From contig NZ_MQUA01000004.1 in the NCBI RefSeq assembly GCF_002943715.1, positions 1 through 64,000 of the forward strand: DNA of 64,000 nt. Reading direction: 5' to 3'. The notes beneath the pieces are model-generated. The model did not search any database and was not told the origin of the DNA. It was given only the letters and a program-made list of their open reading frames with translations. Within the stretch, counting starts at the first letter, position 1; the number at the start of each line of letters is the position of its first letter. Positions 1 through 64,000 of this stretch are shown piece after piece. A program made the position numbers and the translations under genes. Origin of the DNA: Polaribacter filamentus (GTDB lineage: Bacteria; Bacteroidota; Bacteroidia; Flavobacteriales; Flavobacteriaceae).

Positions 1-853
1 TGTAGCCAATGTTTACATTGTCTACTTTCATGCCTAGTAAAACTTCAAAACGATCTCTATGGTGTTGTTTAAATATGTTATTATAGGTAAATTCTGTTCC
101 GAAAATAAACAGGGCAACCAAGGCATAAAAGCCTAAAATTTTGTACCAATTAAACCTAAAAAATCTTTTTCCTCCTCTATAAATTATATAGGCTGTAACT
201 ATAGAAATAATAATAAAAAGGGAAATAAACATTGTATTTGCTCCAAAAAAAATAGTGAGAACAAATAAGGCAATTACAGCTGCTCCCAATAGAATATAAT
301 TAAGCGTTAAACCTTCTCTATTTAGCACAAAAAAGAAGGATAGATAGATAAGTGCAGAACCAGCATCTGGCTGTAAAGTGATTAGGAGTGCCGGAAAGAA
401 AACAATGATAAAAGCTTTTATTTGATTCTTAACCAACTTAAAGTTGTATTGTCTATCACTTAATAATTTAGCAACGGCTAAAGCTGTACAAGCTTTCACA
501 AATTCTGAAGGTTGCAGACTCATAACGCCAAAATTAAACCAAGACTTAGCGCCATTAATTTCATTTCCGAGGGGAAAAGTAAGAGTAAAGAAAAGATAGA
601 AATAAGGTATAAAATACTTGCAAACTTTTCATAAAATTTGAATTAAAGAAAAGAATACTTATGATCAAAGGAACACTTAAGCTAATCCAGAGAATTTGTT
701 TTCCATATTTTGTAGAGAAATCTAAGATTTCATGATTTTCTTCGGTTTTAGAGGTTGCAAAAATGTTTAACCATCCAAAACCAACTAAAATTATATATAG
801 AAAAATAAAAGCCAATCTATACCTGCAAAAATATTATTCTTTTCTTGACGCAT
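1..853 (-). CDS. rodA: Rod-shape protein RodA (SEDS glycosyltransferase), partial and frame-disrupted
   Basis: RodA polymerises peptidoglycan glycan strands during cell elongation together with PBP2, in the inner membrane. The reading starts at an ATG whose complement is at 851-853 (MRQEKNNIFAGIDWL, typical of flavobacterial RodA). It continues through hydrophobic segments and the conserved stretch NEINGAKSWFNFG and then QPSEFVK, and leaves the window at base 1. As written the frame breaks three times, near 801-805, 633-636 and 571-574. Each break is repaired by adding one base to a homopolymer, and the repaired protein reads as a normal RodA. It lies directly downstream of the PBP2 gene, its known partner. 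Family identity is secure. The disruptions are most likely sequence error, but real decay cannot be excluded from this window alone. Confidence 0.85.
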
Positions 854-2725
854 TTTTTTATCTTTTGGTGTTTGATTATTATACGTCTCTTGCAAACTCA
901 TCATTAATATATTTCGCTCTCTGTATTCGTTTGCTTCAGAAATACTACCGTTTAAATATTTTTCTATTAATAAACTCGTAATTGGAGCTGCAATTGTAGA
1001 TCCAAAACCACCATTTTCCACAAAAACGGCGATTGCAATTTTTGGATTATCTTTTGGCGCAAAAGCAATTAAAATAGAATGGTCTTTTGCTTGAACCTTA
1101 ATACCGTCAACCATTTTTATAGAATTTTCTGATGTTCCTGTTTTTCCACAAATTTCAATTCCCTCAACCTGGCTCCATCTTCCGGTTCCTGTTTTAAAAA
1201 CTTCATGCATAGCTTCTATAACTGGTGTAAAATACTCTTTGTTAATGGTCGTTTGTTTTTTAGACGTAAAATCAGGATTGTTAATTATTTTTCTATTGAT
1301 TTTTTTAACAATATGTGGTGTGTAAAAAAAGCCTCTGTTGGCAATAGCTGCTGTGAAATTTGCTAATTGAATAGGAGTTGTTAAAATTTCTCCTTGTCCA
1401 ATTGCATTAGATATGGTTGTAGAAGCGCCCCAAGCATATTTATATCTGGCATCATAATAACTTGCATCAGGAATTAATCCTTTTTGACCTGCAGGTAAAT
1501 CATATCCTAAGTAATTACCTAATCCAAAGCTTGTTATGTGCTTGTTCCAGTTGTTTAATCCTTGAGAAGGTTTGTTGTTTTTTTCTATAATTTTTTTATA
1601 GGTATTAGAGAAATAACTATTACAAGATCGTGCAATTGCAGTATTTAACCTGATAGGAGAATTGTAAATTCCACAATGGCATTTCATAAATGCATTAGCG
1701 CTTCTTCCATAGCTGTAACCCCCAAAACATAAAAAGGAAGTTTGTTCTGTAATAACATTTTCTTGTAAACCAATCAACGCATTCATTATTTTAAATGGAG
1801 ATCCAGGAGGATACGCAGCCAATAATCCTCTGTCATAGGTCGGTTTTTCAGGATTATTTGGGTCCATTAAACTAGCGGAGTTTATAGAGCGTTTTCTACC
1901 AACTAACATATTTGGGTCATAAGAAGGAGAAGTCACTAATGCTAAAATTTCTCCCGTTGATGGCTCGATAGCGACAATACCACCGCGTTTTCCATTCATT
2001 AATTGTTGTGCAAATAGCTGTAAATCGATATCTATTGTTAGTGTTAAATCTTTTCCATTTTCAGGAAGCGTGTCAATAACACCATTCTTATAAGAACCAG
2101 TAACTTTATTAAAACGATTTCTTTGTAAATATTTTTTCCCTTTTCTACCTCTTAAAACGTCTTCATATTGTTTTTCTACACCATCTTTCCCTTCTAATTC
2201 TCCAGATTGATAGTAATCGTTTTTTTTAGCTTTTTCTTCATTTACTTCACCTATATAACCGAGCACATTGGCTGCCGCATTTATTGGATAATTTCTAATG
2301 ATTCTTTTTTGAATATAAAAACCATTGTATTTGTGCATTTTTTCTTGTAAAAAAGCAAAATCTTCTTTGGCTAATTGCTTTAAAAATACGGATGGTAAAT
2401 AAGACGCATAATGTTCAGCTCTTTGAAATCGTATTAAAAAATCTACTTTATCAATTTTCAAAAGGTTACAAAATTCTAGTGTATCTATTGCTCCTACCTG
2501 ATTTGGTTGCACCATAACATCATAAGAAAGCTCATTTGCAACTAATAATTTCCCGTTTCTATCATAAATATAACCACGCTCAGGATAATCATATTCAATT
2601 TTTACAGCAGCATTATGAATTGGATTGTAAGTCTCCCCTTTTATTATTTGGAGTTGAAACAAACGACCAATAAAAATTAGCCCCATAAGGGTTATTAAAA
2701 AATAAAGTAAAAAACTTCTGTTCAT
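791..2725 (-). CDS. mrdA: Penicillin-binding protein 2 (elongasome transpeptidase)
   Basis: A class B PBP that crosslinks peptidoglycan in the rod elongation complex. It has one N-terminal membrane segment (residues about 5-22), a PBP dimer domain, and a transpeptidase domain with all three motifs: SPFK (nucleophile Ser near residue 309), SCN (near 367) and KTGTS (near 526). The start ATG overlaps the mreD stop by one base. The open frame runs to 791, but its last about 20 residues are really the RodA N-terminus read in the same frame. Adding one T to the T7 run at 853-859 would give a normal stop near 834. The true product is therefore about 15 residues shorter than the open frame. It is part of the mreBCD-mrdA-rodA operon. 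Confidence 0.93.
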   Translation of the reverse strand: MNRSFLLYFLITLMGLIFIGRLFQLQIIKGETYNPIHNAAVKIEYDYPERGYIYDRNGKLLVANELSYDVMVQPNQVGAIDTLEFCNLLKIDKVDFLIRFQRAEHYASYLPSVFLKQLAKEDFAFLQEKMHKYNGFYIQKRIIRNYPINAAANVLGYIGEVNEEKAKKNDYYQSGELEGKDGVEKQYEDVLRGRKGKKYLQRNRFNKVTGSYKNGVIDTLPENGKDLTLTIDIDLQLFAQQLMNGKRGGIVAIEPSTGEILALVTSPSYDPNMLVGRKRSINSASLMDPNNPEKPTYDRGLLAAYPPGSPFKIMNALIGLQENVITEQTSFLCFGGYSYGRSANAFMKCHCGIYNSPIRLNTAIARSCNSYFSNTYKKIIEKNNKPSQGLNNWNKHITSFGLGNYLGYDLPAGQKGLIPDASYYDARYKYAWGASTTISNAIGQGEILTTPIQLANFTAAIANRGFFYTPHIVKKINRKIINNPDFTSKKQTTINKEYFTPVIEAMHEVFKTGTGRWSQVEGIEICGKTGTSENSIKMVDGIKVQAKDHSILIAFAPKDNPKIAIAVFVENGGFGSTIAAPITSLLIEKYLNGSISEANEYRERNILMMSLQETYNNQTPKDKKMRQEKNNIFAGIDWLLFFYI

Positions 2726-3227
2726 TATTCGTTTTTGGTAAAAATATAAGTTCCTAAAAAGTACAATGTCAATGTAAAAATACTTGAGAACAGCGTATTT
2801 AATAGTACGTTGGAAAAATTTTGAAAACTAAAATTAGCAAAAGAAAAGTAGATTAAGTGGTGAATTAATGTTAAAGTTACAACAAAGTTAAAATTTTTTC
2901 CAAAAGACTCTGAACTTAGCTTAAAAAAAGAATAGTCAGTTTCAACCTTTCTGAAGTATATTCGAACAAAAAATAATCTTAAGTAGGCGATAAATAAAAT
3001 TGAAAAAGCATGAATTCCTCCAGAATCAGAGAAAAAATCAATAAAAAGGCCAAGTAAAAAACTGTAAAAAAGAAATGGAATTCTATTGCTTTTTAATGGA
3101 TATAAAAAACGAAAGTAATATATAAATAAGGATTTATATACCCAAGAAACAAAATGTTATTCAGAACAAAAACCTGCAAAAAAAGTAGGAATAAAAATAA
3201 TGCCACTATGTTAAATGGTTTATTCAT
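2725..3227 (-). CDS. mreD: Rod-shape-determining protein MreD, frame broken once
   Basis: An inner-membrane protein of the elongasome, about 167 residues and very hydrophobic. Translation from the ATG at 3227 gives MNKPFNIVALFLFLLFLQVF and then NNILFLGYINPYLYI, the usual flavobacterial MreD opening. It then hits a stop. Adding one base in the A6 run at 3104-3109 restores a continuous reading through KSNRIPF, FSDSGGIHAFS and a C-terminal membrane segment to the stop at 2725-2727. It overlaps the end of mreC by 8 bases and shares one base with the mrdA start, so it is translationally coupled on both sides. It was recognised by position and hydrophobic pattern as well as by the GYINPYLY motif. 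Confidence 0.82.
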
Positions 3228-4058
3228 TTTGTGCCTCTAGGGTATTAATTTCTTCTTTATTAAAATTCTTTACAATATATACAAAACCTAAATTACTCAT
3301 ATCATTAAAAAGTGTAACATTCACTTTATTGTCTACGGAGTTTCCTTTGTTTATTTCTGATATTGTACCAATTAAGATTCCTTCAGGAAAAATAGTTGAT
3401 TTCCCACCAGTTTCAATGGTATCTCCAATTTTTAGTGGTGCTTGTCTTGGAATGTCAGAAAGTTGAACTGTATTATAGTTTTTGCCGTTCCAGCCTAAAG
3501 TGCCAAAGTAATTACTGTTTTTTAAACGCGCATTAATTTTACTATTTCTATTTAAAATAGATTGTATTCTCGCATAACTATCAGAAACATTGTCTATAAT
3601 ACCAATAATTCCTTTGCTATTAATTACAGCTATTTCTTTCTGTATTCCTTGGAGTTTACCTTTATTAATCGTTAAAAAGTTAAACTCTTTATCGTAATTA
3701 TTTTTGATTATTTTGGCAGTTGAATAACTATATTTCTGTTGATATTTAGTGGTGTCAATTGTAATAGTATCAATGACAACAGTCTCTTTATTAATATTTA
3801 GCAATATATTTTTTCTAAAAGATTTTTTAACCGAGTATTTTCTTCAGCTAGAAATTTATTTTCTGATTTTAAACTCCAGTATTCTGAAATATTTGATGCT
3901 TTCAAGTAGATGCCACCAGTTATAGCATTAGCGGAGTTTACAAATTTGCTTTTATGAAAATCAAGATTATTAAATATTAAAGCAAGTGCAATAAACTCTA
4001 ATAATAAAAAGAATAGAAAATATTTAAACTTTCGAAAAAAATAGATGAGTTGTTGCAT
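3220..4058 (-). CDS. mreC: Rod-shape-determining protein MreC, frame broken once
   Basis: A periplasmic scaffold of the elongasome. The N-terminal part (3798-4058) carries a short basic stretch, one membrane segment (about residues 12-30) and a coiled-coil-like region ending in NTRLKNLLEK. The C-terminal part (3220-3804) holds the beta-barrel MreC domain, with recognisable VINSKGIIGIIDNVSDSYARI and GDTIETGGKSTIFPEGILIG patterns. The two parts lie in different frames and join if one base is added to the T6 run at 3809-3814. The combined length of about 279 residues is normal for the family. It lies between mreB and mreD as expected. Confidence 0.88.
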
Positions 4059-4076
4059 TGTTAAACGGTAAGAATG

Positions 4077-5105
4077 CTAATTCATTAAAATATTTTTGTA
4101 TTTTTTTAGTTCTTTTAAAGCGATTCCTGTTCCACGAACAACAGCTCTTAAAGGATCTTCTGAGACATAAACAGGTAAGTCTGTTTTACGAGACAAGCGT
4201 TTATCTAAACCTCTTAACATAGAGCCACCACCTGCTAAATAAATACCAGTATTGTAAATATCTGCGGCTAATTCTGGTGGAGTTTTAGACAAAGTTTCCA
4301 TTACAGCATCTTCAATTCTTAAAATAGATTTATCTAATGCTTTCGCAATTTCTCTATAAGAGACTTGTACTTGTTTTGGTTTACCGCTTAATAAATCTCT
4401 ACCTTGAACCAGCATTTCTTCTGGCGGCGTATCCAAATCTTCGGTTGCAGCACCAATTGTAATTTTAATTCTTTCGGCGGTAGTTTCTCCAACATGCAAA
4501 TTATGTTGGGTACGCATGTAATACATAATGTCGTTGGTAAATAAATCGCCCGCAACTTTTACAGATTGATCACAAACAATTCCTCCTAAAGCAATTACTG
4601 CAATTTCGGTAGTACCACCACCTATATCAATAATCATGTTTCCTTTTGGCTCCATAATATCAATACCAACACCAATTGCCGCAGCCATTGGCTCATAAAT
4701 TAAATAAATTTCTTTTGCATTCATGTGTTTTGCAGAATCTCTTACAGCTCGTTTTTCAACTTCTGTAATTCCTGATGGAATACAAATTACCATTCTTAAT
4801 GCAGGTGGAAATAATCTCTTTTTTATTGATGGAATCTGTTTAACAAATTCCTTAATCATTTCTTCGGATGCTTGGAAGTCAGCAATAACTCCGTCTTTTA
4901 AAGGACGGATTGTTTTTATATTTTCATGGGTTTTTCCTTGCATTAAATTGGCTTCTTGGCCAATAGCAATTATTTTACCAGTAATTCTGTCTCTAGCAAC
5001 AATAGACGGGGCATCGATAACAACTTTTCCGTTGTGAATTATCAATGTATTTGCAGTCCCTAAATCGATTGCAATATCTTCAGTCATAAAATCGAAAAAA
5101 CCCAT
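4077..5105 (-). CDS. mreB: Actin-like cell-shape protein MreB
   Basis: A cytoplasmic actin homologue that forms membrane-associated filaments and directs cell elongation. The 342 residues are full length. The phosphate-1 motif IDLGTANTLI is near residue 13. The phosphate-2 loop MIIDIGGGTTEIAVIALGG is near residues 157-175, and the adenosine-binding GIYLAGGGSMLRGLD is near the C-terminus. The N-terminal MGFFDFMTEDIAIDLG is the usual Bacteroidota form. It is the first gene of the mre cluster, with purH upstream in the same direction after a 75-base gap. Nothing unusual was seen. Confidence 0.97.
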   Translation of the reverse strand: MGFFDFMTEDIAIDLGTANTLIIHNGKVVIDAPSIVARDRITGKIIAIGQEANLMQGKTHENIKTIRPLKDGVIADFQASEEMIKEFVKQIPSIKKRLFPPALRMVICIPSGITEVEKRAVRDSAKHMNAKEIYLIYEPMAAAIGVGIDIMEPKGNMIIDIGGGTTEIAVIALGGIVCDQSVKVAGDLFTNDIMYYMRTQHNLHVGETTAERIKITIGAATEDLDTPPEEMLVQGRDLLSGKPKQVQVSYREIAKALDKSILRIEDAVMETLSKTPPELAADIYNTGIYLAGGGSMLRGLDKRLSRKTDLPVYVSEDPLRAVVRGTGIALKELKKYKNILMN

Positions 5106-5180
5106 AAAATAGTATCTTGTTTTGTCTAAATGTGTATGTACAAATCTACTAAATATAATTTGTATTTTACATTAAATTTA

Positions 5181-6707
5181 TTAATGTTTAAAATGTCTTG
5201 TTCCCGTCATAACCATAGACAAATTATTGGCGTTACAATAGTCTACACTTAGTTGATCTTTGATAGACCCTCCAGGCTGAATTACGCTTTTAATACCAGC
5301 TTTATCTGCAATTTCTACACAGTCTGGAAATGGGAAAAATGCATCACTAGCCATGACAGATCCACTTAAATTGAAACCAAAATTAGTGGCCTTTTCAATT
5401 GCTTGGTTTAAAGCATCAACTCTGCTCGTTTGGCCCGTTCCACTTGCTAATAATTGCTTATTCTTAACTAAAACAATTGTGTTGGATTTTGTATTTTTAC
5501 ACAACTTAGATGCAAATAATAAATCAGCCAGCTCATTTTCAGTTGGTTTATTGTTTGTTGCATAGCTTAAATCCGCTAATTTGTCTGTAATATGGTCTTT
5601 ATCCTGAACCAATAAGCCGTTTAATGAAGTTCGAATTAATTGATTAGGTAATTCAACTTCTTTCTGAATTAAGATTATTCTATTTTTTTTCCCTTTTATG
5701 ATGGTCAAAGCGTCATCAGAAAAACTTGGGGCAATTACAACTTCGCAAAATAACAAATGAATTTCTTTAGCAGTTGTAGCATCAATTTCTGTATTTGCAA
5801 TTAAAACACCGCCAAACGCAGAAACAGGGTCTCCTGATAAGGCATCTACGTAAGCTTGTTTAAGTGTTTCTCTTTGCGCAAAACCACAAGCATTATTATG
5901 TTTTAAAATTGCAAAAGTTGGTGCTTCTCCTTTAAACTCTGCCATTAAATTTACAGCAGCATCTACATCTAGTAGGTTGTTGTAGCTTAATTCTTTACCA
6001 TGTAATTTATCAAACATTGCATCTAAATCCCCAAAGAAATATCCTTTTTGATGAGGGTTTTCGCCATAACGTAAGGTTTTTGAAGTTTGATGACTCGCTT
6101 TAAAAACAATTTCATCTTCATTAAAATAATTGAAGATTGCAGTGTCGTAATGTGAAGAAATATTAAAAGATTTTGCAGCAAATTTCTTTCTTTGTTCAAT
6201 GCTTGTTACTCCATTATTTTCTGATAGAATTGATAAAAATTCTTCATATTGATCCATAGAAGAAACGGTAAAAGTATCTTTAAAATTCTTTGCTGATGCT
6301 CTAATTAAAGAGATTCCGCCAATATCAATTTTCTCTACAATGTCTTGTTCTGATGCTCCAGAAGCCAATGTTTTTTCAAATGGATATAAATCAACAATTA
6401 CTAAATCAATTTGCGGAATATTGTATTCTTTTAATTCAGCACTATCAGTTTCGTTGTCTTGTCTGTTTAAAATACCTCCAAAAATTTTTGGATGTAAAGT
6501 TTTTACTCTTCCGCCTAAAATAGAAGGATAAGAAGTTACTTCATCAACAGGAATCACATTGATCCCTAGTTCTTTAATGAATTTTTCGGTTCCTCCTGTA
6601 GAGTAAATAGTTACATTTAATTCGTTTAGTTTTTGCACAATTGGCGCTAAACCATCTTTGTGAAAAACCGAAATTAAGGCAGATTTAATTGTTTTTGAAG
6701 TGCTCAT
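5181..6707 (-). CDS. purH: Bifunctional AICAR formyltransferase / IMP cyclohydrolase
   Basis: Carries out the last two steps of de novo purine synthesis in the cytoplasm: formylation of AICAR and ring closure to IMP. The N-terminal MGS-like cyclohydrolase domain (residues about 1-190) shows ALISVFHKDGL, STGGTEKFI and GGRVKTLHPKIFGGIL. The C-terminal transformylase domain has RYGENPHQKG, KHNNACGFA, DPVSAFGGV and SDAFFPFPD, ending in TGTRHFKH. The 508 residues match the usual length. It stands upstream of mreB. No PurR-like or riboswitch signal was recognised in the upstream gap. Confidence 0.97.
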   Translation of the reverse strand: MSTSKTIKSALISVFHKDGLAPIVQKLNELNVTIYSTGGTEKFIKELGINVIPVDEVTSYPSILGGRVKTLHPKIFGGILNRQDNETDSAELKEYNIPQIDLVIVDLYPFEKTLASGASEQDIVEKIDIGGISLIRASAKNFKDTFTVSSMDQYEEFLSILSENNGVTSIEQRKKFAAKSFNISSHYDTAIFNYFNEDEIVFKASHQTSKTLRYGENPHQKGYFFGDLDAMFDKLHGKELSYNNLLDVDAAVNLMAEFKGEAPTFAILKHNNACGFAQRETLKQAYVDALSGDPVSAFGGVLIANTEIDATTAKEIHLLFCEVVIAPSFSDDALTIIKGKKNRIILIQKEVELPNQLIRTSLNGLLVQDKDHITDKLADLSYATNNKPTENELADLLFASKLCKNTKSNTIVLVKNKQLLASGTGQTSRVDALNQAIEKATNFGFNLSGSVMASDAFFPFPDCVEIADKAGIKSVIQPGGSIKDQLSVDYCNANNLSMVMTGTRHFKH

Positions 6708-6755
6708 TTAATGTTGTCTTGTTAAGCATACAAAAATACGTAAACATTGAGTGAA

Positions 6756-6854
6756 TCACAATAAAAATATAGTAACAAATAAGGCACCAGTAATCCACAA
6801 TAAATTTAAGCAAATTTTGTTTTTCTTTTTATCAAAAGGCAAGTTATTATTCAT
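6756..6854 (-). CDS. Possible micro-ORF, 32 residues, hydrophobic C-terminus
   Basis: A small open frame starting with MNNNLPFDKKKNKICLN and ending in a hydrophobic segment (LLWITGALFVTIFLL), so it could be a single-span membrane peptide. Its ATG lies inside the stop region of the preceding micro-ORF, an arrangement typical of translational coupling. No family was recognised. It occupies the gap between purH and the GAF gene. It may be real but is too short to judge by sequence alone. Confidence 0.35.
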   Translation of the reverse strand: MNNNLPFDKKKNKICLNLLWITGALFVTIFLL

Positions 6855-6975
6855 CATTATCTAAAAAATTTCGAAACCAAATAATAAATTGATCTAAAAA
6901 AGATTTCTTTTTTATAAATAAATTAGATTCGGGATTCCTAGAAGAAAAGGCAGAAACAGATTCTTGTTTTCTCAT
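6847..6975 (-). CDS. Possible micro-ORF, 42 residues, C-terminal FRNFLDNDE
   Basis: A 42-codon frame with opening MRKQESVSAFSSRN and closing WFRNFLDNDE, basic and amphipathic. It overlaps the start of the next micro-ORF by 8 bases. Codon use is ordinary for the neighbourhood. No function is known to me. The reason to list it is the tandem overlapping arrangement and the absence of any other gene in this roughly 340-base gap. Confidence 0.35.
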   Translation of the reverse strand: MRKQESVSAFSSRNPESNLFIKKKSFLDQFIIWFRNFLDNDE

Positions 6976-7051
6976 TACTTAAAAATTTGAGTCACAATAA
7001 GCATGCTATCCCTAGTGGATTTGAGCAAAAATGAAATATTTCCCAACAAAA

Positions 7052-7504
7052 CTATAGAATTTTTGATAATTTTTCGCAAATATATTCCAAAAGGCGCTCA
7101 TCTTTTTCTGTAAAAGTGTTTGCTGTATGAGAATCTATATCAATTTGACCAATATTTTGTCCAGCAACAAAAATAGGAATCACAATTTCTGATTTCACTT
7201 TCCAACCACAAGAAATGTAGTTTTCCTGTGCTGTAACGTCTTGAACTACAAAGTTTTTGTTGCTAACGGCAACTTGACCACAAATCCCTTTTCCGAAAGG
7301 AATAATTGTGTGCTCTGTGGGCTCACCAGTAAATTGTGCTAATTTTAATTCTTCTTTATCTCCGTTTTTAAAATAAAAGCCAACCCAATCATAGTAAGAA
7401 ATTTCGCTTTCTAAAAAATCACAAATCGCTTGTAATTTTTCTTCTTTTGTTGATTTTGATGCAATAATAACATCTATCTTTTGTTGTAAAATAGTTATAT
7501 CCAT
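7052..7504 (-). CDS. GAF-domain protein related to free methionine-(R)-sulfoxide reductase
   Basis: A 150-residue single GAF domain of the YebR/fRMsr type, which reduces free methionine-R-sulfoxide. Matching motifs are YDWVGFYF (residues 38-45), FGKGICGQVA (70-79) and SCGWKVKSEIVIPI (98-111), followed by GQIDIDS. C75 and C99 line up with two of the three fRMsr cysteines. The position of the upstream one (about ten residues before C75) holds His65. It may therefore be a reductase with altered recycling chemistry or a ligand-binding GAF protein. The genes at 6756-6975 follow it in the same direction. Family placement is good and activity is uncertain. Confidence 0.8.
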   Translation of the reverse strand: MDITILQQKIDVIIASKSTKEEKLQAICDFLESEISYYDWVGFYFKNGDKEELKLAQFTGEPTEHTIIPFGKGICGQVAVSNKNFVVQDVTAQENYISCGWKVKSEIVIPIFVAGQNIGQIDIDSHTANTFTEKDERLLEYICEKLSKIL

Positions 7505-7638
7505 ATTTCAAAAATTGACTACAAAAGTATATCAAAAAAAATTATTTGATTGTGTTATTTGTTTTTTTAGTAAAAATCTAGAAGAAAATAAATAGGAGTC
7601 AGAGTTTGAAATTCTTATCGTAAATTTACAACTAGAAC

Positions 7639-8043
7639 ATGAAACAACTATTCACTAAAATATCGACTTTTCTGTTAGCATTCTTTGTCCTTTTTTCTAC
7701 GTTCTCGTTTACGGTAGAAACGCATTATTGTGGCGATTTATTAGTGGGTGTTTCTTTTGTTGGTGAAGCTGAAAGCTCTACAATGAGTGCAGATTTAGCT
7801 GCGTGCGTAAAAAGGGATAACTGCTGTAAAGTAGAAATTCAAAAAGTTGTTGGCCAAAATCAATTGAGATTTCATCAAATAGAGAAGCTGTCTATTAGTA
7901 AACAACAGTTTATAGCCCTTTTTTTTGTTTCTAAGAATGATTTATTTACAAAAAATAAATCAAAAAATAAGTTTTACAAAGATTTTTCTCCGCCTGATAT
8001 TTGTTTAGATTATCAGATTTTATATCAAACTTTTTTAATTTGA
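7639..8043 (+). CDS. HYC_CC_PP family secreted protein, metal-linked
   Basis: A 134-residue protein with an N-terminal hydrophobic signal segment (residues about 5-25) and the three signature features for which the NCBI family is named: HYC at 29-31, CC at 62-63 and a PP pair (SPPDI) near the C-terminus. The conserved Cys/His pattern suggests metal binding, but the function is not established. The next two genes are a TonB-dependent receptor and a secreted HMA protein, a recurrent flavobacterial grouping associated with copper or other heavy metals. This context is the main basis for the metal link. Confidence 0.75.
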   Translation: MKQLFTKISTFLLAFFVLFSTFSFTVETHYCGDLLVGVSFVGEAESSTMSADLAACVKRDNCCKVEIQKVVGQNQLRFHQIEKLSISKQQFIALFFVSKNDLFTKNKSKNKFYKDFSPPDICLDYQILYQTFLI

Positions 8044-8121
8044 TTCTTATTTTTTAATAACAGTGATCATCTTTTCGGATGATAAAAACGTATGTTATTC
8101 AATAAAAATCAAAACATAAAA

Positions 8122-10364
8122 ATGAAAAAATAATTATAAATAGTTTCTTGCTATTTATTCCAATCCTAGTCTTTTCTCAAGCAACTTTTACAGGAAAGAT
8201 TATGGATAAAAATAATTCCATTGATAATGCAGGTATTTCTGGCGCTACGGTGCATTGGCTCCATACAAATGTAAGTGCAGTAACCAACGAAAAAGGGTGG
8301 TTTACCATTGCTTATAAGGAAGAATTTAAAAAATTAGTTGTCAATTATTTAGGGTATAAAACAGACACCATAACAATAAATAGTTTGGAACCAATTCATC
8401 ATTTTTTAACCGCAGAAAGCGAATTAGAAGAGGTAACTATTAATACGAGGAGAAAAGCAACTCAAAAATCTTTTTTCTCAACGGCCAATATGTTTACGGT
8501 AAACGCAGAGGAATTATTAAAAGCTGCTTGCTGTAATTTGGCAGAAAGTTTTGAAACAAATCCTTCAATCGACGTTAGTTTTTCTGATGCGTTAACAGGA
8601 ACAAAACAAATACAAATGTTGGGTTTAACGAGTCCTTATTTGTTAATTACACAAGAAAATATTCCTTCAATTAGAGGAGCATCGCAAGCATTCGGACTCA
8701 CATTTACACCAGGAACTTGGGTAGAAAGTATTCAAATTTCAAAAGGTGCAGGTTCTGTAGTAAATGGTTTTGAGAGTATTTCCGGACAAATAAATGCTGA
8801 ATTGGTGAAACCTTTTAGCGATAATAAGTTCTTTTTAAATGCGTTCGGATCTGCAAATGGACGATTCGAATTAAATACACATTTTAATGAAAAAGTTTCA
8901 GAGAAATGGCAAACAGGTTTGTATGTGCATGGAAATTATACCGGTCAAAAGTTTGACATGAATGATGATAATTTTTTAGACATGCCTATATCAAACCAAA
9001 TAAATGTAATGAATAGATGGCAATTTACGGATGCAGAAAAAGGTTGGGTAAGTTTTATAAATGTTCGCTTTTTAAAGGATGAAAAACAAACTGGCGAGCT
9101 TAATTTTAATCCAAAGATAGATAAAGGAACAACCAATTATTGGGGAAGTGAAATTGATACAAAACGTTTTGAAACATCCGCTAAATTAGGCTATGTTTTT
9201 CCTGAAATGCCTTTTCAAAGTATTGGTTTTCAAATTGCGTATAGCAACCATGAACAAGATTCTTATTTTGGATTGAATATATATGATATTCAACATGAAA
9301 GCGTGTATTCTAACATTATTTTTAATTCAATTATTGGTGATACTAGAAACAAATTTAGAACAGGAATTAGTTTTACCTATGATCAATTCAATGAACTTGT
9401 AAACACGACAGATTTTAGTAGAATGGAAAATGATTTTGGAGCATTTTTTGAATATGCATTTGATAATTTAGATAATTTTAGTCTAACAGCAGGTGTAAGA
9501 ATTGATAGGCATAATTTATTAGGGACTTTTATAACACCAAGATTACATCTTAGATATGTGCCTTGGGAAAAAGGTGCTTTTAGAGCTTCTGTTGGAAGAG
9601 GAAAAAGAAGTGCTAATATTTTTGCGGAAAATCAGCAATTATTTGCAAGTTCAAGACAAATAAATATTGATGATATTGGTGGAAATATCTACGGATTAAA
9701 TCCTGAAATTGCATGGAATTATGGAGTTTCCTATTTGCAGCGATTTAATTTATTTGATAAAAAAGGAGATATTACCTTTGACTTTTATCAAACAAACTTT
9801 CAAAATCAGGTAGTGGTAGATTGGGAAAATCCGCAGGAAATTTCTTTTTATGATCTAAACGGAAAAAGTAGTGCCAATAGTTTTCAAGTTGAGGTAAATT
9901 ATACACTTGCAGAACAACTTAATTTAAGAACGGCATACAAGTATTTTGATATTTCTACGGATTTTAAAAACGGTAATTTGCAAAAACCAATTCAGCCTCA
10001 AAATAGGTTTTTTGCAAATATTTCTTACGAAACTTATTTAGAAGATGACGGCAAACAATGGAGGTTTGATGTTACTTTTAATAATATAGGTAAACAACGT
10101 TTGCCAAATACAAGCTCTAATCCTGCTCAATATCAATTGCCAGTTTATTCGGATGCGTATCAATTGTTAAATTCACAAATAACAAAGGTATTTTCGAATA
10201 AGTTTGAGGTGTATATAGGAGCAGAGAATTTAACAAATGTTCAACAGAAAAATCCTATTTTAGCAAGCGATGCTCCTTTTAGTCCTTATTTTGATAGTAC
10301 AATTGTGTATTCTCCAATTTTTGGACGCACAATTTATGCAGGATTAAGATTTAAAATTAAGTAA
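8122..10364 (+). CDS. TonB-dependent receptor, probable metal uptake or export; start disrupted by one base
   Basis: An outer-membrane beta-barrel receptor. The body contains a carboxypeptidase-regulatory-like domain (ATFTGKIMDKNNS to TINSLEP), a plug domain (FSTANMFTVNAEELL, IQMLGLTSPYLLITQENIPS, ISKGAGSVVNGFESISGQIN) and a long barrel ending in FGRTIYAGLRFKIK. The longest intact frame begins at a TTG at 8148. The natural start is the ATG at 8122, where adding one A to the A6 run at 8125-8130 gives MKKIIINSFLLFIPILVFSQ, a clear signal peptide joined to the rest. It sits between the HYC_CC_PP gene and the HMA gene, suggesting copper or a similar ion or its chelate as substrate. The substrate is inferred only. 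Confidence 0.88.
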
Positions 10365-10520
10365 TTTAAAAACTAATAAATAATTACATATTGCTTCAAA
10401 CGAGTTTATAAGGAACGAATAGATTTATATCGAGAAGTTTTTAATTTTATCGATCTATTTTCTTTCACCTAAAATCCAAAGAAAACATTAAAAAAGTATA
10501 ACTAAAAAAATCAATAAAAA

Positions 10521-10940
10521 ATGAAAAAAATAATATTCATAGTAAGTATCGTAATGATTGGCTTTTCAGCACAATCACAAGAAATAAAAAAGAACAAAAA
10601 TGCTAAAGTATCTTTTGAAGTGGATGGAATTTGCGGCATGTGTAAAAAAAGAATTGAAACTGCCGCTTTACAATCGAAAGGTGTAAAATATGCAATTTGG
10701 AGTGTAGAAACTCATCAATTAAATTTAATTATGGATGAACGTAAAACGGATTTAAAAACCATACAAAATGCTATTTTGGAAGTTGGTCACGATGTTGTTG
10801 GTTTTGAAAATAAGAAACTAAAAGCCACAGACGAAGCTTATAATTCGGTTCATCCTTGCTGTAAATACAGAGATGAAGAAATTGTTTTAGACCATGAAGG
10901 CGAGTTGAAAAAGCAAAAAAAGGAGATTAAAAAGAATTAA
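10521..10940 (+). CDS. Secreted heavy-metal-associated (HMA) domain protein
   Basis: 139 residues with a signal peptide (residues 1-19, cleavage after AQS) and an HMA fold carrying the metal-binding CGMC at residues 38-41. A second cysteine pair, HPCCKY, lies near the C-terminus, followed by a lysine-rich tail. HMA domains bind Cu(I) or related soft metals, so this is likely a periplasmic metal chaperone. It follows the TonB receptor after a 156-base gap. Together with the HYC_CC_PP protein this forms a compact metal-handling group. Confidence 0.82.
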   Translation: MKKIIFIVSIVMIGFSAQSQEIKKNKNAKVSFEVDGICGMCKKRIETAALQSKGVKYAIWSVETHQLNLIMDERKTDLKTIQNAILEVGHDVVGFENKKLKATDEAYNSVHPCCKYRDEEIVLDHEGELKKQKKEIKKN

Positions 10941-10968
10941 TTTGAACTATTATTTTTTAAGTTAAATA

Positions 10969-11946
10969 ATGATATTAGATAAAAAACATACAGAAGATTT
11001 AGAAATATTAGGTGAAAAAATAAAACTTGGAGAAAGTAGAAAGCTTAATTTTAATACTGCAACTTTATTTACAGGCACACCAGTAGAAGTACCCGTATTT
11101 ATAGAAAGATCAATAAATCCTGGGCCAACCGTTTTAATTACAGCAGGTATTCATGGGGATGAGATTAATGGAATGGAGATTGTTAGAGAAATTTTAACCC
11201 ATAAATTAAACAGACCTATAAGAGGAACAATAATTTGTATGCCAATCGTTAATATTTTTGGGTTTATTAATAAATCAAGATTTTTTCCTGATGGTAGGGA
11301 TTTAAATAGGCAGTTTCCTGGAAATTCAAAAGGATCTTTGGCAAGTAGATTTGCCTATAATTTTTCTAAAGAAATTTTACCGCTTGCGGATTTTTGTCTA
11401 GATTTTCATACAGGTGGGGCAGATCGTTACAATGCAGCACAAATTAGAATAGAACAGGATAATGAAGTTGTCGCTAAATTAGCATCTATATTTAATGCGC
11501 CTTTTACCTTGTATGGTGATCAAATAGAAGGTTCTTACCGCGAATTGTGTAATAAAATGAACATTCCGATTTTGTTAAACGAAAGTGGAAAAAGTTTAAG
11601 TTTAGATAAAGTAATTTGCAAAGAGGCTTTAAACGGAGTGAAAAGAGTTCTGGCTCATTTAGAAATGTTGAATCCAAAAATTGAAGTTCCAGCAATTGTT
11701 AAGAAGAGTATTTTTATAAATGACACGCATTGGATGCGTGCTGATTGTTCTGGTTTTTTACACATAAAAACAAACTTACAGGATTTTGTAACTAAAGATC
11801 AATTGATTGCTAGAATTTCAGATCCTTTTGGAGCTGTAAGTCACCCGGTTTTAGCAACAAATGATGGGTATATTATAAATATTAATCAAGCACCAATGGT
11901 GTATCAAGGAGATGCAATATTTCATATTTCCACCAAGACTGAGTAG
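10969..11946 (+). CDS. Succinylglutamate desuccinylase / aspartoacylase family hydrolase
   Basis: A zinc-dependent amidohydrolase of the M14-like AstE/ASPA superfamily, 325 residues. Zinc ligands are visible in AGIHGDEINGMEI (His62, Glu65) and in LDFHTGG (near residue 148). The catalytic-region Glu is probably in LLNESGKSL. A C-terminal beta-rich domain (GFLHIKTNLQDFV, DGYIININQAP) is typical of the family. The substrate is not known; members act on N-acylated amino acids or peptides. It lies 28 bases after the HMA gene, possibly in the same transcript, and ends at a bidirectional terminator shared with groL. Confidence 0.85.
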   Translation: MILDKKHTEDLEILGEKIKLGESRKLNFNTATLFTGTPVEVPVFIERSINPGPTVLITAGIHGDEINGMEIVREILTHKLNRPIRGTIICMPIVNIFGFINKSRFFPDGRDLNRQFPGNSKGSLASRFAYNFSKEILPLADFCLDFHTGGADRYNAAQIRIEQDNEVVAKLASIFNAPFTLYGDQIEGSYRELCNKMNIPILLNESGKSLSLDKVICKEALNGVKRVLAHLEMLNPKIEVPAIVKKSIFINDTHWMRADCSGFLHIKTNLQDFVTKDQLIARISDPFGAVSHPVLATNDGYIININQAPMVYQGDAIFHISTKTE

Positions 11947-11984
11947 CTATAAATTTATTAGAAATAAATACGTTAGGCATTTTA

Positions 11985-12023
11985 AAAAGTAAAAGCTCGA
12001 GAATTTCTCGAGCTTTTACTTTT
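11985..12023. terminator. Bidirectional rho-independent terminator
   Basis: A near-perfect inverted repeat (arms agtaaaagctcgaga and tctcgagcttttact, loop att) flanked by A and T runs. It lies between the converging aspartoacylase-family gene and groL, so it can stop transcription from both sides. Confidence 0.85.
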
Positions 12024-12040
12024 ATTTACAATAAATTGAA

Positions 12041-13675
<1,635 letters not shown>

Positions 13676-13700
13676 TTATTTTGCTTTTAGCTGTTAGCAC

Positions 13701-13770
13701 TTGGCTTTTGGCTAAAAAGAATTAATATGAATTTTGTTTTTTTTGCTAAAGGCTAGTTGCCAAAAGCCAA
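13701..13770. repeat. Inverted repeat in the groS-groL gap
   Basis: The 12-base arms ttggcttttggc (13701-13712) and gccaaaagccaa (13759-13770) are exact reverse complements around a 46-base T-rich loop. The flanks also contain related fragments (ttagctgttagc, gctaaaggctag). It resembles the intergenic gctaaaagcc-type repeats common in flavobacteria. It could act as a processing or attenuating hairpin that sets the groS to groL ratio. That role is inference. Confidence 0.5.
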
Positions 13771-13777
13771 TTTCAAT

Positions 13778-14053
13778 TTATATAATCGCTAAAATATCAG
13801 ATTCACGCATCATTAAATAATCTTTGCCTTCTAATTTTAAATCAGAACCACCATATTTACTATATAAAACAGTGTCACCAACTTTTACAGTTAAAGGTTC
13901 GTCTTTTTTGCCAGTTCCAATAGCTACGACAGTTCCTTGTTGTGGTTTTTCTTTTGCATTGTCTGGTATAATTAATCCAGATGCTGTTCTTGTTTCTGCT
14001 GGAGCAGGTTCTATAAGAACTCTGTCTGCTAAAGGTTTAATGTTTAATCCCAT
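13778..14053 (-). CDS. groS: Co-chaperonin GroES (10 kDa)
   Basis: The lid of the GroEL chamber, 91 residues. It has the expected opening [14 protein letters not shown], the mobile-loop region [20 protein letters not shown], and the closing [20 protein letters not shown]. It lies directly upstream of groL in the same direction. No CIRCE element was recognised in the upstream gap (14054-14175). Confidence 0.97.
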
Positions 14054-14175
14054 TTTTTATATAATTTTGATTAATTAAATTAAGTATTATTAATGATTTA
14101 ATGTTCAGAAACTATGCCACTTGTTTTAAACTGACATTTTTTCGTACATTGAATTTAAAGCTAAATTTTGAACAT

Positions 14176-14212
14176 AAAAAATGCCAACGTGTCATTTACG
14201 TTGGCATTTTTT
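14176..14212 (-). terminator. Rho-independent terminator after secG
   Basis: A strong 15-base inverted repeat (arms aaaaaatgccaacgt at 14176-14190 and acgttggcatttttt at 14198-14212) with a 7-base loop and terminal A and T runs. It separates the secG gene group from groS. Confidence 0.85.
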
Positions 14213-14229
14213 AAGTTCTTTTTTAAAGA

Positions 14230-14565
14230 TTACTTTACCGTGTCTTTAGTTGTAGAAGTTGTATTATTTATAGGAGTTGAGGTAGATTCAATTCCATCTA
14301 AAGTATTGTCTAAATTAACATTATTTGATCCTGCTCTAGGAATCGCAAAATTTGATAATAAAATCAAAGCAAACATTGCAATACCAAGTGTCCAAGTTGT
14401 TCTGTCTAAGAAGTTATTTGTGTTTTGCACACCACCTAAAGATTGCGCTCCACCACCTCCAAAAGAAGAAGATAAGCCTCCACCTTTAGGATTTTGAACC
14501 ATAACAATTAAGATTAAAGCTATTGCTACAATCAAAATTAGAATTAAAAATGCTGTATAACTCAT
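14230..14565 (-). CDS. secG: Preprotein translocase subunit SecG
   Basis: A small inner-membrane subunit of the SecYEG channel, 111 residues with two membrane segments (about residues 2-22 and 56-72). The SecG signature MVQNPKGGGLSSSFGGGG is followed by a Thr/Ser-rich C-terminal tail typical of Bacteroidota SecG. Its ATG overlaps the stop of the preceding TPR-like gene by 4 bases, so the two are translationally coupled. Confidence 0.95.
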   Translation of the reverse strand: MSYTAFLILILIVAIALILIVMVQNPKGGGLSSSFGGGGAQSLGGVQNTNNFLDRTTWTLGIAMFALILLSNFAIPRAGSNNVNLDNTLDGIESTSTPINNTTSTTKDTVK

Positions 14566-15326
14566 GATTTATTTTTTTGTAAAATTTGTATTCTTTTAAT
14601 TTGGTCTGCAAAGAAACCACTTTTTTCTGGATATTTCAAACTTAAAATTCTATAAGCTTGTATTGCATTTTCATATTTCTTTTGTTCTAGATATACTTTT
14701 GCTAAAGTTTCTGTCATTAAAGACGAATCTTGTTTGTTCTGAGTAACTAAAACACTCAAGTTCTTATCTTTTGATAAAGGCGCTATTTTCGGATTATTTT
14801 CTATAAACTTCTCAATGATACTCTTTTTTTTGTGAGCTTCATCTGTTGCAGTTTCTTCTCTAATAATGGGTGTTTTTGTTGATAATTGCAACCATTGATT
14901 AAAAGAAAAAGTCTCTGATTCTGTAAACGGAATAGGTTTACCAATTTCTAATTTTTCTTCAGACAATTCTATCGGTTTAGAAACTGTTTCAGGTACTATT
15001 TCAATATTTTTAATTAAATTATCAGAAGGATTTTCTTCTAAAGTTATTGCTGATATTTCTGGGTGATTTTCTTCTTTTTGAGTATTGTTGAATACTTTTG
15101 AAGTTATAAAATCGAACAAAACAGTTCTATCAGTTGTATGAGCTGCCGTTACTTTTAATTCGTTATTGTATTTAAAACTGTTTTGATTTTTTAATCCTTT
15201 TAAATACAAAACTCTAGCCGATTGAAAATATGGGAATTCATCAATTACAGACTTTAATTCAGCAGTTTCTAGTTGCTTAATTAAATGATTATTTTCTATG
15301 AATTTTATGATAGTATTTGATTCCAA
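14562..15326 (-). CDS. Hypothetical protein with C-terminal TPR-like repeat
   Basis: A 254-residue protein without a signal peptide. The C-terminal third (TETLAKVYLEQKKYENAIQA, then YRILSLKYPEKSGFFADQI) has the spacing of a TPR helix pair, suggesting protein-protein contacts. The N-terminal part shows FPYFQSARVLYLKGL, as seen in flavobacterial proteins at this locus. It sits between lptE and secG and overlaps secG by 4 bases. A role linked to envelope biogenesis is suggested by position only. Confidence 0.75.
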   Translation of the reverse strand: MESNTIIKFIENNHLIKQLETAELKSVIDEFPYFQSARVLYLKGLKNQNSFKYNNELKVTAAHTTDRTVLFDFITSKVFNNTQKEENHPEISAITLEENPSDNLIKNIEIVPETVSKPIELSEEKLEIGKPIPFTESETFSFNQWLQLSTKTPIIREETATDEAHKKKSIIEKFIENNPKIAPLSKDKNLSVLVTQNKQDSSLMTETLAKVYLEQKKYENAIQAYRILSLKYPEKSGFFADQIKRIQILQKNKS

Positions 15327-15354
15327 ATTTTTAAATTTCTTCTAACTTCTTAGG

Positions 15355-15860
15355 TTACCATTTTGCAACGGAAGCATTAAATATATCTTGCGTAAGTCGT
15401 TCTACAATTTCATCTAAAGCCGCTTCTAAAACACTTCCGGTAAGTTGAGAATTTGCTCCATAATCAGAATAAAAAGAAAATGTTTTTTCGAAATCGTCTT
15501 TAACTTCTAATTTATTTATAAAACGAACATTTACAGTAACGGTTAATCTATTTTGAGCTGCTGTTTGGTTCGATGTTCCACTCATTGGTGTCACTCTATA
15601 CTCTGTAATTTCCCCGCTAAAATGTAAATCGCCGTTAGAGCCTGTAAGCGTTAAATTTGTTTGACGTGTAAATAAATCTTGCAAGTCATTTGTAAATCGC
15701 TGTGTTAAAACAGGTTCTACTAAAGGAGCTTGATTTTGGAAAAAATCTATCTGAATTGTTTTTGCATCACCAGTATTTCCGCCGGTAAAAGAGTACGCGC
15801 CACAAGCAACTAATAATAAGGTGCTTATTGAGAATACTGTTATGTAGAATATTTTTTCAT
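15355..15860 (-). CDS. lptE: LPS assembly lipoprotein LptE; start region disrupted by one base
   Basis: An outer-membrane lipoprotein that plugs the LptD barrel and helps place LPS in the outer leaflet. The body shows a lipobox (LLLVACG), then AYSFTGG, QIDFFQNQAPLVEP and QDLFTRQTNLTL, matching Bacteroidota LptE. An intact frame can be extended to an upstream start at 15885, but that gives an odd basic leader. The ATG at 15858-15860 gives MKKIFYITVFSISTLLLVAC once one T is added to the T6 run at 15852-15857. This is a much better lipoprotein signal, so I prefer that start. It lies between the sigma-54 activator and the TPR-like gene. Confidence 0.83.
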
Positions 15861-15963
15861 AATTTTTTAAATGTCCTCGATACAATTTTGATGAAAAATC
15901 AAAATCACTCGAACGGATAATTTTAACATAAGCAATTCAAGGGCTGATCAATTAAACGATTCT

Positions 15964-17187
15964 TTAAAGATCATATTGTTTTATTTTTCGATAAAGAGTC
16001 CTTTCAGAAATCCCTAGTTCTTTGGCTGCTAATTTACGTTTATTACTGTTTTTTTCTAGAGATTTTTTAATCATTTCAACCTCTTTGTCTTGTAAAGATA
16101 AAGATTCATCTTCTTCAATAGTCTCAATAAAATCATACTCTTTTTCTTCGGATGAATTTTGAGGAATATTTAAAACTTCAAAATTTGAATTTTTTGAATT
16201 GCTGCTGCCGTAAATTTTTTCAATTAATTGATGATTTTCTTCTTGAACTTCTTCAATATTTTCATTTTTCAATAAACCTAATGTCAACTTCTTTAAATCG
16301 CTGATATCATTACGCATGTCAAATAAAATTTTATACATGATGTCACGCTCGGTAGAGAAATCATTCTCTTTCTTGCCACCAATAACTGCAGGGAAATTCC
16401 CTTTATTATTAGGTAAATATTGTTGCATTTTTGCACCGGAAACCACTCTTTCTTCTTCAATCACAGAAATTTGTTCTGCTAAATTTTTTAACTGACGAAT
16501 ATTTCCTGGAAAACGATATTTTAATAAAATAGCAACCGCATTATCATCTAATCGAATAGAAGGCATTCTGTATTTTTGCGCAAAATCTGATGCAAATTTT
16601 CGAAACAATAAATGAATATCTTCATTACGATTTCTTAATGCTGGCAAATGAATCTCAACAGTACTTAATCGATAATATAAATCTTCTCTAAATTTTTCTT
16701 TTTCAATAGCAGATTCCATATTAACGTTGGTCGCAGCTACGATTCTAACATTTGTTTTTAATACTTTAGATGAGCCTACTTTTATAAACTCGCCATTTTC
16801 TAAAACACGTAATAAACGAACTTGAGTTGTTAAAGGCAATTCACCAACTTCATCCAAAAAAATTGTGCCGCCATCAGCAACTTCAAAATATCCTTTTCTG
16901 TCCTGAACGGCGCCTGTAAAAGAACCTTTTTCATGACCAAAAAGTTCACTGTCAATTGTTCCTTCCGGAATTGCACCGCAGTTTACGGCAATATATTTTG
17001 CGTGCTTTCTGTGTGATAATGAATGTATAATTTTTGGAATATTTTCTTTTCCAACACCACTTTCTCCGGTAACCAAAACAGAAATATCTGTTGGTGCAAC
17101 TCGTACCGCTTTTTCTATAGCTCTATCAAGTTGCACATCGTTACCAATGATGCCAAAACGTTGTTTTATTGCTTGTATGTTCTCCAT
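15964..17187 (-). CDS. Sigma-54-interacting transcriptional activator
   Basis: A 407-residue AAA+ enhancer-binding protein for RpoN-dependent promoters. It begins almost directly with the AAA+ domain: Walker A GESGVGKE near residue 40, the sigma-54 contact loop as GSFTGA (the usual form is GAFTGA), and Walker B GGTIFLDEVGEL near 107. An arginine-finger region follows, then the C-terminal Fis-type HTH NKRKLAAKELGISERTLYRK. There is no N-terminal receiver or sensory domain, so activity is probably set by expression or by a partner. It is encoded upstream of lptE and secG. Targets are unknown. Confidence 0.92.
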   Translation of the reverse strand: MENIQAIKQRFGIIGNDVQLDRAIEKAVRVAPTDISVLVTGESGVGKENIPKIIHSLSHRKHAKYIAVNCGAIPEGTIDSELFGHEKGSFTGAVQDRKGYFEVADGGTIFLDEVGELPLTTQVRLLRVLENGEFIKVGSSKVLKTNVRIVAATNVNMESAIEKEKFREDLYYRLSTVEIHLPALRNRNEDIHLLFRKFASDFAQKYRMPSIRLDDNAVAILLKYRFPGNIRQLKNLAEQISVIEEERVVSGAKMQQYLPNNKGNFPAVIGGKKENDFSTERDIMYKILFDMRNDISDLKKLTLGLLKNENIEEVQEENHQLIEKIYGSSNSKNSNFEVLNIPQNSSEEKEYDFIETIEEDESLSLQDKEVEMIKKSLEKNSNKRKLAAKELGISERTLYRKIKQYDL

Positions 17188-17191
17188 GAAT

Positions 17192-17301
17192 AAGCCCCTT
17201 TTAATTTCCCCAAAGGGGAAAACACTCTTGTGTTAATATTCTCTTCTTTTTTTTTGACCATAACAGTTCCCTTCGCTTGGGAAGGATTAAGGATGGGCTT
17301 T
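17192..17301. repeat. Flavobacterial intergenic inverted-repeat element (MITE-like)
   Basis: A 110-base non-coding stretch between miaB and the sigma-54 activator. It is bounded by complementary ends (aagcccc at the left, gggctt at the right) and contains the internal palindromes ttccccaaaggggaa and ttcccttcgcttgggaa. The pattern resembles short interspersed repeats that I recall in many flavobacterial genomes. The right end touches the miaB stop codon. No coding capacity was seen. Confidence 0.5.
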
Positions 17302-18754
17302 AATTATTATCAGAATACCCAACCACAGTTCCTTTTAAGGTTGCGGAGGTACAATCTTCTACTTTTAATAGTACAAAATCACCTAATTTATAATCGTCTT
17401 TTGGAAAAACAGCTACGGTGTTTTGCGTATTTCTACCTTTCCATTCATTCGGATTCTTCTTAGAAGTTCCTTCAATTAAAAATTCTTCAACCTTACCTAA
17501 ATGTTGCTGAGTTCTATACAAAGCGTGTTCTTGCTGTAAATCTATAATTTCTTGTAATCTTCGTTTTTTAACTTTATGCGGCACATCATCTACCATCTTC
17601 TTAGCAGCTAAAGTTCCGGGTCTTTCAGAATAGGCAAACATAAATCCGAAGTCATATTTTACATACTCCATCAACTCTAAAGTATCTTGATGATCTTCTT
17701 CGGTCTCGCCACAAAAACCAACAATCATGTCTTGTGATAAAGACATTTCTGGAATGATTTTAAAAATATTATCAACCAACGTTTTGTATTCTTCTCGCGT
17801 ATGCTGTCTGTTCATCGCTTTCAGCATTTTGTTGCTTCCACTTTGAACCGGTAAATGCAAATATTTACAAATATTTCTATGTTTTGCCATCGTGTGAATC
17901 ACGTCTAAACTCATGTCTTGCGGATTAGAAGTTGCAAAACGAAAACGCGTTTTTGGAAATCTAGTAGCACACATATCTAACAATTGAGCAAAGTTAACAG
18001 CTGTTGCTTGCGCCATTTCTGATGCTTTGTTTAAATCTTTTTTTAAACCACCACCAAACCATAAAAAACTATCTACATTCTGACCTAGAAGTGTAATTTC
18101 TTTAAAGTTTTTATCAACCATAGATTGTATTTCCTCTAAAATACTCTTCGGATCTCTGCTTCTTTCGCGTCCGCGAGTAAAAGGAACCACACAAAAAGTA
18201 CACATATTATCACAACCCCTCGTAATTGAAACAAATGCGGTTACTCCGTTTGAATTTAATCGAACAGGAGAAACATCACCATAGGTTTCTTCTTTTGATA
18301 AAATTACATTTACTGCGTCTCTGCCTTCTTCAATTTCTGCTAATAAGTTAGGTAAATCCCTGTAAGCGTCTGGTCCTACAACCAAATCAACAATTTTTTC
18401 TTCCTCTAAAAACTTTTCTTTTAAGCGTTCTGCCATACATCCCAAAACACCAACTTTCATATTTTTGTTGATTTTTTTTACGGCATTGTATTTTTGCAAA
18501 CGCTTTCTAACCGTTGTTTCTGCTTTTTCACGAATTGAGCACGTATTTACCAGCACTAAATCTGCTTCTTCTAAGAATTGTGTGGTGTTATAACCTTGTT
18601 CTGCTAGAATTGATGCAACGATCTCACTATCATTCATATTCATTTGACAGCCATAGCTTTCAATGAATAATTTCTTGCCATTTTGTGCTTTATTTTCGGT
18701 TACAAGTGCTTTACCTTGTAATTTTTCGTCTATGATTTTTTCTACGTGTTGCAT
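17300..18754 (-). CDS. miaB: tRNA-2-methylthio-N6-dimethylallyladenosine synthase MiaB
   Basis: A radical-SAM methylthiotransferase that modifies A37 of tRNAs. The N-terminal UPF0004 domain has cluster cysteines in ESYGCQMNMNDSE, LVNTCSIREKAE and GVLGCMAERL. The radical-SAM motif is CDNMCTFCVVPFTRGRERS. A C-terminal TRAM domain covers about residues 410-480. The 484 residues are full length. The upstream gap to topA (18755-18954) is divergent and holds promoters for both genes. Confidence 0.96.
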   Translation of the reverse strand: MQHVEKIIDEKLQGKALVTENKAQNGKKLFIESYGCQMNMNDSEIVASILAEQGYNTTQFLEEADLVLVNTCSIREKAETTVRKRLQKYNAVKKINKNMKVGVLGCMAERLKEKFLEEEKIVDLVVGPDAYRDLPNLLAEIEEGRDAVNVILSKEETYGDVSPVRLNSNGVTAFVSITRGCDNMCTFCVVPFTRGRERSRDPKSILEEIQSMVDKNFKEITLLGQNVDSFLWFGGGLKKDLNKASEMAQATAVNFAQLLDMCATRFPKTRFRFATSNPQDMSLDVIHTMAKHRNICKYLHLPVQSGSNKMLKAMNRQHTREEYKTLVDNIFKIIPEMSLSQDMIVGFCGETEEDHQDTLELMEYVKYDFGFMFAYSERPGTLAAKKMVDDVPHKVKKRRLQEIIDLQQEHALYRTQQHLGKVEEFLIEGTSKKNPNEWKGRNTQNTVAVFPKDDYKLGDFVLLKVEDCTSATLKGTVVGYSDNN

Positions 18755-18894
18755 GAATCAATTTTTCATTTAAAAAAAACAAAGATACAACCAAAAATTA
18801 TTTTTTATGACAGATTGGCAGAAAATATATTGTTGTATTTCTGTTAATTATTTATCGAAAATTGAGGAAATAATTTTTTTTAAAAAAAACTACA

Positions 18895-18902
18895 TACTTT
18901 TG
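18895..18902 (+). promoter_or_regulatory. Bacteroidetes-type -7 element upstream of topA
   Basis: The sequence tacttttg matches the TAnnTTTG -7 consensus used by the primary Bacteroidota sigma factor and lies 52 bases before the topA ATG. No good TTG -33 element is at the usual distance, only a T-rich run. Confidence 0.4.
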
Positions 18903-18954
18903 CATTCTTAAAGCATACAGTTTATAGTGTGTTTTTTCGACAAAAGAAAGATAT

Positions 18955-21464
18955 ATGGCAAAGAATTTAGTAATAGTAGAGTCACCAGCAAAAGCAAAAA
19001 CCATCGAAAAATTTCTTGGAAAAGATTTTCAAGTTGAATCAAGTTTTGGTCATATTGCAGACTTACCATCCAAAGAATTAGGTATTGATGTTGATGGAGA
19101 CTTTAGTCCAACATATATAGTTTCTGATGATAAAAAAGCATTGGTAAAAAACTAAAAGCATTAGCTAAAAAGGCAGATACAGTATGGTTAGCGAGTGATG
19201 AGGATAGAGAAGGAGAGGCGATTGCTTGGCATTTAAAAGAACAATTAAATTTAAAAGAAGCGAACACAAAGCGTATCGTTTTTCACGAAATCACAAAGAA
19301 AGCCATTTTAAAAGCAGTTGAGAATCCTAGAGATATCGACTATAATATGGTAAACGCACAACAAGCGAGAAGAGTTTTAGATCGAATTGTTGGGTATGAG
19401 TTATCTCCCGTTTTATGGCGTAAAGTTAAAGGAGGTTTATCCGCAGGAAGAGTGCAATCTGTTGCTGTTCGGTTAATTGTAGAAAGAGAAAGAAGCATTC
19501 AAGATTTTAACGCAGAAACACATTATAAAGTAGTTGCAGAGTTTTCTAATAACGAAGGAGCGACTTTTAAAGCCGGAATTCCTAAAAATTTCGAAACTAA
19601 AAAAGGAGCAGAAAGTTTCTTGAACTCGTGCACAAATGCTGATTTTTCAATTGCTGAATTAACAAAAAAACCAGCAAAGAAATCACCAGCAGCACCCTTT
19701 ACAACATCAACATTACAACAAGAGGCATCCAGAAAATTAGGTTTTCCAGTAGGAAAAACAATGCAAGTTGCACAACGGTTGTATGAAGCAGGTTTAATTA
19801 CCTATATGAGAACCGATAGTGTAAATTTATCGGTGGATGCAAGAGATGAAGCTGCAGAAGAAATTACAAATTATTACGGAAAAGAATATAGCAAGCAACG
19901 TGTTTTTAAATCGAAAGTAAAGGGTGCACAAGAAGCCCATGAAGCGATTAGACCAACAAACATGAAAATGCACACGGTTGATACAGAATATGACCAAAAT
20001 AGATTGTATGATTTAATTTGGAAAAGAACCTTGGCTTCGCAAATGAGTGATGCAGAATTGGAGAGAACCAATGTGAAGATTGAGAATTCTGGAAACACAA
20101 AAATATTTACAGCGAACGGCGAAATGATAAAATTTGATGGTTTTCTAAAAGTATATTTAGAAGGTACAGATAATGAAGATGAAGAGCAAGCAGGAATGTT
20201 GCCAAATTTAAAAGTAAATCAAAATTTAGAATATACTTTTATAAATGCAACGCAGCGTTTTACAAGTCCGCCATACAGGTTTACAGAAGCATCTTTGGTT
20301 AAGCAATTAGAGGAATTGGGTATTGGTCGTCCATCAACATATGCGCCAACAATTTCTACCGTTCAGCGAAGAGGTTATGTAGAAAAAGGTGTAAATGAAG
20401 GGGTGGAAAGGGAGTATCAACAGATGATATTGTCAAATGGTGATGTAAGAAATCAGACTTTATCAGAGAAAACAGGTTCAGATAAAAATAAGTTAGTACC
20501 TACAGATATTGGGAATATTGTAAACGATTTCTTAGTTGCTAATTTTTCGAATGTTTTAGATTTTGGTTTTACAGCCAAAGTAGAAAGTTCTTTTGATGAT
20601 ATTTCTGAAGGAACAGAAAATTGGACAGAAATGATTAAAGGTTTCTACAAAAAATTCCATGATAATGTAGAGCACGTTAAAGAAAATGCAGAGAGAGAGA
20701 GTGGTGAGCGTATTTTAGGAAAACATCCAGAATCTGGAAAAATAGTGTTAGTTCGTTTGGGTAAATTTGGACCGATTGCACAAATTGGTGCTCCAGAAGA
20801 TGAAGAAAAAGTTTTTGCAAGTTTAAATAAAGATCAGAATTTAGGAACCATTACCATGGAGGAAGCCTTAGAATTGTTCTTATTGCCAAAAACTTTAGGG
20901 TTTTATGAAGGCGAAGAAGTAATTGTTTCTAATGGACGTTTTGGACCTTATATTCGATTCGGAACCATGTTTGTTTCTTTGGATAAAGGAGAAAACCCGA
21001 TGGAAGTTGATTTACCAAGAGCGCAAGAGTTAATTGTTGCAAAACAAGAAGCAGATGCGCCAATTTATCATTACGAAGAATTACCTGTACAAAAAGGGGT
21101 TGGACGTTTTGGACCTTTTTTAAAATGGAATAATATTTTTATCAATGTAAGTAAAAAGTACGATTTTGATAATCTTTCGAATGATGATATTATTGAATTA
21201 ATTGGAGCTAAAAAACAGAAAGAAATAGATAAAGTTATCCATAACTGGCAAGATGAAGGCATTCGTGTAGAAAAAGCAAGATGGGGAAGATATACCGTTC
21301 TAAAAGGAAAAATAAAAATTGAGTTGCCAAAAACAACAGAAATTGAGAAACTTTCTAAGGATGAGGCAATTGCCATGATTGAAGCCAAAACCCCAAAGAA
21401 AAAAGTTGTAAAAAAGAAAACGGCAGTTAAAAAGATAGCAAAAAAAACAGCTAAAAAGAAATAA
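18955..21464 (+). CDS. topA: DNA topoisomerase I, frame broken once
   Basis: A type IA topoisomerase that relaxes negative supercoils. The TOPRIM start NLVIVESPAKAKTIEKFLG is followed by a stop at 19153. Adding one A to the A6 run at 19146-19151 restores continuous coding through VWLASDEDREGEAIAWHL and on to the intact frame starting at 19347. The catalytic tyrosine lies in GLITYMRTDSVNLS. The C-terminus lacks Cys zinc fingers and instead has GRFGPYIRFG/GRFGPFLKW-type repeats and a Lys-rich tail, as usual in this phylum. An essential gene broken only at a homopolymer is most likely a sequence error. Confidence 0.93.
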
Positions 21465-21496
21465 AGATTTTGGTATCTTTCCACTCGCAATAAAAA

Positions 21497-22660
21497 TTGA
21501 TGAATCAAGATTTTTTAACACATGTAGAAGAAGCTGTTTTAGCGCATTTAGCCTTGCAACCGTCTCTGTGCATGGGGAATACAATTAGAGTTTATTCTGA
21601 GGAGGGAGGTTTCCCTGATTTAGAAAACGTGCAAATCGCAATTTTTGGAGTTCAAGAAGATAGAAATTCTGAAGGTAATTATGGTTGCGGAAAAAATTTG
21701 CATTTTATTAGAAAAAAATTATATCAATTATTTCCAGGAAATTGGCAAACAGAAATTGCCGATTTAGGAAATGTGCTAAAAGGAAATTCTGTTACGGATA
21801 CGTACTATGCGGTTTCAGAAATTATATCAGACTTATTAAAAAAAAATATCATTCCGATTATAATTGGTGGAGGTCAAGATATTACCTACGTAAATTATAG
21901 AGCGTATGATTCTTTGGAGCAGACGGTAAATATTACCGCTGTAGATAGCAGGTTTGATTTGGGTGATTTAGATGCTGAGTTAACATCACAATCGTATTTG
22001 AGTAAAATAATTATGCAAGAACCTAGCAACTTGTTTAATTATAGCAATGTTGGATATCAAACGTATTTTAATTCTCAAGAAGAAATACAATTGCTAGATA
22101 ATTTATTTTTTGATACTTACAGGTTAGGAAAAGCAAAAGAATTAGAAAACATTGAGCCCGCTTTTAGAAATGCAGATATTGTTTCTATAGATATTGGCGC
22201 AGTAAGGCAAAGTGAAGCTCCTGCTAATAATAATGCTTCTCCCAATGGGTTTTATGGCGAAGAAATTTGTGCTATTTCTAGATATGCCGGTATTAGTGAT
22301 AAAGTTTCGTCGTTCGGTATTTATGAGTACAATTCACAATATGATAACAATCATCAAACAGCAAATTTAATTGCACAAATGATTTGGTATTTTATTGAAG
22401 GTGTGAATTCTAGAGTAAAAGATTATCCGTTTTCGGGAAAAGAAAACTATCAGAAATTTACCGTTATTTTAGAGGATGATGATCCTTTGGTGTTTTATAA
22501 AAGTAATAAAACAGGACGATGGTGGATTGAGATAAATATTTTATCAGATAATAAATACAAAAGACATGCGTTAATACCGTGTACATACAAAGATTACCAA
22601 GAAGCAACAAAGCAGATTATACCAGATAGATGGTACAATGCAATGAGGAAAATGCTTTAA
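21497..22660 (+). CDS. Arginase/formimidoylglutamase-fold protein with degenerate metal site
   Basis: A 387-residue member of the ureohydrolase (arginase/agmatinase/formimidoylglutamase) superfamily by fold motifs. The manganese ligands are partly lost. The GGDHS loop reads GGGQDI (His to Gln), DAHxD reads DSRFD (His to Arg) and SxDxD reads SIDIG (second Asp to Gly). Half of the six ligands are therefore missing, and catalysis by the normal mechanism is doubtful. Such proteins are often annotated as formimidoylglutamase in flavobacteria. It lies between topA and gldK in the same direction, so a non-enzymatic role tied to the Gld machinery is possible but speculative. Confidence 0.8.
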   Translation: MMNQDFLTHVEEAVLAHLALQPSLCMGNTIRVYSEEGGFPDLENVQIAIFGVQEDRNSEGNYGCGKNLHFIRKKLYQLFPGNWQTEIADLGNVLKGNSVTDTYYAVSEIISDLLKKNIIPIIIGGGQDITYVNYRAYDSLEQTVNITAVDSRFDLGDLDAELTSQSYLSKIIMQEPSNLFNYSNVGYQTYFNSQEEIQLLDNLFFDTYRLGKAKELENIEPAFRNADIVSIDIGAVRQSEAPANNNASPNGFYGEEICAISRYAGISDKVSSFGIYEYNSQYDNNHQTANLIAQMIWYFIEGVNSRVKDYPFSGKENYQKFTVILEDDDPLVFYKSNKTGRWWIEINILSDNKYKRHALIPCTYKDYQEATKQIIPDRWYNAMRKML

Positions 22661-22764
22661 TAAAATAAATAGTAAAAAATAGTACGTTAAAAACAACTTC
22701 AAGATTGTTTTTTAGCAAAAAAAATAATAGGTTTACGAACTTTTAGTAAAGACAAAAATAAAAT

Positions 22765-24126
22765 ATGAAGAAAGCAGCAATATTTGCACTTTTAATAGCC
22801 GTTTTTTACAGTTGTGGTTCTAATGATAGAGGAGAATTAGTAGGTGTAAAATCTAAGAAAAAATGGTTCGCAGAAAAACCTTACGGAATGGTGTTAATTC
22901 CAGGTGGTTCTTTTACAATGGGAAAACAAGATGAAGATATTGTAGGTACTATAAATACGCCCACAAAAACAGTTACTGTGAGTCCTTATTTTATGGATGA
23001 AACCGAAATCACAAACAACGAATATAAAGAATTTGTCTTTTGGGTTAGAGATTCTATCGTAAGAACAAAATTAGCTTATCAAGCAGAGTTTGCTGGTTTA
23101 GGAGCTACTCCAGATGCAAATGGAAATATACCTTCTGGCGGAATTCAGAATTATAAATTTAAAGATACAGTTGCAAATGCTACACCATATCAAAAATATA
23201 TGTATGATAACTATTACAGTTTTGATACGATCCAAGCATTAGACTGGAGTGAAGAAATTATTTGGAAAACAGAAGATTTTCCAGATGTGGACTATGTAGA
23301 AGTAATGGATACTTTATTTATTAGTAAAGACAATTCTATAGATGGTCTTAGAACTTTTAATACAAAGTATTTAAAATATAAATATTCTTGGTTTGATATA
23401 GATAACGCTGCAAGAAAAGGTGGTAATAGAAAAGATTTTGTACAAACAGAAGTTTTGAACGTATATCCAGATACTACAGTTTGGGTTAAAGATTTTAATT
23501 ATTCTTATAATGACCCGATGCATCAAGATTATTTTTATCATCAATCTTACGGAGATTATCCTGTTGTTGGTGTTACTTGGGGACAAGCGAATGCATTTTG
23601 TAATTGGAGAACAAAAAAGAAGAATATTTATTTATTAGGAAAGAAAAATGTAACTCAGGTTCCAGATTTTAGATTGCCTATAGAGGCAGAATGGGAATAT
23701 GCAGCAAGAGGTGGTTTAGATTTTGCAACCTATCCTTGGGGAACAGGAAGTACTACAAGTGACAGGGGTTGCTTCTTAGCAAACTTTAAACCTGTAAGAG
23801 GAAATTATGCAGTAGATGGCGCTTTGTATACAATGGAAGCAAAATCATTTAATGCGAATGATTATGGACTTTATAATATGGCTGGGAACGTTTCTGAATG
23901 GACAAATACAGCGTATAATTTATCTTCGTACTACATGGCTTCTACCATGAATCCTAACGTAGAGGATAGAAAAAACAAAAGAAAAATTATTAGAGGAGGT
24001 TCTTGGAAAGATGTAGCATATTATTTAGAAGTTGCTTCTAGAGATTATGAATATGCAGATACAGCAAGAAGTTACATTGGTTTTAGAACCGTTCAAAATT
24101 ACATTGGTACAACAAACAAGAAATAA
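22765..24126 (+). CDS. gldK: Gliding motility / T9SS lipoprotein GldK
   Basis: An outer-membrane lipoprotein that with GldN forms the periplasmic ring of the type IX secretion system. The signal ends at a lipobox (FYSCG, Cys17). The rest is a formylglycine-generating-enzyme-like (sulfatase-modifying) domain: GMVLIPGGSFTMGKQDED, MDETEITNNEYKEFV, LPIEAEWEYAARGG, YGLYNMAGNVSEWT and RGGSWKD. The 453 residues are typical. It is the first gene of gldK-L-M-N, with short gaps of 27, 42 and 16 bases between members. Confidence 0.96.
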   Translation: MKKAAIFALLIAVFYSCGSNDRGELVGVKSKKKWFAEKPYGMVLIPGGSFTMGKQDEDIVGTINTPTKTVTVSPYFMDETEITNNEYKEFVFWVRDSIVRTKLAYQAEFAGLGATPDANGNIPSGGIQNYKFKDTVANATPYQKYMYDNYYSFDTIQALDWSEEIIWKTEDFPDVDYVEVMDTLFISKDNSIDGLRTFNTKYLKYKYSWFDIDNAARKGGNRKDFVQTEVLNVYPDTTVWVKDFNYSYNDPMHQDYFYHQSYGDYPVVGVTWGQANAFCNWRTKKKNIYLLGKKNVTQVPDFRLPIEAEWEYAARGGLDFATYPWGTGSTTSDRGCFLANFKPVRGNYAVDGALYTMEAKSFNANDYGLYNMAGNVSEWTNTAYNLSSYYMASTMNPNVEDRKNKRKIIRGGSWKDVAYYLEVASRDYEYADTARSYIGFRTVQNYIGTTNKK

Positions 24127-24153
24127 TAAAAAAACAAAATAATTTAAAAGAAA

Positions 24154-24789
24154 ATGGCACAGTCAAGATCATACAAAAAAACAATGAATTTCTTATATGG
24201 GATGGGAGCAGCAGTAGTAATTGTTGGCGCTTTATTTAAAATTCAGCATATTACAATTGGGCCACTTACGGGAGGATTAATGTTAACAATTGGGTTATTA
24301 GTAGAAGCATTTATTTTTGCAATTTCAGCATTTGATACTCCAGAAGACGAATTTGATTGGACAAAAGTATATCCAGAGTTAAGTCAAGAAGGATTTTCAT
24401 CAGAAGCTAAATTAGGTACAGATGGTTTATTATCTCAAAAGTTAGATGCTTTATTACAAGAGGCTAAAATAGATTCTACTTTAATGGAAAGTTTAGGAAC
24501 TAGTATGAAAAATTTTCAAGGAGCTGCAGAGGGATTGTCTGCCGCATCAGAATCTATTTCATCAACAAATAAATACAATGAGCAAGTTTCCTTAGCAGCT
24601 GTGCATATGGAATCTTTAAACGGGTTGTATAAAGTTCAAGTAGAAAACTCAAGTAAACAAGAAGCGTTAAATACGGCTGTTGTAGAAAATACAGAAAGAT
24701 TAAAAGAACAAATGGAATCTTTAGCAAAAAACTTATCTTCTTTAAACGGAGTTTACGGGAATATGCTTTCTGCAATGTCAAGTAAATAA
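24154..24789 (+). CDS. gldL: Gliding motility / T9SS motor protein GldL
   Basis: An inner-membrane stator of the proton-driven GldLM motor, 211 residues. The N-terminal region has two membrane helices (about residues 11-30 and 40-62) with the conserved GMGAAVVIVGALFKIQH and TIGLLVEAFIFAISAF. A cytoplasmic tail follows, with coiled-coil-like segments. It lies between gldK and gldM. Intact. Confidence 0.96.
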   Translation: MAQSRSYKKTMNFLYGMGAAVVIVGALFKIQHITIGPLTGGLMLTIGLLVEAFIFAISAFDTPEDEFDWTKVYPELSQEGFSSEAKLGTDGLLSQKLDALLQEAKIDSTLMESLGTSMKNFQGAAEGLSAASESISSTNKYNEQVSLAAVHMESLNGLYKVQVENSSKQEALNTAVVENTERLKEQMESLAKNLSSLNGVYGNMLSAMSSK

Positions 24790-24831
24790 TTAGTTAAATA
24801 ATTTGAATAACCTAAAAACTAATTAGAAAAT

Positions 24832-26358
24832 ATGGCTGGAGGAAAAATGTCTGCAAGACAAAAGATGATTAACTTAATGTATCTTGTATTTATTGCTATG
24901 TTAGCAATGAATATGAGTAAAGAAGTTTTAAGTGCTTTTGGTTTTATGAATGAAAAGTTAGAAACTAATAATGTTTCAACTACAGAAAAAAATAATCGAG
25001 CTTATGAAAATTTAGCAACTAAAGCGGCAGAGCAAGCTGCAAAATTTGATAAGTTAAATAAACAAGCATTACAAATTAAAAAATATTCTTCTGAATTTTA
25101 TAGTTATTTAGATGATTTAAAGTTAAAAATGACTGCGGACGTAGAAGATAAAAAAGATTACGAATCTATGGATAAAACTGACTTTTTAGATACTCATTTT
25201 TTTAAGGGAGATACGTATACAAAAAAAGGACAAGAGTTTTTAGACAAGATCAATGGGTATAGAGAGAATGTAAATGCGGAGTTAGGTGCGGGAAATAAGT
25301 TTGAGTCTTTAATAAATAATAGATTTAATACAAACGAAGAAACGGATTCAGATGGTAAAACTGTTGCATGGTTAAAATATAGATATGAAGGTTTTCCTTT
25401 AATAGCCTCCATAACAAACTTATCACAAATGCAAGCTGATATTAAGAACTCAGAAAGCGAAATTTTAAATTCTTTGTTAGGTGGAAAATTAGAAGAATCG
25501 TTGTCATTAAACAACTATAAAGGGATTGTAGCGCTTGATAAAAACGCATATTTTGCGGGTGAGAAAGTTACTGGTAAAATAGTTTTAGGACGTTATGATG
25601 CAACAATGGTTCCTGATAATGTAATCTTGAATGGTCAAAATTATAAGAATATAGAATCTGGTCAAGTAATTATAGATATGCCTGCAGGTACTATTGGTAA
25701 TCATGACATTAAGGGAAAAATAACCTTTACGCAAGATAGTAAACCGGTTGAGGTTCCTTTTGAGAGTTCTTATTCTGTAATTCCAGAACCCGGCGATGCT
25801 GTAGTTTCTGCCGATAAAATGAATGTAGTTTATAGAGGTTTAGATAATCCTATATCGGTGTCTTTGCCTGGCGTAAGTGATAATAACTTAAAGGTTTTAG
25901 CAACAGGCGGTAATTTATCTGGTAATAACGGTAAATACAGTATCAAACCAGGTGAAGGAGGTATTGCAACTATTATTGTTAGTGCAACATTAAGTAGTGG
26001 TAAAACTGTAAATTCTAAAGCAACTTTTAGAATTAAAGATATACCAGCAGCAATGGGTTCTGTTCGAGATCAATATGGAATCGTTAGAATGCCAAAATCT
26101 GGTTTAGCGAATTCACCAATTTCTGCAGGTTTGCCAGATTTTGAGTTCGATTTAAATATTACTGTACAAGGCTTTAAAATTAAAGTGCCTGGAGAGTTAA
26201 CGATTATTGTTGAAGGAACGACTTTGAGTGCAGCAGCTAAAAAAGTTTTAGACAAAGCACAAAGAGGCGATATTATTAATATCTATGATATTAGAGCAAC
26301 TGCAAATGGTTATAACCTTAAACAAGTTTTACCGGTAAGTATAGAGTTAACTAATTAG
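24832..26358 (+). CDS. gldM: Gliding motility / T9SS motor protein GldM
   Basis: The rotor-linked half of the GldLM motor, 508 residues. It has one N-terminal membrane helix (MINLMYLVFIAMLAMNMSKE), then a long periplasmic region of four domains that reaches to the GldKN ring. Recognisable family sequences include VLSAFGFMNEKLE, the middle YRGLDNPISVSLPG and the C-terminal GSVRDQYGIVRMPKSG. It stands in normal order after gldL. Intact. Confidence 0.96.
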   Translation: MAGGKMSARQKMINLMYLVFIAMLAMNMSKEVLSAFGFMNEKLETNNVSTTEKNNRAYENLATKAAEQAAKFDKLNKQALQIKKYSSEFYSYLDDLKLKMTADVEDKKDYESMDKTDFLDTHFFKGDTYTKKGQEFLDKINGYRENVNAELGAGNKFESLINNRFNTNEETDSDGKTVAWLKYRYEGFPLIASITNLSQMQADIKNSESEILNSLLGGKLEESLSLNNYKGIVALDKNAYFAGEKVTGKIVLGRYDATMVPDNVILNGQNYKNIESGQVIIDMPAGTIGNHDIKGKITFTQDSKPVEVPFESSYSVIPEPGDAVVSADKMNVVYRGLDNPISVSLPGVSDNNLKVLATGGNLSGNNGKYSIKPGEGGIATIIVSATLSSGKTVNSKATFRIKDIPAAMGSVRDQYGIVRMPKSGLANSPISAGLPDFEFDLNITVQGFKIKVPGELTIIVEGTTLSAAAKKVLDKAQRGDIINIYDIRATANGYNLKQVLPVSIELTN

Positions 26359-26374
26359 CATTAAAAATTAGATT

Positions 26375-27229
26375 ATGAATAGAAACTTTTTAATATTATT
26401 TTTTACTTTTTTAACATCTGGTCTCGTAAATGCGCAAGTTAATTTACTAAATGCAAAATCAGTTGACCAAATTGGTAAAGAAAGCTTGCAACAATTAGCC
26501 GCAGATAATGATGGGCCAATTCCTTACGGATATGTAGATGATAGAGATATAATGTGGTCTAAAGTGGTTTGGGAGTTTGTAGATTTAAATCAAAAAATAA
26601 ATTTACCGTATTATTTTCCAATAGATACTACAAATATTTCCTCTTCAAGAAGGTCATTATTTGATACGTTGTTAAGAGGAATTAAACAAGGTGAAATTAA
26701 AGAAGCATATTCAGATTCTTTTTTTACATCAAAAATGACACAAGAAGAAATTAAATCTCGTTTGGTAAATGTACGTACGCAAAATGGATATGAAGATACG
26801 TATAGAGTTCAATCACAAGATATTGGAGGATATATGTTAAAAGGGATGTGGTATTTTGACAAGCGTCAAGGAGAGATGAAATACAGATTATTGGCAATAG
26901 CGCCAATGGGAAAAGATGTACAAACAATTGGTGCAGAAGGTATTGAAGATGAAAAGTTGTTTGAGTTATTTTGGATTTTCTTTCCAACAGCAAGAGAAAC
27001 CCTGCATGATTCAAAAGTGTTTAATCCAGACAATGCATCCTATCCAATTTCGTACGATCACTTATTAAATGCTCGAAGGTTTAGCTCGGTAATTGTGAGA
27101 GAAGAAAATATTTATGGCAATAGAGCCATCGAAGAGTATGTTCGTGGCAATTCTTTATTCCAGCTTTTAGAGGCAGATAAGATTAAAGAAGACATTAGAA
27201 ATAGAGAAATTGATATGTGGAGTTATTAA
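26375..27229 (+). CDS. gldN: Gliding motility / T9SS ring protein GldN
   Basis: A periplasmic protein that pairs with GldK in the T9SS ring, 284 residues. It has a signal peptide (residues 1-20, ending VNAQ). It shows the conserved IPYGYVDDRDIMWSKVVWE, YRLLAIAPMGKD and LFWIFFPTARETL. It ends the gldKLMN operon and is followed within 25 bases by a strong terminator. Confidence 0.96.
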   Translation: MNRNFLILFFTFLTSGLVNAQVNLLNAKSVDQIGKESLQQLAADNDGPIPYGYVDDRDIMWSKVVWEFVDLNQKINLPYYFPIDTTNISSSRRSLFDTLLRGIKQGEIKEAYSDSFFTSKMTQEEIKSRLVNVRTQNGYEDTYRVQSQDIGGYMLKGMWYFDKRQGEMKYRLLAIAPMGKDVQTIGAEGIEDEKLFELFWIFFPTARETLHDSKVFNPDNASYPISYDHLLNARRFSSVIVREENIYGNRAIEEYVRGNSLFQLLEADKIKEDIRNREIDMWSY

Positions 27230-27251
27230 TTCGCATTCAAAAATTATCATA

Positions 27252-27277
27252 AAAACGTTTACGAAAGTAAGCGTTTT
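27252..27277 (+). terminator. Rho-independent terminator of the gldKLMN operon
   Basis: An 11-base stem (aaaacgtttac with gtaagcgtttt, one G-U pair) with a GAAA tetraloop and a following T run to 27281. Confidence 0.85.
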
Positions 27278-27443
27278 TTTTATTTGAAGACATTTCCTGT
27301 TTTGACTTTTCGCTTTCTGCAAAAAATCAGAAGAAGAAAAAGAAGGCAAACCTATAGCTCACCTTGGGCTAAAGGAAAGGTTCAAACAGGGCTAAAATTA
27401 TTTGAAGTTCACAGAAAACTGATAGTTTTAATGAAAACTTAAG

Positions 27444-27451
27444 TATTTTTG
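27444..27451 (+). promoter_or_regulatory. -7 element immediately before the FAD oxidoreductase start
   Basis: The sequence tatttttg fits TAnnTTTG and ends only 5 bases before the ATG at 27456. Transcription would start at or next to the initiation codon, which suggests a leaderless mRNA. No -33 TTG was found at the usual spacing. Confidence 0.4.
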
Positions 27452-27455
27452 CAAC

Positions 27456-28496
27456 ATGAAAGTAGATTATATTATTGTTGGTTTAGGTTTAGCAGGTTTA
27501 GCTTTTGCAGAAGAATTACTAGCCGCAAACAAAACTTTTATAGTTTTTGAAGACGATTCCCAAACATCTTCTTTAGTTGCTGGTGGAGTTTATAATCCTG
27601 TTATCTTAAAACGATTTACACCAGTTTGGAACGCTAAAGAACAATTAGAAGTGGCGCTTCCTTTTTATCAGAAATTAGAAGAAAAGTTTACTATAAAGTT
27701 TGATGAAAAGTTTCTAATCAAAAAAGTCTTTAAATCGATTGAAGATCAAAATAATTGGTTTGAAGCTACGGATAAGCCCTTGTTATCGGCCTATTTAGAT
27801 CCTAAAATAGACAATCAAAAAAGAAAAGGGGTTATTGCTGATTTTGGTTTCGGAAATGTAAAAGAAGCCGGTAGAATTGATACAAAGCATCTTGTAGAGG
27901 TATACAGAGAATATTTAAAAACAGAAAAGAAAATTCAATTTGAAAAGTTTGAACATCAGCAAATAAAGTTCAGAAAAGACCATTTAGAATACAAAGATAT
28001 TAATACAGATAGAATTGTTTTCTGTGAAGGATTCGGAATGACTAAAAATCTATTTTTTAATTATTTGCCTTTAAATGAGGTGAAAGGGGAATTGATTATA
28101 ATTCACGCTCCGCAGTTAGAAATCGACTTTTTAATAAAATCAACCTTATTTGTGCTTCCTTTAGGAGATCATTTATATAAAGTAGGTGCAACCTTTAATT
28201 GGAGTGATAAAACTTCAAATCCATCCGAAGAAGGAAAAAGCGAATTGGTTGAAAAATTGAAAAAAGTACTTAATGTTCCGTATAAAATTATAGAACAAAC
28301 TGCAGGAATAAGGCCAACGGTTAGAGATAGAAGGCCATTAGTAGGTATGCATCCGGCATACAATAGGCTGGCTATTTTGAATGGTTTAGGAACACGAGGA
28401 GTTATGATTGCACCAACGGTAGCCAAACAACTTTTTAACAATTTAGAAAATGATAAAAAATTAGATTCAGAAATTGATATTAAAAGGTTTGAATAA
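27456..28496 (+). CDS. FAD-dependent oxidoreductase (DadA/GlpO-like fold)
   Basis: 346 residues. The N-terminal FAD-binding Rossmann motif is YIIVGLGLAGLAFAEELL, with the acidic residue of the second strand at IVFEDD, and it continues into a DAO-type domain. The C-terminal part contains AGIRPTVRDRRPLVG and LAILNGLGTRGVMIAP, the typical second FAD contact. The substrate is unknown. The gene follows the gld operon after a terminator. In related genomes, as I recall, it is followed by DUF983 and ABC-F genes; here about 12.4 kb separates them. Confidence 0.85.
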   Translation: MKVDYIIVGLGLAGLAFAEELLAANKTFIVFEDDSQTSSLVAGGVYNPVILKRFTPVWNAKEQLEVALPFYQKLEEKFTIKFDEKFLIKKVFKSIEDQNNWFEATDKPLLSAYLDPKIDNQKRKGVIADFGFGNVKEAGRIDTKHLVEVYREYLKTEKKIQFEKFEHQQIKFRKDHLEYKDINTDRIVFCEGFGMTKNLFFNYLPLNEVKGELIIIHAPQLEIDFLIKSTLFVLPLGDHLYKVGATFNWSDKTSNPSEEGKSELVEKLKKVLNVPYKIIEQTAGIRPTVRDRRPLVGMHPAYNRLAILNGLGTRGVMIAPTVAKQLFNNLENDKKLDSEIDIKRFE

Positions 28497-28497
28497 A

Positions 28498-28570
28498 GTT
28501 CTTCTTTTTGACCTTCTTTTTCAAACTCAATAAACATATTTATCCAAAGTACTCTAGATAGTCGAAGTGT
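28498..28570 (-). pseudogene. Remnant of the 3' end of a DUF983 gene
   Basis: Read on the minus strand this stretch gives LRLSRVLWINMFIEFEKEG, which matches the C-terminus of the intact DUF983 protein at 40976-41353 (LRLSRIIWINMFVSFEE). The DNA is also similar (shared aaacat-tttatccaaa and tctagata blocks). No upstream DUF983 sequence remains. Together with the intact copy it flanks the MORN/SprB/SprF segment. Confidence 0.55.
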
Positions 28571-28573
28571 TGA

Positions 28574-28607
28574 AATAAAATCTAATTATTTATCAGTAGA
28601 TTTTATT
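28574..28607. terminator. AT-rich inverted repeat, possible terminator
   Basis: Exact 11-base arms aataaaatcta (28574-28584) and tagattttatt (28597-28607) with a 12-base loop, located between the oxidoreductase and the MORN remnant. Low GC makes termination strength uncertain. Confidence 0.45.
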
Positions 28608-28628
28608 ATTTATAAAAATTGCAGTTTA

Positions 28629-29277
28629 ATGAAAAAAGTACTTATAATTATTTTGTTATTTCTTATTCAAATAGTGTACCGCCAAGAATCAGGGTGTTCT
28701 GTAGATTGTGAAAATAGGGATGGCATTTGGATAGATAACAATGGAAATAGGTATGAAAGTAATTTGGAAAACGTTACGGAGAGTTTACCTACTTTTATAA
28801 AGATGGCGACAAGTTTGTAGGAATGGTAATTAATGATACAATTCATGGGCAAGGAGTATTCGAAACAATAAACAACAAACTGTCTGGTCAGTTAAAGCGG
28901 CTATACAATAAAAATAACAGTATCGTATTATTTTAGTTGGTAAAGGGGTTAAATACAGTAAAAAACACAAATATACATATACCGGTAATTTCAGGAATAA
29001 CCTGTTAAATGGTAACGGAGAAATTAACTACGATAGTACAATCTATAAAGGTTATTTTGTAGATGATAAAATTGAAGGAAAAGGAGTTTTTTATTACAAA
29101 GGAGGAGATCGATGGGAAGGTGCTTTTAAAAATGATGAAAAAAATGGCTACGGAATATGATATACTTTTCAAGGAGGTAAGCTTAGAGTTAGGTGGATAA
29201 ATGGTATTGTTAGTGATGGCTCTGGCTCTAATTTAACAAATGATATTCCTTTAATAACTAATATTGCTGGCGCTTAG
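28629..29277 (+). pseudogene. Decayed MORN-repeat protein
   Basis: The start gives a signal peptide (MKKVLIIILLFLIQIV) and a Cys-containing opening typical of flavobacterial MORN proteins, and then the frame breaks near 28790. MORN-like units continue in other frames: YFYKDGDKFVGMVINDTIHG, YTGNFRNNLLNGNGEINY, YKGYFVDDKIEGKGVFYY and WEGAFKNDEKNGYG. An in-frame TAG (near 28935) and TGA (29158-29160) lie within the coding trace, as well as two frame changes. These in-frame stops are not explained by homopolymer error, so this is true decay. It lies just before the giant adhesin gene. Confidence 0.75.
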
Positions 29278-29692
29278 TCATAAAACTTCTTTTCAGAACA
29301 TTTATTATTAAAATTATATAACATTTATTTAAATTATATAACATTTTATATAAAATTATTCACTTCTATTTGTATATTTAGTTTTTCTAAAAGGGAAAAA
29401 ATTGCTTATTTTCGCGTAAGATTAGTAAAGATTAGAGAAATTATAAATAAAGATGCAAGTTTTATAGATGCTAGTGGAGCAAAGAATAGTGCTATTATTT
29501 GCGTAACAGCTAAAATAAAAATTGTCCCCTACACTATTAATGATGTTATTTGTGTTGTAAACCCCGGAGCTTCTAATTCCTCTAATTAATTAGGTATTAG
29601 TGCAATTAGAAAATTAGGAAATAATTTTGAAATAAATTTTCAAAAAAACAGTTTATAGGGTTCGTGCGTAAAATTAATTAACAGAATTTATT
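29278..29692. other. 415-base gap before the adhesin, with an unexplained open stretch
   Basis: Very AT-rich, with repeated ttatataacattt units at 29315-29350. From about 29355 to 29589 one plus frame is open without a start codon (KREKIAYFRVRLVKIRE, then FIDASGAKNSAIICV and VICVVNPGASNSSN). It may be the tail of a lost gene. No family was recognised. No clear promoter for the adhesin was identified. Confidence 0.4.
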
Positions 29693-32600
29693 GTGAAAAA
29701 AATAATTAGAACACCATCAAAGCATTTCATTTATATATTATTTTTTGTCTTTGGATTTTTAACAAGTTTTAAGGGGAGTGCTCAAATTACAATATCTAGT
29801 GTTGTCGTAAATTCATGCACTGGCAGTATTACTGTAACAGTAGGTGGAGGTGACGGAAATTATGGGTATAAATGGTTTAAAGAGAATCAAGAGCCTCCTC
29901 CAAATAATTGGGACCCGCTAATTGATGATGATTGGTTCATAAACGATCAAGCACCAGGAAGGTATAGAGTTATTGTAACTGATGCAAACGATGAGGTAGA
30001 AGGAGTTTATGATATTTCTGAGTCTGTTGACTTAATTGTTACAGAAATATTCTCAGGATTAGTCTGTCCAGAAGATCTTAATTCGGGAGTAATTATTTTG
30101 CGGTTTCGTAACGGATTTCCCCCTTATACATGGACTCTTGCGGGAAGCACTGAACGTGCTGGAATATTTACCCCTACAGATACACCTTATTACCTGTCTA
30201 TAGATAATATTCCTGTCGGAAATTACACTTTTGCTTGGACGGATGATTTTGGGTGTTCGGGAACAGAAGAAATCACAGTCTCTGCCCCTCCAATAACTGA
30301 ATTAACAATCAATACAACTACTGATGTACTTTGTTTTGGAGATAGTAATGGAGGAATAAATATAAGCCTAACAGGTGGATGGGGCCCTAATTATGCAATA
30401 AATATAGTATCAGATGGACAGGCACCACAACCGATAGAAAACTTTACAAATATTGGAGATGGAACAAGTTATACTATTAATAACCTTGCTGCTGGTACTT
30501 ATCAAATATATTATTATGATAAATTAGCAAATCCGCCTCTTACAACTACCTATGGTCTAGATGTTAGCAATTATAATTGTGCAAAATCTAAAACATTTAC
30601 GATTAATACACCTTTAGAACTAATAAGCACTCCTACTGGTGAGCTGCTTTCTTGCTTTGGAGATACTGATGGAAACATAACAGGTACAATAACAGGAGGA
30701 ACTGCTCCTTATAGTATAACACTTGATGGCACAGCGACTCAAATTACAGTAATTGCTGATGGCGACAGTTTTAATTTTTCAGGATTAAGTGCTGGAACGT
30801 ATGATTTCACAATTACTGATGCTGTTAATTGTTCTATTACTGCACAGGCATTAATCACGCAGCCAGACGAACTAATTACAGGTTTTGTTTCTAAACAAGA
30901 TGTTTCTTGTAATGCAGGTACTGACGGAAATAGTATGGTCTCAGTAACTGGCGGAACCGCTCCTTATATTTTTAAAGTTGATGGGGTACTTGTTACGCCT
31001 ACTTTAGCTAGCGGTGATAATTACACGATTGGAAACTTATCGGCAGGGACTTATAACATTACCATTACCGATCAAAATAACTGTACTGCTTCAACAGTCA
31101 TCACACAAACGATCAAAGAACCAAGTTCTTTAGCAGTTGCTGCTTCAGGAGAGACGCTTACGTGTTTTGGGGATTCTGATGGGAATATTACAGGAAGTAT
31201 ATCAGGAGGAACCGCACCATATAATATTACTCTTATGGAAACCGGAGTTCAGTTTACAGGAATTATTGATGGAGGCGCTTTTGATTTTTCAGGATTAAGT
31301 GCAGGAACTTATAATTTCACCATCACTGATGCTAAGGATTGTACAACCACAGTGCAAGAAACTATTAATACCCCTTTAGAGTTAATAAGTACTCCTGCTG
31401 GTGAGTTGCTTTCTTGCTTTGGAGCTACTGATGGAAACGTAACAGGTACAATTACAGGAGGAACCGCACCATATACTATTAAACTTGATGGCACAGCGAC
31501 TCAAATTACAGGAATTGCTGATGGCGGCAGTTTTGATTTTTCAGAATTAAGTGTAGGAACGTATAATTTCACCATTACTGATGCTGTTGGTTGTATTGAT
31601 ACTGCACAAGCAGCAATTACTCAGCCAGACGAACTAATTACAGATTTTGTTTCTAAACAAGACGTTTCTTGTAATACAGGTACTGACGGGAATATTATTG
31701 TCTCAGTAACCGGCGGGACCGCTGCTTATATTTTTAAAGTTGATGGGGTACTTGTTACTCCTACTTTAGCTAGTGGTACTAATTACACGATTGGAAACTT
31801 ATCGGCAGGGACTTATAACATTACCATTACCGATCAAAATGACTGTACTGCTACAACAGATATCGAACAAACGATCACAGAACCTGCTGAAATAAGTTTA
31901 TCACTGGTTTCTTTTGAGAACTTATCTTGCTTCAATTCAGGAAATGGATCCATTACAGTAGGAGTTACAGGAGGAACTTTAAGCACTACCCCAGGAGCGC
32001 CAAACTATATTTTTACACTTACAGGACCCAGTGCTGTTATAGCGCAAGATAATGGAGGTGGAACATGGACATTCGGTTCTTTAGATGAAGGTACATATAC
32101 AATCAGTGTAACGGATCAAAATAATTGTATTTCTAACCCAGCACAAATTACTCAGGAACTTACACAGCCTTTAGCGATTAATTTCACAGCCTTAGAGCAA
32201 GATATTAGTTGTAATGGAACTGAAGACGGAAGTATTGATATTATTGTAACAGGAGGAACGATTCCGTATACTTATTTGTGGACAAGTCCAAATGGTTTTA
32301 ACGCAACCACCCAAGATATTAGTGCATTAGCACCTGGAGAGTATAGCATAACGGTAATCGATGATAATGGATGTACTGTTGAAGAGACCTATACCATTGA
32401 AGAACCCGATGTACTTGGTGTATTAGGAGATCCTTTTGATTACTCTGGATATGGAGTATCAGGAAACGGTTTGAGTGATGGAATTATTGATATTACTGTA
32501 ACTGGAGGAACGACTCCATACACATACTCTTGGACAAGTCTAAACGGAACAATCCCTGTTGGTCAAGAAACGCAACAAAACCTCAGCAATCTTAACGCGG

Positions 32601-35600
32601 GAACGTATACCTTACTAATTACCGATAAAAATGGCTGTACAATTACTAAAACTTGGGAAATTACAGAACCTTTTGAACTACTGATTAACGAGAATCCAGC
32701 TTCTCATGTAGATGTTTTGTGTTTTGGAGAAAACACAGGTGTTATAAAAGTTGTTGTAACACAACAATCCGTTGGTCCTTATGATTATGCGATTACCGAT
32801 AGTTCAGGGGTTGAGGTAGAACGAGTGACTGACCAAAACGCAGTTAGCTATGTGTTTGATGATTTACTAGCAGACACGTATACTGTAACGGTAACCGATG
32901 CAAATGGAATTAGTAAGTCTATCAATAACATTATAATTGCACAGCCTTTAAGTTTGTTAGAAATTTCTAGTGAGATCATTTCAGATTTTAATGGATTTGG
33001 TATTAGTTGTAATGGAGCTGCTGATGGGAGTATTGACATCACTGTAAGTGGAGGTACGACTCCGTACACATATGTGTGGGAAGGTCCAAATGGTTTTAGT
33101 GCAACAAGCCAAGATATTAGTGCATTATCTCCTGGAGATTATACCATAACGGTAACCGATGCAAATGGATGTATTACTTCTCCAGAAACCTATACGATTA
33201 CAGAACCCGATGTACTTGGTTTAGCAGGAGACCTTTCAGATTATAATGGATTTGGAGTCACAGGAAACGGTTTGAGTGATGGAATTATTGACATTACTGT
33301 AACTGGAGGCGCTATTCCATATAGTTACTCTTGGGCAAGTCTTGATGGATCCATCCCTGTTGGTCAAGAAACGCAACAAAACCTTAGCAATCTTAATGCG
33401 GGAACGTATACGGTACAAATTACCGATACAAATGGCTGTACAATTACCGATACTTGGATAATTACGGAACCTCAAGAACTACTAATTTTGGAGGAAATAG
33501 CTTCTCATGTAGATGTTTTGTGTTTTGGAGAAAACACAGGTGTTATAAAAGTTGTTGTAGACCAAGGATCTGTTGCACCTTATGATTATGCTATTACCAA
33601 TAGTTTGGGAGTTGAGGTAGAACGAGTGACTGACCAAAACGCAGTTAGCTATGTGTTTGATGAGTTACTAGCGGACACGTATACTGTAACGGTAACCGAT
33701 GCAAATGAAATTAGTAAGTCTATCAATAACATTATAATTGCACAGCCTGCAGCTATTTTAAGCATAGATACAGTAGATCTATCACTAAACAATGGGTTTA
33801 ATATTTCCTGTAATGGAGCTGCTGATGGGAGTATTGACATCACTGTAAGTGGAGGTACGACTCCGTACACATATGTGTGGGAAGGTCCAAGTGGTTTTAA
33901 TGAAACAACGCAAAACATTAGTGCATTATCTCCTGGAGATTATACCATAACGGTAACCGATGCAAATGGATGTATTACTTCTCCAGAAACCTATACGATT
34001 ACAGAACCCGATGTACTTGGTTTAGCAGGAGACCTTTCAGATTATAATGGATTTGGAGTCACAGGAAACGGTTTGAGTGATGGAATTATTGACATTACTG
34101 TAACTGGAGGCGCTATTCCATATAGTTACTCTTGGGCAAGTCTTGATGGATCCATCCCTGTTGGTCAAGAAACGCAACAAAACCTTAGCAATCTTAATGC
34201 GGGAACGTATACGGTACAAATTACCGATACAAATGGCTGTACAATTACCGATACTTGGATAATTACGGAACCTCAAGAACTACTAATTTTGGAGGAAATA
34301 GCTTCTCATGTAGATGTTTTGTGTTTTGGAGAAAACACAGGTGTTATAAAAGTTGTTGTAGACCAAGGATCTGTTGCACCTTATGATTATGCTATTACCA
34401 ATAGTTTGGGAGTTGAGGTAGAACGAGTGACTGACCAAAACGCAGTTAGCTATGTGTTTGATGAGTTACTAGCGGACACGTATACTGTAACGGTAACCGA
34501 TGCAAATGAAATTAGTAAGTCTATCAATAACATTATAATTGCACAGCCTGCAGCTATTTTAAGCATAGATACAGTAGATCTATCACTAAACAATGGGTTT
34601 AATATTTCCTGTAATGGAGCTGCTGATGGGAGTATTGACATCACTGTAAGTGGAGGTACGACTCCGTACACATATGTGTGGGAAGGTCCAAATGGTTTTA
34701 GTGCAACAAGCCAAGATATTAGTGCATTATCTCCTGGAGATTATACCATAACGGTAACCGATGCAAATGGATGTATTACTTCTCCAGAAACCTATACGAT
34801 TACAGAACCCGATGTACTTGTTTTAGGAGGTGTTCTTTCAAATTACAATGGATTTGGAGTGTCAGGAAACGGTTTAAGTGATGGAAGTATTGACATTACT
34901 GTAACTGGAGGAACGACTGAGTACACCTACTCTTGGACAAGCTCAGATGGAATAATCCCTTCTGGACAAGAAACTCAAGAAGACCTTACAGGTCTTAATG
35001 CGGGAACGTATACGGTTCTAATTAAAGATGCAAATGACTGTACAATTACCAAAACTTGGGAAATTACAGAACCACAAGAACTACTAATTTCGGAGGAAAC
35101 AGCTTCTCATGTTGATGTTTTGTGTTTTGGAGAAAACACAGGTGTTATAGAAGTTGTTGTAGACCAAGGATCTGTTGCACCTTATGATTATGCTATTACC
35201 AATAGTTTGGGAGTTGAGGTAGAACGAGTGACTGACCAAAACGCAGTTAGCTATGTGTTTGATGAGTTACTAGCAGACACGTATACTGCAACGGTAACCG
35301 ATGCAAATGGAATTAGTAAGTCTATCAATAACATTATAATTGCACAGCCTTTAAGTTTGTTAGAAATTTCTAGTGAGATCATTTCAGATTTTAACGGATT
35401 TGGTATTAGTTGTAATGGAGCTTCTGACGGAAGTATTGATATTACTGTAAGTGGTGGAGCAGCAGGCTACACCTATGCATGGACAAGTCCAAATGGTTTT
35501 AATGCAACCACCCAAGATATTAGTGCATTTGCACCTGGAGCGTATAGCATAACAGTAACCGATGCAAATGGATGTAGTACTTCTCCAGAAACCTATACGA

Positions 35601-38600
35601 TTACAGAACCTACTGCACTTGTTTTAGGAGGTGTTCTTTCAAATTATAATGGATTTGGAGTGTCAGGAAACGGTTTAAGTGATGGACGTATTGACATTAC
35701 TGTAGCGGGAGGAACGACTCTATACACATACTCTTGGACAAGTCTAAACGGAACAATACCTGTTGGGCAAGAAACTCAAGAAGACCTTACAGGTCTTAAT
35801 GCGGGAACGTATACGGTTCTAATTAAAGATGCAAATGACTGTACAATTACTAAAACTTGGGAAATTACAGAACCACAAGAACTACTAATTTCGGAGGAAA
35901 TAGCTTCTCATGTAGATGTTTTGTGTTTTGGAGAAAACACAGGTGTTATAAAAGTTGTTGTAGACCAAGGATCTGTTGCCCCTTATGAGTATACAATTAC
36001 CGATAGTTCAGGGGTTGAGGTAGAACGAGTGACTGACCAAAACGCAGTTAGCTATGTGTTTGATGAGTTACTAGCAGACACGTATACTGTAACGGTAACC
36101 GATGCAAATGGAATTAGTAAGTCTATCAATAACATTATAATTGCACAGCCTTTAAGTTTGTTAGAAATTTCTAGTGAGATCATTTCAGATTTTAATGGAT
36201 TTGGTATTAGTTGTAATGGAGCTGCTGACGGAAGTATTAATATCACTGTAAGTGGTGGAGCACCAGGGTACACCTATGCATGGACAGGTCCAAATGGTTT
36301 TAGTGCAACAAGCCAAGATATTAGTGCATTAGCACCTGGAGCGTATAGGATAACAGTAACCGATGCAAATGGATGTAGTACTTCTCCAGAAACGTATACT
36401 ATTACGGAGCCTACTGCACTTGTTTTAGGAGGTGTTCTTTCAAATTACAATGGATTTGGAGTGTCAGGAAACGGTTTAAGTGATGGACGTATTGACATTA
36501 CTGTAACTGGAGGAACGACTGAGTACACCTACTCTTGGACAAGCTCAGATGGAATAATCCCTTCTGGACAAGAAACTCAAGAAGACCTTACAGGTCTTAA
36601 TGCGGGAACGTATACGGTTCTAATTAAAGATGCAAATGACTGTACAATTACCAAAACTTGGGAAATTACAGAACCACAAGAACTACTAATTTCGGAGGAA
36701 ACAGCTTCTCATGTTGATGTTTTGTGTTTTGGAGAAAACACAGGTGTTATAGAAGTTGTTGTAGACCAAGGATCCGTTGCACCTTATGATTATGCTATTA
36801 CCAATAGTTTGGGAGTTGAGGTAGAACGAGTGACTGACCAAAACGCAGTTAGCTATGTGTTTGATGAGTTACGAGCAGACACGTATACTGTAACGGTAAC
36901 CGATGCAAATGGAATTAGTAAGTCTATCAATAATATTATAATTACACAACCTGCAGCTATTTTAAGCATAGATACAGTAGATCTATCGCTAAACAATGGG
37001 TTTAATATTTCCTGTAATGGTGCTGCTGATGGGAGTATTGACATCACTGTAAGTGGAGGTACGACTCCGTGCACATATGTGTGGGAAGGTCCAAGTGGTT
37101 TTAATGAAACAACGCAAAACATTAGTGCATTAGCACCTGGAGCGTATACCATAACAGTAACCGATGCAAATGGATGTAGTACTTCTCCAGAAACGTATAC
37201 TATTACGGAGCCTACTGCACTTGTTTTAGGAGGTGTTCTTTCAAATTACAATGGATTTGGAGTGTCAGGAAACGGTTTAAGTGATGGAAGTATTGATATT
37301 ACTGTAAATGGAGGAACGACACCGTATAACTACTCTTGGACAAGCTTAGATGGATCCATCCCTTCTGGACAAGAAACGCAACAAAACCTTAGCAATCTTA
37401 ATGCGGGAACGTATACAGTGCAAATTACCGATACAAATGGCTGTACAATTGCGGATAGTTGGACAATTACGGAGCCTAATGAACTCGTAATTTCGGAGGA
37501 AACAGCTTCTCATGTTGATGTTTTGTGTTTTGGAGAAAACAAAGGTGTTATAGAAGTTGTTGTAGACCAAGGATCCGTTGCTCCTTATGATTACAAGATT
37601 ACCAACAGTTTGGGAGTTGTTGTAGAACAAGTAAATGCTCAAACGGCGCTTAACTATGTATTTGATGTATTGTTTGCAGACACTTATACTGTAACGGTAA
37701 CCGATGCAAATGGAATTAGTAAGTCTATCAATAACATTATAATTACAGAGCCTTTAAGTTTGTTAGAAATTTCTAGTGAGATCATTTCAGATTTTAACGG
37801 ATTTGGTATTAGTTGTAATGGAGCTTCTGACGGAAGTATTGATATTACTGTAAGTGGTGGAGCAGCAGGCTACACCTATGCATGGACAAGTCCAAATGGT
37901 TTTAATGCAACCACCCAAGATATTAGTGCATTAGCACCTGGAGAATATACCATAACAGTAACCGATGCAAATGGATGTAGTACTTCTCCAGAAACGTATA
38001 CCATTACGGAGCCTGATGAAATAATAATCAACACCACCCTGCTTCAGGATGTACAATGTTTTGAAAACAGTGATGGCAAAATTGAAATTACAATTACGGG
38101 AGGAACTGGGGATTTTACATATAATTGGACTAAAAACAGCACTCCTTACGCAACAACTAAAAATCTCGCGGGGCTTTCCCCTGGAGAATATGTATTAATT
38201 GTTCAAGAAGATGGCAATGCACAGTGTTATAGAACGAAAACCTTTACCATTACGCAACCTGATTTATTAGAAATTGCTTTTGAAAGTAAAACAGATATTC
38301 TTTGTTATGGCGATTCAACTGGTAGTGCTCAAATTTCTGTTACAGGAGGTACGAGTCCTTATCAATATTCTTGGATGGAAGCTAGCGGAGCAACATACAA
38401 TACACAAGATTTAGTAGGGGTTCCAGCCGGAGATTATCAGCTTACAGTAATCGACGCCTTAGGATGTAGCGATACGTTTAATGTAATTTTGAACGAGCCT
38501 GATAATATAGTATTAAACGAAAGTAAAACTGACATTACTTGTTTCGGATCCAATGATGGAACAATAAGCATCGCTGTAACTGGAGGCGTTTCGCCTTATA

Positions 38601-39967
38601 CGTATGTCTGGAGTGATTTAGGAAGCGGCCCTTTGAGAAGAGACTTGGCTCCCGGTATTTATGACGTTACAGTTACAGACAGTAATAACTGTCAAAAAAT
38701 GGTACAATTTGAGATAATTGAAGCACCGCTATTTAAGATCGACCCAATAACAACTCATATTTCTTGTTTTGGAGCAACAGACGGCTCAATTGACTTAAAT
38801 TTAGTTGGAGGTATAGCTCCTTTAAATATTACTTGGGGTGATGGCAATAGTGCAGGACTTATCCGAAACAATTTGTCTGCAGGCTCTTACAGTGTTTTTA
38901 TTGAAGATGCAGTAGGATGTTCAATTGCAAAGAACTTCTCTATTATTGAACCTAATGAAATTGTATTAGATGCTGTTGTTATTAATGCTATTGATTGTAC
39001 AGACCCAAATAGTGGTAGTATAGACCTACAAGTTGTTGGAGGAACAGCTCCATTTATATTTCTATGGAGTAATGGATCTACTACCGAGGATTTACAAAAT
39101 ATTGGAGCTAATAATTATACGGTGACTGTTACAGATAGTCGTGGTTGTGAAGAACAAAAAACAGTTGTAGTTACGCGTCAAACATCCTTAGTTTTAAGTT
39201 TAAACACTAGTATTATTCCTGATTGTATAAATAAAACGGTAACACAACGAAATGAACTAGAAGTTACTGGTGGTGTTGCACCTTATAGTGTTAGTTGGTC
39301 TAATGGCATGGTAAGTGGTGCTAATAGTGAAATTATGGAGACCACACAAAATGGCACTGTTATAGTTGAAGTGATCGATAGTTTGGGATGTACAGAGCAG
39401 TTGGTTTTTGATATCAACCTATTTATATTAGGAGACCCTAGTTTTAATTATAGTTCCTTTGCGAACACTAACTACGGAATACTATCTATAGAAGATCCAA
39501 TTACATTTAATAGCACGTCTACAGGAGATATTCTGACTTACCTTTGGTCTTTTGGTGACGGAAATACCTCAACAGATAAAGACCCTATTCATACATATGT
39601 AGCTGAAGGGACATATGAAGTAACTTTAACCGTTCAATATCCATACGGATGTTCTTATGTAGATACGATGACAGTAAATATTGGGAAAGGGTATGATATT
39701 GTAATACCAAATGCTTTTACACCTAATGATGATGGGTTAAATGATGTAATTAGACCTGTTTATATTGGTATGATTGATGTAGAGATGAGTATTTATAGTA
39801 CTTGGGAAGGGTTGATTTATTTTGAAAAGGGACTCGAGTTAAACGGGTGGAATGGGACTATAAAGAATAGTTTAGCTGAAAATGGGAATTATATAATAAA
39901 AGTTAAGGCAACCACTTTTTATGGATTAGTATTAAGTTTTAATAGACCTATAACTTTAATAAAATAA
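29693..39967 (+). CDS. sprB: Giant SprB-like cell-surface adhesin with T9SS type-B C-terminal domain
   Basis: A 3424-residue secreted protein. The start is GTG, chosen because it opens a clear signal peptide (residues 1-31, cleavage after GSAQ). Dozens of SprB-type repeats follow, each with a Cys-containing opening (SCFG.TDG, SCNGA.DGSI, LCFGENTG), a core (GG..PY.Y.W) and an ending (AGTYT.TITD.NGC). Residues about 838-2773 form seven copies of a three-module unit of exactly 267 residues. A PKD domain (YLWSFGDGNTSTDKDP) lies near residue 3280. The C-terminus (NAFTPNDDGLNDVIRP to the end) is the gliding-motility-associated type-B sorting domain. SprB is the mobile adhesin of flavobacterial gliding. 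Orthology to the type SprB, rather than a paralogue, is likely but unproven. Confidence 0.9.
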   Translation: MKKIIRTPSKHFIYILFFVFGFLTSFKGSAQITISSVVVNSCTGSITVTVGGGDGNYGYKWFKENQEPPPNNWDPLIDDDWFINDQAPGRYRVIVTDANDEVEGVYDISESVDLIVTEIFSGLVCPEDLNSGVIILRFRNGFPPYTWTLAGSTERAGIFTPTDTPYYLSIDNIPVGNYTFAWTDDFGCSGTEEITVSAPPITELTINTTTDVLCFGDSNGGINISLTGGWGPNYAINIVSDGQAPQPIENFTNIGDGTSYTINNLAAGTYQIYYYDKLANPPLTTTYGLDVSNYNCAKSKTFTINTPLELISTPTGELLSCFGDTDGNITGTITGGTAPYSITLDGTATQITVIADGDSFNFSGLSAGTYDFTITDAVNCSITAQALITQPDELITGFVSKQDVSCNAGTDGNSMVSVTGGTAPYIFKVDGVLVTPTLASGDNYTIGNLSAGTYNITITDQNNCTASTVITQTIKEPSSLAVAASGETLTCFGDSDGNITGSISGGTAPYNITLMETGVQFTGIIDGGAFDFSGLSAGTYNFTITDAKDCTTTVQETINTPLELISTPAGELLSCFGATDGNVTGTITGGTAPYTIKLDGTATQITGIADGGSFDFSELSVGTYNFTITDAVGCIDTAQAAITQPDELITDFVSKQDVSCNTGTDGNIIVSVTGGTAAYIFKVDGVLVTPTLASGTNYTIGNLSAGTYNITITDQNDCTATTDIEQTITEPAEISLSLVSFENLSCFNSGNGSITVGVTGGTLSTTPGAPNYIFTLTGPSAVIAQDNGGGTWTFGSLDEGTYTISVTDQNNCISNPAQITQELTQPLAINFTALEQDISCNGTEDGSIDIIVTGGTIPYTYLWTSPNGFNATTQDISALAPGEYSITVIDDNGCTVEETYTIEEPDVLGVLGDPFDYSGYGVSGNGLSDGIIDITVTGGTTPYTYSWTSLNGTIPVGQETQQNLSNLNAGTYTLLITDKNGCTITKTWEITEPFELLINENPASHVDVLCFGENTGVIKVVVTQQSVGPYDYAITDSSGVEVERVTDQNAVSYVFDDLLADTYTVTVTDANGISKSINNIIIAQPLSLLEISSEIISDFNGFGISCNGAADGSIDITVSGGTTPYTYVWEGPNGFSATSQDISALSPGDYTITVTDANGCITSPETYTITEPDVLGLAGDLSDYNGFGVTGNGLSDGIIDITVTGGAIPYSYSWASLDGSIPVGQETQQNLSNLNAGTYTVQITDTNGCTITDTWIITEPQELLILEEIASHVDVLCFGENTGVIKVVVDQGSVAPYDYAITNSLGVEVERVTDQNAVSYVFDELLADTYTVTVTDANEISKSINNIIIAQPAAILSIDTVDLSLNNGFNISCNGAADGSIDITVSGGTTPYTYVWEGPSGFNETTQNISALSPGDYTITVTDANGCITSPETYTITEPDVLGLAGDLSDYNGFGVTGNGLSDGIIDITVTGGAIPYSYSWASLDGSIPVGQETQQNLSNLNAGTYTVQITDTNGCTITDTWIITEPQELLILEEIASHVDVLCFGENTGVIKVVVDQGSVAPYDYAITNSLGVEVERVTDQNAVSYVFDELLADTYTVTVTDANEISKSINNIIIAQPAAILSIDTVDLSLNNGFNISCNGAADGSIDITVSGGTTPYTYVWEGPNGFSATSQDISALSPGDYTITVTDANGCITSPETYTITEPDVLVLGGVLSNYNGFGVSGNGLSDGSIDITVTGGTTEYTYSWTSSDGIIPSGQETQEDLTGLNAGTYTVLIKDANDCTITKTWEITEPQELLISEETASHVDVLCFGENTGVIEVVVDQGSVAPYDYAITNSLGVEVERVTDQNAVSYVFDELLADTYTATVTDANGISKSINNIIIAQPLSLLEISSEIISDFNGFGISCNGASDGSIDITVSGGAAGYTYAWTSPNGFNATTQDISAFAPGAYSITVTDANGCSTSPETYTITEPTALVLGGVLSNYNGFGVSGNGLSDGRIDITVAGGTTLYTYSWTSLNGTIPVGQETQEDLTGLNAGTYTVLIKDANDCTITKTWEITEPQELLISEEIASHVDVLCFGENTGVIKVVVDQGSVAPYEYTITDSSGVEVERVTDQNAVSYVFDELLADTYTVTVTDANGISKSINNIIIAQPLSLLEISSEIISDFNGFGISCNGAADGSINITVSGGAPGYTYAWTGPNGFSATSQDISALAPGAYRITVTDANGCSTSPETYTITEPTALVLGGVLSNYNGFGVSGNGLSDGRIDITVTGGTTEYTYSWTSSDGIIPSGQETQEDLTGLNAGTYTVLIKDANDCTITKTWEITEPQELLISEETASHVDVLCFGENTGVIEVVVDQGSVAPYDYAITNSLGVEVERVTDQNAVSYVFDELRADTYTVTVTDANGISKSINNIIITQPAAILSIDTVDLSLNNGFNISCNGAADGSIDITVSGGTTPCTYVWEGPSGFNETTQNISALAPGAYTITVTDANGCSTSPETYTITEPTALVLGGVLSNYNGFGVSGNGLSDGSIDITVNGGTTPYNYSWTSLDGSIPSGQETQQNLSNLNAGTYTVQITDTNGCTIADSWTITEPNELVISEETASHVDVLCFGENKGVIEVVVDQGSVAPYDYKITNSLGVVVEQVNAQTALNYVFDVLFADTYTVTVTDANGISKSINNIIITEPLSLLEISSEIISDFNGFGISCNGASDGSIDITVSGGAAGYTYAWTSPNGFNATTQDISALAPGEYTITVTDANGCSTSPETYTITEPDEIIINTTLLQDVQCFENSDGKIEITITGGTGDFTYNWTKNSTPYATTKNLAGLSPGEYVLIVQEDGNAQCYRTKTFTITQPDLLEIAFESKTDILCYGDSTGSAQISVTGGTSPYQYSWMEASGATYNTQDLVGVPAGDYQLTVIDALGCSDTFNVILNEPDNIVLNESKTDITCFGSNDGTISIAVTGGVSPYTYVWSDLGSGPLRRDLAPGIYDVTVTDSNNCQKMVQFEIIEAPLFKIDPITTHISCFGATDGSIDLNLVGGIAPLNITWGDGNSAGLIRNNLSAGSYSVFIEDAVGCSIAKNFSIIEPNEIVLDAVVINAIDCTDPNSGSIDLQVVGGTAPFIFLWSNGSTTEDLQNIGANNYTVTVTDSRGCEEQKTVVVTRQTSLVLSLNTSIIPDCINKTVTQRNELEVTGGVAPYSVSWSNGMVSGANSEIMETTQNGTVIVEVIDSLGCTEQLVFDINLFILGDPSFNYSSFANTNYGILSIEDPITFNSTSTGDILTYLWSFGDGNTSTDKDPIHTYVAEGTYEVTLTVQYPYGCSYVDTMTVNIGKGYDIVIPNAFTPNDDGLNDVIRPVYIGMIDVEMSIYSTWEGLIYFEKGLELNGWNGTIKNSLAENGNYIIKVKATTFYGLVLSFNRPITLIK
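32203..38010 (+). repeat. 801-bp higher-order tandem repeat inside the adhesin gene (seven copies)
   Basis: The landmark gatgttttgtgttttgg occurs at 32711, 33512, 34313, 35114, 35915, 36716 and 37517, always 801 bases apart. Each unit holds three SprB modules (SCNGA.DGSI, GFGV.GNGLSDG and HVDVLCFGEN types) of roughly 89 residues. An extra first-type module closes the array. No unit carries an insertion or deletion across the seven landmark intervals. Confidence 0.92.
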
Positions 39968-39974
39968 GTTTGAA

Positions 39975-40979
39975 ATGCGACAAGTTATTATTTTTATATT
40001 TTTAGTATTTACGAAATCCACATATGCCCAAGATCCTATATTTACGCAAGCATTTGCAATTCCTGAAACACTAAACACAGGGTTTACTGGAGCGATAGAA
40101 GGCACAAAAGCAGGAATGATTCATAGAACACAGTGGCCAGGGATAGATTTTGGTATCACCACTCAATTTGCTTTTGTTGACACGTGGTTTGATGAGTTTA
40201 ATAGTGGTATAGGAATAAGTATTTTGAATCATAAAGAAACAAAATCAAGATATACTTTTACACAACTTAATTTAAATTATGCACTTGCTTTTCAAATAAG
40301 TAATGCATGGTATTTTAGACCGAGTGTTTCAGTCGGAATAGGGTCAAAGGATTATGGTTTTCAAAATTTGCTTTTAGAGGATCAAATTAATATTCCTAAT
40401 GGAATTATAAATACCTCAAGTATGGATCCTATATTATTAAACCAGCAGAATTTATTTGTTGATTTATCTACATCACTGCTGCTTAATAATGAGCATTCAT
40501 GGATAGGGCTTACTTTGAGACATTTAAATAAACCGAATATTTCAATGACACATAATGGGGAAACCTCATTAGGAATTTTTTTATCTGTACATGGTTTAAT
40601 AGAGATCCCGTTATCTTATTTTTCTGTAGGTAATCAAAACAGCATCTATCTTTTTTCGAATTTCATGAAGCAAGATAAATATGTTAGATTTGATTTTGGA
40701 TCCCAGTATGTTTTTAATGAATTTTCTATTGGAGTATCTATAGCTACAAATCCAGTTAAAAATGAGTATAATGATTCTTTGGTAACATCTGTAAATCCGT
40801 TTATAGGATTCAAATGGGAAGGTTGGAAATTCAATTATTCATATGGTGTTAATACAAGTAAAATTGGGCAAACAGGAGGAGTATATGAATTGTCAATTAC
40901 ACATGAGTTTTCAGAAAATGGATTTGGAAATAAAGGAAAATATAGAGGAAGAAGATTGAAATGCCCTACATTTTTCTAA
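39975..40979 (+). CDS. sprF: PorP/SprF family type IX secretion outer-membrane protein
   Basis: A 334-residue outer-membrane beta-barrel protein with a signal peptide (residues 1-18, ending TYAQ). It opens with the family pattern QDPIFTQAFAIPETLNTGFTG and later shows YALAFQISNAWYFRPSVSVG and GFKWEGWKFNYSYG. It lacks a plug domain. SprF-type proteins are needed for surface localisation of the SprB adhesin encoded just upstream. Here the start lies 7 bases after the adhesin stop, so the two are co-transcribed. The family call is firm. The symbol follows from the neighbour. Confidence 0.88.
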   Translation: MRQVIIFIFLVFTKSTYAQDPIFTQAFAIPETLNTGFTGAIEGTKAGMIHRTQWPGIDFGITTQFAFVDTWFDEFNSGIGISILNHKETKSRYTFTQLNLNYALAFQISNAWYFRPSVSVGIGSKDYGFQNLLLEDQINIPNGIINTSSMDPILLNQQNLFVDLSTSLLLNNEHSWIGLTLRHLNKPNISMTHNGETSLGIFLSVHGLIEIPLSYFSVGNQNSIYLFSNFMKQDKYVRFDFGSQYVFNEFSIGVSIATNPVKNEYNDSLVTSVNPFIGFKWEGWKFNYSYGVNTSKIGQTGGVYELSITHEFSENGFGNKGKYRGRRLKCPTFF

Positions 40980-41353
40980 TTAAATTCCTCAAAAGAGACA
41001 AACATGTTTATCCAAATAATTCTAGATAAACGCAAATTTATTGGCGCTAAAACAACTAATGCTACAAAAACGCTAAAAAATGATTGTAATAAATTTAGTT
41101 GAAAAGCGAGTGTGGTTATTAAAAAAACAACAATAGAGATTCCAACCGTAATTCCGTAGTTTACATACATAGCTCCATAAAAAAACGAAGGTTCTAGCAT
41201 GTATTTTAGATTACAATTAGGGCAATGATCATGAATTTTGCTAACTTTTAAAGGATTAAAAGTAAACCCATACTTAAAAAAATCGCCTTCTTGGCATTTT
41301 GGGCATTTACCTTTAGAAATGCTGTATAATTTTGTTCCTTTTTTAAACATCAT
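40976..41353 (-). CDS. DUF983 family membrane protein
   Basis: 125 residues. The N-terminal zinc-ribbon-like cysteines are KCPKCQEGD and DHCPNCNLKYM, followed by two membrane segments (about residues 65-84 and 88-105) and the C-terminal LRLSRIIWINMF. The function is unknown. Its stop codon overlaps the sprF stop region (convergent, 4 bases). It is divergent from the ABC-F gene. A second copy of its 3' end lies at 28498-28570. Confidence 0.88.
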   Translation of the reverse strand: MMFKKGTKLYSISKGKCPKCQEGDFFKYGFTFNPLKVSKIHDHCPNCNLKYMLEPSFFYGAMYVNYGITVGISIVVFLITTLAFQLNLLQSFFSVFVALVVLAPINLRLSRIIWINMFVSFEEFN

Positions 41354-41368
41354 AAAATTAAAAATTTA

Positions 41369-41376
41369 TACTTTTG
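41369..41376 (+). promoter_or_regulatory. -7 element upstream of the ABC-F gene
   Basis: The sequence tacttttg fits TAnnTTTG, 49 bases before the ABC-F ATG, in the gap divergent from DUF983. No convincing -33 element. Confidence 0.4.
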
Positions 41377-41424
41377 CAAAGATAAATTTTTATCAATCTA
41401 ACTTAGTAACATTTATAGCATTTA

Positions 41425-43341
41425 ATGTTAAACGTACACAATTTAACAGTTTCTTTTATGGGAACTGAATTATTTTCAGGAATCACTTTTAAACTAAATA
41501 AAGGTGATAGAATAGGCTTAATAGGTAAAAACGGTGCAGGGAAATCTACGCTTCTAAAAGTGCTTTCTAAAGATATAGAAAGTAGCGGAACAATGGCTTT
41601 TGATAAAGACGTTAAAATTGGTTTTTTAAGACAAGATATAGATTTTGTTGAAGGAAGAACTATTTTAGAAGAGGCTTACCAAGCTTTTGTAGAGATTAAA
41701 GAAATTGAGGTTTTACTCGATGAAATAAATGAGCAATTAATTACAAGAACCGATTACGAAAGTGACGGTTATAGTCAATTAATTCATGATTTAACGGATA
41801 ACACAGAACGTTATGAATTGCTTGGAGGTTATAATTATCAAGGAGACACCGAGAAAATTTTACAAGGTTTAGGTTTTCAAAGAGACGATTTTGATAAATT
41901 GACAGATACTTTTTCTGGTGGATGGAGAATGCGTATCGAGTTGGCAAAATTATTATTGCAAAATAATGATATTCTATTATTAGATGAGCCTACAAATCAC
42001 TTGGATATTGAGTCTATTATCTGGTTAGAGAATTTCTTAAGATCTTATTCAGGAGCAATTGTATTGGTTTCTCACGATAAGATGTTTTTAGATAATGTAA
42101 CGAACAGAACTATTGAAATTTCTTTAGGTCAGATTTACGATTATAAAAAACCATATTCTCAATTCCTATTATTAAGAGGAGAGATTAAAGAAAAACAGTT
42201 ACAAGCTCAGAAAAATCAAGAGAAAGAAATTAAGCAAAAACAGTTTTTAATTAATAAATTTAAGGCAAAAGCGAGTAAAGCATCGATGGCACAATCTTTA
42301 ATGAAACAACTTGATAAAGTTGAGTTGATTGAAGTGGATCAAGATGACAATCAAGCAATGAATATTCGTTTTGCAATTTCTAAAGAACCGGGAAGAATTA
42401 TTGTTGAAGCAGAAAATCTATCTAAAAGTTATGGTGATAAACATGTTTTAGAAAACGTAGATTTACTAATAGAGAGAAATAGTAAGATTGCTTTTGTTGG
42501 TCAAAATGGTCAAGGAAAATCTACTTTGGCTAAAATGATGGTTGGTGAAATTCCGTTTAAAGGCCATTTAAAACTTGGGCATAATGTGGAACTTGGTTAT
42601 TTTGCACAAAATCAATCAGAAGAATTACCACCAGAAAAAACCGTTTTAGAAATTATGGAAGACGCCGCAACTGATGGAAACAGAATGCGTGTTAGAGATA
42701 TGCTTGGATCCTTTTTATTTGGTGGAGATACTGTAGATAAAAAAGCAAAAGTACTTTCTGGAGGAGAAAGAAATAGACTTGCTTTGTGTAAATTATTGTT
42801 GCAGCCATTTAACGTTTTGATAATGGATGAGCCAACAAATCACTTAGATATTGCCTCTAAAAACGTACTAAAAGAAGCTTTAAAGCAATTTAGCGGAACA
42901 TTAATCTTAGTTTCTCACGATAGAGATTTTTTACAAGGATTAACTTCGACTGTTTATGGTTTTAAAGATAAAATTATAAAAGAATATTTAGGTGATATCG
43001 ATTATTTCTTAGATCAGCATAAAATTGAAAATCTACGTGAAGCTGAAAAAAGAACAGTTGTAAAAGTAGAAAAATCAAGCGCTAAAGTTGAAGCAGATCA
43101 GCTTTCAAAAGAAGAAGAGAAAGAGTTGAAAAAACTAAATAACAGACTTTCTAAAATAGAATCAGAAATAGCTGATTTCGAGTCAGAAATTGTGAAAATC
43201 GATTTAGAATTGGCTAAAAACTATGACGAAGTTTCTTCTAGGCCTAACTTCTTTGAAAAATATAAAGCTAAAAAAGCAAAAATAGATAGCTTGATGGAAG
43301 AATGGGAAAAAGTGGAAGCAGAAGTAGCTGTATTTTCTTAG
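41425..43341 (+). CDS. ABC-F family ATPase (Uup/EttA-like)
   Basis: A soluble tandem ABC ATPase, 638 residues, of the class that acts on ribosomes rather than as a transporter. The two domains carry Walker A GKNGAGKST and GQNGQGKST, signatures SGGWRMR and LSGGERNR, and Walker B LLLDEPTNHLD and LIMDEPTNHLD. A charged linker lies between the domains, with a C-terminal coiled coil (residues about 545-638) as in Uup-type members. There are no membrane segments. The exact subfamily is uncertain. Confidence 0.93.
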   Translation: MLNVHNLTVSFMGTELFSGITFKLNKGDRIGLIGKNGAGKSTLLKVLSKDIESSGTMAFDKDVKIGFLRQDIDFVEGRTILEEAYQAFVEIKEIEVLLDEINEQLITRTDYESDGYSQLIHDLTDNTERYELLGGYNYQGDTEKILQGLGFQRDDFDKLTDTFSGGWRMRIELAKLLLQNNDILLLDEPTNHLDIESIIWLENFLRSYSGAIVLVSHDKMFLDNVTNRTIEISLGQIYDYKKPYSQFLLLRGEIKEKQLQAQKNQEKEIKQKQFLINKFKAKASKASMAQSLMKQLDKVELIEVDQDDNQAMNIRFAISKEPGRIIVEAENLSKSYGDKHVLENVDLLIERNSKIAFVGQNGQGKSTLAKMMVGEIPFKGHLKLGHNVELGYFAQNQSEELPPEKTVLEIMEDAATDGNRMRVRDMLGSFLFGGDTVDKKAKVLSGGERNRLALCKLLLQPFNVLIMDEPTNHLDIASKNVLKEALKQFSGTLILVSHDRDFLQGLTSTVYGFKDKIIKEYLGDIDYFLDQHKIENLREAEKRTVVKVEKSSAKVEADQLSKEEEKELKKLNNRLSKIESEIADFESEIVKIDLELAKNYDEVSSRPNFFEKYKAKKAKIDSLMEEWEKVEAEVAVFS

Positions 43342-43489
43342 ATTCTTCTATTTCTGATTAGGCAGAAATTTAATTGCAGTAAAATGCATTGCTTTTAAGT
43401 ACCTGTAAAGAATCTGTTTTTTAATTTTATAGTTATTTCGTTTTTAATAAGAAAAACCCTGTTTCCTGTTTTTGCAGGAATGATACATA

Positions 43490-44428
43490 ATGAACTTCGA
43501 TTCTCAAATAGAAACACAAAATCAACAAGTTTTTCTTCCAATTTTGGAAGAAAAGAAAGTAGAACTCTTTATAAAAAGAGAAGATTTAATTCATCCTTAT
43601 ATTTCGGGTAATAAATTTAGAAAATTAAAATATAACCTAGAAGAAGCTAAAAAGCTTAAAAAGAAATCGCTACTTACTTTTGGTGGCGCTTTTTCTAATC
43701 ATATTGTGGCAACTGCAGTTGCAGGTGAAATAGCTGGTTTTAAAACTTTTGCAATTATTAGAGGAGAAGAATTAGGATTAAATCTTACGAAAACATTAGA
43801 AGAAAATGCTACGCTGAGAAAGGCACATGAAAGCGGAATGAAATTCCATTTTGTTTCTAGAGAAGTATACAGACAAAAAGCTTCGTTTGGTTTTATTGAA
43901 AAAATGAAAAATAAATGGGGCGATTTTTATTTAATTCCGGAGGGAGGAACTAATATTTTTGGGGTACAAGGTTGCCAAGAAATTTTAACAAATGAGGATA
44001 AAAAATTTGATTTTATTTGTTGCTCAGTTGGCACAGGAGGTACTATTTCTGGATTGATAAATGCATCAAAAAAACATCAAAAGATTGTTGGTTTTCCTGC
44101 TTTAAAAGGAAATTTTTTATCCGAAGAAATAAAAAAATATACAATTAAAAAGAATAAGTGGCGTTTACTAAAAAACTATGATTTTGGTGGTTATGCCAAA
44201 AATAATGAAGAGTTGATAGCTTTTATCAATAGTTTTAAAAAAGAAACCGATATTTTATTAGATCCTGTTTATACAGGAAAAATGTTATTCGGTATTTTAG
44301 ATTTAGTCAAAAATGATTCTTTTGAAGAAAACAGTAAAATATTAGCGATTCATACTGGTGGAATTCAAGGGATTGAAGGCGTGAATCAGAAATTAAAGGA
44401 AAAGAATAAAGAAATTATACAATTATAA
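43490..44428 (+). CDS. PLP-dependent D-cysteine desulfhydrase / ACC deaminase family enzyme
   Basis: 312 residues of fold-type II PLP enzymes. The PLP lysine is in SGNKFRKLKYN (Lys42). The substrate loop is LTFGGAFSNHIVATA, and the glycine loop that holds the PLP phosphate is SVGTGGTISGL. It probably releases ammonia and a keto acid from D-cysteine or a related substrate. Without structural context the choice between D-cysteine and ACC cannot be made. It shares one base with the start of the next gene. Confidence 0.88.
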   Translation: MNFDSQIETQNQQVFLPILEEKKVELFIKREDLIHPYISGNKFRKLKYNLEEAKKLKKKSLLTFGGAFSNHIVATAVAGEIAGFKTFAIIRGEELGLNLTKTLEENATLRKAHESGMKFHFVSREVYRQKASFGFIEKMKNKWGDFYLIPEGGTNIFGVQGCQEILTNEDKKFDFICCSVGTGGTISGLINASKKHQKIVGFPALKGNFLSEEIKKYTIKKNKWRLLKNYDFGGYAKNNEELIAFINSFKKETDILLDPVYTGKMLFGILDLVKNDSFEENSKILAIHTGGIQGIEGVNQKLKEKNKEIIQL

Positions 44429-45261
44429 TGAAGCTAAAAATTTTACTTGGTTGCTTGTTGCTATTGATGCTGTCTAATTGTGGATCTAGCAGGAAGACAG
44501 TTAAAGGTAAGGTTAAAGTAGTTCATAAACAGAAAGGAGCAAAAATTGAGAATTTACCAGATGTAAATCAGAATGCACACATAGAAAGGTTAGAAGAAGG
44601 CTCAAAAAGATTAAATGAATTTTCATTAGAGTATATTAAAAAATATGCGGCAATTGCTGTTAGAGAGATGCATTTACATAGCATACCAGCAAGTATAACT
44701 TTAGCTCAAGGCGTGCTTGAATCAGGTTCAGGACGAAGTGAGCTTGCTTCTAAATCTAATAATCATTTCGGAATAAAATGTCATACTGGGTGGGAAGGAA
44801 AAAAAGTATTTCATGATGATGATGAAAAAGGAGAATGTTTTAGAAAATACAAATACGTATCTTCCTCTTTTAAAGATCATTCACTTTTTTTAGTTCACAG
44901 AAGTCGTTACCGTTTTTTATTTTCTTACGGAGTTACAGATTATAAAAATTGGGCACACGGTTTAAGAAAAGCAGGTTATGCAACTGATCCACAGTACCCT
45001 GCAAAATTGATTTCGATCATAGATGATTATCAATTGCATGAATTTGATCGGGTAAAAAAAGATGGTTTTACTTATAAAAGTACCAATGAAGAAGGCGAAG
45101 AAAATAACCATGAAGAAGTAAATTATTATACCGTACAAAAAGGCGATACTTTATACTCAATTTCTAGAAAATTTAAAATAACAGTAAGTGTTTTGAAAGA
45201 ATTAAATGGTTTAATAGGTAACGATTTGTCCATTGATCAAAAATTAGTGATCAATTATTAA
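44428..45261 (+). CDS. Lipoprotein glucosaminidase with C-terminal LysM domain
   Basis: 277 residues. It has a lipoprotein signal (LLLLMLSNCGSS, Cys18) and a glucosaminidase/FlgJ-like hydrolase domain (about residues 60-210). Recognisable stretches there are ITLAQGVLESGSGRSELA, with the likely catalytic Glu, NNHFGIKCH and GLRKAGYATDPQYPAKL. One LysM peptidoglycan-binding repeat (YTVQKGDTLYSISRKFKI) ends the protein. It should cleave peptidoglycan glycan strands in the periplasm. Co-transcribed with the PLP enzyme upstream. Confidence 0.9.
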   Translation: MKLKILLGCLLLLMLSNCGSSRKTVKGKVKVVHKQKGAKIENLPDVNQNAHIERLEEGSKRLNEFSLEYIKKYAAIAVREMHLHSIPASITLAQGVLESGSGRSELASKSNNHFGIKCHTGWEGKKVFHDDDEKGECFRKYKYVSSSFKDHSLFLVHRSRYRFLFSYGVTDYKNWAHGLRKAGYATDPQYPAKLISIIDDYQLHEFDRVKKDGFTYKSTNEEGEENNHEEVNYYTVQKGDTLYSISRKFKITVSVLKELNGLIGNDLSIDQKLVINY

Positions 45262-45389
45262 AAGCGTTTTTAATTCTTTAAAAATTGCGTTAATAACTAT
45301 TTTGGACTTTAACATCTCAAGTGATCATTTTTTTATGGACATGTATCCAAATAAATAAATATTTTTATCATATAACTAAAAAATTAATA

Positions 45390-45972
45390 TGATGAAAAAA
45401 TTAAATTTACAACGTATTTGTTGTCTTTTTACAATTGCGTTTTCTTTGGTTGCGTTTATATTAAATGCCCGAACGAAAATGGATTCTGTCAAAGGGATTG
45501 ATTAGTCTAGGTTAGACAACGGATTAAAAGTATTCCTATTTCAAGACAAATCGGCTCAAACAAGTACTGTAAATGTTATCTACAGAGTTGGTTCTCGATA
45601 TGAAGGTTATGGTGAAAAAGGAATGGTACATTTATTAGAACACTTGGTTTTTAAAGGAACGCCTAATCATCCTAATATTCTTGAAGAATTGACTGCTCAT
45701 GGTGCAAGACCAAATGGACCTTCAAGAGTTTTAACAGAAGGGTTAATAAATACGGCGTATTTATGGCATAATTGTGGAAATACTACCATTGGAAATAAAT
45801 TGGATAAAGATAGAACGAGTGCAATTGAAAATTTAAAAGCATTCTGCAAAAAATAGTACAGACAGACAATGCCGTTTTAATGTTTACTGGTAAATTTGTT
45901 TCAGAAAAGACTTTAGCGCACTTGTCAATAAATAGTTTGGCGTACTTAAAACCCGTCGACACCTTTAGTTGA
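45390..45972 (+). pseudogene. Decayed M16 (insulinase-type) zinc peptidase
   Basis: A signal-peptide start (MMKKLNLQRICCLFTIAFSL) is followed by an in-frame TAG (about 45504) just before LDNGLKVFLFQDKSA. The zinc motif survives as HLLEHLVFKGTPNH. The trace then jumps from LTAHGARPNG to PSRVL, skipping about 55 residues present in full M16 proteins. It continues with AYLWHNCGNTTIGNKLD, breaks frame near 45855 (DNAVLMFTGKFVSEKTL) and ends. A stop, an internal deletion, a frameshift and loss of the remaining C-terminal domains make this a clear pseudogene. Confidence 0.85.
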
Positions 45973-45992
45973 TACGCCAATTATAAAGCCAG

Positions 45993-46024
45993 CATAAGAC
46001 GGCGAAAAGCGAAGCAGTCTTATG
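45993..46024. terminator. Hairpin after the M16 remnant
   Basis: Exact 8-base arms cataagac (45993-46000) and gtcttatg (46017-46024), followed by a short T run. A possible terminator before the carbonic-anhydrase-like gene. Confidence 0.5.
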
Positions 46025-46093
46025 TCTTTTAATAGACAGCAATTATTTTTATTAAAAGTTTAATTATTATTATTATAAATAAAAAAATAAAAT

Positions 46094-46609
46094 ATGCCAA
46101 TTATTAAACCCGTAAACGGAAAACATCCACAAATACCAGAAGATTGTTATGTTGCAGAAAACGCCACAATTGTTGGTGAAGTTTCTCTAGGCAAAGAATG
46201 CAGTATTTGGTTTAATGCCGTTCTTAGAGGAGACGTTCATTATATCAAAATAGGCAATAAAGTAAACATTCAAGATGGCGCAGTTATCCACGCAACCTAT
46301 CTAAAATCGCCTACAAACATTGGTAATAATGTTTCTATTGGTCATAACGCAATTGTACATGGTTGCACAATTCACGACAATGTTTTAATTGGTATGGGAG
46401 CTATTATTATGGATGATTGTGTTATAGAATCTAACTCAATTATTGCTGCAGGCGCTGTTGTAACTAAAAATACAAGAGTAGAAAGTGGTAGTATTTATGC
46501 AGGCGTGCCGGCTAAAAAAGTGAAAGATATTTCAGAAGAATTAATCTCTGGAGAAATTGATAGAATTGCCAATAATTACGTAAAATACTCTAGTTGGTTT
46601 AAAGAGTAA
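46094..46609 (+). CDS. Gamma-carbonic anhydrase family protein
   Basis: 171 residues of left-handed beta-helix hexapeptide repeats. The metal site is visible as NIQDGAVIHATY and IGHNAIVHGC, which supply the three conserved histidines, so the metal site appears complete. Members hydrate CO2 or are inactive relatives such as PaaY/YrdA, and the sequence alone does not decide. It stands alone between the M16 remnant and a convergent gene pair. Confidence 0.9.
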   Translation: MPIIKPVNGKHPQIPEDCYVAENATIVGEVSLGKECSIWFNAVLRGDVHYIKIGNKVNIQDGAVIHATYLKSPTNIGNNVSIGHNAIVHGCTIHDNVLIGMGAIIMDDCVIESNSIIAAGAVVTKNTRVESGSIYAGVPAKKVKDISEELISGEIDRIANNYVKYSSWFKE

Positions 46610-46654
46610 ATAATTTCGATTGATTGTATTTTTTTTAATTGTATCGAGGTTTGG

Positions 46655-46737
46655 GCGTTACACGAGGTCGCGCTTTCACTACTCGCTTTTTTTAAAAAAA
46701 CAAAAAGAGCTCAAACAAACCGTTCAATCGCTAACGC
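46655..46737. repeat. Interspersed flavobacterial repeat, ends GCGTTA and TAACGC
   Basis: The core reads gcgttacacgaggtcgcgc, then tttcactactcgcttttttt, and closes with cgttcaatcgctaacgc. The ends are complementary (gcgtta at 46655-46660, taacgc at 46732-46737). It closely resembles a GC-richer element I recall scattered between genes in many Flavobacteriaceae. It is non-coding. A copy count in the full genome would settle it. Confidence 0.55.
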
Positions 46738-46755
46738 AAAATTTAGCAAACATCA

Positions 46756-46787
46756 AAAACCCGATTTCAATTAAGAAATCGGGTTTT
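46756..46787. terminator. Bidirectional terminator
   Basis: Exact 13-base arms aaaacccgatttc (46756-46768) and gaaatcgggtttt (46775-46787) with a 6-base loop, between the convergent carbonic-anhydrase-like and Spy-like genes. Confidence 0.85.
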
Positions 46788-46874
46788 ATTTAAAACTAAT
46801 CAACCAAACTAATTACTAAATATCATTTTTATCGTCTTTCTTTTTCGCCTTCTTTAGTTTTCTTTTTCTCATTA

Positions 46875-47285
46875 TCATTTTCTTCCTTTTTCTTTTCTAT
46901 TGTTTTTCATTTGCTCAAACTTCTCGAATTGTTCTTTATTTAAGATGTTTCTCAATTTGTTTTTAAAAGCAATTTGATTGTCTAATTGCGCACTTCTCAT
47001 TGCATAAATTTCATCTGCAGAAGGTTTTTTATTTGTAGCTCTATTTTCCTTTCTACTTTCCATAGCTACTTTTCTTGCCGCAGCTTGCGAATTAATTAAA
47101 GGTTTAATTTGACTTTGTTGCTTTTCAGATAAATCCAAACCTAAAGTCATTTTTTTAACCGCTAAACTGGTATTTTGTTCCACTGTTAATTTTGGACCTC
47201 TTTCATTTTGCTTTCCTTTTTTTTGTGCTTGAACTGTTACTGTAAAAGCGAATACTAAAATTAAAATGCTTGCTAATTTTTTCAT
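46875..47285 (-). CDS. Secreted Spy/DUF4890-like protein, copy 1
   Basis: 136 residues with a signal peptide (MKKLASILILVFAFTVTVQA), then a basic, helical body with LTVEQNTSLAVKKMTLGLDL, LSEKQQSQIKPL and LNKEQFEKFEQMKNN. This is the pattern of Spy/CpxP-like and DUF4890 periplasmic proteins. The C-terminus is rich in Lys/Arg. A periplasmic stress or metal-linked role is typical of the wider group but unproven here. The neighbour at 47459 is a diverged paralogue in the same direction. Confidence 0.75.
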   Translation of the reverse strand: MKKLASILILVFAFTVTVQAQKKGKQNERGPKLTVEQNTSLAVKKMTLGLDLSEKQQSQIKPLINSQAAARKVAMESRKENRATNKKPSADEIYAMRSAQLDNQIAFKNKLRNILNKEQFEKFEQMKNNRKEKGRK

Positions 47286-47395
47286 GGTATAAATATTTAA
47301 TTATTTTTTATGTATACTTCTTTGACATTTCAAAAGTGAAAAGGTTTAATTTAGTATTGTGATTAACAGTTTTTTAACTTTAAAAAGGAAGCAAT

Positions 47396-47430
47396 AAAAA
47401 AACTCGAATTCAATTAAGAACCCGAGTTTT
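47396..47430 (-). terminator. Weak hairpin after the second Spy-like gene
   Basis: The arms aaaaactcg and cgagtttt enclose a 16-base loop with partial extra pairing. Low strength. Confidence 0.5.
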
Positions 47431-47458
47431 AGAGATATTAATCAACCAAAATTATTTT

Positions 47459-47866
47459 TTATTGATTGTCTTTCTTCTTTTTAGAATTCATTCCTTTTTT
47501 ATTCTTCATCTCTTCTTTTTGCAAATTGTATTTTTCTAATTGCGAAGCATCCAAGATACTTGCCATTTTAGCGTCCATATCACTTTCTTTTTCCTTTCTA
47601 TCTTCTTTCATTTTTTTGCTAGCTTCTTTCGATGGTTTTTCTCCAGAATTTTCTTGCTCTTTTCTTTTGTCAGCCATCATTTTTCTCTCGGCAATTTGTA
47701 CTTCTAATAACGGTTTAATGTCATTTTGTTGGGCAATTGTTAAACTCAAATTTGTTGTCATTTTTAACAGCATTTTATCAACTTGATTTTTCTTTCCTTT
47801 TTTTTGAGCCTCCGTAGTTAAAGTAAAAGCGAATACTAAAACTAAAATTGTTATTAATTTTTTCAT
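47459..47866 (-). CDS. Secreted Spy/DUF4890-like protein, copy 2
   Basis: 135 residues with a signal peptide nearly identical to that of copy 1 (MKKLITILVLVFAFTLTTEA). The body has LSLTIAQQNDIKPLLEVQ and ILDASQLEKYNLQKEE, so it shares the helix-turn pattern of copy 1. The middle is unusually charged (KPSKEASKKMKEDRKEKES). Probably a tandem duplicate that has diverged strongly. A 173-base gap with a weak hairpin separates the two, so they may be separate transcripts. Confidence 0.75.
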   Translation of the reverse strand: MKKLITILVLVFAFTLTTEAQKKGKKNQVDKMLLKMTTNLSLTIAQQNDIKPLLEVQIAERKMMADKRKEQENSGEKPSKEASKKMKEDRKEKESDMDAKMASILDASQLEKYNLQKEEMKNKKGMNSKKKKDNQ

Positions 47867-47952
47867 ATTAAATAATTTGTTTTTTTAATTGTTTGATCTT
47901 AGACCTTTCAAAAGTGAAAAGGTTTAAATTTGTATCAAATTTTTAATAATAT

Positions 47953-49602
47953 ATGAAAATGAAAAGATTCACTTGGTTATTTCTCTTTATAACATGCTAC
48001 GCTAATGCACAAGAAACAATAGAAGTAGATTTAAGCAATCCGCACGCAACTATTTACACACATTTTTATTTTTTACAAAATGATTCTTATCAACCTAAAA
48101 AAGCAGCAGCAACAATTTTAGGATTATCAGAAAGTAAAGCAATAGAAAAAGTTTTAAAAATTAAAAAAGTATTAGATGGTAAAGGCTTATCTATAGACTT
48201 TAATAAGATACCAAGTAACCCTAATTATAAAGATTCAATAGGCTATACTACCTTTCATAAATATATATTGTTTCCGCAAAGAATGCCTAAAATTTATGTA
48301 GAAAAAATTGATAATAAATGGTATTATTCCTCAGAAACTGTTGCGAGTATAGATCAAATTTATAAAGAGGTTTTTCCTTGGTACGTGGACAAGTTACAAA
48401 ATTTAATACCTGCCTCTGGTCATAAAAAATTTCTGGGAATGGAACTTTGGCAACTTCTAGGAATCGTATTGTTATTAGTTTTGGTGGTTGTTATTTTTAT
48501 TCTGACAAAAAAAATAGCCTTTTTTATATTGCGAAAAATTCAACATCAGATTACACATAGAACATCAAATCTAGAATTAGATAAAGTCCTTAAAAAATTG
48601 GCACACCCAATTAGTCTATTGATTTCGCTAGCTTTTATTGATAAAATTTTTCCGTCATTACAGTTTTCTTTAGAAGTAAATACGTGGGTTTTCTTAGGTT
48701 TAAATATTGCTGAAACTGTTTTTTGGATTTATGTACTATTAAAATTGGTGAAAGTGGTAATGCGTATTTATGAAGAATTTACACAAAGAACAGATAGTAG
48801 ATTAGACGATCAATTAGTGCCCATTTTAAACAATTTTTTAAAAGGATTGGTACTCGTTTTTGGGTTGTTTAAAGTACTGAGATTGTTTGGTGTAGATACA
48901 ACAACCTTGGTTGCAGGAGCAACAATTGGTGGTTTGGCCTTTGCTTTAGCGTCTCAAGACACGGTAAAAAACTTAATTGGTACCATCATGATTTTTCTTG
49001 ATAAACCTTTTCATATTGATGATTGGATCGAAGCAGGAGAAATCTCTGGTACTGTTGAGCAAGTTGGATTTAGATCTACAATAGTGCGCGCTGCGGATAC
49101 CTCTATTTACCAAGTACCAAATAGTAAATTGTCAGAAATTGTTATTAATAACAAGGGTTTGCGCTTGTTTAGACGCTATAATACCAATTTAGGAGTCCGT
49201 TATGATACACCTCCAATTTTAATTGAAGCATTTGTAAAAGGAATTAGAGAAATTATTATTGCACATCCAGAAACGAGGTCTGATTCATACAATGTAGAGT
49301 TTACTGGTTTTGGTGATTCCGCTTTGTTAATTATGGTAAATGTTTATTTTAAAAGTTTGGTTTGGGGAGTTGAGCAATCTTCTAAACACAGATTGCACAT
49401 GGCAATTATTAAATTAGCGAAAGAATTAGGAGTAGAATTTGCATTCCCATCAACTACTGTTACAATTGAGCAATTTCCTGAGAAAAAATCACTAAGTTTA
49501 AGGTATAATACAGATCAGGAAACAATTGATGCCACCGTAGCTAAGATTGTTGCAGATTTTACTGGCGAAAATCCAATTGAAAACCCAACAGAAAACGTAT
49601 GA
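47953..49602 (+). CDS. MscS-type mechanosensitive ion channel with periplasmic N-terminal domain
   Basis: 549 residues. It has a signal peptide (ending CYANAQ), then a periplasmic region of about 140 residues. Membrane helices follow (about residues 165-190, 215-235 and 245-270), and then the MscS pore helix TTLVAGATIGGLAFALASQD. The cytoplasmic beta domain (DKPFHIDDWIEAGEISGTVE) closes the core. It protects cells from osmotic downshock. The last 4 bases overlap the start of the next gene (ATGA). Confidence 0.92.
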   Translation: MKMKRFTWLFLFITCYANAQETIEVDLSNPHATIYTHFYFLQNDSYQPKKAAATILGLSESKAIEKVLKIKKVLDGKGLSIDFNKIPSNPNYKDSIGYTTFHKYILFPQRMPKIYVEKIDNKWYYSSETVASIDQIYKEVFPWYVDKLQNLIPASGHKKFLGMELWQLLGIVLLLVLVVVIFILTKKIAFFILRKIQHQITHRTSNLELDKVLKKLAHPISLLISLAFIDKIFPSLQFSLEVNTWVFLGLNIAETVFWIYVLLKLVKVVMRIYEEFTQRTDSRLDDQLVPILNNFLKGLVLVFGLFKVLRLFGVDTTTLVAGATIGGLAFALASQDTVKNLIGTIMIFLDKPFHIDDWIEAGEISGTVEQVGFRSTIVRAADTSIYQVPNSKLSEIVINNKGLRLFRRYNTNLGVRYDTPPILIEAFVKGIREIIIAHPETRSDSYNVEFTGFGDSALLIMVNVYFKSLVWGVEQSSKHRLHMAIIKLAKELGVEFAFPSTTVTIEQFPEKKSLSLRYNTDQETIDATVAKIVADFTGENPIENPTENV

Positions 49603-50576
49603 AACCTTTCTTAAAATTCTTTTATCGCTTGTTATTGTTTCTGATAATAGCCTTTGTAATTTTCTTTTTTTGGGCTTCTTCAGCAACTTTGGATGAAATT
49701 GAATATGCTAAAATAATAGAAGATGATAGTATAGAAGTTCCTGTTAATGATTCCGTTTTTAGCATCTTAACGTATAATATTGGTTATTTAAGCGGAATGA
49801 CTAATAATCTTCCGATAGCAAAGCCAAAAGAATTGTTTGATGATAATATGGCTAAAGTTTTATCAGAAACAAAAAAGGTAAATCCAGATATTATTGCTTT
49901 TCAAGAAATAGACTACAATGCTTCTAGAAGTTATCATATAAATCAGCAGGAAGAAATTGCAAAATTAGGCTATGGTTACAGAGCACAAATTATAAATTGG
50001 GATGAGCGTTATTTGCCTTTTCCTTATTGGCCAATAGCTATGAATTTTGGGAAAGTAGTTTCTGGGCAGTCAATTATCAGTAAATATCTTTTAAAGGAGC
50101 AGCAAAGAATTGTGTTATCAAGAGTTGCTGATGAACCTTATTATAGAGATGTTTTTTACTTAGAACGTTTAGCACAAGTGGTCAAAGTTGTTTTAAATGG
50201 CAAAGAAGTTATATTGATAAACACACATTTAGAAGCATTCGATAAAGGTACTAGAGAAAAACAATTTGAAGAAGTTTTAAAAATATTCGATACCTATAAG
50301 GATACATATCCTACTATTTTATTGGGTGATTTTAACTCAAGTGCAACCGATGAAACCGCTATTGTTCAAAAAGTATTTGCAATGAATACAATTGGTAACG
50401 CTGCTTTTGATCTTCTGTATCTTGAAAATACCTTTAATTCAAAGGAGCCTTATGAAAGAATTGATTATATCTTTTATACCAAAAATTCTATTGAATATAT
50501 TTCAGGAAAAGTGTTAACTGAATTCGGTCAAGCTTCAGATCATTTGCCTGTTTTGATGGAGTTTAGGTTGAAATAA
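49599..50576 (+). CDS. Endonuclease/exonuclease/phosphatase (EEP) family protein
   Basis: 325 residues with an N-terminal membrane anchor (about residues 7-27) and an EEP domain. The motifs are LTYNIGYLSG, AFQEIDYN (metal Glu), INTHLEAFD, LLGDFNSSATDE and the final SDHLPVLMEF (catalytic His). The active site faces outward if the anchor is a signal anchor. The substrate could be DNA, a phospholipid headgroup or a nucleotide. Translationally coupled to the MscS gene by a 4-base overlap. Confidence 0.88.
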   Translation: MKPFLKFFYRLLLFLIIAFVIFFFWASSATLDEIEYAKIIEDDSIEVPVNDSVFSILTYNIGYLSGMTNNLPIAKPKELFDDNMAKVLSETKKVNPDIIAFQEIDYNASRSYHINQQEEIAKLGYGYRAQIINWDERYLPFPYWPIAMNFGKVVSGQSIISKYLLKEQQRIVLSRVADEPYYRDVFYLERLAQVVKVVLNGKEVILINTHLEAFDKGTREKQFEEVLKIFDTYKDTYPTILLGDFNSSATDETAIVQKVFAMNTIGNAAFDLLYLENTFNSKEPYERIDYIFYTKNSIEYISGKVLTEFGQASDHLPVLMEFRLK

Positions 50577-50765
50577 ATTGTAAGACTTCTACGATATTTA
50601 AATCATTTTTGACTCTAAAAAACACAGATAAAACACTTTTCTTTTAGGACTAAATTTCGAGAAGCTTTAGTTTAAAAGCATTCAATAAGGTTTTGTTAAA
50701 GCGCTATTTATCCCAATTTGTAAATTTCGTCTTTTTATGAGTATGATATGAATAAAATCAAAAAA

Positions 50766-50794
50766 AGAGGAGCCCTTTGTTATATAACTCCTCT
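50766..50794. terminator. Hairpin between convergent genes
   Basis: The arms agaggag (50766-50772) and ctcctct (50788-50794) around a 15-base loop, with A-rich and T-rich flanks. It lies between the EEP gene and the convergent operon beginning at 53614. Confidence 0.6.
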
Positions 50795-50849
50795 AAATTT
50801 ATTTTTAGATTTTAGACACTGTAATAGTTTCGTCTTTTTTAATTATTTA

Positions 50850-51206
50850 TCATTTTTTAAATACTAAACGTAACTGCTTCCCAAAAATAGCAGTAACACC
50901 AGCAGCAAAGGCACCAACAATTCCTGTTACTAACATTAATACAAATGGATTTCCTCCTAAAGGTAATAAAATTGCAATCCGTTTGGCAAGTGTATAATCA
51001 TTGCTGCTACTCAGTATAAAACTATACATTGTCCAAAATAAAAGGATAGCTAAAAAAGGGACAAAGAATACAGCAGACCTTTTAATCGGAATAAATAGAG
51101 CGGTTGCTAAAGCCGCAATCATAACAGACCACCACGGAAGAAATAATGATAGAATAATCGCTAAAACAAGCGTGATTATAAAATTGGTTGTAGTTGTTTT
51201 CATCAA
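50850..51206 (-). CDS. Small membrane protein of unknown function
   Basis: 118 residues with about four hydrophobic segments (residues 8-28, 30-48, 50-70, 88-108) and a short basic C-terminus (FGKQLRLVFKK). No family was recognised. It overlaps the penicillin-acylase gene stop by 4 bases and must be co-translated with it. Confidence 0.75.
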   Translation of the reverse strand: MMKTTTTNFIITLVLAIILSLFLPWWSVMIAALATALFIPIKRSAVFFVPFLAILLFWTMYSFILSSSNDYTLAKRIAILLPLGGNPFVLMLVTGIVGAFAAGVTAIFGKQLRLVFKK

Positions 51207-53614
51207 TTGCTAGGTGTTAAGATTTGTGTACCAATGATAGCTTCTGTTGCTTCGTTGGATTGTAAAAAGTTAAGATGGTGATATTTTCCAGCAGCCCAAT
51301 CGTCTATAAAGTTATCATAGTATTTACTGCCAGGATTTCCAGATTGTCCTCCAGGATAAATACCTAAAGCCGTTGGTGGAGAGGTCATTTCTACAATCAT
51401 TCTCCAGGAAGGGCCCCAATTTTCTGACGTGGCATTCACGATATTTTTACCTCCTCCAATCGGAATATCAAACCTAGAAAATGCGGGTAATGCTTGTAAT
51501 AAATGTCCAGCATACGTGCCTTTATAGTGTACCCATTTAAAATCACCATTTTTAGTTTTCCAATTATTTAGTTTTTCAACAGCTTTACTAAAGCTTAACT
51601 TAAATAAATCTTTAGCGGTTTCTTTTTCTTTTGTTTTTAAAATATCCATAAAAGAATCGTCTCCTTTGTTTTTTAATAAATAAATAGTTTGGTAGGTAAA
51701 TGGAGTATTTAAAGCCGTAGCTTTTACATCAAATTCATCCCAAACCATATCATAAAGTACATTCCACCAAGCTTCCCATATACTAGGTCCAACTTCCTCC
51801 ATATCATTATTGTATTGCCATTTTTTGGCGATTTTGTAGATCTCTTTTTCTGCTGCCGTTTGGTTAGAAATATCCATAGTTTCTAGCATGTAGGGCATTA
51901 ATTCTGCTGCTTTAAGGTTGTAATTGTTATTCTGTAAATCTTTAAAATCTTGAACACTAAATTTTTCTTTAGAGCTAAAGAAATCGTTAATAACACGATT
52001 GCGATAGGTTTCATATCCATCATTAAAAACAAAATAAGGATAGGCTTCATCGACAGGATGTTGATTAGCAGAACTTACAAAACCACGTTCTGGGTTTTTG
52101 GTATGTGCATTAAATTGCTGCGGAATAAAACTTTGCCAATCGTTTTCCGACTTACTACCGTCCATTACAAATTTACCTTGTCCTTCCCATTTATTAGGAA
52201 ATAGGCCTTGTATCCACAAAGCAATATCACCTTTAGTTGAGGCAAAAACAATATTTTGTGCTGGTGCAACCCAATATTTTAATGCGGCAACGTATTGATC
52301 ATAGTTTTTTGCTTTATTTAATTCTGTAAATAGCCTTTGACCATTACTAGGAATATGCCCTGTCCATTGCATTGCATAACCAGCTAATGCTTGATCAGAT
52401 TTAAAATTTTTATCATAAACCACAGGTCCATGATGCGTATATAAAACAGAATCCTTATAACTTGGCATTCCTTTTATTTTAATCTCCTCAACTCTAACAG
52501 AAATGTCTTTCCACTGTTTATCTACTTTATATTTTGTTCTGTCTTCATTAAATTCGATTTTATACCAATCAATAACATCTCTTGTGGCATTGGTTTCTCC
52601 CCAGGCGATATTTTTATTAAAACCTGAAATAACTGCTAATGCTCCAGGAAGTGTCGCTCCAAATGCATTATGATCTGGGGTGCTTAACTGCATTACAAAC
52701 CATATCGATGGTAAGTTAAGACCCAAATGAGGATCGTTAGCCAAGATCGCATTTCCGGTGGCTGATTTAGAACCAGAAATAGCCCAATTATTACTACCGT
52801 AATTTGGGTCTGGTTTATCAATTGTTTCAGCAATAGAGTCTAAAATAATGGTATTTTCTGGTGTCGGAGTTTGAGGCACATCAATATAGCTCCAGTCGGT
52901 TTCTTTTGGGATTATAGGATCCGTAATGTCAAAGAAATCTGGGTATAACAAATCAAAACGCTCTTTACCAAATAAACGCAGCGCATTTGTGTTTTCTATA
53001 TCTTCGTCACCACCTGCTAACATTTTGGTCATGTACATTAATAATAACGCTGTCTTTTTAGGCGACCAAGCTTCGGGTTTATAATCGAGTAATTTATATT
53101 CTACAGGATAATTTTTAGCAACTAGTTGATTGATATAACTATTAACTCCATCAGCATAGGCGTTAACTAAAGCCAGATTCTCTTTGTCTTTAGACATTTT
53201 AATTACGGTCTGCTCGGCTCCATAATCCATACCTCGTCTTCGTTCTTGTCTGTCATAATTTAGCGCAGTTTCTCCTAGAATTTCAGATAAGCGACCTGCT
53301 GCGGCAAAAGTTTGAAACTCCATTTGCCAAAGTCTGTGTTTCGCGGTAATGTAACCTTGTGCCCTGTATAAATCAAGATCATTTTGAGCAAAAACATGCG
53401 GAATTAACTCTGAATCATAATGAACGGTAACTTTATCCTTTAATCCAGAAATTGAAATCTCGCCTGTAATAGATTCATCGGTTTCATTTTGCCAAACTCC
53501 AGTGTATGGGTTTAAAAATTTACCGATTGGAGGAATAGATCCGAATTTGGTGTTGAGTGCAAAAAATACACTTATAGCTAATATAAAAGAGAGTGTCAGT
53601 TTAAAATACTTCAT
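51203..53614 (-). CDS. Penicillin acylase family (Ntn-hydrolase) protein
   Basis: 803 residues, exported by an N-terminal hydrophobic segment (residues 3-20). The alpha-chain region contains YRAQGYITAKHRLWQME. The autocatalytic site is GSNNWAISGSKSATG, with the nucleophile Ser near residue 270 that becomes the beta-chain N-terminus. It is followed by NDPHLGLNLPSIWF and NIAWGETNATRDV. Relatives cleave amides such as beta-lactam side chains or acyl-homoserine lactones. The natural substrate here is unknown. Upstream gene of the pair with the small membrane protein. Confidence 0.93.
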   Translation of the reverse strand: MKYFKLTLSFILAISVFFALNTKFGSIPPIGKFLNPYTGVWQNETDESITGEISISGLKDKVTVHYDSELIPHVFAQNDLDLYRAQGYITAKHRLWQMEFQTFAAAGRLSEILGETALNYDRQERRRGMDYGAEQTVIKMSKDKENLALVNAYADGVNSYINQLVAKNYPVEYKLLDYKPEAWSPKKTALLLMYMTKMLAGGDEDIENTNALRLFGKERFDLLYPDFFDITDPIIPKETDWSYIDVPQTPTPENTIILDSIAETIDKPDPNYGSNNWAISGSKSATGNAILANDPHLGLNLPSIWFVMQLSTPDHNAFGATLPGALAVISGFNKNIAWGETNATRDVIDWYKIEFNEDRTKYKVDKQWKDISVRVEEIKIKGMPSYKDSVLYTHHGPVVYDKNFKSDQALAGYAMQWTGHIPSNGQRLFTELNKAKNYDQYVAALKYWVAPAQNIVFASTKGDIALWIQGLFPNKWEGQGKFVMDGSKSENDWQSFIPQQFNAHTKNPERGFVSSANQHPVDEAYPYFVFNDGYETYRNRVINDFFSSKEKFSVQDFKDLQNNNYNLKAAELMPYMLETMDISNQTAAEKEIYKIAKKWQYNNDMEEVGPSIWEAWWNVLYDMVWDEFDVKATALNTPFTYQTIYLLKNKGDDSFMDILKTKEKETAKDLFKLSFSKAVEKLNNWKTKNGDFKWVHYKGTYAGHLLQALPAFSRFDIPIGGGKNIVNATSENWGPSWRMIVEMTSPPTALGIYPGGQSGNPGSKYYDNFIDDWAAGKYHHLNFLQSNEATEAIIGTQILTPSN

Positions 53615-53828
53615 AAATTGAAATTATAGAGAATTTAAAAGTACTAAATTATATCATATAATTTGATCCAAATTGTTCAAAATATACTACAGATTAGAGT
53701 GTTTCTTTTATACCAAAAGGGTTATTGAATATATTTAATAAAAAGTGCGAAATGAATTGGGATAATTTTATGCCTATTTGCTTGTTTTCAAGCTCATTTT
53801 AAACATTGAATTTAGGATTAATACCAAT

Positions 53829-54399
53829 TTAGTTAATAAATGCCGCATTAAATGCATTTAGAAAATGATGATTTCCAGTTATAGATTTAATCGTTTCACT
53901 ATCCATTTTCGTGACGGTTTTATGTAGCCATTCTTTAAGGTTTTCCATTTTTTCAAAGCGTTGATTTTTAAATCTATTTTTAATGTATTGCCAAACTTGT
54001 TCACAAGGATTTAACTCTGGATTATAAGGGGGGATTCTTAATAAATGAATATTTTCAGGTATTTCGATATTCTTTGTTGAATGAAAACCTGCGTTATCGA
54101 TCACCACAATTTTATATTCCTTAGGCTTATATAAAGAGAATTCTTTAAGATAGGCTTCGAATATTTTAGTATCAACACCATTAATTTCCCATACAAAACA
54201 ATCTCCATTGATTGGGGAATAACTTCCATATAGATAAGTTGTTTTGAAAATATGCTGATAAGTAACTATTGGTTTGACTCCACTAGCTGTTAAATATTTT
54301 CCTAAATGATTCATCATTCCAAATCTAGCTTCGTCTTGAAAATATAGATTTACCTCTTTATATTTATTTTTATTTAGACTTAATCTAATGTTGTTTAGC
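53829..54399 (-). CDS. IS630 transposase, catalytic DDE part (ORF B)
   Basis: Carries the catalytic triad: Asp in YFQDEARFG, Asp in VVIDNAGFHS and Glu in NPELNPCEQVW. The first ATG is at 54317, but the coding trace starts earlier (LPNTLNNIRLSLNKNKYKE), directly after the end of ORF A in the +1 frame. It must be joined to ORF A to give a full transposase. The C-terminal end lies inside the left inverted repeat region. Confidence 0.88.
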
Positions 54400-54402
54400 G
54401 TA

Positions 54403-54897
54403 TTAGGTAGTTTTTAAAAAGGCTTTTTCAGCCTCTACATTTTTTTTGTAATGAGATTTTCGCGGGCTTTTAAGTTTTGTTTTAAAATGTTGCTTTAAAT
54501 ACTCTCGAATACGTTGATATTTTATCTCAATCCCATAGGTTTCATTTACCCATATTTGCGCATCCCAATATCCTAAAAAAGGGTTGAGAGGGTCATTAAC
54601 TCTTTGCGATAAACCTAAATGAATTTCAGAAGTAATAATTTTTGATTGTTTATTTTTTGGCTTATCACTAATCATTTGATCAATTCCAAATAATTTATAG
54701 GTTTCTACCCATCTTTCTAATGTTCTGATGTGAACTCCTACAGAAGCTGACACTTCTTGTCGAGTTTTAAACTTTTTTGTCTTTATATAAATTAAAGATT
54801 TTACTCGCTTTTCCCCTTTTAATGTTGTTTGCTTTGACACTAGTTCTTTAAGCTCAATTAGTGATTCTGAAATATCTAAACTTGCTATTCTTCCCAT
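54403..54897 (-). CDS. IS630 transposase, N-terminal HTH part (ORF A)
   Basis: 164 residues with the HTH region RQEVSASVGVHIRTLERWVETY (split helix-turn-helix) and the linker DKPKNKQSKI. The frame ends at LKTT, where the DDE part continues in the +1 frame at the T5-A5 run (54411-54420). This may be programmed frameshifting or a mutation that inactivated the copy. Confidence 0.85.
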   Translation of the reverse strand: MGRIASLDISESLIELKELVSKQTTLKGEKRVKSLIYIKTKKFKTRQEVSASVGVHIRTLERWVETYKLFGIDQMISDKPKNKQSKIITSEIHLGLSQRVNDPLNPFLGYWDAQIWVNETYGIEIKYQRIREYLKQHFKTKLKSPRKSHYKKNVEAEKAFLKTT

Positions 54898-54944
54898 AAC
54901 GTAATATAATGAAAATATACGGCATTAAAAAACTATTTTGGTAT

Positions 54945-55282
<338 letters not shown>

Positions 55283-56236
55283 CTAATAACTTCTCGCTTC
55301 CTTAAAAATTTCATCAACAGCAATGGCATAATTTTTTACATTACCTGCTTTTTTAATTTTTTTAAAAGTTTTCTGCGGATTATCAAAACTCTGAGAAAAG
55401 TACTCCCAAAAGCCAAGCATTTTCATTTTAATTGGAGTTGGTCCAGAGAGCGCTGCATCATATTCTTGAAAAATACGATCGTGAAATTCGTTGAAAACAG
55501 CAAACCTGTTTTTAGGATATTCAGTAGTATCTGCTTTAATCATACTTGGTAAAAAAGGATCAGCAATTAAACCTCTACCAATCATCCAATGATCTATAGA
55601 AGGGAAACGCTTTTTTAGTTTTTTATACGCGGCAACAGAAGTAATATCACCATTATAATACATTTTGTGTTTGCTATTATCCAAACATTTTTGAAACGCT
55701 TCTAAATTTGTTCCGCCTTTGTAAAGTTGTTTTCCTATTCTTGCGTGAATTGCAATATTCTTTATAGGATAGGTGTCTAAAATTGGTAAAACGTCTAAAA
55801 TTTCATCTGGAGTATCATACCCCATTCTCATTTTCATAGATACTATAATATCCGATTCGTTATGAACTTTATGAAGAATACTATTTATTTTTTCAAAATC
55901 GCTTATTAATCCAGAACCCATTCCTTGTTTTGTAACCATTGGGTAGGGGCAACCTAAATTCCAGTTTAATTCTTTATAGCCTAATTCTTGCACATATTTA
56001 GTTACGAATAAAAACTCATCAGCATCATTGGTCATTATTTGTGGAATTACGGTTAACTCCGTATTATTTTCCGGAAGAATATCTCTTTGATAAGAGTTTT
56101 TAATGATGAGTTTTCCGTTTAGGCGAATATAGGGCGCGTAAAAAGTGTCAATTCCTCCAAAGAAATGATTAAATGCATTTCTAAACTTATGATCTGTAAA
56201 GCCTTGAAGTGGAGATGATAAAAGTGTCTGATTCAT
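55283..56236 (-). CDS. tRNA-dihydrouridine synthase
   Basis: An FMN-dependent reductase that converts uridines in the tRNA D-loop to dihydrouridine. The frame is open to 56266, but the start chosen is the ATG at 56236 (MNQTLLSSPLQGFTDHKFRN), because the upstream part is non-conserved. The catalytic Cys is in NLGCPYPMVTKQGMGSGL. The FMN-site stretches VSMKMRMGYD and MYYNGDITS, and later MIGRGLIADPFL, follow in normal order. The subfamily looks DusC-like. No paired gene. Confidence 0.9.
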   Translation of the reverse strand: MNQTLLSSPLQGFTDHKFRNAFNHFFGGIDTFYAPYIRLNGKLIIKNSYQRDILPENNTELTVIPQIMTNDADEFLFVTKYVQELGYKELNWNLGCPYPMVTKQGMGSGLISDFEKINSILHKVHNESDIIVSMKMRMGYDTPDEILDVLPILDTYPIKNIAIHARIGKQLYKGGTNLEAFQKCLDNSKHKMYYNGDITSVAAYKKLKKRFPSIDHWMIGRGLIADPFLPSMIKADTTEYPKNRFAVFNEFHDRIFQEYDAALSGPTPIKMKMLGFWEYFSQSFDNPQKTFKKIKKAGNVKNYAIAVDEIFKEARSY

Positions 56237-56361
56237 GAAAAATAAAGTTATGCAAATATAGCACACTTTTTAATCCTTTTTAGAAACAAATTAGCGGAAA
56301 TAAAACGCAATAACTTCTAAGAATTTATTTGGTTGATGAAGGTTGAATTAAAAATGAACTT

Positions 56362-56841
56362 TTAATTGTCTAACCAATACTTACCTCTTTTTGCAGCTTC
56401 TTTTATGGCTAAATTGATATCCTCAAAAATAAAATCAGGAACTGAATTACTTGCAGAAGGCTTTAAAAGTGATAATATACCGGTTTTAGACTTTTCTGAT
56501 GTCAAAATCAAAATAGGGAAATTAGGCTCGTTTGCGGTATTTCCTGCATTCTTAAGTTGTTCTAGATCTTGAAAAACAGCTAATAAAGAATTTCCCCAAT
56601 TGTATTCTAATTCTCTAAAATCTAAAATTAACGCATCAGGATTAAAATCAATAATTCCTGAAACTGTTTTTTTTGAAATATAAGTACCGTGATTTTTTCC
56701 TTGTGAGCCATTAGGGTATTCCCCAAAAAAAGAAACAATTAGTACCTCAATTTTATCAATTAATTCCTCTTTCGGAGTAAAGTACTTGCAACCAATAGAG
56801 ATAGGTTTCGTCTCCTTATTTTGTAAAAGGGTATATTTCAT
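56362..56841 (-). CDS. Hypothetical protein, 159 residues
   Basis: A soluble protein without signal or membrane segment. The middle reads PDALILDFRELEYNWGNSLL, an alternation somewhat like a STAS-type strand and helix, but the similarity is weak. I do not recognise the family. It stands alone between the M28 remnant and the dus gene, in the same direction. Confidence 0.65.
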   Translation of the reverse strand: MKYTLLQNKETKPISIGCKYFTPKEELIDKIEVLIVSFFGEYPNGSQGKNHGTYISKKTVSGIIDFNPDALILDFRELEYNWGNSLLAVFQDLEQLKNAGNTANEPNFPILILTSEKSKTGILSLLKPSASNSVPDFIFEDINLAIKEAAKRGKYWLDN

Positions 56842-56947
56842 TTTTAATAATTATTTCTTGAAAGATAAACAAAACCTTACAGTTTGCTTGGATTTATAGT
56901 TAATAAGGTTGTTATTTTAAATTTTTTTGATAGTTTAGTAGGGATTA

Positions 56948-57463
56948 CTAATCTTTAGAATCAATTGGTAAGTAAGAATCATAGGCTTTGATAGCCTCTA
57001 TAATTAACCTAACGGCATCAATATAAAAAGATTTATTAATATTTTGAAAGGTGTCAGTTGACTTATGATAATCCTTATGGTCTTCTACCCCAAAATAGAT
57101 ATAAGGAATCTTTTTTTCGTGAAATATTCTATGATCAGACGAAAAAGTCCAATCTTCAACGCCCTTCTTGTTTGGTTCGTCGTGGCCAAATAGTAGGTTT
57201 ATTTTAGTAGATTTTAAACCAGCTAAGGGTTGTTTTAAACTTGGATAATGATACAAGTCAGAAGCATAAAGTTGCAACGAGTCATTGTGGGCAATCATAT
57301 CCATATTAATATTTAAAGCAATGTCTTCTATCGCAACAGGAAAATTATTAAGTAAGTATTCACATCCTAAAGATCCAATTTCCTCAGCATCTACCGCGGC
57401 AAAAATAAATGGATGGTTTAAAGATTTATTCTTAAAATAAGTAGCAATAGAAAGTAAAAGCTA
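56948..57463 (-). pseudogene. Truncated M28 family zinc peptidase (C-terminal part)
   Basis: The open trace starts at about 57463 with LLLSIATYFKNKSLNHPFIF and is preceded immediately by a stop codon. It continues with AAVDAEEIGSLGCEYLL (the catalytic/zinc glutamates), NINMDMIAH and SSDHRIFHEKKIPYIYFG. The N-terminal signal peptide and the first zinc ligands (His-x-Asp, Asp) are absent. It cannot be a working peptidase. The remaining frame is intact, so the loss seems to be a deletion of the 5' part. Confidence 0.82.
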
Positions 57464-57927
57464 AGAAATTCTAGAAAGTCTTATAAAACTAACAATAAAT
57501 TAAACCTGTTATTCATGCGGTTCATTTTTTTTACTCAGATATACATTAATATCAGATAATAATAAAACGATGTCTTTTATGCTTCGATGAAAATAGGAGA
57601 TATCAATTTTATCTAATATTATATACTTATGATTTCAAATCTTTGTAAAATGCTTTATTAAATTTGGTATACTTCATTCCATATACAGGTCTAAAGAAGG
57701 AATCAATTTCTAAATATATCGATAACTTAGGTTTTCTAAAAGTCTTTCTAGTTTTACGTAATATTAACTCTGTCTTTGTCATAAAAAGTGTGTAAATTAT
57801 GTCTATTCTGTTTTTTAAGGGCATAGATAACTTTAATTATATGGCAATTTTTAATTTTCGATATAAGACAAAAAAAACCTCATCAATTAAGACGAGGTTT
57901 TATTATATAGTAAAATAAGATTTCTAA
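57464..57927. other. 464-base gap with a doubtful 65-codon ORF
   Basis: A minus-strand frame at 57627-57824 (MPLKNRIDIIYTLFMTKTEL and on) is open, but with no recognisable family. It is basic and reads like chance coding or a remnant. The only other features are a T-rich stretch and the terminator at 57874. Confidence 0.4.
57874..57901 (-). terminator. Terminator of the zinc metalloprotease gene
   Basis: The arms aaaacctc (57874-57881) and gaggtttt (57894-57901) with a 12-base loop. An A-run on the left reads as the U tract on the minus strand. Confidence 0.75.
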
Positions 57928-60408
57928 TTATTTAGGATCTAAAGCAACATTAATTCTAGCTACAACATCCTCCAAATGATAACGAGAAGTAGTATCCGAA
58001 GTTCTCGAAGCTGCAGATTTTACATCACTTCTCAATTTGTTTAACTCTCCTCGTGCAAAAGACTTAATATCAGACTGACCAACGTTTACAGAAGCAGAAC
58101 CATAACGACCCGCTTGATCTGGCGCCTTGTTTAATAAGTAATCTAAACGCTCAATATGCGCTTTCTGTAAATTTCTTCTATAGGTGTCAATACTCTTTCT
58201 AGTGTATAGTTCAGACCAAACACCTTTTCTTAATTCAGAAAACATAGAAACTAAAGTGTAGGCATTCGAACCATTTAAAGTTTCATTTTCAATCATTCTT
58301 GCCATTCTATCTGTACTTAAAACGCCGTATAAAGTTCTAACTTGTAGTGCTCTAATATCTTCAATTGCACCACTAGATTGCACTTTAGAGAAAAGATCTT
58401 TATCTAACATCCAAGTTGGTGTTACAAACAATTGTTCAATTACAAACTGTAAAGATTCTTTTTGACGCTCTTTATCTACATGCGTATAAACAGCTCCTTC
58501 TTGATCTGTTGTTTTGTAATTTTCGTAAATACCACCAACATTAGAAGAAACATGTCCCATATATCTTGCAAACTGAGTTGTAATTTGTCCATACATTGTT
58601 GCTAAATCATCATAAGTTTCCCCTTTTTCTGATGTCCATTTTTCTAAGTTTGGTAAAATTCTTTGTAAGTTTTTAATTCCGTACATAGAAGCCTTTACGG
58701 CATCATCACCTAAATCTTCTGTTTGAGAACTAGGGTCTATAACACCTCTTTGTTGGCGACCAAAACGATAAACTGGGTCACCAGCTTTTGCTAAAATCCA
58801 AGAATCTAAAGTTTCTTTTTCTTCTTTAGCGTCTTTATCTAAAATAGGACGATAACCCCAAGAGATCGCGTACATATCATATACCCCAATGTTTGGCATT
58901 AATGCAACACCCTTATCTTCTGGTTGCGCAACATAATTAAAACGAGCATAATCCATAATAGAAGGTGCCGTTCCGTATTTTTTAGTAAAACTTGCCGAAC
59001 GCAAAGAATCTACAGGAATTGCTGATGAACTACCCATATTATGAGGCAATCCTAAGGTATGACCAAGCTCATGAGAAGACACAAACTTGATTAACGCTCC
59101 CATCGTTTCTGTTTTAAAGTTGTTTCCTCTTGCATCAGGGTTAATAGCGGCCGTTTGTATAAAAAACCAGTTATGCAATAAAGACATTACGTTGTGATAC
59201 CAGTTAATATCCGACTCTAAGATTTCTCCAGAACGTGGATCGCTAACATGAGGTCCGTTTGCATTAGGGATCGGCGACGCTAAATAACGAATTACCGAAT
59301 AACGTATATCTTCTGGGCTATAATCTGGGTCTTCTTCTGCAGTTGGCGCTCTTTTACCAACAATTGCATTCTTAAATCCTGCTGCTTCAAAAGCAACTTG
59401 CCAATCATTTACACCTTGTATAATATAAGGCACCCATTCTTCTGGCGTAGCTCTGTCTACATAGTACACAATTTGTTCTTTAGGTTCAACCAATTCTCCC
59501 GCATTAAATTTTGCAATGTCTTCGTCTTTTACTTCTAAACGGTATCTATCTAAATATGCAACGGTTTTACTCTTTTGCGCATCTAAACCATAATCTGTTT
59601 GTCTGCTTGTAAACCAACCAACTCTTTCATCAAAATATCGACGCTTCATCGGTATTTTAGGCAATAAAACCATAGAGTTGCTCATTTCTAAAGTAATAGA
59701 TCCTAAATCAGTATTAGACGGTGCTTTGCTTGCAAAATAGGTTTTTACATGTCTAATTTCTATGTTCTTAGGATAACTATTAATTCGGTCTATATACGAA
59801 CGGTCTGCATCTATTCTTGTAACTTGATATTCTTTTCTGTAATATTCAGGAAAACCTAAAGGTTTTATATCAGTCGCAAATAAAGCACTGGCATCGATTA
59901 CTGTTGCAGTAGAATCTTTGCTAAACGCTTTTATCGGGAATGAAAATAGAATAGGCTCTAAGTTAGAGTTTAGCACCGCTTCATGAACTGGTAAAAGAGT
60001 ATCAGCAACAATATTATGAGAAACAATACGTACTAAAATTTGTTTGTTCTTCTTTTCCCATCGCAGTACTTGTTCGTTGGTTTTTCCTCCTCCAAAGCCA
60101 ATTCCGCTTGCAGTTTTGGCAATTCTTGTTACCATTAACATTTCTCTTTTTAAAAGAGAATCCGGAATTTCAAATAAAAAGGTGTCTTCATTCTGATGTA
60201 CTTTAAACAAACCTTCATCTGTTTTAAATTCTTTTGTAACCACTTTACCATAAGGCAGAATTTCGTCCTTTTTAGATTTTGCTGGTGGTTTAGGGGTTTC
60301 TTTAGAAGCTGGTTTCTTCTTTTTCCAGAATTGCGCATCGGCTTCTAAAGAAAAACCAAAAATGAAGGCAACTACAAACAGCTGCAAAAGTGTTTTTTTA
60401 GTGATCAT
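57928..60408 (-). CDS. Exported zinc-dependent metalloprotease (DUF5117/DUF5118 type)
   Basis: 826 residues with a signal peptide (ending SLEADAQ) and a Lys/Pro-rich segment (residues 26-48). The N-terminal domain reads DSLLKREMLMVTRIAKTASG. The zinc site is SSHELGHTLGLPHNMG, a classic HExxHxxGxxH near residue 450, followed by the Met-turn-like PSIMDYARFNYVAQPED. This architecture belongs to the large Bacteroidota zinc-metalloprotease family with DUF5117, DUF5118 and DUF4953. Substrates are unknown. No T9SS C-terminal sorting domain was seen. Confidence 0.9.
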   Translation of the reverse strand: MITKKTLLQLFVVAFIFGFSLEADAQFWKKKKPASKETPKPPAKSKKDEILPYGKVVTKEFKTDEGLFKVHQNEDTFLFEIPDSLLKREMLMVTRIAKTASGIGFGGGKTNEQVLRWEKKNKQILVRIVSHNIVADTLLPVHEAVLNSNLEPILFSFPIKAFSKDSTATVIDASALFATDIKPLGFPEYYRKEYQVTRIDADRSYIDRINSYPKNIEIRHVKTYFASKAPSNTDLGSITLEMSNSMVLLPKIPMKRRYFDERVGWFTSRQTDYGLDAQKSKTVAYLDRYRLEVKDEDIAKFNAGELVEPKEQIVYYVDRATPEEWVPYIIQGVNDWQVAFEAAGFKNAIVGKRAPTAEEDPDYSPEDIRYSVIRYLASPIPNANGPHVSDPRSGEILESDINWYHNVMSLLHNWFFIQTAAINPDARGNNFKTETMGALIKFVSSHELGHTLGLPHNMGSSSAIPVDSLRSASFTKKYGTAPSIMDYARFNYVAQPEDKGVALMPNIGVYDMYAISWGYRPILDKDAKEEKETLDSWILAKAGDPVYRFGRQQRGVIDPSSQTEDLGDDAVKASMYGIKNLQRILPNLEKWTSEKGETYDDLATMYGQITTQFARYMGHVSSNVGGIYENYKTTDQEGAVYTHVDKERQKESLQFVIEQLFVTPTWMLDKDLFSKVQSSGAIEDIRALQVRTLYGVLSTDRMARMIENETLNGSNAYTLVSMFSELRKGVWSELYTRKSIDTYRRNLQKAHIERLDYLLNKAPDQAGRYGSASVNVGQSDIKSFARGELNKLRSDVKSAASRTSDTTSRYHLEDVVARINVALDPK

Positions 60409-60626
60409 AAATATTTGATTTGAATTTTTCCGAAATTACATATTGTATAAAAGATGAACTCTTAATTTTTTGTTAAAGAGAAGCAATGCATATCCTTTTT
60501 AAGGAGCTCCTGATAAAAAAGCGGTTTATCCTTCTTTTTGGTCGGTAACTGTAAACAATTCTTATAGAAAAGTTAGCAATAAGACACTTATGATCTTAAT
60601 TTTCTTCGAATGTTGAAACGGATAAA

Positions 60627-60854
60627 CTAAAAAATCTCATACTTTACATAAGGTGTCGCATCAACAATTGTTAATGTTACGGCTCTTTCTGTTTCAAAAT
60701 TAAAGTTATTTGGTATGGATATGATCTCTAAAACTTTTATTGCGTCTATTGGGACCTTTCCTGTTTCCGGTTGTTGTAAATCGCCCTCTCTTGGCACACA
60801 GGAACTAAAAATTACAAAGAAAATTACTGGAAAGTATCGGTTAAAAGTTTTCAT
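60627..60854 (-). CDS. Short lipoprotein-like fragment, 75 residues
   Basis: The start (MKTFNRYFPVIFFVIFSSCV) is a good lipoprotein signal with Cys19. It continues with IPNNFNFETERAVTLTIVDA, similar to the opening of LruC-domain or other large surface lipoproteins, and then stops. The length is far below that of such proteins, so this is probably the leftover N-terminus of a deleted gene. It could also be a small lipoprotein. Confidence 0.55.
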   Translation of the reverse strand: MKTFNRYFPVIFFVIFSSCVPREGDLQQPETGKVPIDAIKVLEIISIPNNFNFETERAVTLTIVDATPYVKYEIF

Positions 60855-61037
60855 CTTATAGGGATCAATGTATTATTTAAACTGCTTTAAAGATATGCGC
60901 ATAAACATGCTCATTGTTAAAATAAAGATGAATACAGTTTTAGTTGCAATACATAGCAAATAGGTGACGATAAGCGGTATTTGCAAGCATAAACGTGACC
61001 GTAATTGATGCTTTCATAAAAGGAAACGACAAAAAAA

Positions 61038-61061
61038 AAGACTGTCTTTTCAAACAGTCTT
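61038..61061 (-). terminator. Terminator of metK
   Basis: The arms aagactgt (61038-61045) and acagtctt (61054-61061), with an A9 run at 61031-61039 that forms the U tract on the minus strand. Confidence 0.8.
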
Positions 61062-61088
61062 ATAGCGGTAATTATCTTGTAAGGTTTC

Positions 61089-62378
61089 TTATAATTTAAA
61101 AGCCTTTTTTATAGCATCCACATAATCCAACTTCTCCCAAGTAAATGTTTCTACTTCTTCGGTCGCAGTCTGACCCATCGGGTTTGTAAAGGTTACTGTT
61201 TTTATTTCCGGCGTTCTTCCCATGTGACCATAGGCAGCAGTTTCAGAATAAATTGGCGCTCTTAGCTTTAAACGTTTCTCAATAAAATACGGACGCATAT
61301 CAAACAGCGTTTCTACAACTTTACTGATCTCTCCATCCGTTAAATTTACGGTGGATGTTCTATACGTATCCACATTAATACTTGTTGGTTTAGCAACACC
61401 AATGGCATACGAAACTTGCACTAAAACCTCTTTACAAAGACCTGCAGCAACTAAGTTTTTAGCAATGTGTCTGGTTGCGTAGGCTCCAGATCTGTCTACT
61501 TTACTTGGGTCTTTTCCAGAAAATGCGCCTCCACCATGTGCGCCTTTTCCTCCGTACGTGTCTACAATAATTTTACGTCCTGTTAAACCCGTATCCCCAT
61601 GAGGACCACCAATTACAAAAACCCCTGTTGGGTTTATGTGATACGTAATGTCATCCGTAAATAACTTCTTAATATTAGCAGGCAAATCGGCAACAACTCT
61701 CGATATTAAAATAGATTTCATGTCAGAAGCAATTCTATCTAACATTGCATCATTGGCAATCTTCTTATCTTCTTTACTTGCGGATGAAGGTTTTATAAAA
61801 TCATCATGTTGCGTAGAGATTACAATTGCATCAATTCTTTGCGGCACATTGTCATCAGAATACTCGATAGTCACTTGACTTTTTGCATCGGGTCTTAAAT
61901 ACGTAATCTCTTTATGTTCTCTTCGTATTTTAGCCAACTCGATCAACAATCTGTGCGAAATTTCTAAAGCCAAAGGCATATAGTTGTCCGTTTCATCCGT
62001 TGCGTAGCCAAACATCATTCCTTGGTCTCCAGCACCTTGATCTTCGGGGTTTGCTCTGTCAACTCCTTGGTTAATGTCTGGTGATTGCTCGTGAATTGCA
62101 GATAAAATTCCGCAAGAGTTGCCATCAAACATATAGGCGCTTTGGTTGTAACCAATTTTATTGATCACTTCTCTTGCAATCTGTTGCACGTCTAAATACG
62201 TGTTCGATTTTACTTCTCCAGCCAAAATAACTTGACCCGTAGTTACTAAAGTTTCACAAGCAACTTTACTGTTTTTATCAAAAGCTAAAAAATTATCTAT
62301 TAAAGCATCAGAAATTTGATCTGCAACTTTATCTGGATGTCCTTCAGAAACACTTTCTGAGGTAAATAAATATGACAT
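61089..62378 (-). CDS. metK: S-adenosylmethionine synthetase
   Basis: Makes SAM from methionine and ATP in the cytoplasm. 429 residues. Motifs are [19 protein letters not shown] at the start, [31 protein letters not shown] and the P-loop-like [16 protein letters not shown]. It is divergent from metY, with about 610 bases between the two starts. The metY side holds the SAM riboswitch. Confidence 0.97.
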
Positions 62379-62673
62379 ATAAATCTTCTTTTTATGGATT
62401 AATGAAAAATGAAAAGAGATTGCTTGGTCGCTAAAAGTAGTATATTATTACTGCTTTAGCTTTTTTTAATGAGGTTGCAATCAGTTCAAATTTTTCCTCT
62501 AAATTCTAATGCAAAGTTACGTTTTAAATCGAGAAAACATAATTTATACGAATAATATTTGATTATAGTATCATTAGTAAAAACAAAACTGTCCAATTTT
62601 ATATTTCACGATTCTAAAAAATACAACTGTAAAAATGTGATATGTATAATAAATAAAAATAAATCTATTTTTA

Positions 62674-62706
62674 TTTGGTTATTAAATTTTTCTAAGCATA
62701 TCTTTG
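62674..62706 (+). promoter_or_regulatory. Bacteroidetes promoter for the SAM riboswitch-metY unit
   Basis: A -33 element tttg (62674-62677) and a -7 element tatctttg (62699-62706, TAnnTTTG), with a spacer of 21 bases. It lies 30 bases upstream of the aptamer. Confidence 0.65.
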
Positions 62707-62735
62707 CACTCACAAAGTTCAATAATTTATTGAAA

Positions 62736-62867
62736 TGTTATCAAGAAAGGTGGAGGGATTAGACCCTTTGAAACCTTAGCAACCCTTTAGTAATAAAGAA
62801 GGTGCTACATTCTACCCTTGTGCTGAACCAGTTTCAGTTCGTCAGAAATGAAAAAGGATAGATAACA
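62736..62867 (+). ncRNA. SAM-I (S-box) riboswitch
   Basis: P1 pairs tgttatc (62736-62742) with gataaca (62861-62867). The conserved S-box core is present in order: aagaaaggtggagggatta, ccctttgaaaccttagcaac, then aaggtgcta, and finally gaaaaaggatagataac. SAM binding would switch off metY. The expression platform is probably downstream. Confidence 0.88.
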
Positions 62868-62927
62868 AAAAAAGAATTTTCCTTTCTGGATTATTTAATT
62901 TTTCTTAATAACATTTTTCTAATAGGA

Positions 62928-62948
62928 GCATCAATAAAGAATTGATGC
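62928..62948 (+). promoter_or_regulatory. Hairpin between aptamer and metY, possible expression platform
   Basis: Exact 8-base arms gcatcaat (62928-62935) and attgatgc (62941-62948) with a 5-base loop, about 60 bases after the aptamer and 40 before the metY ATG. There is no clean U tract, so translational control is also possible. Confidence 0.4.
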
Positions 62949-62988
62949 ACTTGAATTAATTAATTATTAACTCAAAAAAAATAGAAAA

Positions 62989-64000
62989 ATGAGTACACAC
63001 AAATTCGCAACAAACGCATTACATGCAGGGCATGATGTAAAAGCAAATGGAGGAACAAGAGCCGTTCCTATTTATCAAACAACTTCGTATGTTTTTAACA
63101 GTGCAGATCATGCTGCTAATCTTTTTTCATTAAAAGAATTAGGGTTTATTTACACACGTTTAAACAATCCTACGAATCAAATTTTACAAGACCGTTTGGC
63201 GGCTATTGAAGGCGGAATCGGAGCAGTCGTTTTTGCTTCTGGAACGGGAGCAATTGCTACAGGTTTATTGACACTTTTAAAAGCAGGCGATCACATTGTG
63301 GCTTCAAGTAGTTTGTATGGTGGTACTTACAACTTATTAAGCGTTACTTTGCCTAGATTAGGCATTACAACAACGTTTGTGGATGCTTCAAATCCTGATA
63401 ATTTTGCTGCTGCTGTGCAGGATAATACAAGAGCCTTTTTTGTAGAATCTTTAGGAAACCCTAAGTTAGATGTGTTAGATTTAGACGCAATTTCTGTACA
63501 TTCAAGAGCTGCGGAAGTTCCTTTTATTGTTGATAATACAGTAGCAACACCTGCGTTGTTAAATCCTATAAAGCATGGTGCAAATATTGTAATTCATTCA
63601 CTTACCAAATATATTGGTGGTCAAGGAAACTCTTTAGGAGGCGCAATTATTGATGCTGGAACCTTTAACTGGGCAAACGGGAAATTTCCTGAATTTACAG
63701 AACCTTCTGCGGGGTATCATGGTTTAGTATATCATGAAGCTTTAGGCGCAGCGGCGTTTACCTTTAAGTTAATTTTAGAAGGATTGCGTGATTTTGGAGC
63801 TGCAATCAGTCCAACAAACGCGTTTAATATTATTCAAGGTCTAGAAACGTTATCAATCCGAATTAAACAACATTCAGAAAATGCATTGGCATTGGCAAAA
63901 TGGTTGGAGCAACAAGAAGAGGTTGCCTGGGTAAATTATCCTGGTTTAGAAAGTAGTGAATATAAAAAGTTAGCAGATAAATACTTGCCAAAAGGGCAAA
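62989..64000 (+). CDS. metY: O-acetylhomoserine sulfhydrylase (MetY-like), partial at window end
   Basis: A Cys/Met-metabolism PLP enzyme that makes homocysteine or methionine precursors from O-acetylhomoserine and sulfide. About 337 residues are visible. Motifs are GTRAVPIYQTTSYVF, YTRLNNPTNQILQDRLAAIE, FASGTGAIAT, and the PLP lysine region VIHSLTKYIGGQGNSLGG. The start ATG at 62989 lies downstream of the riboswitch. The C-terminal part is beyond the window. The riboswitch context supports a methionine-pathway role. Confidence 0.93.
   Translation, partial: MSTHKFATNALHAGHDVKANGGTRAVPIYQTTSYVFNSADHAANLFSLKELGFIYTRLNNPTNQILQDRLAAIEGGIGAVVFASGTGAIATGLLTLLKAGDHIVASSSLYGGTYNLLSVTLPRLGITTTFVDASNPDNFAAAVQDNTRAFFVESLGNPKLDVLDLDAISVHSRAAEVPFIVDNTVATPALLNPIKHGANIVIHSLTKYIGGQGNSLGGAIIDAGTFNWANGKFPEFTEPSAGYHGLVYHEALGAAAFTFKLILEGLRDFGAAISPTNAFNIIQGLETLSIRIKQHSENALALAKWLEQQEEVAWVNYPGLESSEYKKLADKYLPKGQ

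What the first reader, a model, noticed from the sequence alone, without database searches (positions are those of the whole stretch)
32203..38010. Exact 801-bp higher-order repeat, seven copies, inside a SprB-like adhesin
The landmark gatgttttgtgttttgg recurs at seven positions, always 801 bases apart, so each unit is exactly 267 codons with no net insertion or deletion. Each unit combines three different SprB modules. Such phase-perfect homogeneity over 5.8 kb suggests recent tandem growth or gene conversion, and possibly length variation between strains as a way to vary adhesin reach.
Basis: seen in the sequence. Interest (0 to 1): 0.7.

Follow-up and report, generated by a model that had tools for sequence, protein, structure and literature searches.

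The report
Shuffled three-module repeats in gliding adhesin
The one SprB-type protein (a predicted surface adhesin) found in a Polaribacter-like bacterium holds seven 801-base copies of a three-module unit whose sequence blocks are shuffled between copies and whose number differs between related proteins, so the adhesin likely grows and shrinks by whole units, and its neighbouring modules are predicted to be stitched together by disulfide bonds.

Summary
The landmark occurs seven times, exactly 801 bp apart; the array spans 32383-38014 (7.03 units), units of equal length. It is not homogeneous: units are 82-99% identical. It is a mosaic: neighbouring informative sites conflict far less than permuted ones (0 of 2000 as low), units 2 and 3 differ only within 26 bp, and a linker exists in two forms, both with a counterpart in the nearest ortholog. 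Units resemble each other within the protein (83% aa) more than those of ortholog P0051 (54%; flanks 44-56%). Unit number differs between related proteins, and one pair, 95.6% identical, differs by one gap of one unit (270 aa). This fits homologous recombination and gene conversion among whole units; a changing adhesin reach is inferred.

New here: across 9,796 SprB modules, loss of a module's first cysteine goes with loss of the NEXT module's second cysteine (odds ratio 168), not of its own (0.6). This predicts a disulfide ladder between modules, with one rung missing per 801-bp unit. My first guess, a hinge at the missing rung, was not supported by AlphaFold2.

The parts
29693..39967 (+). 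SprB-type adhesin gene, 3424 aa (signal peptide by eye, 34 SprB stretches, one PKD, C-terminal type-B-like sorting domain)
   Evidence: GTG start; 34 of the 35 SprB (PF13573) matches of the whole genome lie here
32383..38014 (+). higher-order repeat array, 7.03 units of 801 bp
   Evidence: maximal segment of self-identity at lag 801
32384..33184 (+). unit 1 (linker form X)
33185..33985 (+). unit 2 (linker form Y); differs from unit 3 at 7 sites only
33986..34786 (+). unit 3 (linker form Y)
34787..35587 (+). unit 4 (linker form X); modules B 34787-35104, C 35105-35344, linker 35345-35413, A 35414-35587
   Evidence: AlphaFold2 model of this unit, pLDDT 92.4
35588..36388 (+). unit 5 (linker form X)
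36389..37189 (+). unit 6 (linker form Y)
37190..37990 (+). unit 7 (linker form X); its C module is the closest of the seven to the ortholog P0122 (0.81 against 0.74-0.78)
33891..33916 (+). conversion-like patch: the only differences between units 2 and 3; here unit 2 is identical to unit 6, and unit 3 to units 1 and 5
30599..31885 (+). second, imperfect repeat pair upstream: 30599-31123 and 31361-31885, lag 762 bp (254 codons), 89% DNA identity over 525 bp
39494..39682 (+). PKD domain
   Evidence: PF00801/PF18911 at about residues 3268-3330
39701..39907 (+). C-terminal T9SS type-B-like sorting domain (scores under the curated cut-offs)
   Evidence: PF13585 26.4 bits, cut-off 27; TIGR04131 25.3 bits, cut-off 35
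39975..40979 (+). PorP/SprF-family outer membrane carrier, directly downstream; C-tail ends with a single Cys (..LKCPTFF)
   Evidence: PF11751, TIGR03519; sequence
22765..27229 (+). gldK, gldL, gldM, gldN: T9SS/gliding ring and motor genes upstream of the adhesin
   Evidence: TIGR03525, TIGR03513, TIGR03517, TIGR03523, all above cut-off

Best explanation
The array is a string of whole three-module (B-C-A, 267-codon) units in a SprB-type, predicted adhesin protein: sequence blocks are shuffled between the seven units, unit number differs between related proteins, and the units likely change in number and are kept alike by homologous recombination and gene conversion between copies, so that the adhesin would change length in steps of three domains. 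Shown: the mosaic, the within-protein similarity, and a one-unit difference between two close relatives. Inferred: the recombination pathway (RecA-type homologous exchange), the rod-like stalk, and the effect on reach. The period is three modules most likely because modules A, B and C differ too much to recombine with each other (37% identity between neighbours, 88% three modules apart), so that in-register, whole-unit exchange is the rule. The modules are predicted to be cross-linked in series: the cysteine in the A-B loop of one module pairs with the cysteine in the F-G turn of the next. In each unit the B-C junction lacks both partners, so two of three junctions are predicted to be cross-linked. 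What the missing rung does is open; AlphaFold2 draws B-C with the highest confidence of the junctions, as a packed pair and not as a hinge.
For: Mosaic: 134 informative sites, neighbour incompatibility 0.152 against a permuted mean of 0.467, 0 of 2000 as low; for 18 of 21 unit pairs the longest shared run beat all 2000 permutations, for the other three 14, 17 and 30 of 2000 reached it. Patch of 26 bp in units 2/3. Unit identity 0.83 within ours against 0.54 to ortholog P0051, whose flanks are 44% (N side) and 56% (C side) identical to ours. All seven units form one clade (100/99, tree of 46 units). C modules: 0.90 within ours, 0.99 between the two full P0122 units, 0.74-0.81 between the proteins, whereas linker form Y is nearer P0122 unit 2 (0.70 against 0.57) and form X nearer P0122 unit 3 (0.65-0.70 against 0.48-0.52). 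P0136/P0146: 2063 of 2159 aligned residues identical, one gap, 270 aa. Cysteines: A-B loop of module i against F-G turn of module i+1, odds ratio 168 (p 2e-190); same module 0.60; skip 0.50; with one protein for each of 63 similarity clusters (of 228 proteins) 453; of 22 clusters with an A-B loss junction, in one random junction each, the next F-G cysteine was also lost in 16-17, the own in 0; repeat on 937 modules from 43 named loci: 34 strict, 454 lenient. Cys27 and Cys176 of the unit are present together in 7, absent together in 56, alone in 0 of 63 units. In the model the two cysteines of a module lie in the A-B loop and the F-G turn, which are at opposite ends of an Ig fold (general knowledge, not measured).
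Against: No reads and no second genome of this species, so recent length change in this species is not shown. The P0136/P0146 difference could be an assembly collapse in the shorter one. Of the five genomes of the genus with the ortholog (of 166 searched), two have contigs that end in the array (G025, both pieces) or at its start (G142), so their counts are unknown. For the pair P0051/G056 the contrast is weaker: 0.83 within each, 0.70 between, flanks 59% and 76%, and their terminal units join each other (89/98), partly because the last module there is a flank module; units of P0002 fall into three groups. The linker comparison rests on 23 residues. A second AlphaFold2 job in the shifted register C-A-B' gave lower confidence (pLDDT 85.1, pTM 0.59; lowest linker blocks 66-73 and 56-61) than B-C-A (92.4, 0.78; B-C junction 94-97, C-A linker 83-87), the opposite of a hinge at B-C. 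Disulfides are predicted, not seen. 70 + 109 of 9217 junctions break the pairing rule (strict), 37 + 61 when the cysteine may shift by 3 residues; a small reverse signal (second cysteine of i with first of i+1) exists: odds ratio 1.75 (p 0.06) strict, 2.3 (p 0.02) without our family, 2.5 (p 0.004) lenient, 0.6 (p 0.8) with one protein per cluster.
Confidence: 0.78

Rival explanations
1. Assembly artefact: the number of units, or the array itself, was made by the assembler from near-identical reads.
For: Two relatives (G025, G142) have contigs that stop in or at the array; long near-identical repeats are a usual cause of assembly errors (general knowledge); genome contamination is given as 5.96%.
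Against: The seven units carry different variants in one open frame. The same assembly holds 27 copies of an insertion element of at least 1.16 kb at 98-100% identity inside its contigs, which short reads would hardly resolve, so long reads were likely used (inference). Other proteins show the same unit in other numbers.
Confidence: 0.08
2. Old duplications that diverged on their own, without exchange between units; similarity is kept by selection alone.
For: Selection does act: nonsynonymous difference is about half the synonymous one (0.105 against 0.218), and cysteines and the GG/W core are conserved.
Against: Conflicting blocks of variants (0 of 2000 permutations), the patch in units 2/3, and units that cluster mostly by protein and not by position are not expected without exchange.
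Confidence: 0.03
3. Length change is a neutral by-product: recombination happens, but the number of units has no effect on adhesion or gliding.
For: No functional data; unit number ranges from 1 to about 15 in related proteins without an obvious pattern.
Against: Reading frame and unit length are kept in all seven units and the cysteine scheme in nearly all related ones. In F. psychrophilum the number of repeat units of a gliding-associated protein was 35 to 88 in five isolates (PMC8400371, section 16); the paper only speculates about its effect.
Confidence: 0.3
4. The two cysteines of each SprB module pair within the module, and B and C simply carry unpaired cysteines.
For: Most modules have both cysteines (8864 of 9416), so counts of presence alone allow it.
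Against: Losses do not go together within a module (5 double losses, odds ratio 0.6) but do between neighbours (144 double losses, odds ratio 168); seen again in other loci.
Confidence: 0.08

Closest known systems
SprB of Flavobacterium johnsoniae (6497-aa gliding adhesin; PMC9870892 and PMC12635249, passages seen)
   Same: SprB repeats along the protein, PorP/SprF-family carrier gene next door, gliding and T9SS genes in the genome: GldJ, SprA, GldKLMN.
   Different: About half the length; C-terminal sorting domain scores under the cut-offs; the carrier has one C-tail cysteine and not the Cys-X-Cys described for F. johnsoniae SprF. The F. johnsoniae SprB sequence itself was not compared.
Periscope proteins (PMC8201768, abstract and start of the introduction seen): bacterial surface rods of near-identical folded domains whose number varies
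   Same: High-identity tandem units of folded domains in a predicted surface protein, number of units differs between close relatives.
   Different: There adjacent domains are highly similar; here neighbours are 37% identical and the copy is three modules away (88%). No N-terminal ligand-binding domain was identified.
Repeat-number variation in a gliding-associated protein of Flavobacterium psychrophilum (PMC8400371, passages and section 16 seen)
   Same: Repeat units vary between isolates in a Bacteroidota gliding-associated protein, seen by hybrid assembly.
   Different: In the parts seen it is given as a count of repeat units (35-88); no mosaic or cysteine analysis was seen there. Its relation to our protein was not tested.
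GhpA grappling hook protein of Aureispira (PDB 9flw, 9flp and others)
   Different: Named a grappling hook protein, not a gliding adhesin. Its own paper was not found in the library, so whether it already reports bonds between domains is unknown to me.

Membership tests
SprB-repeat adhesins (PF13573) of the T9SS | SprB repeats above the curated cut-off | tested here: met
   873.8 bits against 28, 34 stretches
SprB-repeat adhesins (PF13573) of the T9SS | C-terminal type B sorting domain | tested here: inconclusive
   right place (residues 3337-3407) but 26.4 bits of 27 (PF13585) and 25.3 of 35 (TIGR04131)
SprB-repeat adhesins (PF13573) of the T9SS | neighbouring PorP/SprF-family carrier | tested here: met
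   39975-40979, TIGR03519 155.5 bits against 90.55
SprB as the gliding adhesin in the strict sense | carrier SprF with Cys-X-Cys C-tail that bonds to GldK (PMC12635249) | tested here: not met
   C-tail has one cysteine..RRLKCPTFF; relatives G056 and G025 end CPKIF and CPRIF, also one cysteine
SprB as the gliding adhesin in the strict sense | moves along the cell and is needed for gliding | not testable with these tools
   GldJ, SprA and GldKLMN are present in the genome, which allows but does not show it
Periscope proteins | tandem array of highly similar folded domains | tested here: met
   at the level of the three-domain unit: 0.88 at offset 3; predicted folded, pLDDT 92.4
Periscope proteins | adjacent domains nearly identical | tested here: not met
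   adjacent modules 0.37 identical, at most 0.55
Periscope proteins | domain number varies between strains | tested here: inconclusive
   one pair of 95.6% identical proteins differs by one unit; no strains of this species held
Periscope proteins | N-terminal ligand-binding domain | tested here: inconclusive
   no binding-type domain stood out near the N terminus in the Pfam scan; not searched further
Concerted evolution of a tandem array | units more alike within a protein than between orthologs, flanks not | tested here: met
   0.83 within, 0.54 to P0051; flanks 44% and 56%; weaker for the pair P0051/G056

The most novel reading that the evidence does not exclude
SprB-type adhesins are disulfide ladders: each Ig-like module is covalently bonded to the next one (A-B loop cysteine to F-G turn cysteine), which makes the whole filament one cross-linked rod that can carry the pull of the gliding motor. 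In a branch of this family exactly every third rung has been deleted, and that three-module, one-gap unit is the piece that recombination adds and removes.
Probability: 0.7. Interest if true: 0.75.

Novelty: new variant of a known kind. Interest (0 to 1): 0.6.

Why it matters
[quoted passage not shown] A higher-order repeat of three unlike modules would meet both needs, and the panel suggests that period three is common among SprB proteins with a higher-order repeat (offset three is best in 20 of 24 proteins of one search and 10 of 15 of the other; not a random sample). If the predicted ladder is real, it explains why SprB modules keep two cysteines and how a filament of thousands of residues could resist pulling, and it can be tested at once from GhpA coordinates or by mass spectrometry. 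The array would also be a handy system for measuring copy-number change in a marine bacterium of a genus not known to me as a pathogen.

Tried and rejected
1) 'Exact' homogeneous array: rejected, units are 82-99% identical. 2) Single recent amplification: rejected, mean synonymous difference 0.22 and two linker forms with counterparts in P0122. 3) A donor elsewhere in the genome: none found; with the unit as query all 16 matches (E up to 1e-5) lie in this ORF. 4) Hinge at the junction that lacks the disulfide: two AlphaFold2 jobs in two registers; result against it; the two alignments differ (35 and 29 rows, the second cut by shifted coordinates), so this is weak. 5) Disulfide between Cys85 and Cys113 as a swapped pair: dropped, since the panel shows A-B loop with next F-G turn and only a small reverse signal. 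6) Period three as an artefact of the trimer query: partly controlled by the N-terminal query, which gives the same picture, but the proteins are related and not a random sample; at a stricter cut of 0.2 the counts are 4 of 4 and 1 of 3, and single-module periods are as common or commoner than triple ones (19 against 20, and 47 against 25). 7) TRF found no array because its longest period is 500. 8) Rfam on locus L008: nothing. 9) Literature: no paper on inter-module disulfides in SprB or on gene conversion among SprB repeats was seen in the listings nor in the passages of PMC10994853, PMC12618676 and PMC12635249; the library lacks most subscription papers. 10) Structure rows other than GhpA are mostly general Ig/FN3 chains and were not used.
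Full report
OBSERVATION. The landmark is present seven times at exact 801-bp steps and the self-comparison at lag 801 gives one block, 32383-38014, 7.03 units. The block lies in an ORF of 3424 aa, 29693-39967. Units have equal length, but 224 of 801 sites vary, with pairwise DNA identity from 81.6 to 99.1%. The landmark falls into the only stretch of at least 25 bp that is invariant in all seven.

WHAT AND WHERE. The protein has 34 SprB stretches, one PKD domain and a C-terminal type-B-like sorting domain under the curated cut-offs. The next gene is a PorP/SprF-family carrier. gldKLMN lie at 22765-27229 of the window; GldJ and SprA are elsewhere in the genome. 34 of the 35 SprB matches in the genome are in this ORF, and the unit finds no other gene in the genome at E up to 1e-5. 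The nearest named relative of GldM is that of Polaribacter glomeratus, 90%, and a genome of the same genus, G040, has a contig of 4,224,107 bases, the length given for the contig of Polaribacter sp. L3A8; so the genus is very likely Polaribacter.

MOSAIC. Of 224 variable sites 134 are informative and biallelic. Neighbouring sites conflict much less than permuted ones (0.152 against 0.467, sd 0.012, 0 of 2000), while 4164 of 8911 site pairs conflict overall, the sign of blocks with different histories. Block groupings along the unit include {6,7}, {5,6,7}, {4,5,6,7}, {2,3}, {4,6,7}, {4,5,6}, {2,3,7}, {2,3,6}, {4,5,7} and {2,6}. Units 2 and 3 are identical except for seven sites within 33891-33916, where unit 2 equals unit 6 and unit 3 equals units 1 and 5. 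Synonymous difference averages 0.22, nonsynonymous 0.105; the C module is the most uniform part (0.132 and 0.050) and the C-A linker the least (0.385 and 0.267).

RELATIVES. A unit profile finds the same three-module unit in related proteins: ours 7, P0051 4, G056 3 (the last partial), P0003 8 (its start looks cut), P0002 14-15, P0050 8, G152 3, P0129 2, P0122 2 plus one divergent, P0163 3. Of 166 genomes of the genus, five including ours have the N-terminal part of this gene. In G025 two contigs end inside the array, in G142 one contig ends at its start, so those counts are unknown. In the tree of 46 units ours form one clade (100/99), as do those of P0003 (100/99) and P0050 (99/97); P0051 and G056 group by protein except for the terminal units, which join each other (89/98), and P0002 falls into three groups. 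Unit identity is 0.83 within ours and 0.54 to P0051, while the flanks are 44% and 56% identical; for P0051 and G056 the contrast is smaller (0.83 within each, 0.70 between, flanks 59% and 76%). With P0122, the nearest ortholog (68% over the N-terminal 310 residues), the C modules look homogenised apart in each protein (0.90 within ours, 0.99 between the two full P0122 units, 0.74-0.81 between), yet the two linker forms have counterparts: Y is nearer P0122 unit 2, X nearer P0122 unit 3 (23 residues). So at least two units likely existed before the split, and exchange acted since, unevenly along the unit.

COPY NUMBER. P0136 (2429 aa) and P0146 (2159 aa) are identical at 2063 of 2159 aligned residues (83 to 100% by stretches of 100) and differ by a single gap of 270 residues, one unit; the repeated stretch in P0136 is 98% identical over 200 residues. 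This is a whole-unit gain or loss, unless the shorter one was collapsed in assembly. For our genome, 27 copies of an insertion element of at least 1.16 kb at 98-100% identity are resolved inside contigs, which speaks for long reads and for the count of seven.

WHY THREE. In our array, modules next to each other are 0.37 identical (at most 0.55), modules three apart 0.88. Among proteins whose modules show an excess of at least 0.08 at one offset, offset three is the best in 20 of 24 (N-terminal query) and 10 of 15 (unit query); at 0.12 in 11 of 13 and 6 of 7; at 0.2 in 1 of 3 and 4 of 4. By repeat length, among proteins with score 100 or more, a period of 210-290 aa is found in 20 of 51 and 25 of 87, of 140-190 aa in 3 and 5, of a single module in 19 and 47, with 108 and 120 proteins examined. 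The panel is a top slice of search hits with many relatives, so this is a lead.

CYSTEINES. In 63 aligned units Cys27 (module B) and Cys176 (module C) occur together in 7 and are missing together in 56; neither occurs alone. I then tested the modules of 228 proteins: 9796 modules, 9412 adjacent pairs, of which 9217 could be scored. First cysteine of module i against second cysteine of module i+1: 8894 both, 70 and 109 one only, 144 neither (odds ratio 168). Same module: 8864, 251, 296, 5 (0.60). Second of i against first of i+1: 8632, 271, 236, 13 (1.75, p 0.06; 2.5, p 0.004, when a shift of 3 residues is allowed; 0.6 with one protein per cluster). Without the 11 proteins of our family the first figure is 108. 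One protein for each of 63 clusters, the largest with 86 proteins: 453. On 937 modules from the 43 named loci L047-L089, which were fetched with the unit and may overlap the panel: 34 strict, 454 lenient. In an Ig-like fold these two loops are at opposite ends of a module (general knowledge), so the bond that the counts predict runs from each module to the next. Our unit reads '-C C- CC' seven times: the B-C junction has lost both partners, the other two keep them. The gap recurs every third module also in P0003 and P0051, in P0002 (14 of 15 spacings), and in another group, P0175/P0178/P0182 (period 242 aa).

STRUCTURE. AlphaFold2 gives the unit 18 strands in three Ig-like sets (pLDDT 92.4, pTM 0.78). 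The first solved match is GhpA of Aureispira, by Z tied with fibronectin-type rows but far ahead by sequence. I expected the junction without a rung to be loose; the model gives it the highest confidence of the junctions (94-97 against 83-87 at the C-A linker), and the shifted register C-A-B' is less confident (pTM 0.59). I therefore do not claim a hinge. No coordinates were given, so no distance was measured.

VERDICT. Real, more than chance, and a clear case of concerted evolution in a three-module repeat; the adhesin-length idea is plausible and partly supported. The wider and more novel point is the predicted disulfide ladder of SprB modules with a periodic missing rung.

Noticed in passing
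   Followed up: partly
P0175, P0178, P0182 (proteins): Another SprB group with a period of 242 aa whose predicted inter-module rung is missing at every third module, seven times in each.
   Followed up: no
P0018 (protein): 58 modules with 18 missing rungs at spacings of two or three modules.
   Followed up: no
window 35345-35413 and the same place in each unit: The C-A linker exists in two very different forms (X in units 1,4,5,7; Y in 2,3,6), both with a counterpart in the ortholog P0122; likely an old two-form polymorphism kept inside one gene.
   Followed up: yes
window 30599-31885: A second, older repeat pair (254 codons apart) in the N-terminal part; P0144 has a 99% identical repeat at lag 260 aa over 333 residues in its N-terminal part.
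   Followed up: partly
L090:4319-9903: The orthologous gene of G056 is split into two open frames after the array (first ends 8572, second starts 8794); sequencing error or a broken gene, not followed.
   Followed up: no
window 39975-40979: The carrier's C-tail has one cysteine where F. johnsoniae SprF has Cys-X-Cys; the two relatives read also have one.
   Followed up: no
phage record LR756502.1: A 642-kb uncultured phage record has eight places with SprB-like modules, the best at 33.6% identity over 98% of the unit; phage decoration and neck proteins are also among the PDB sequence matches.
   Followed up: no
window 55012-55048: A perfect ATA repeat of 12.3 copies, a possible length-variable tract.
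   Followed up: no
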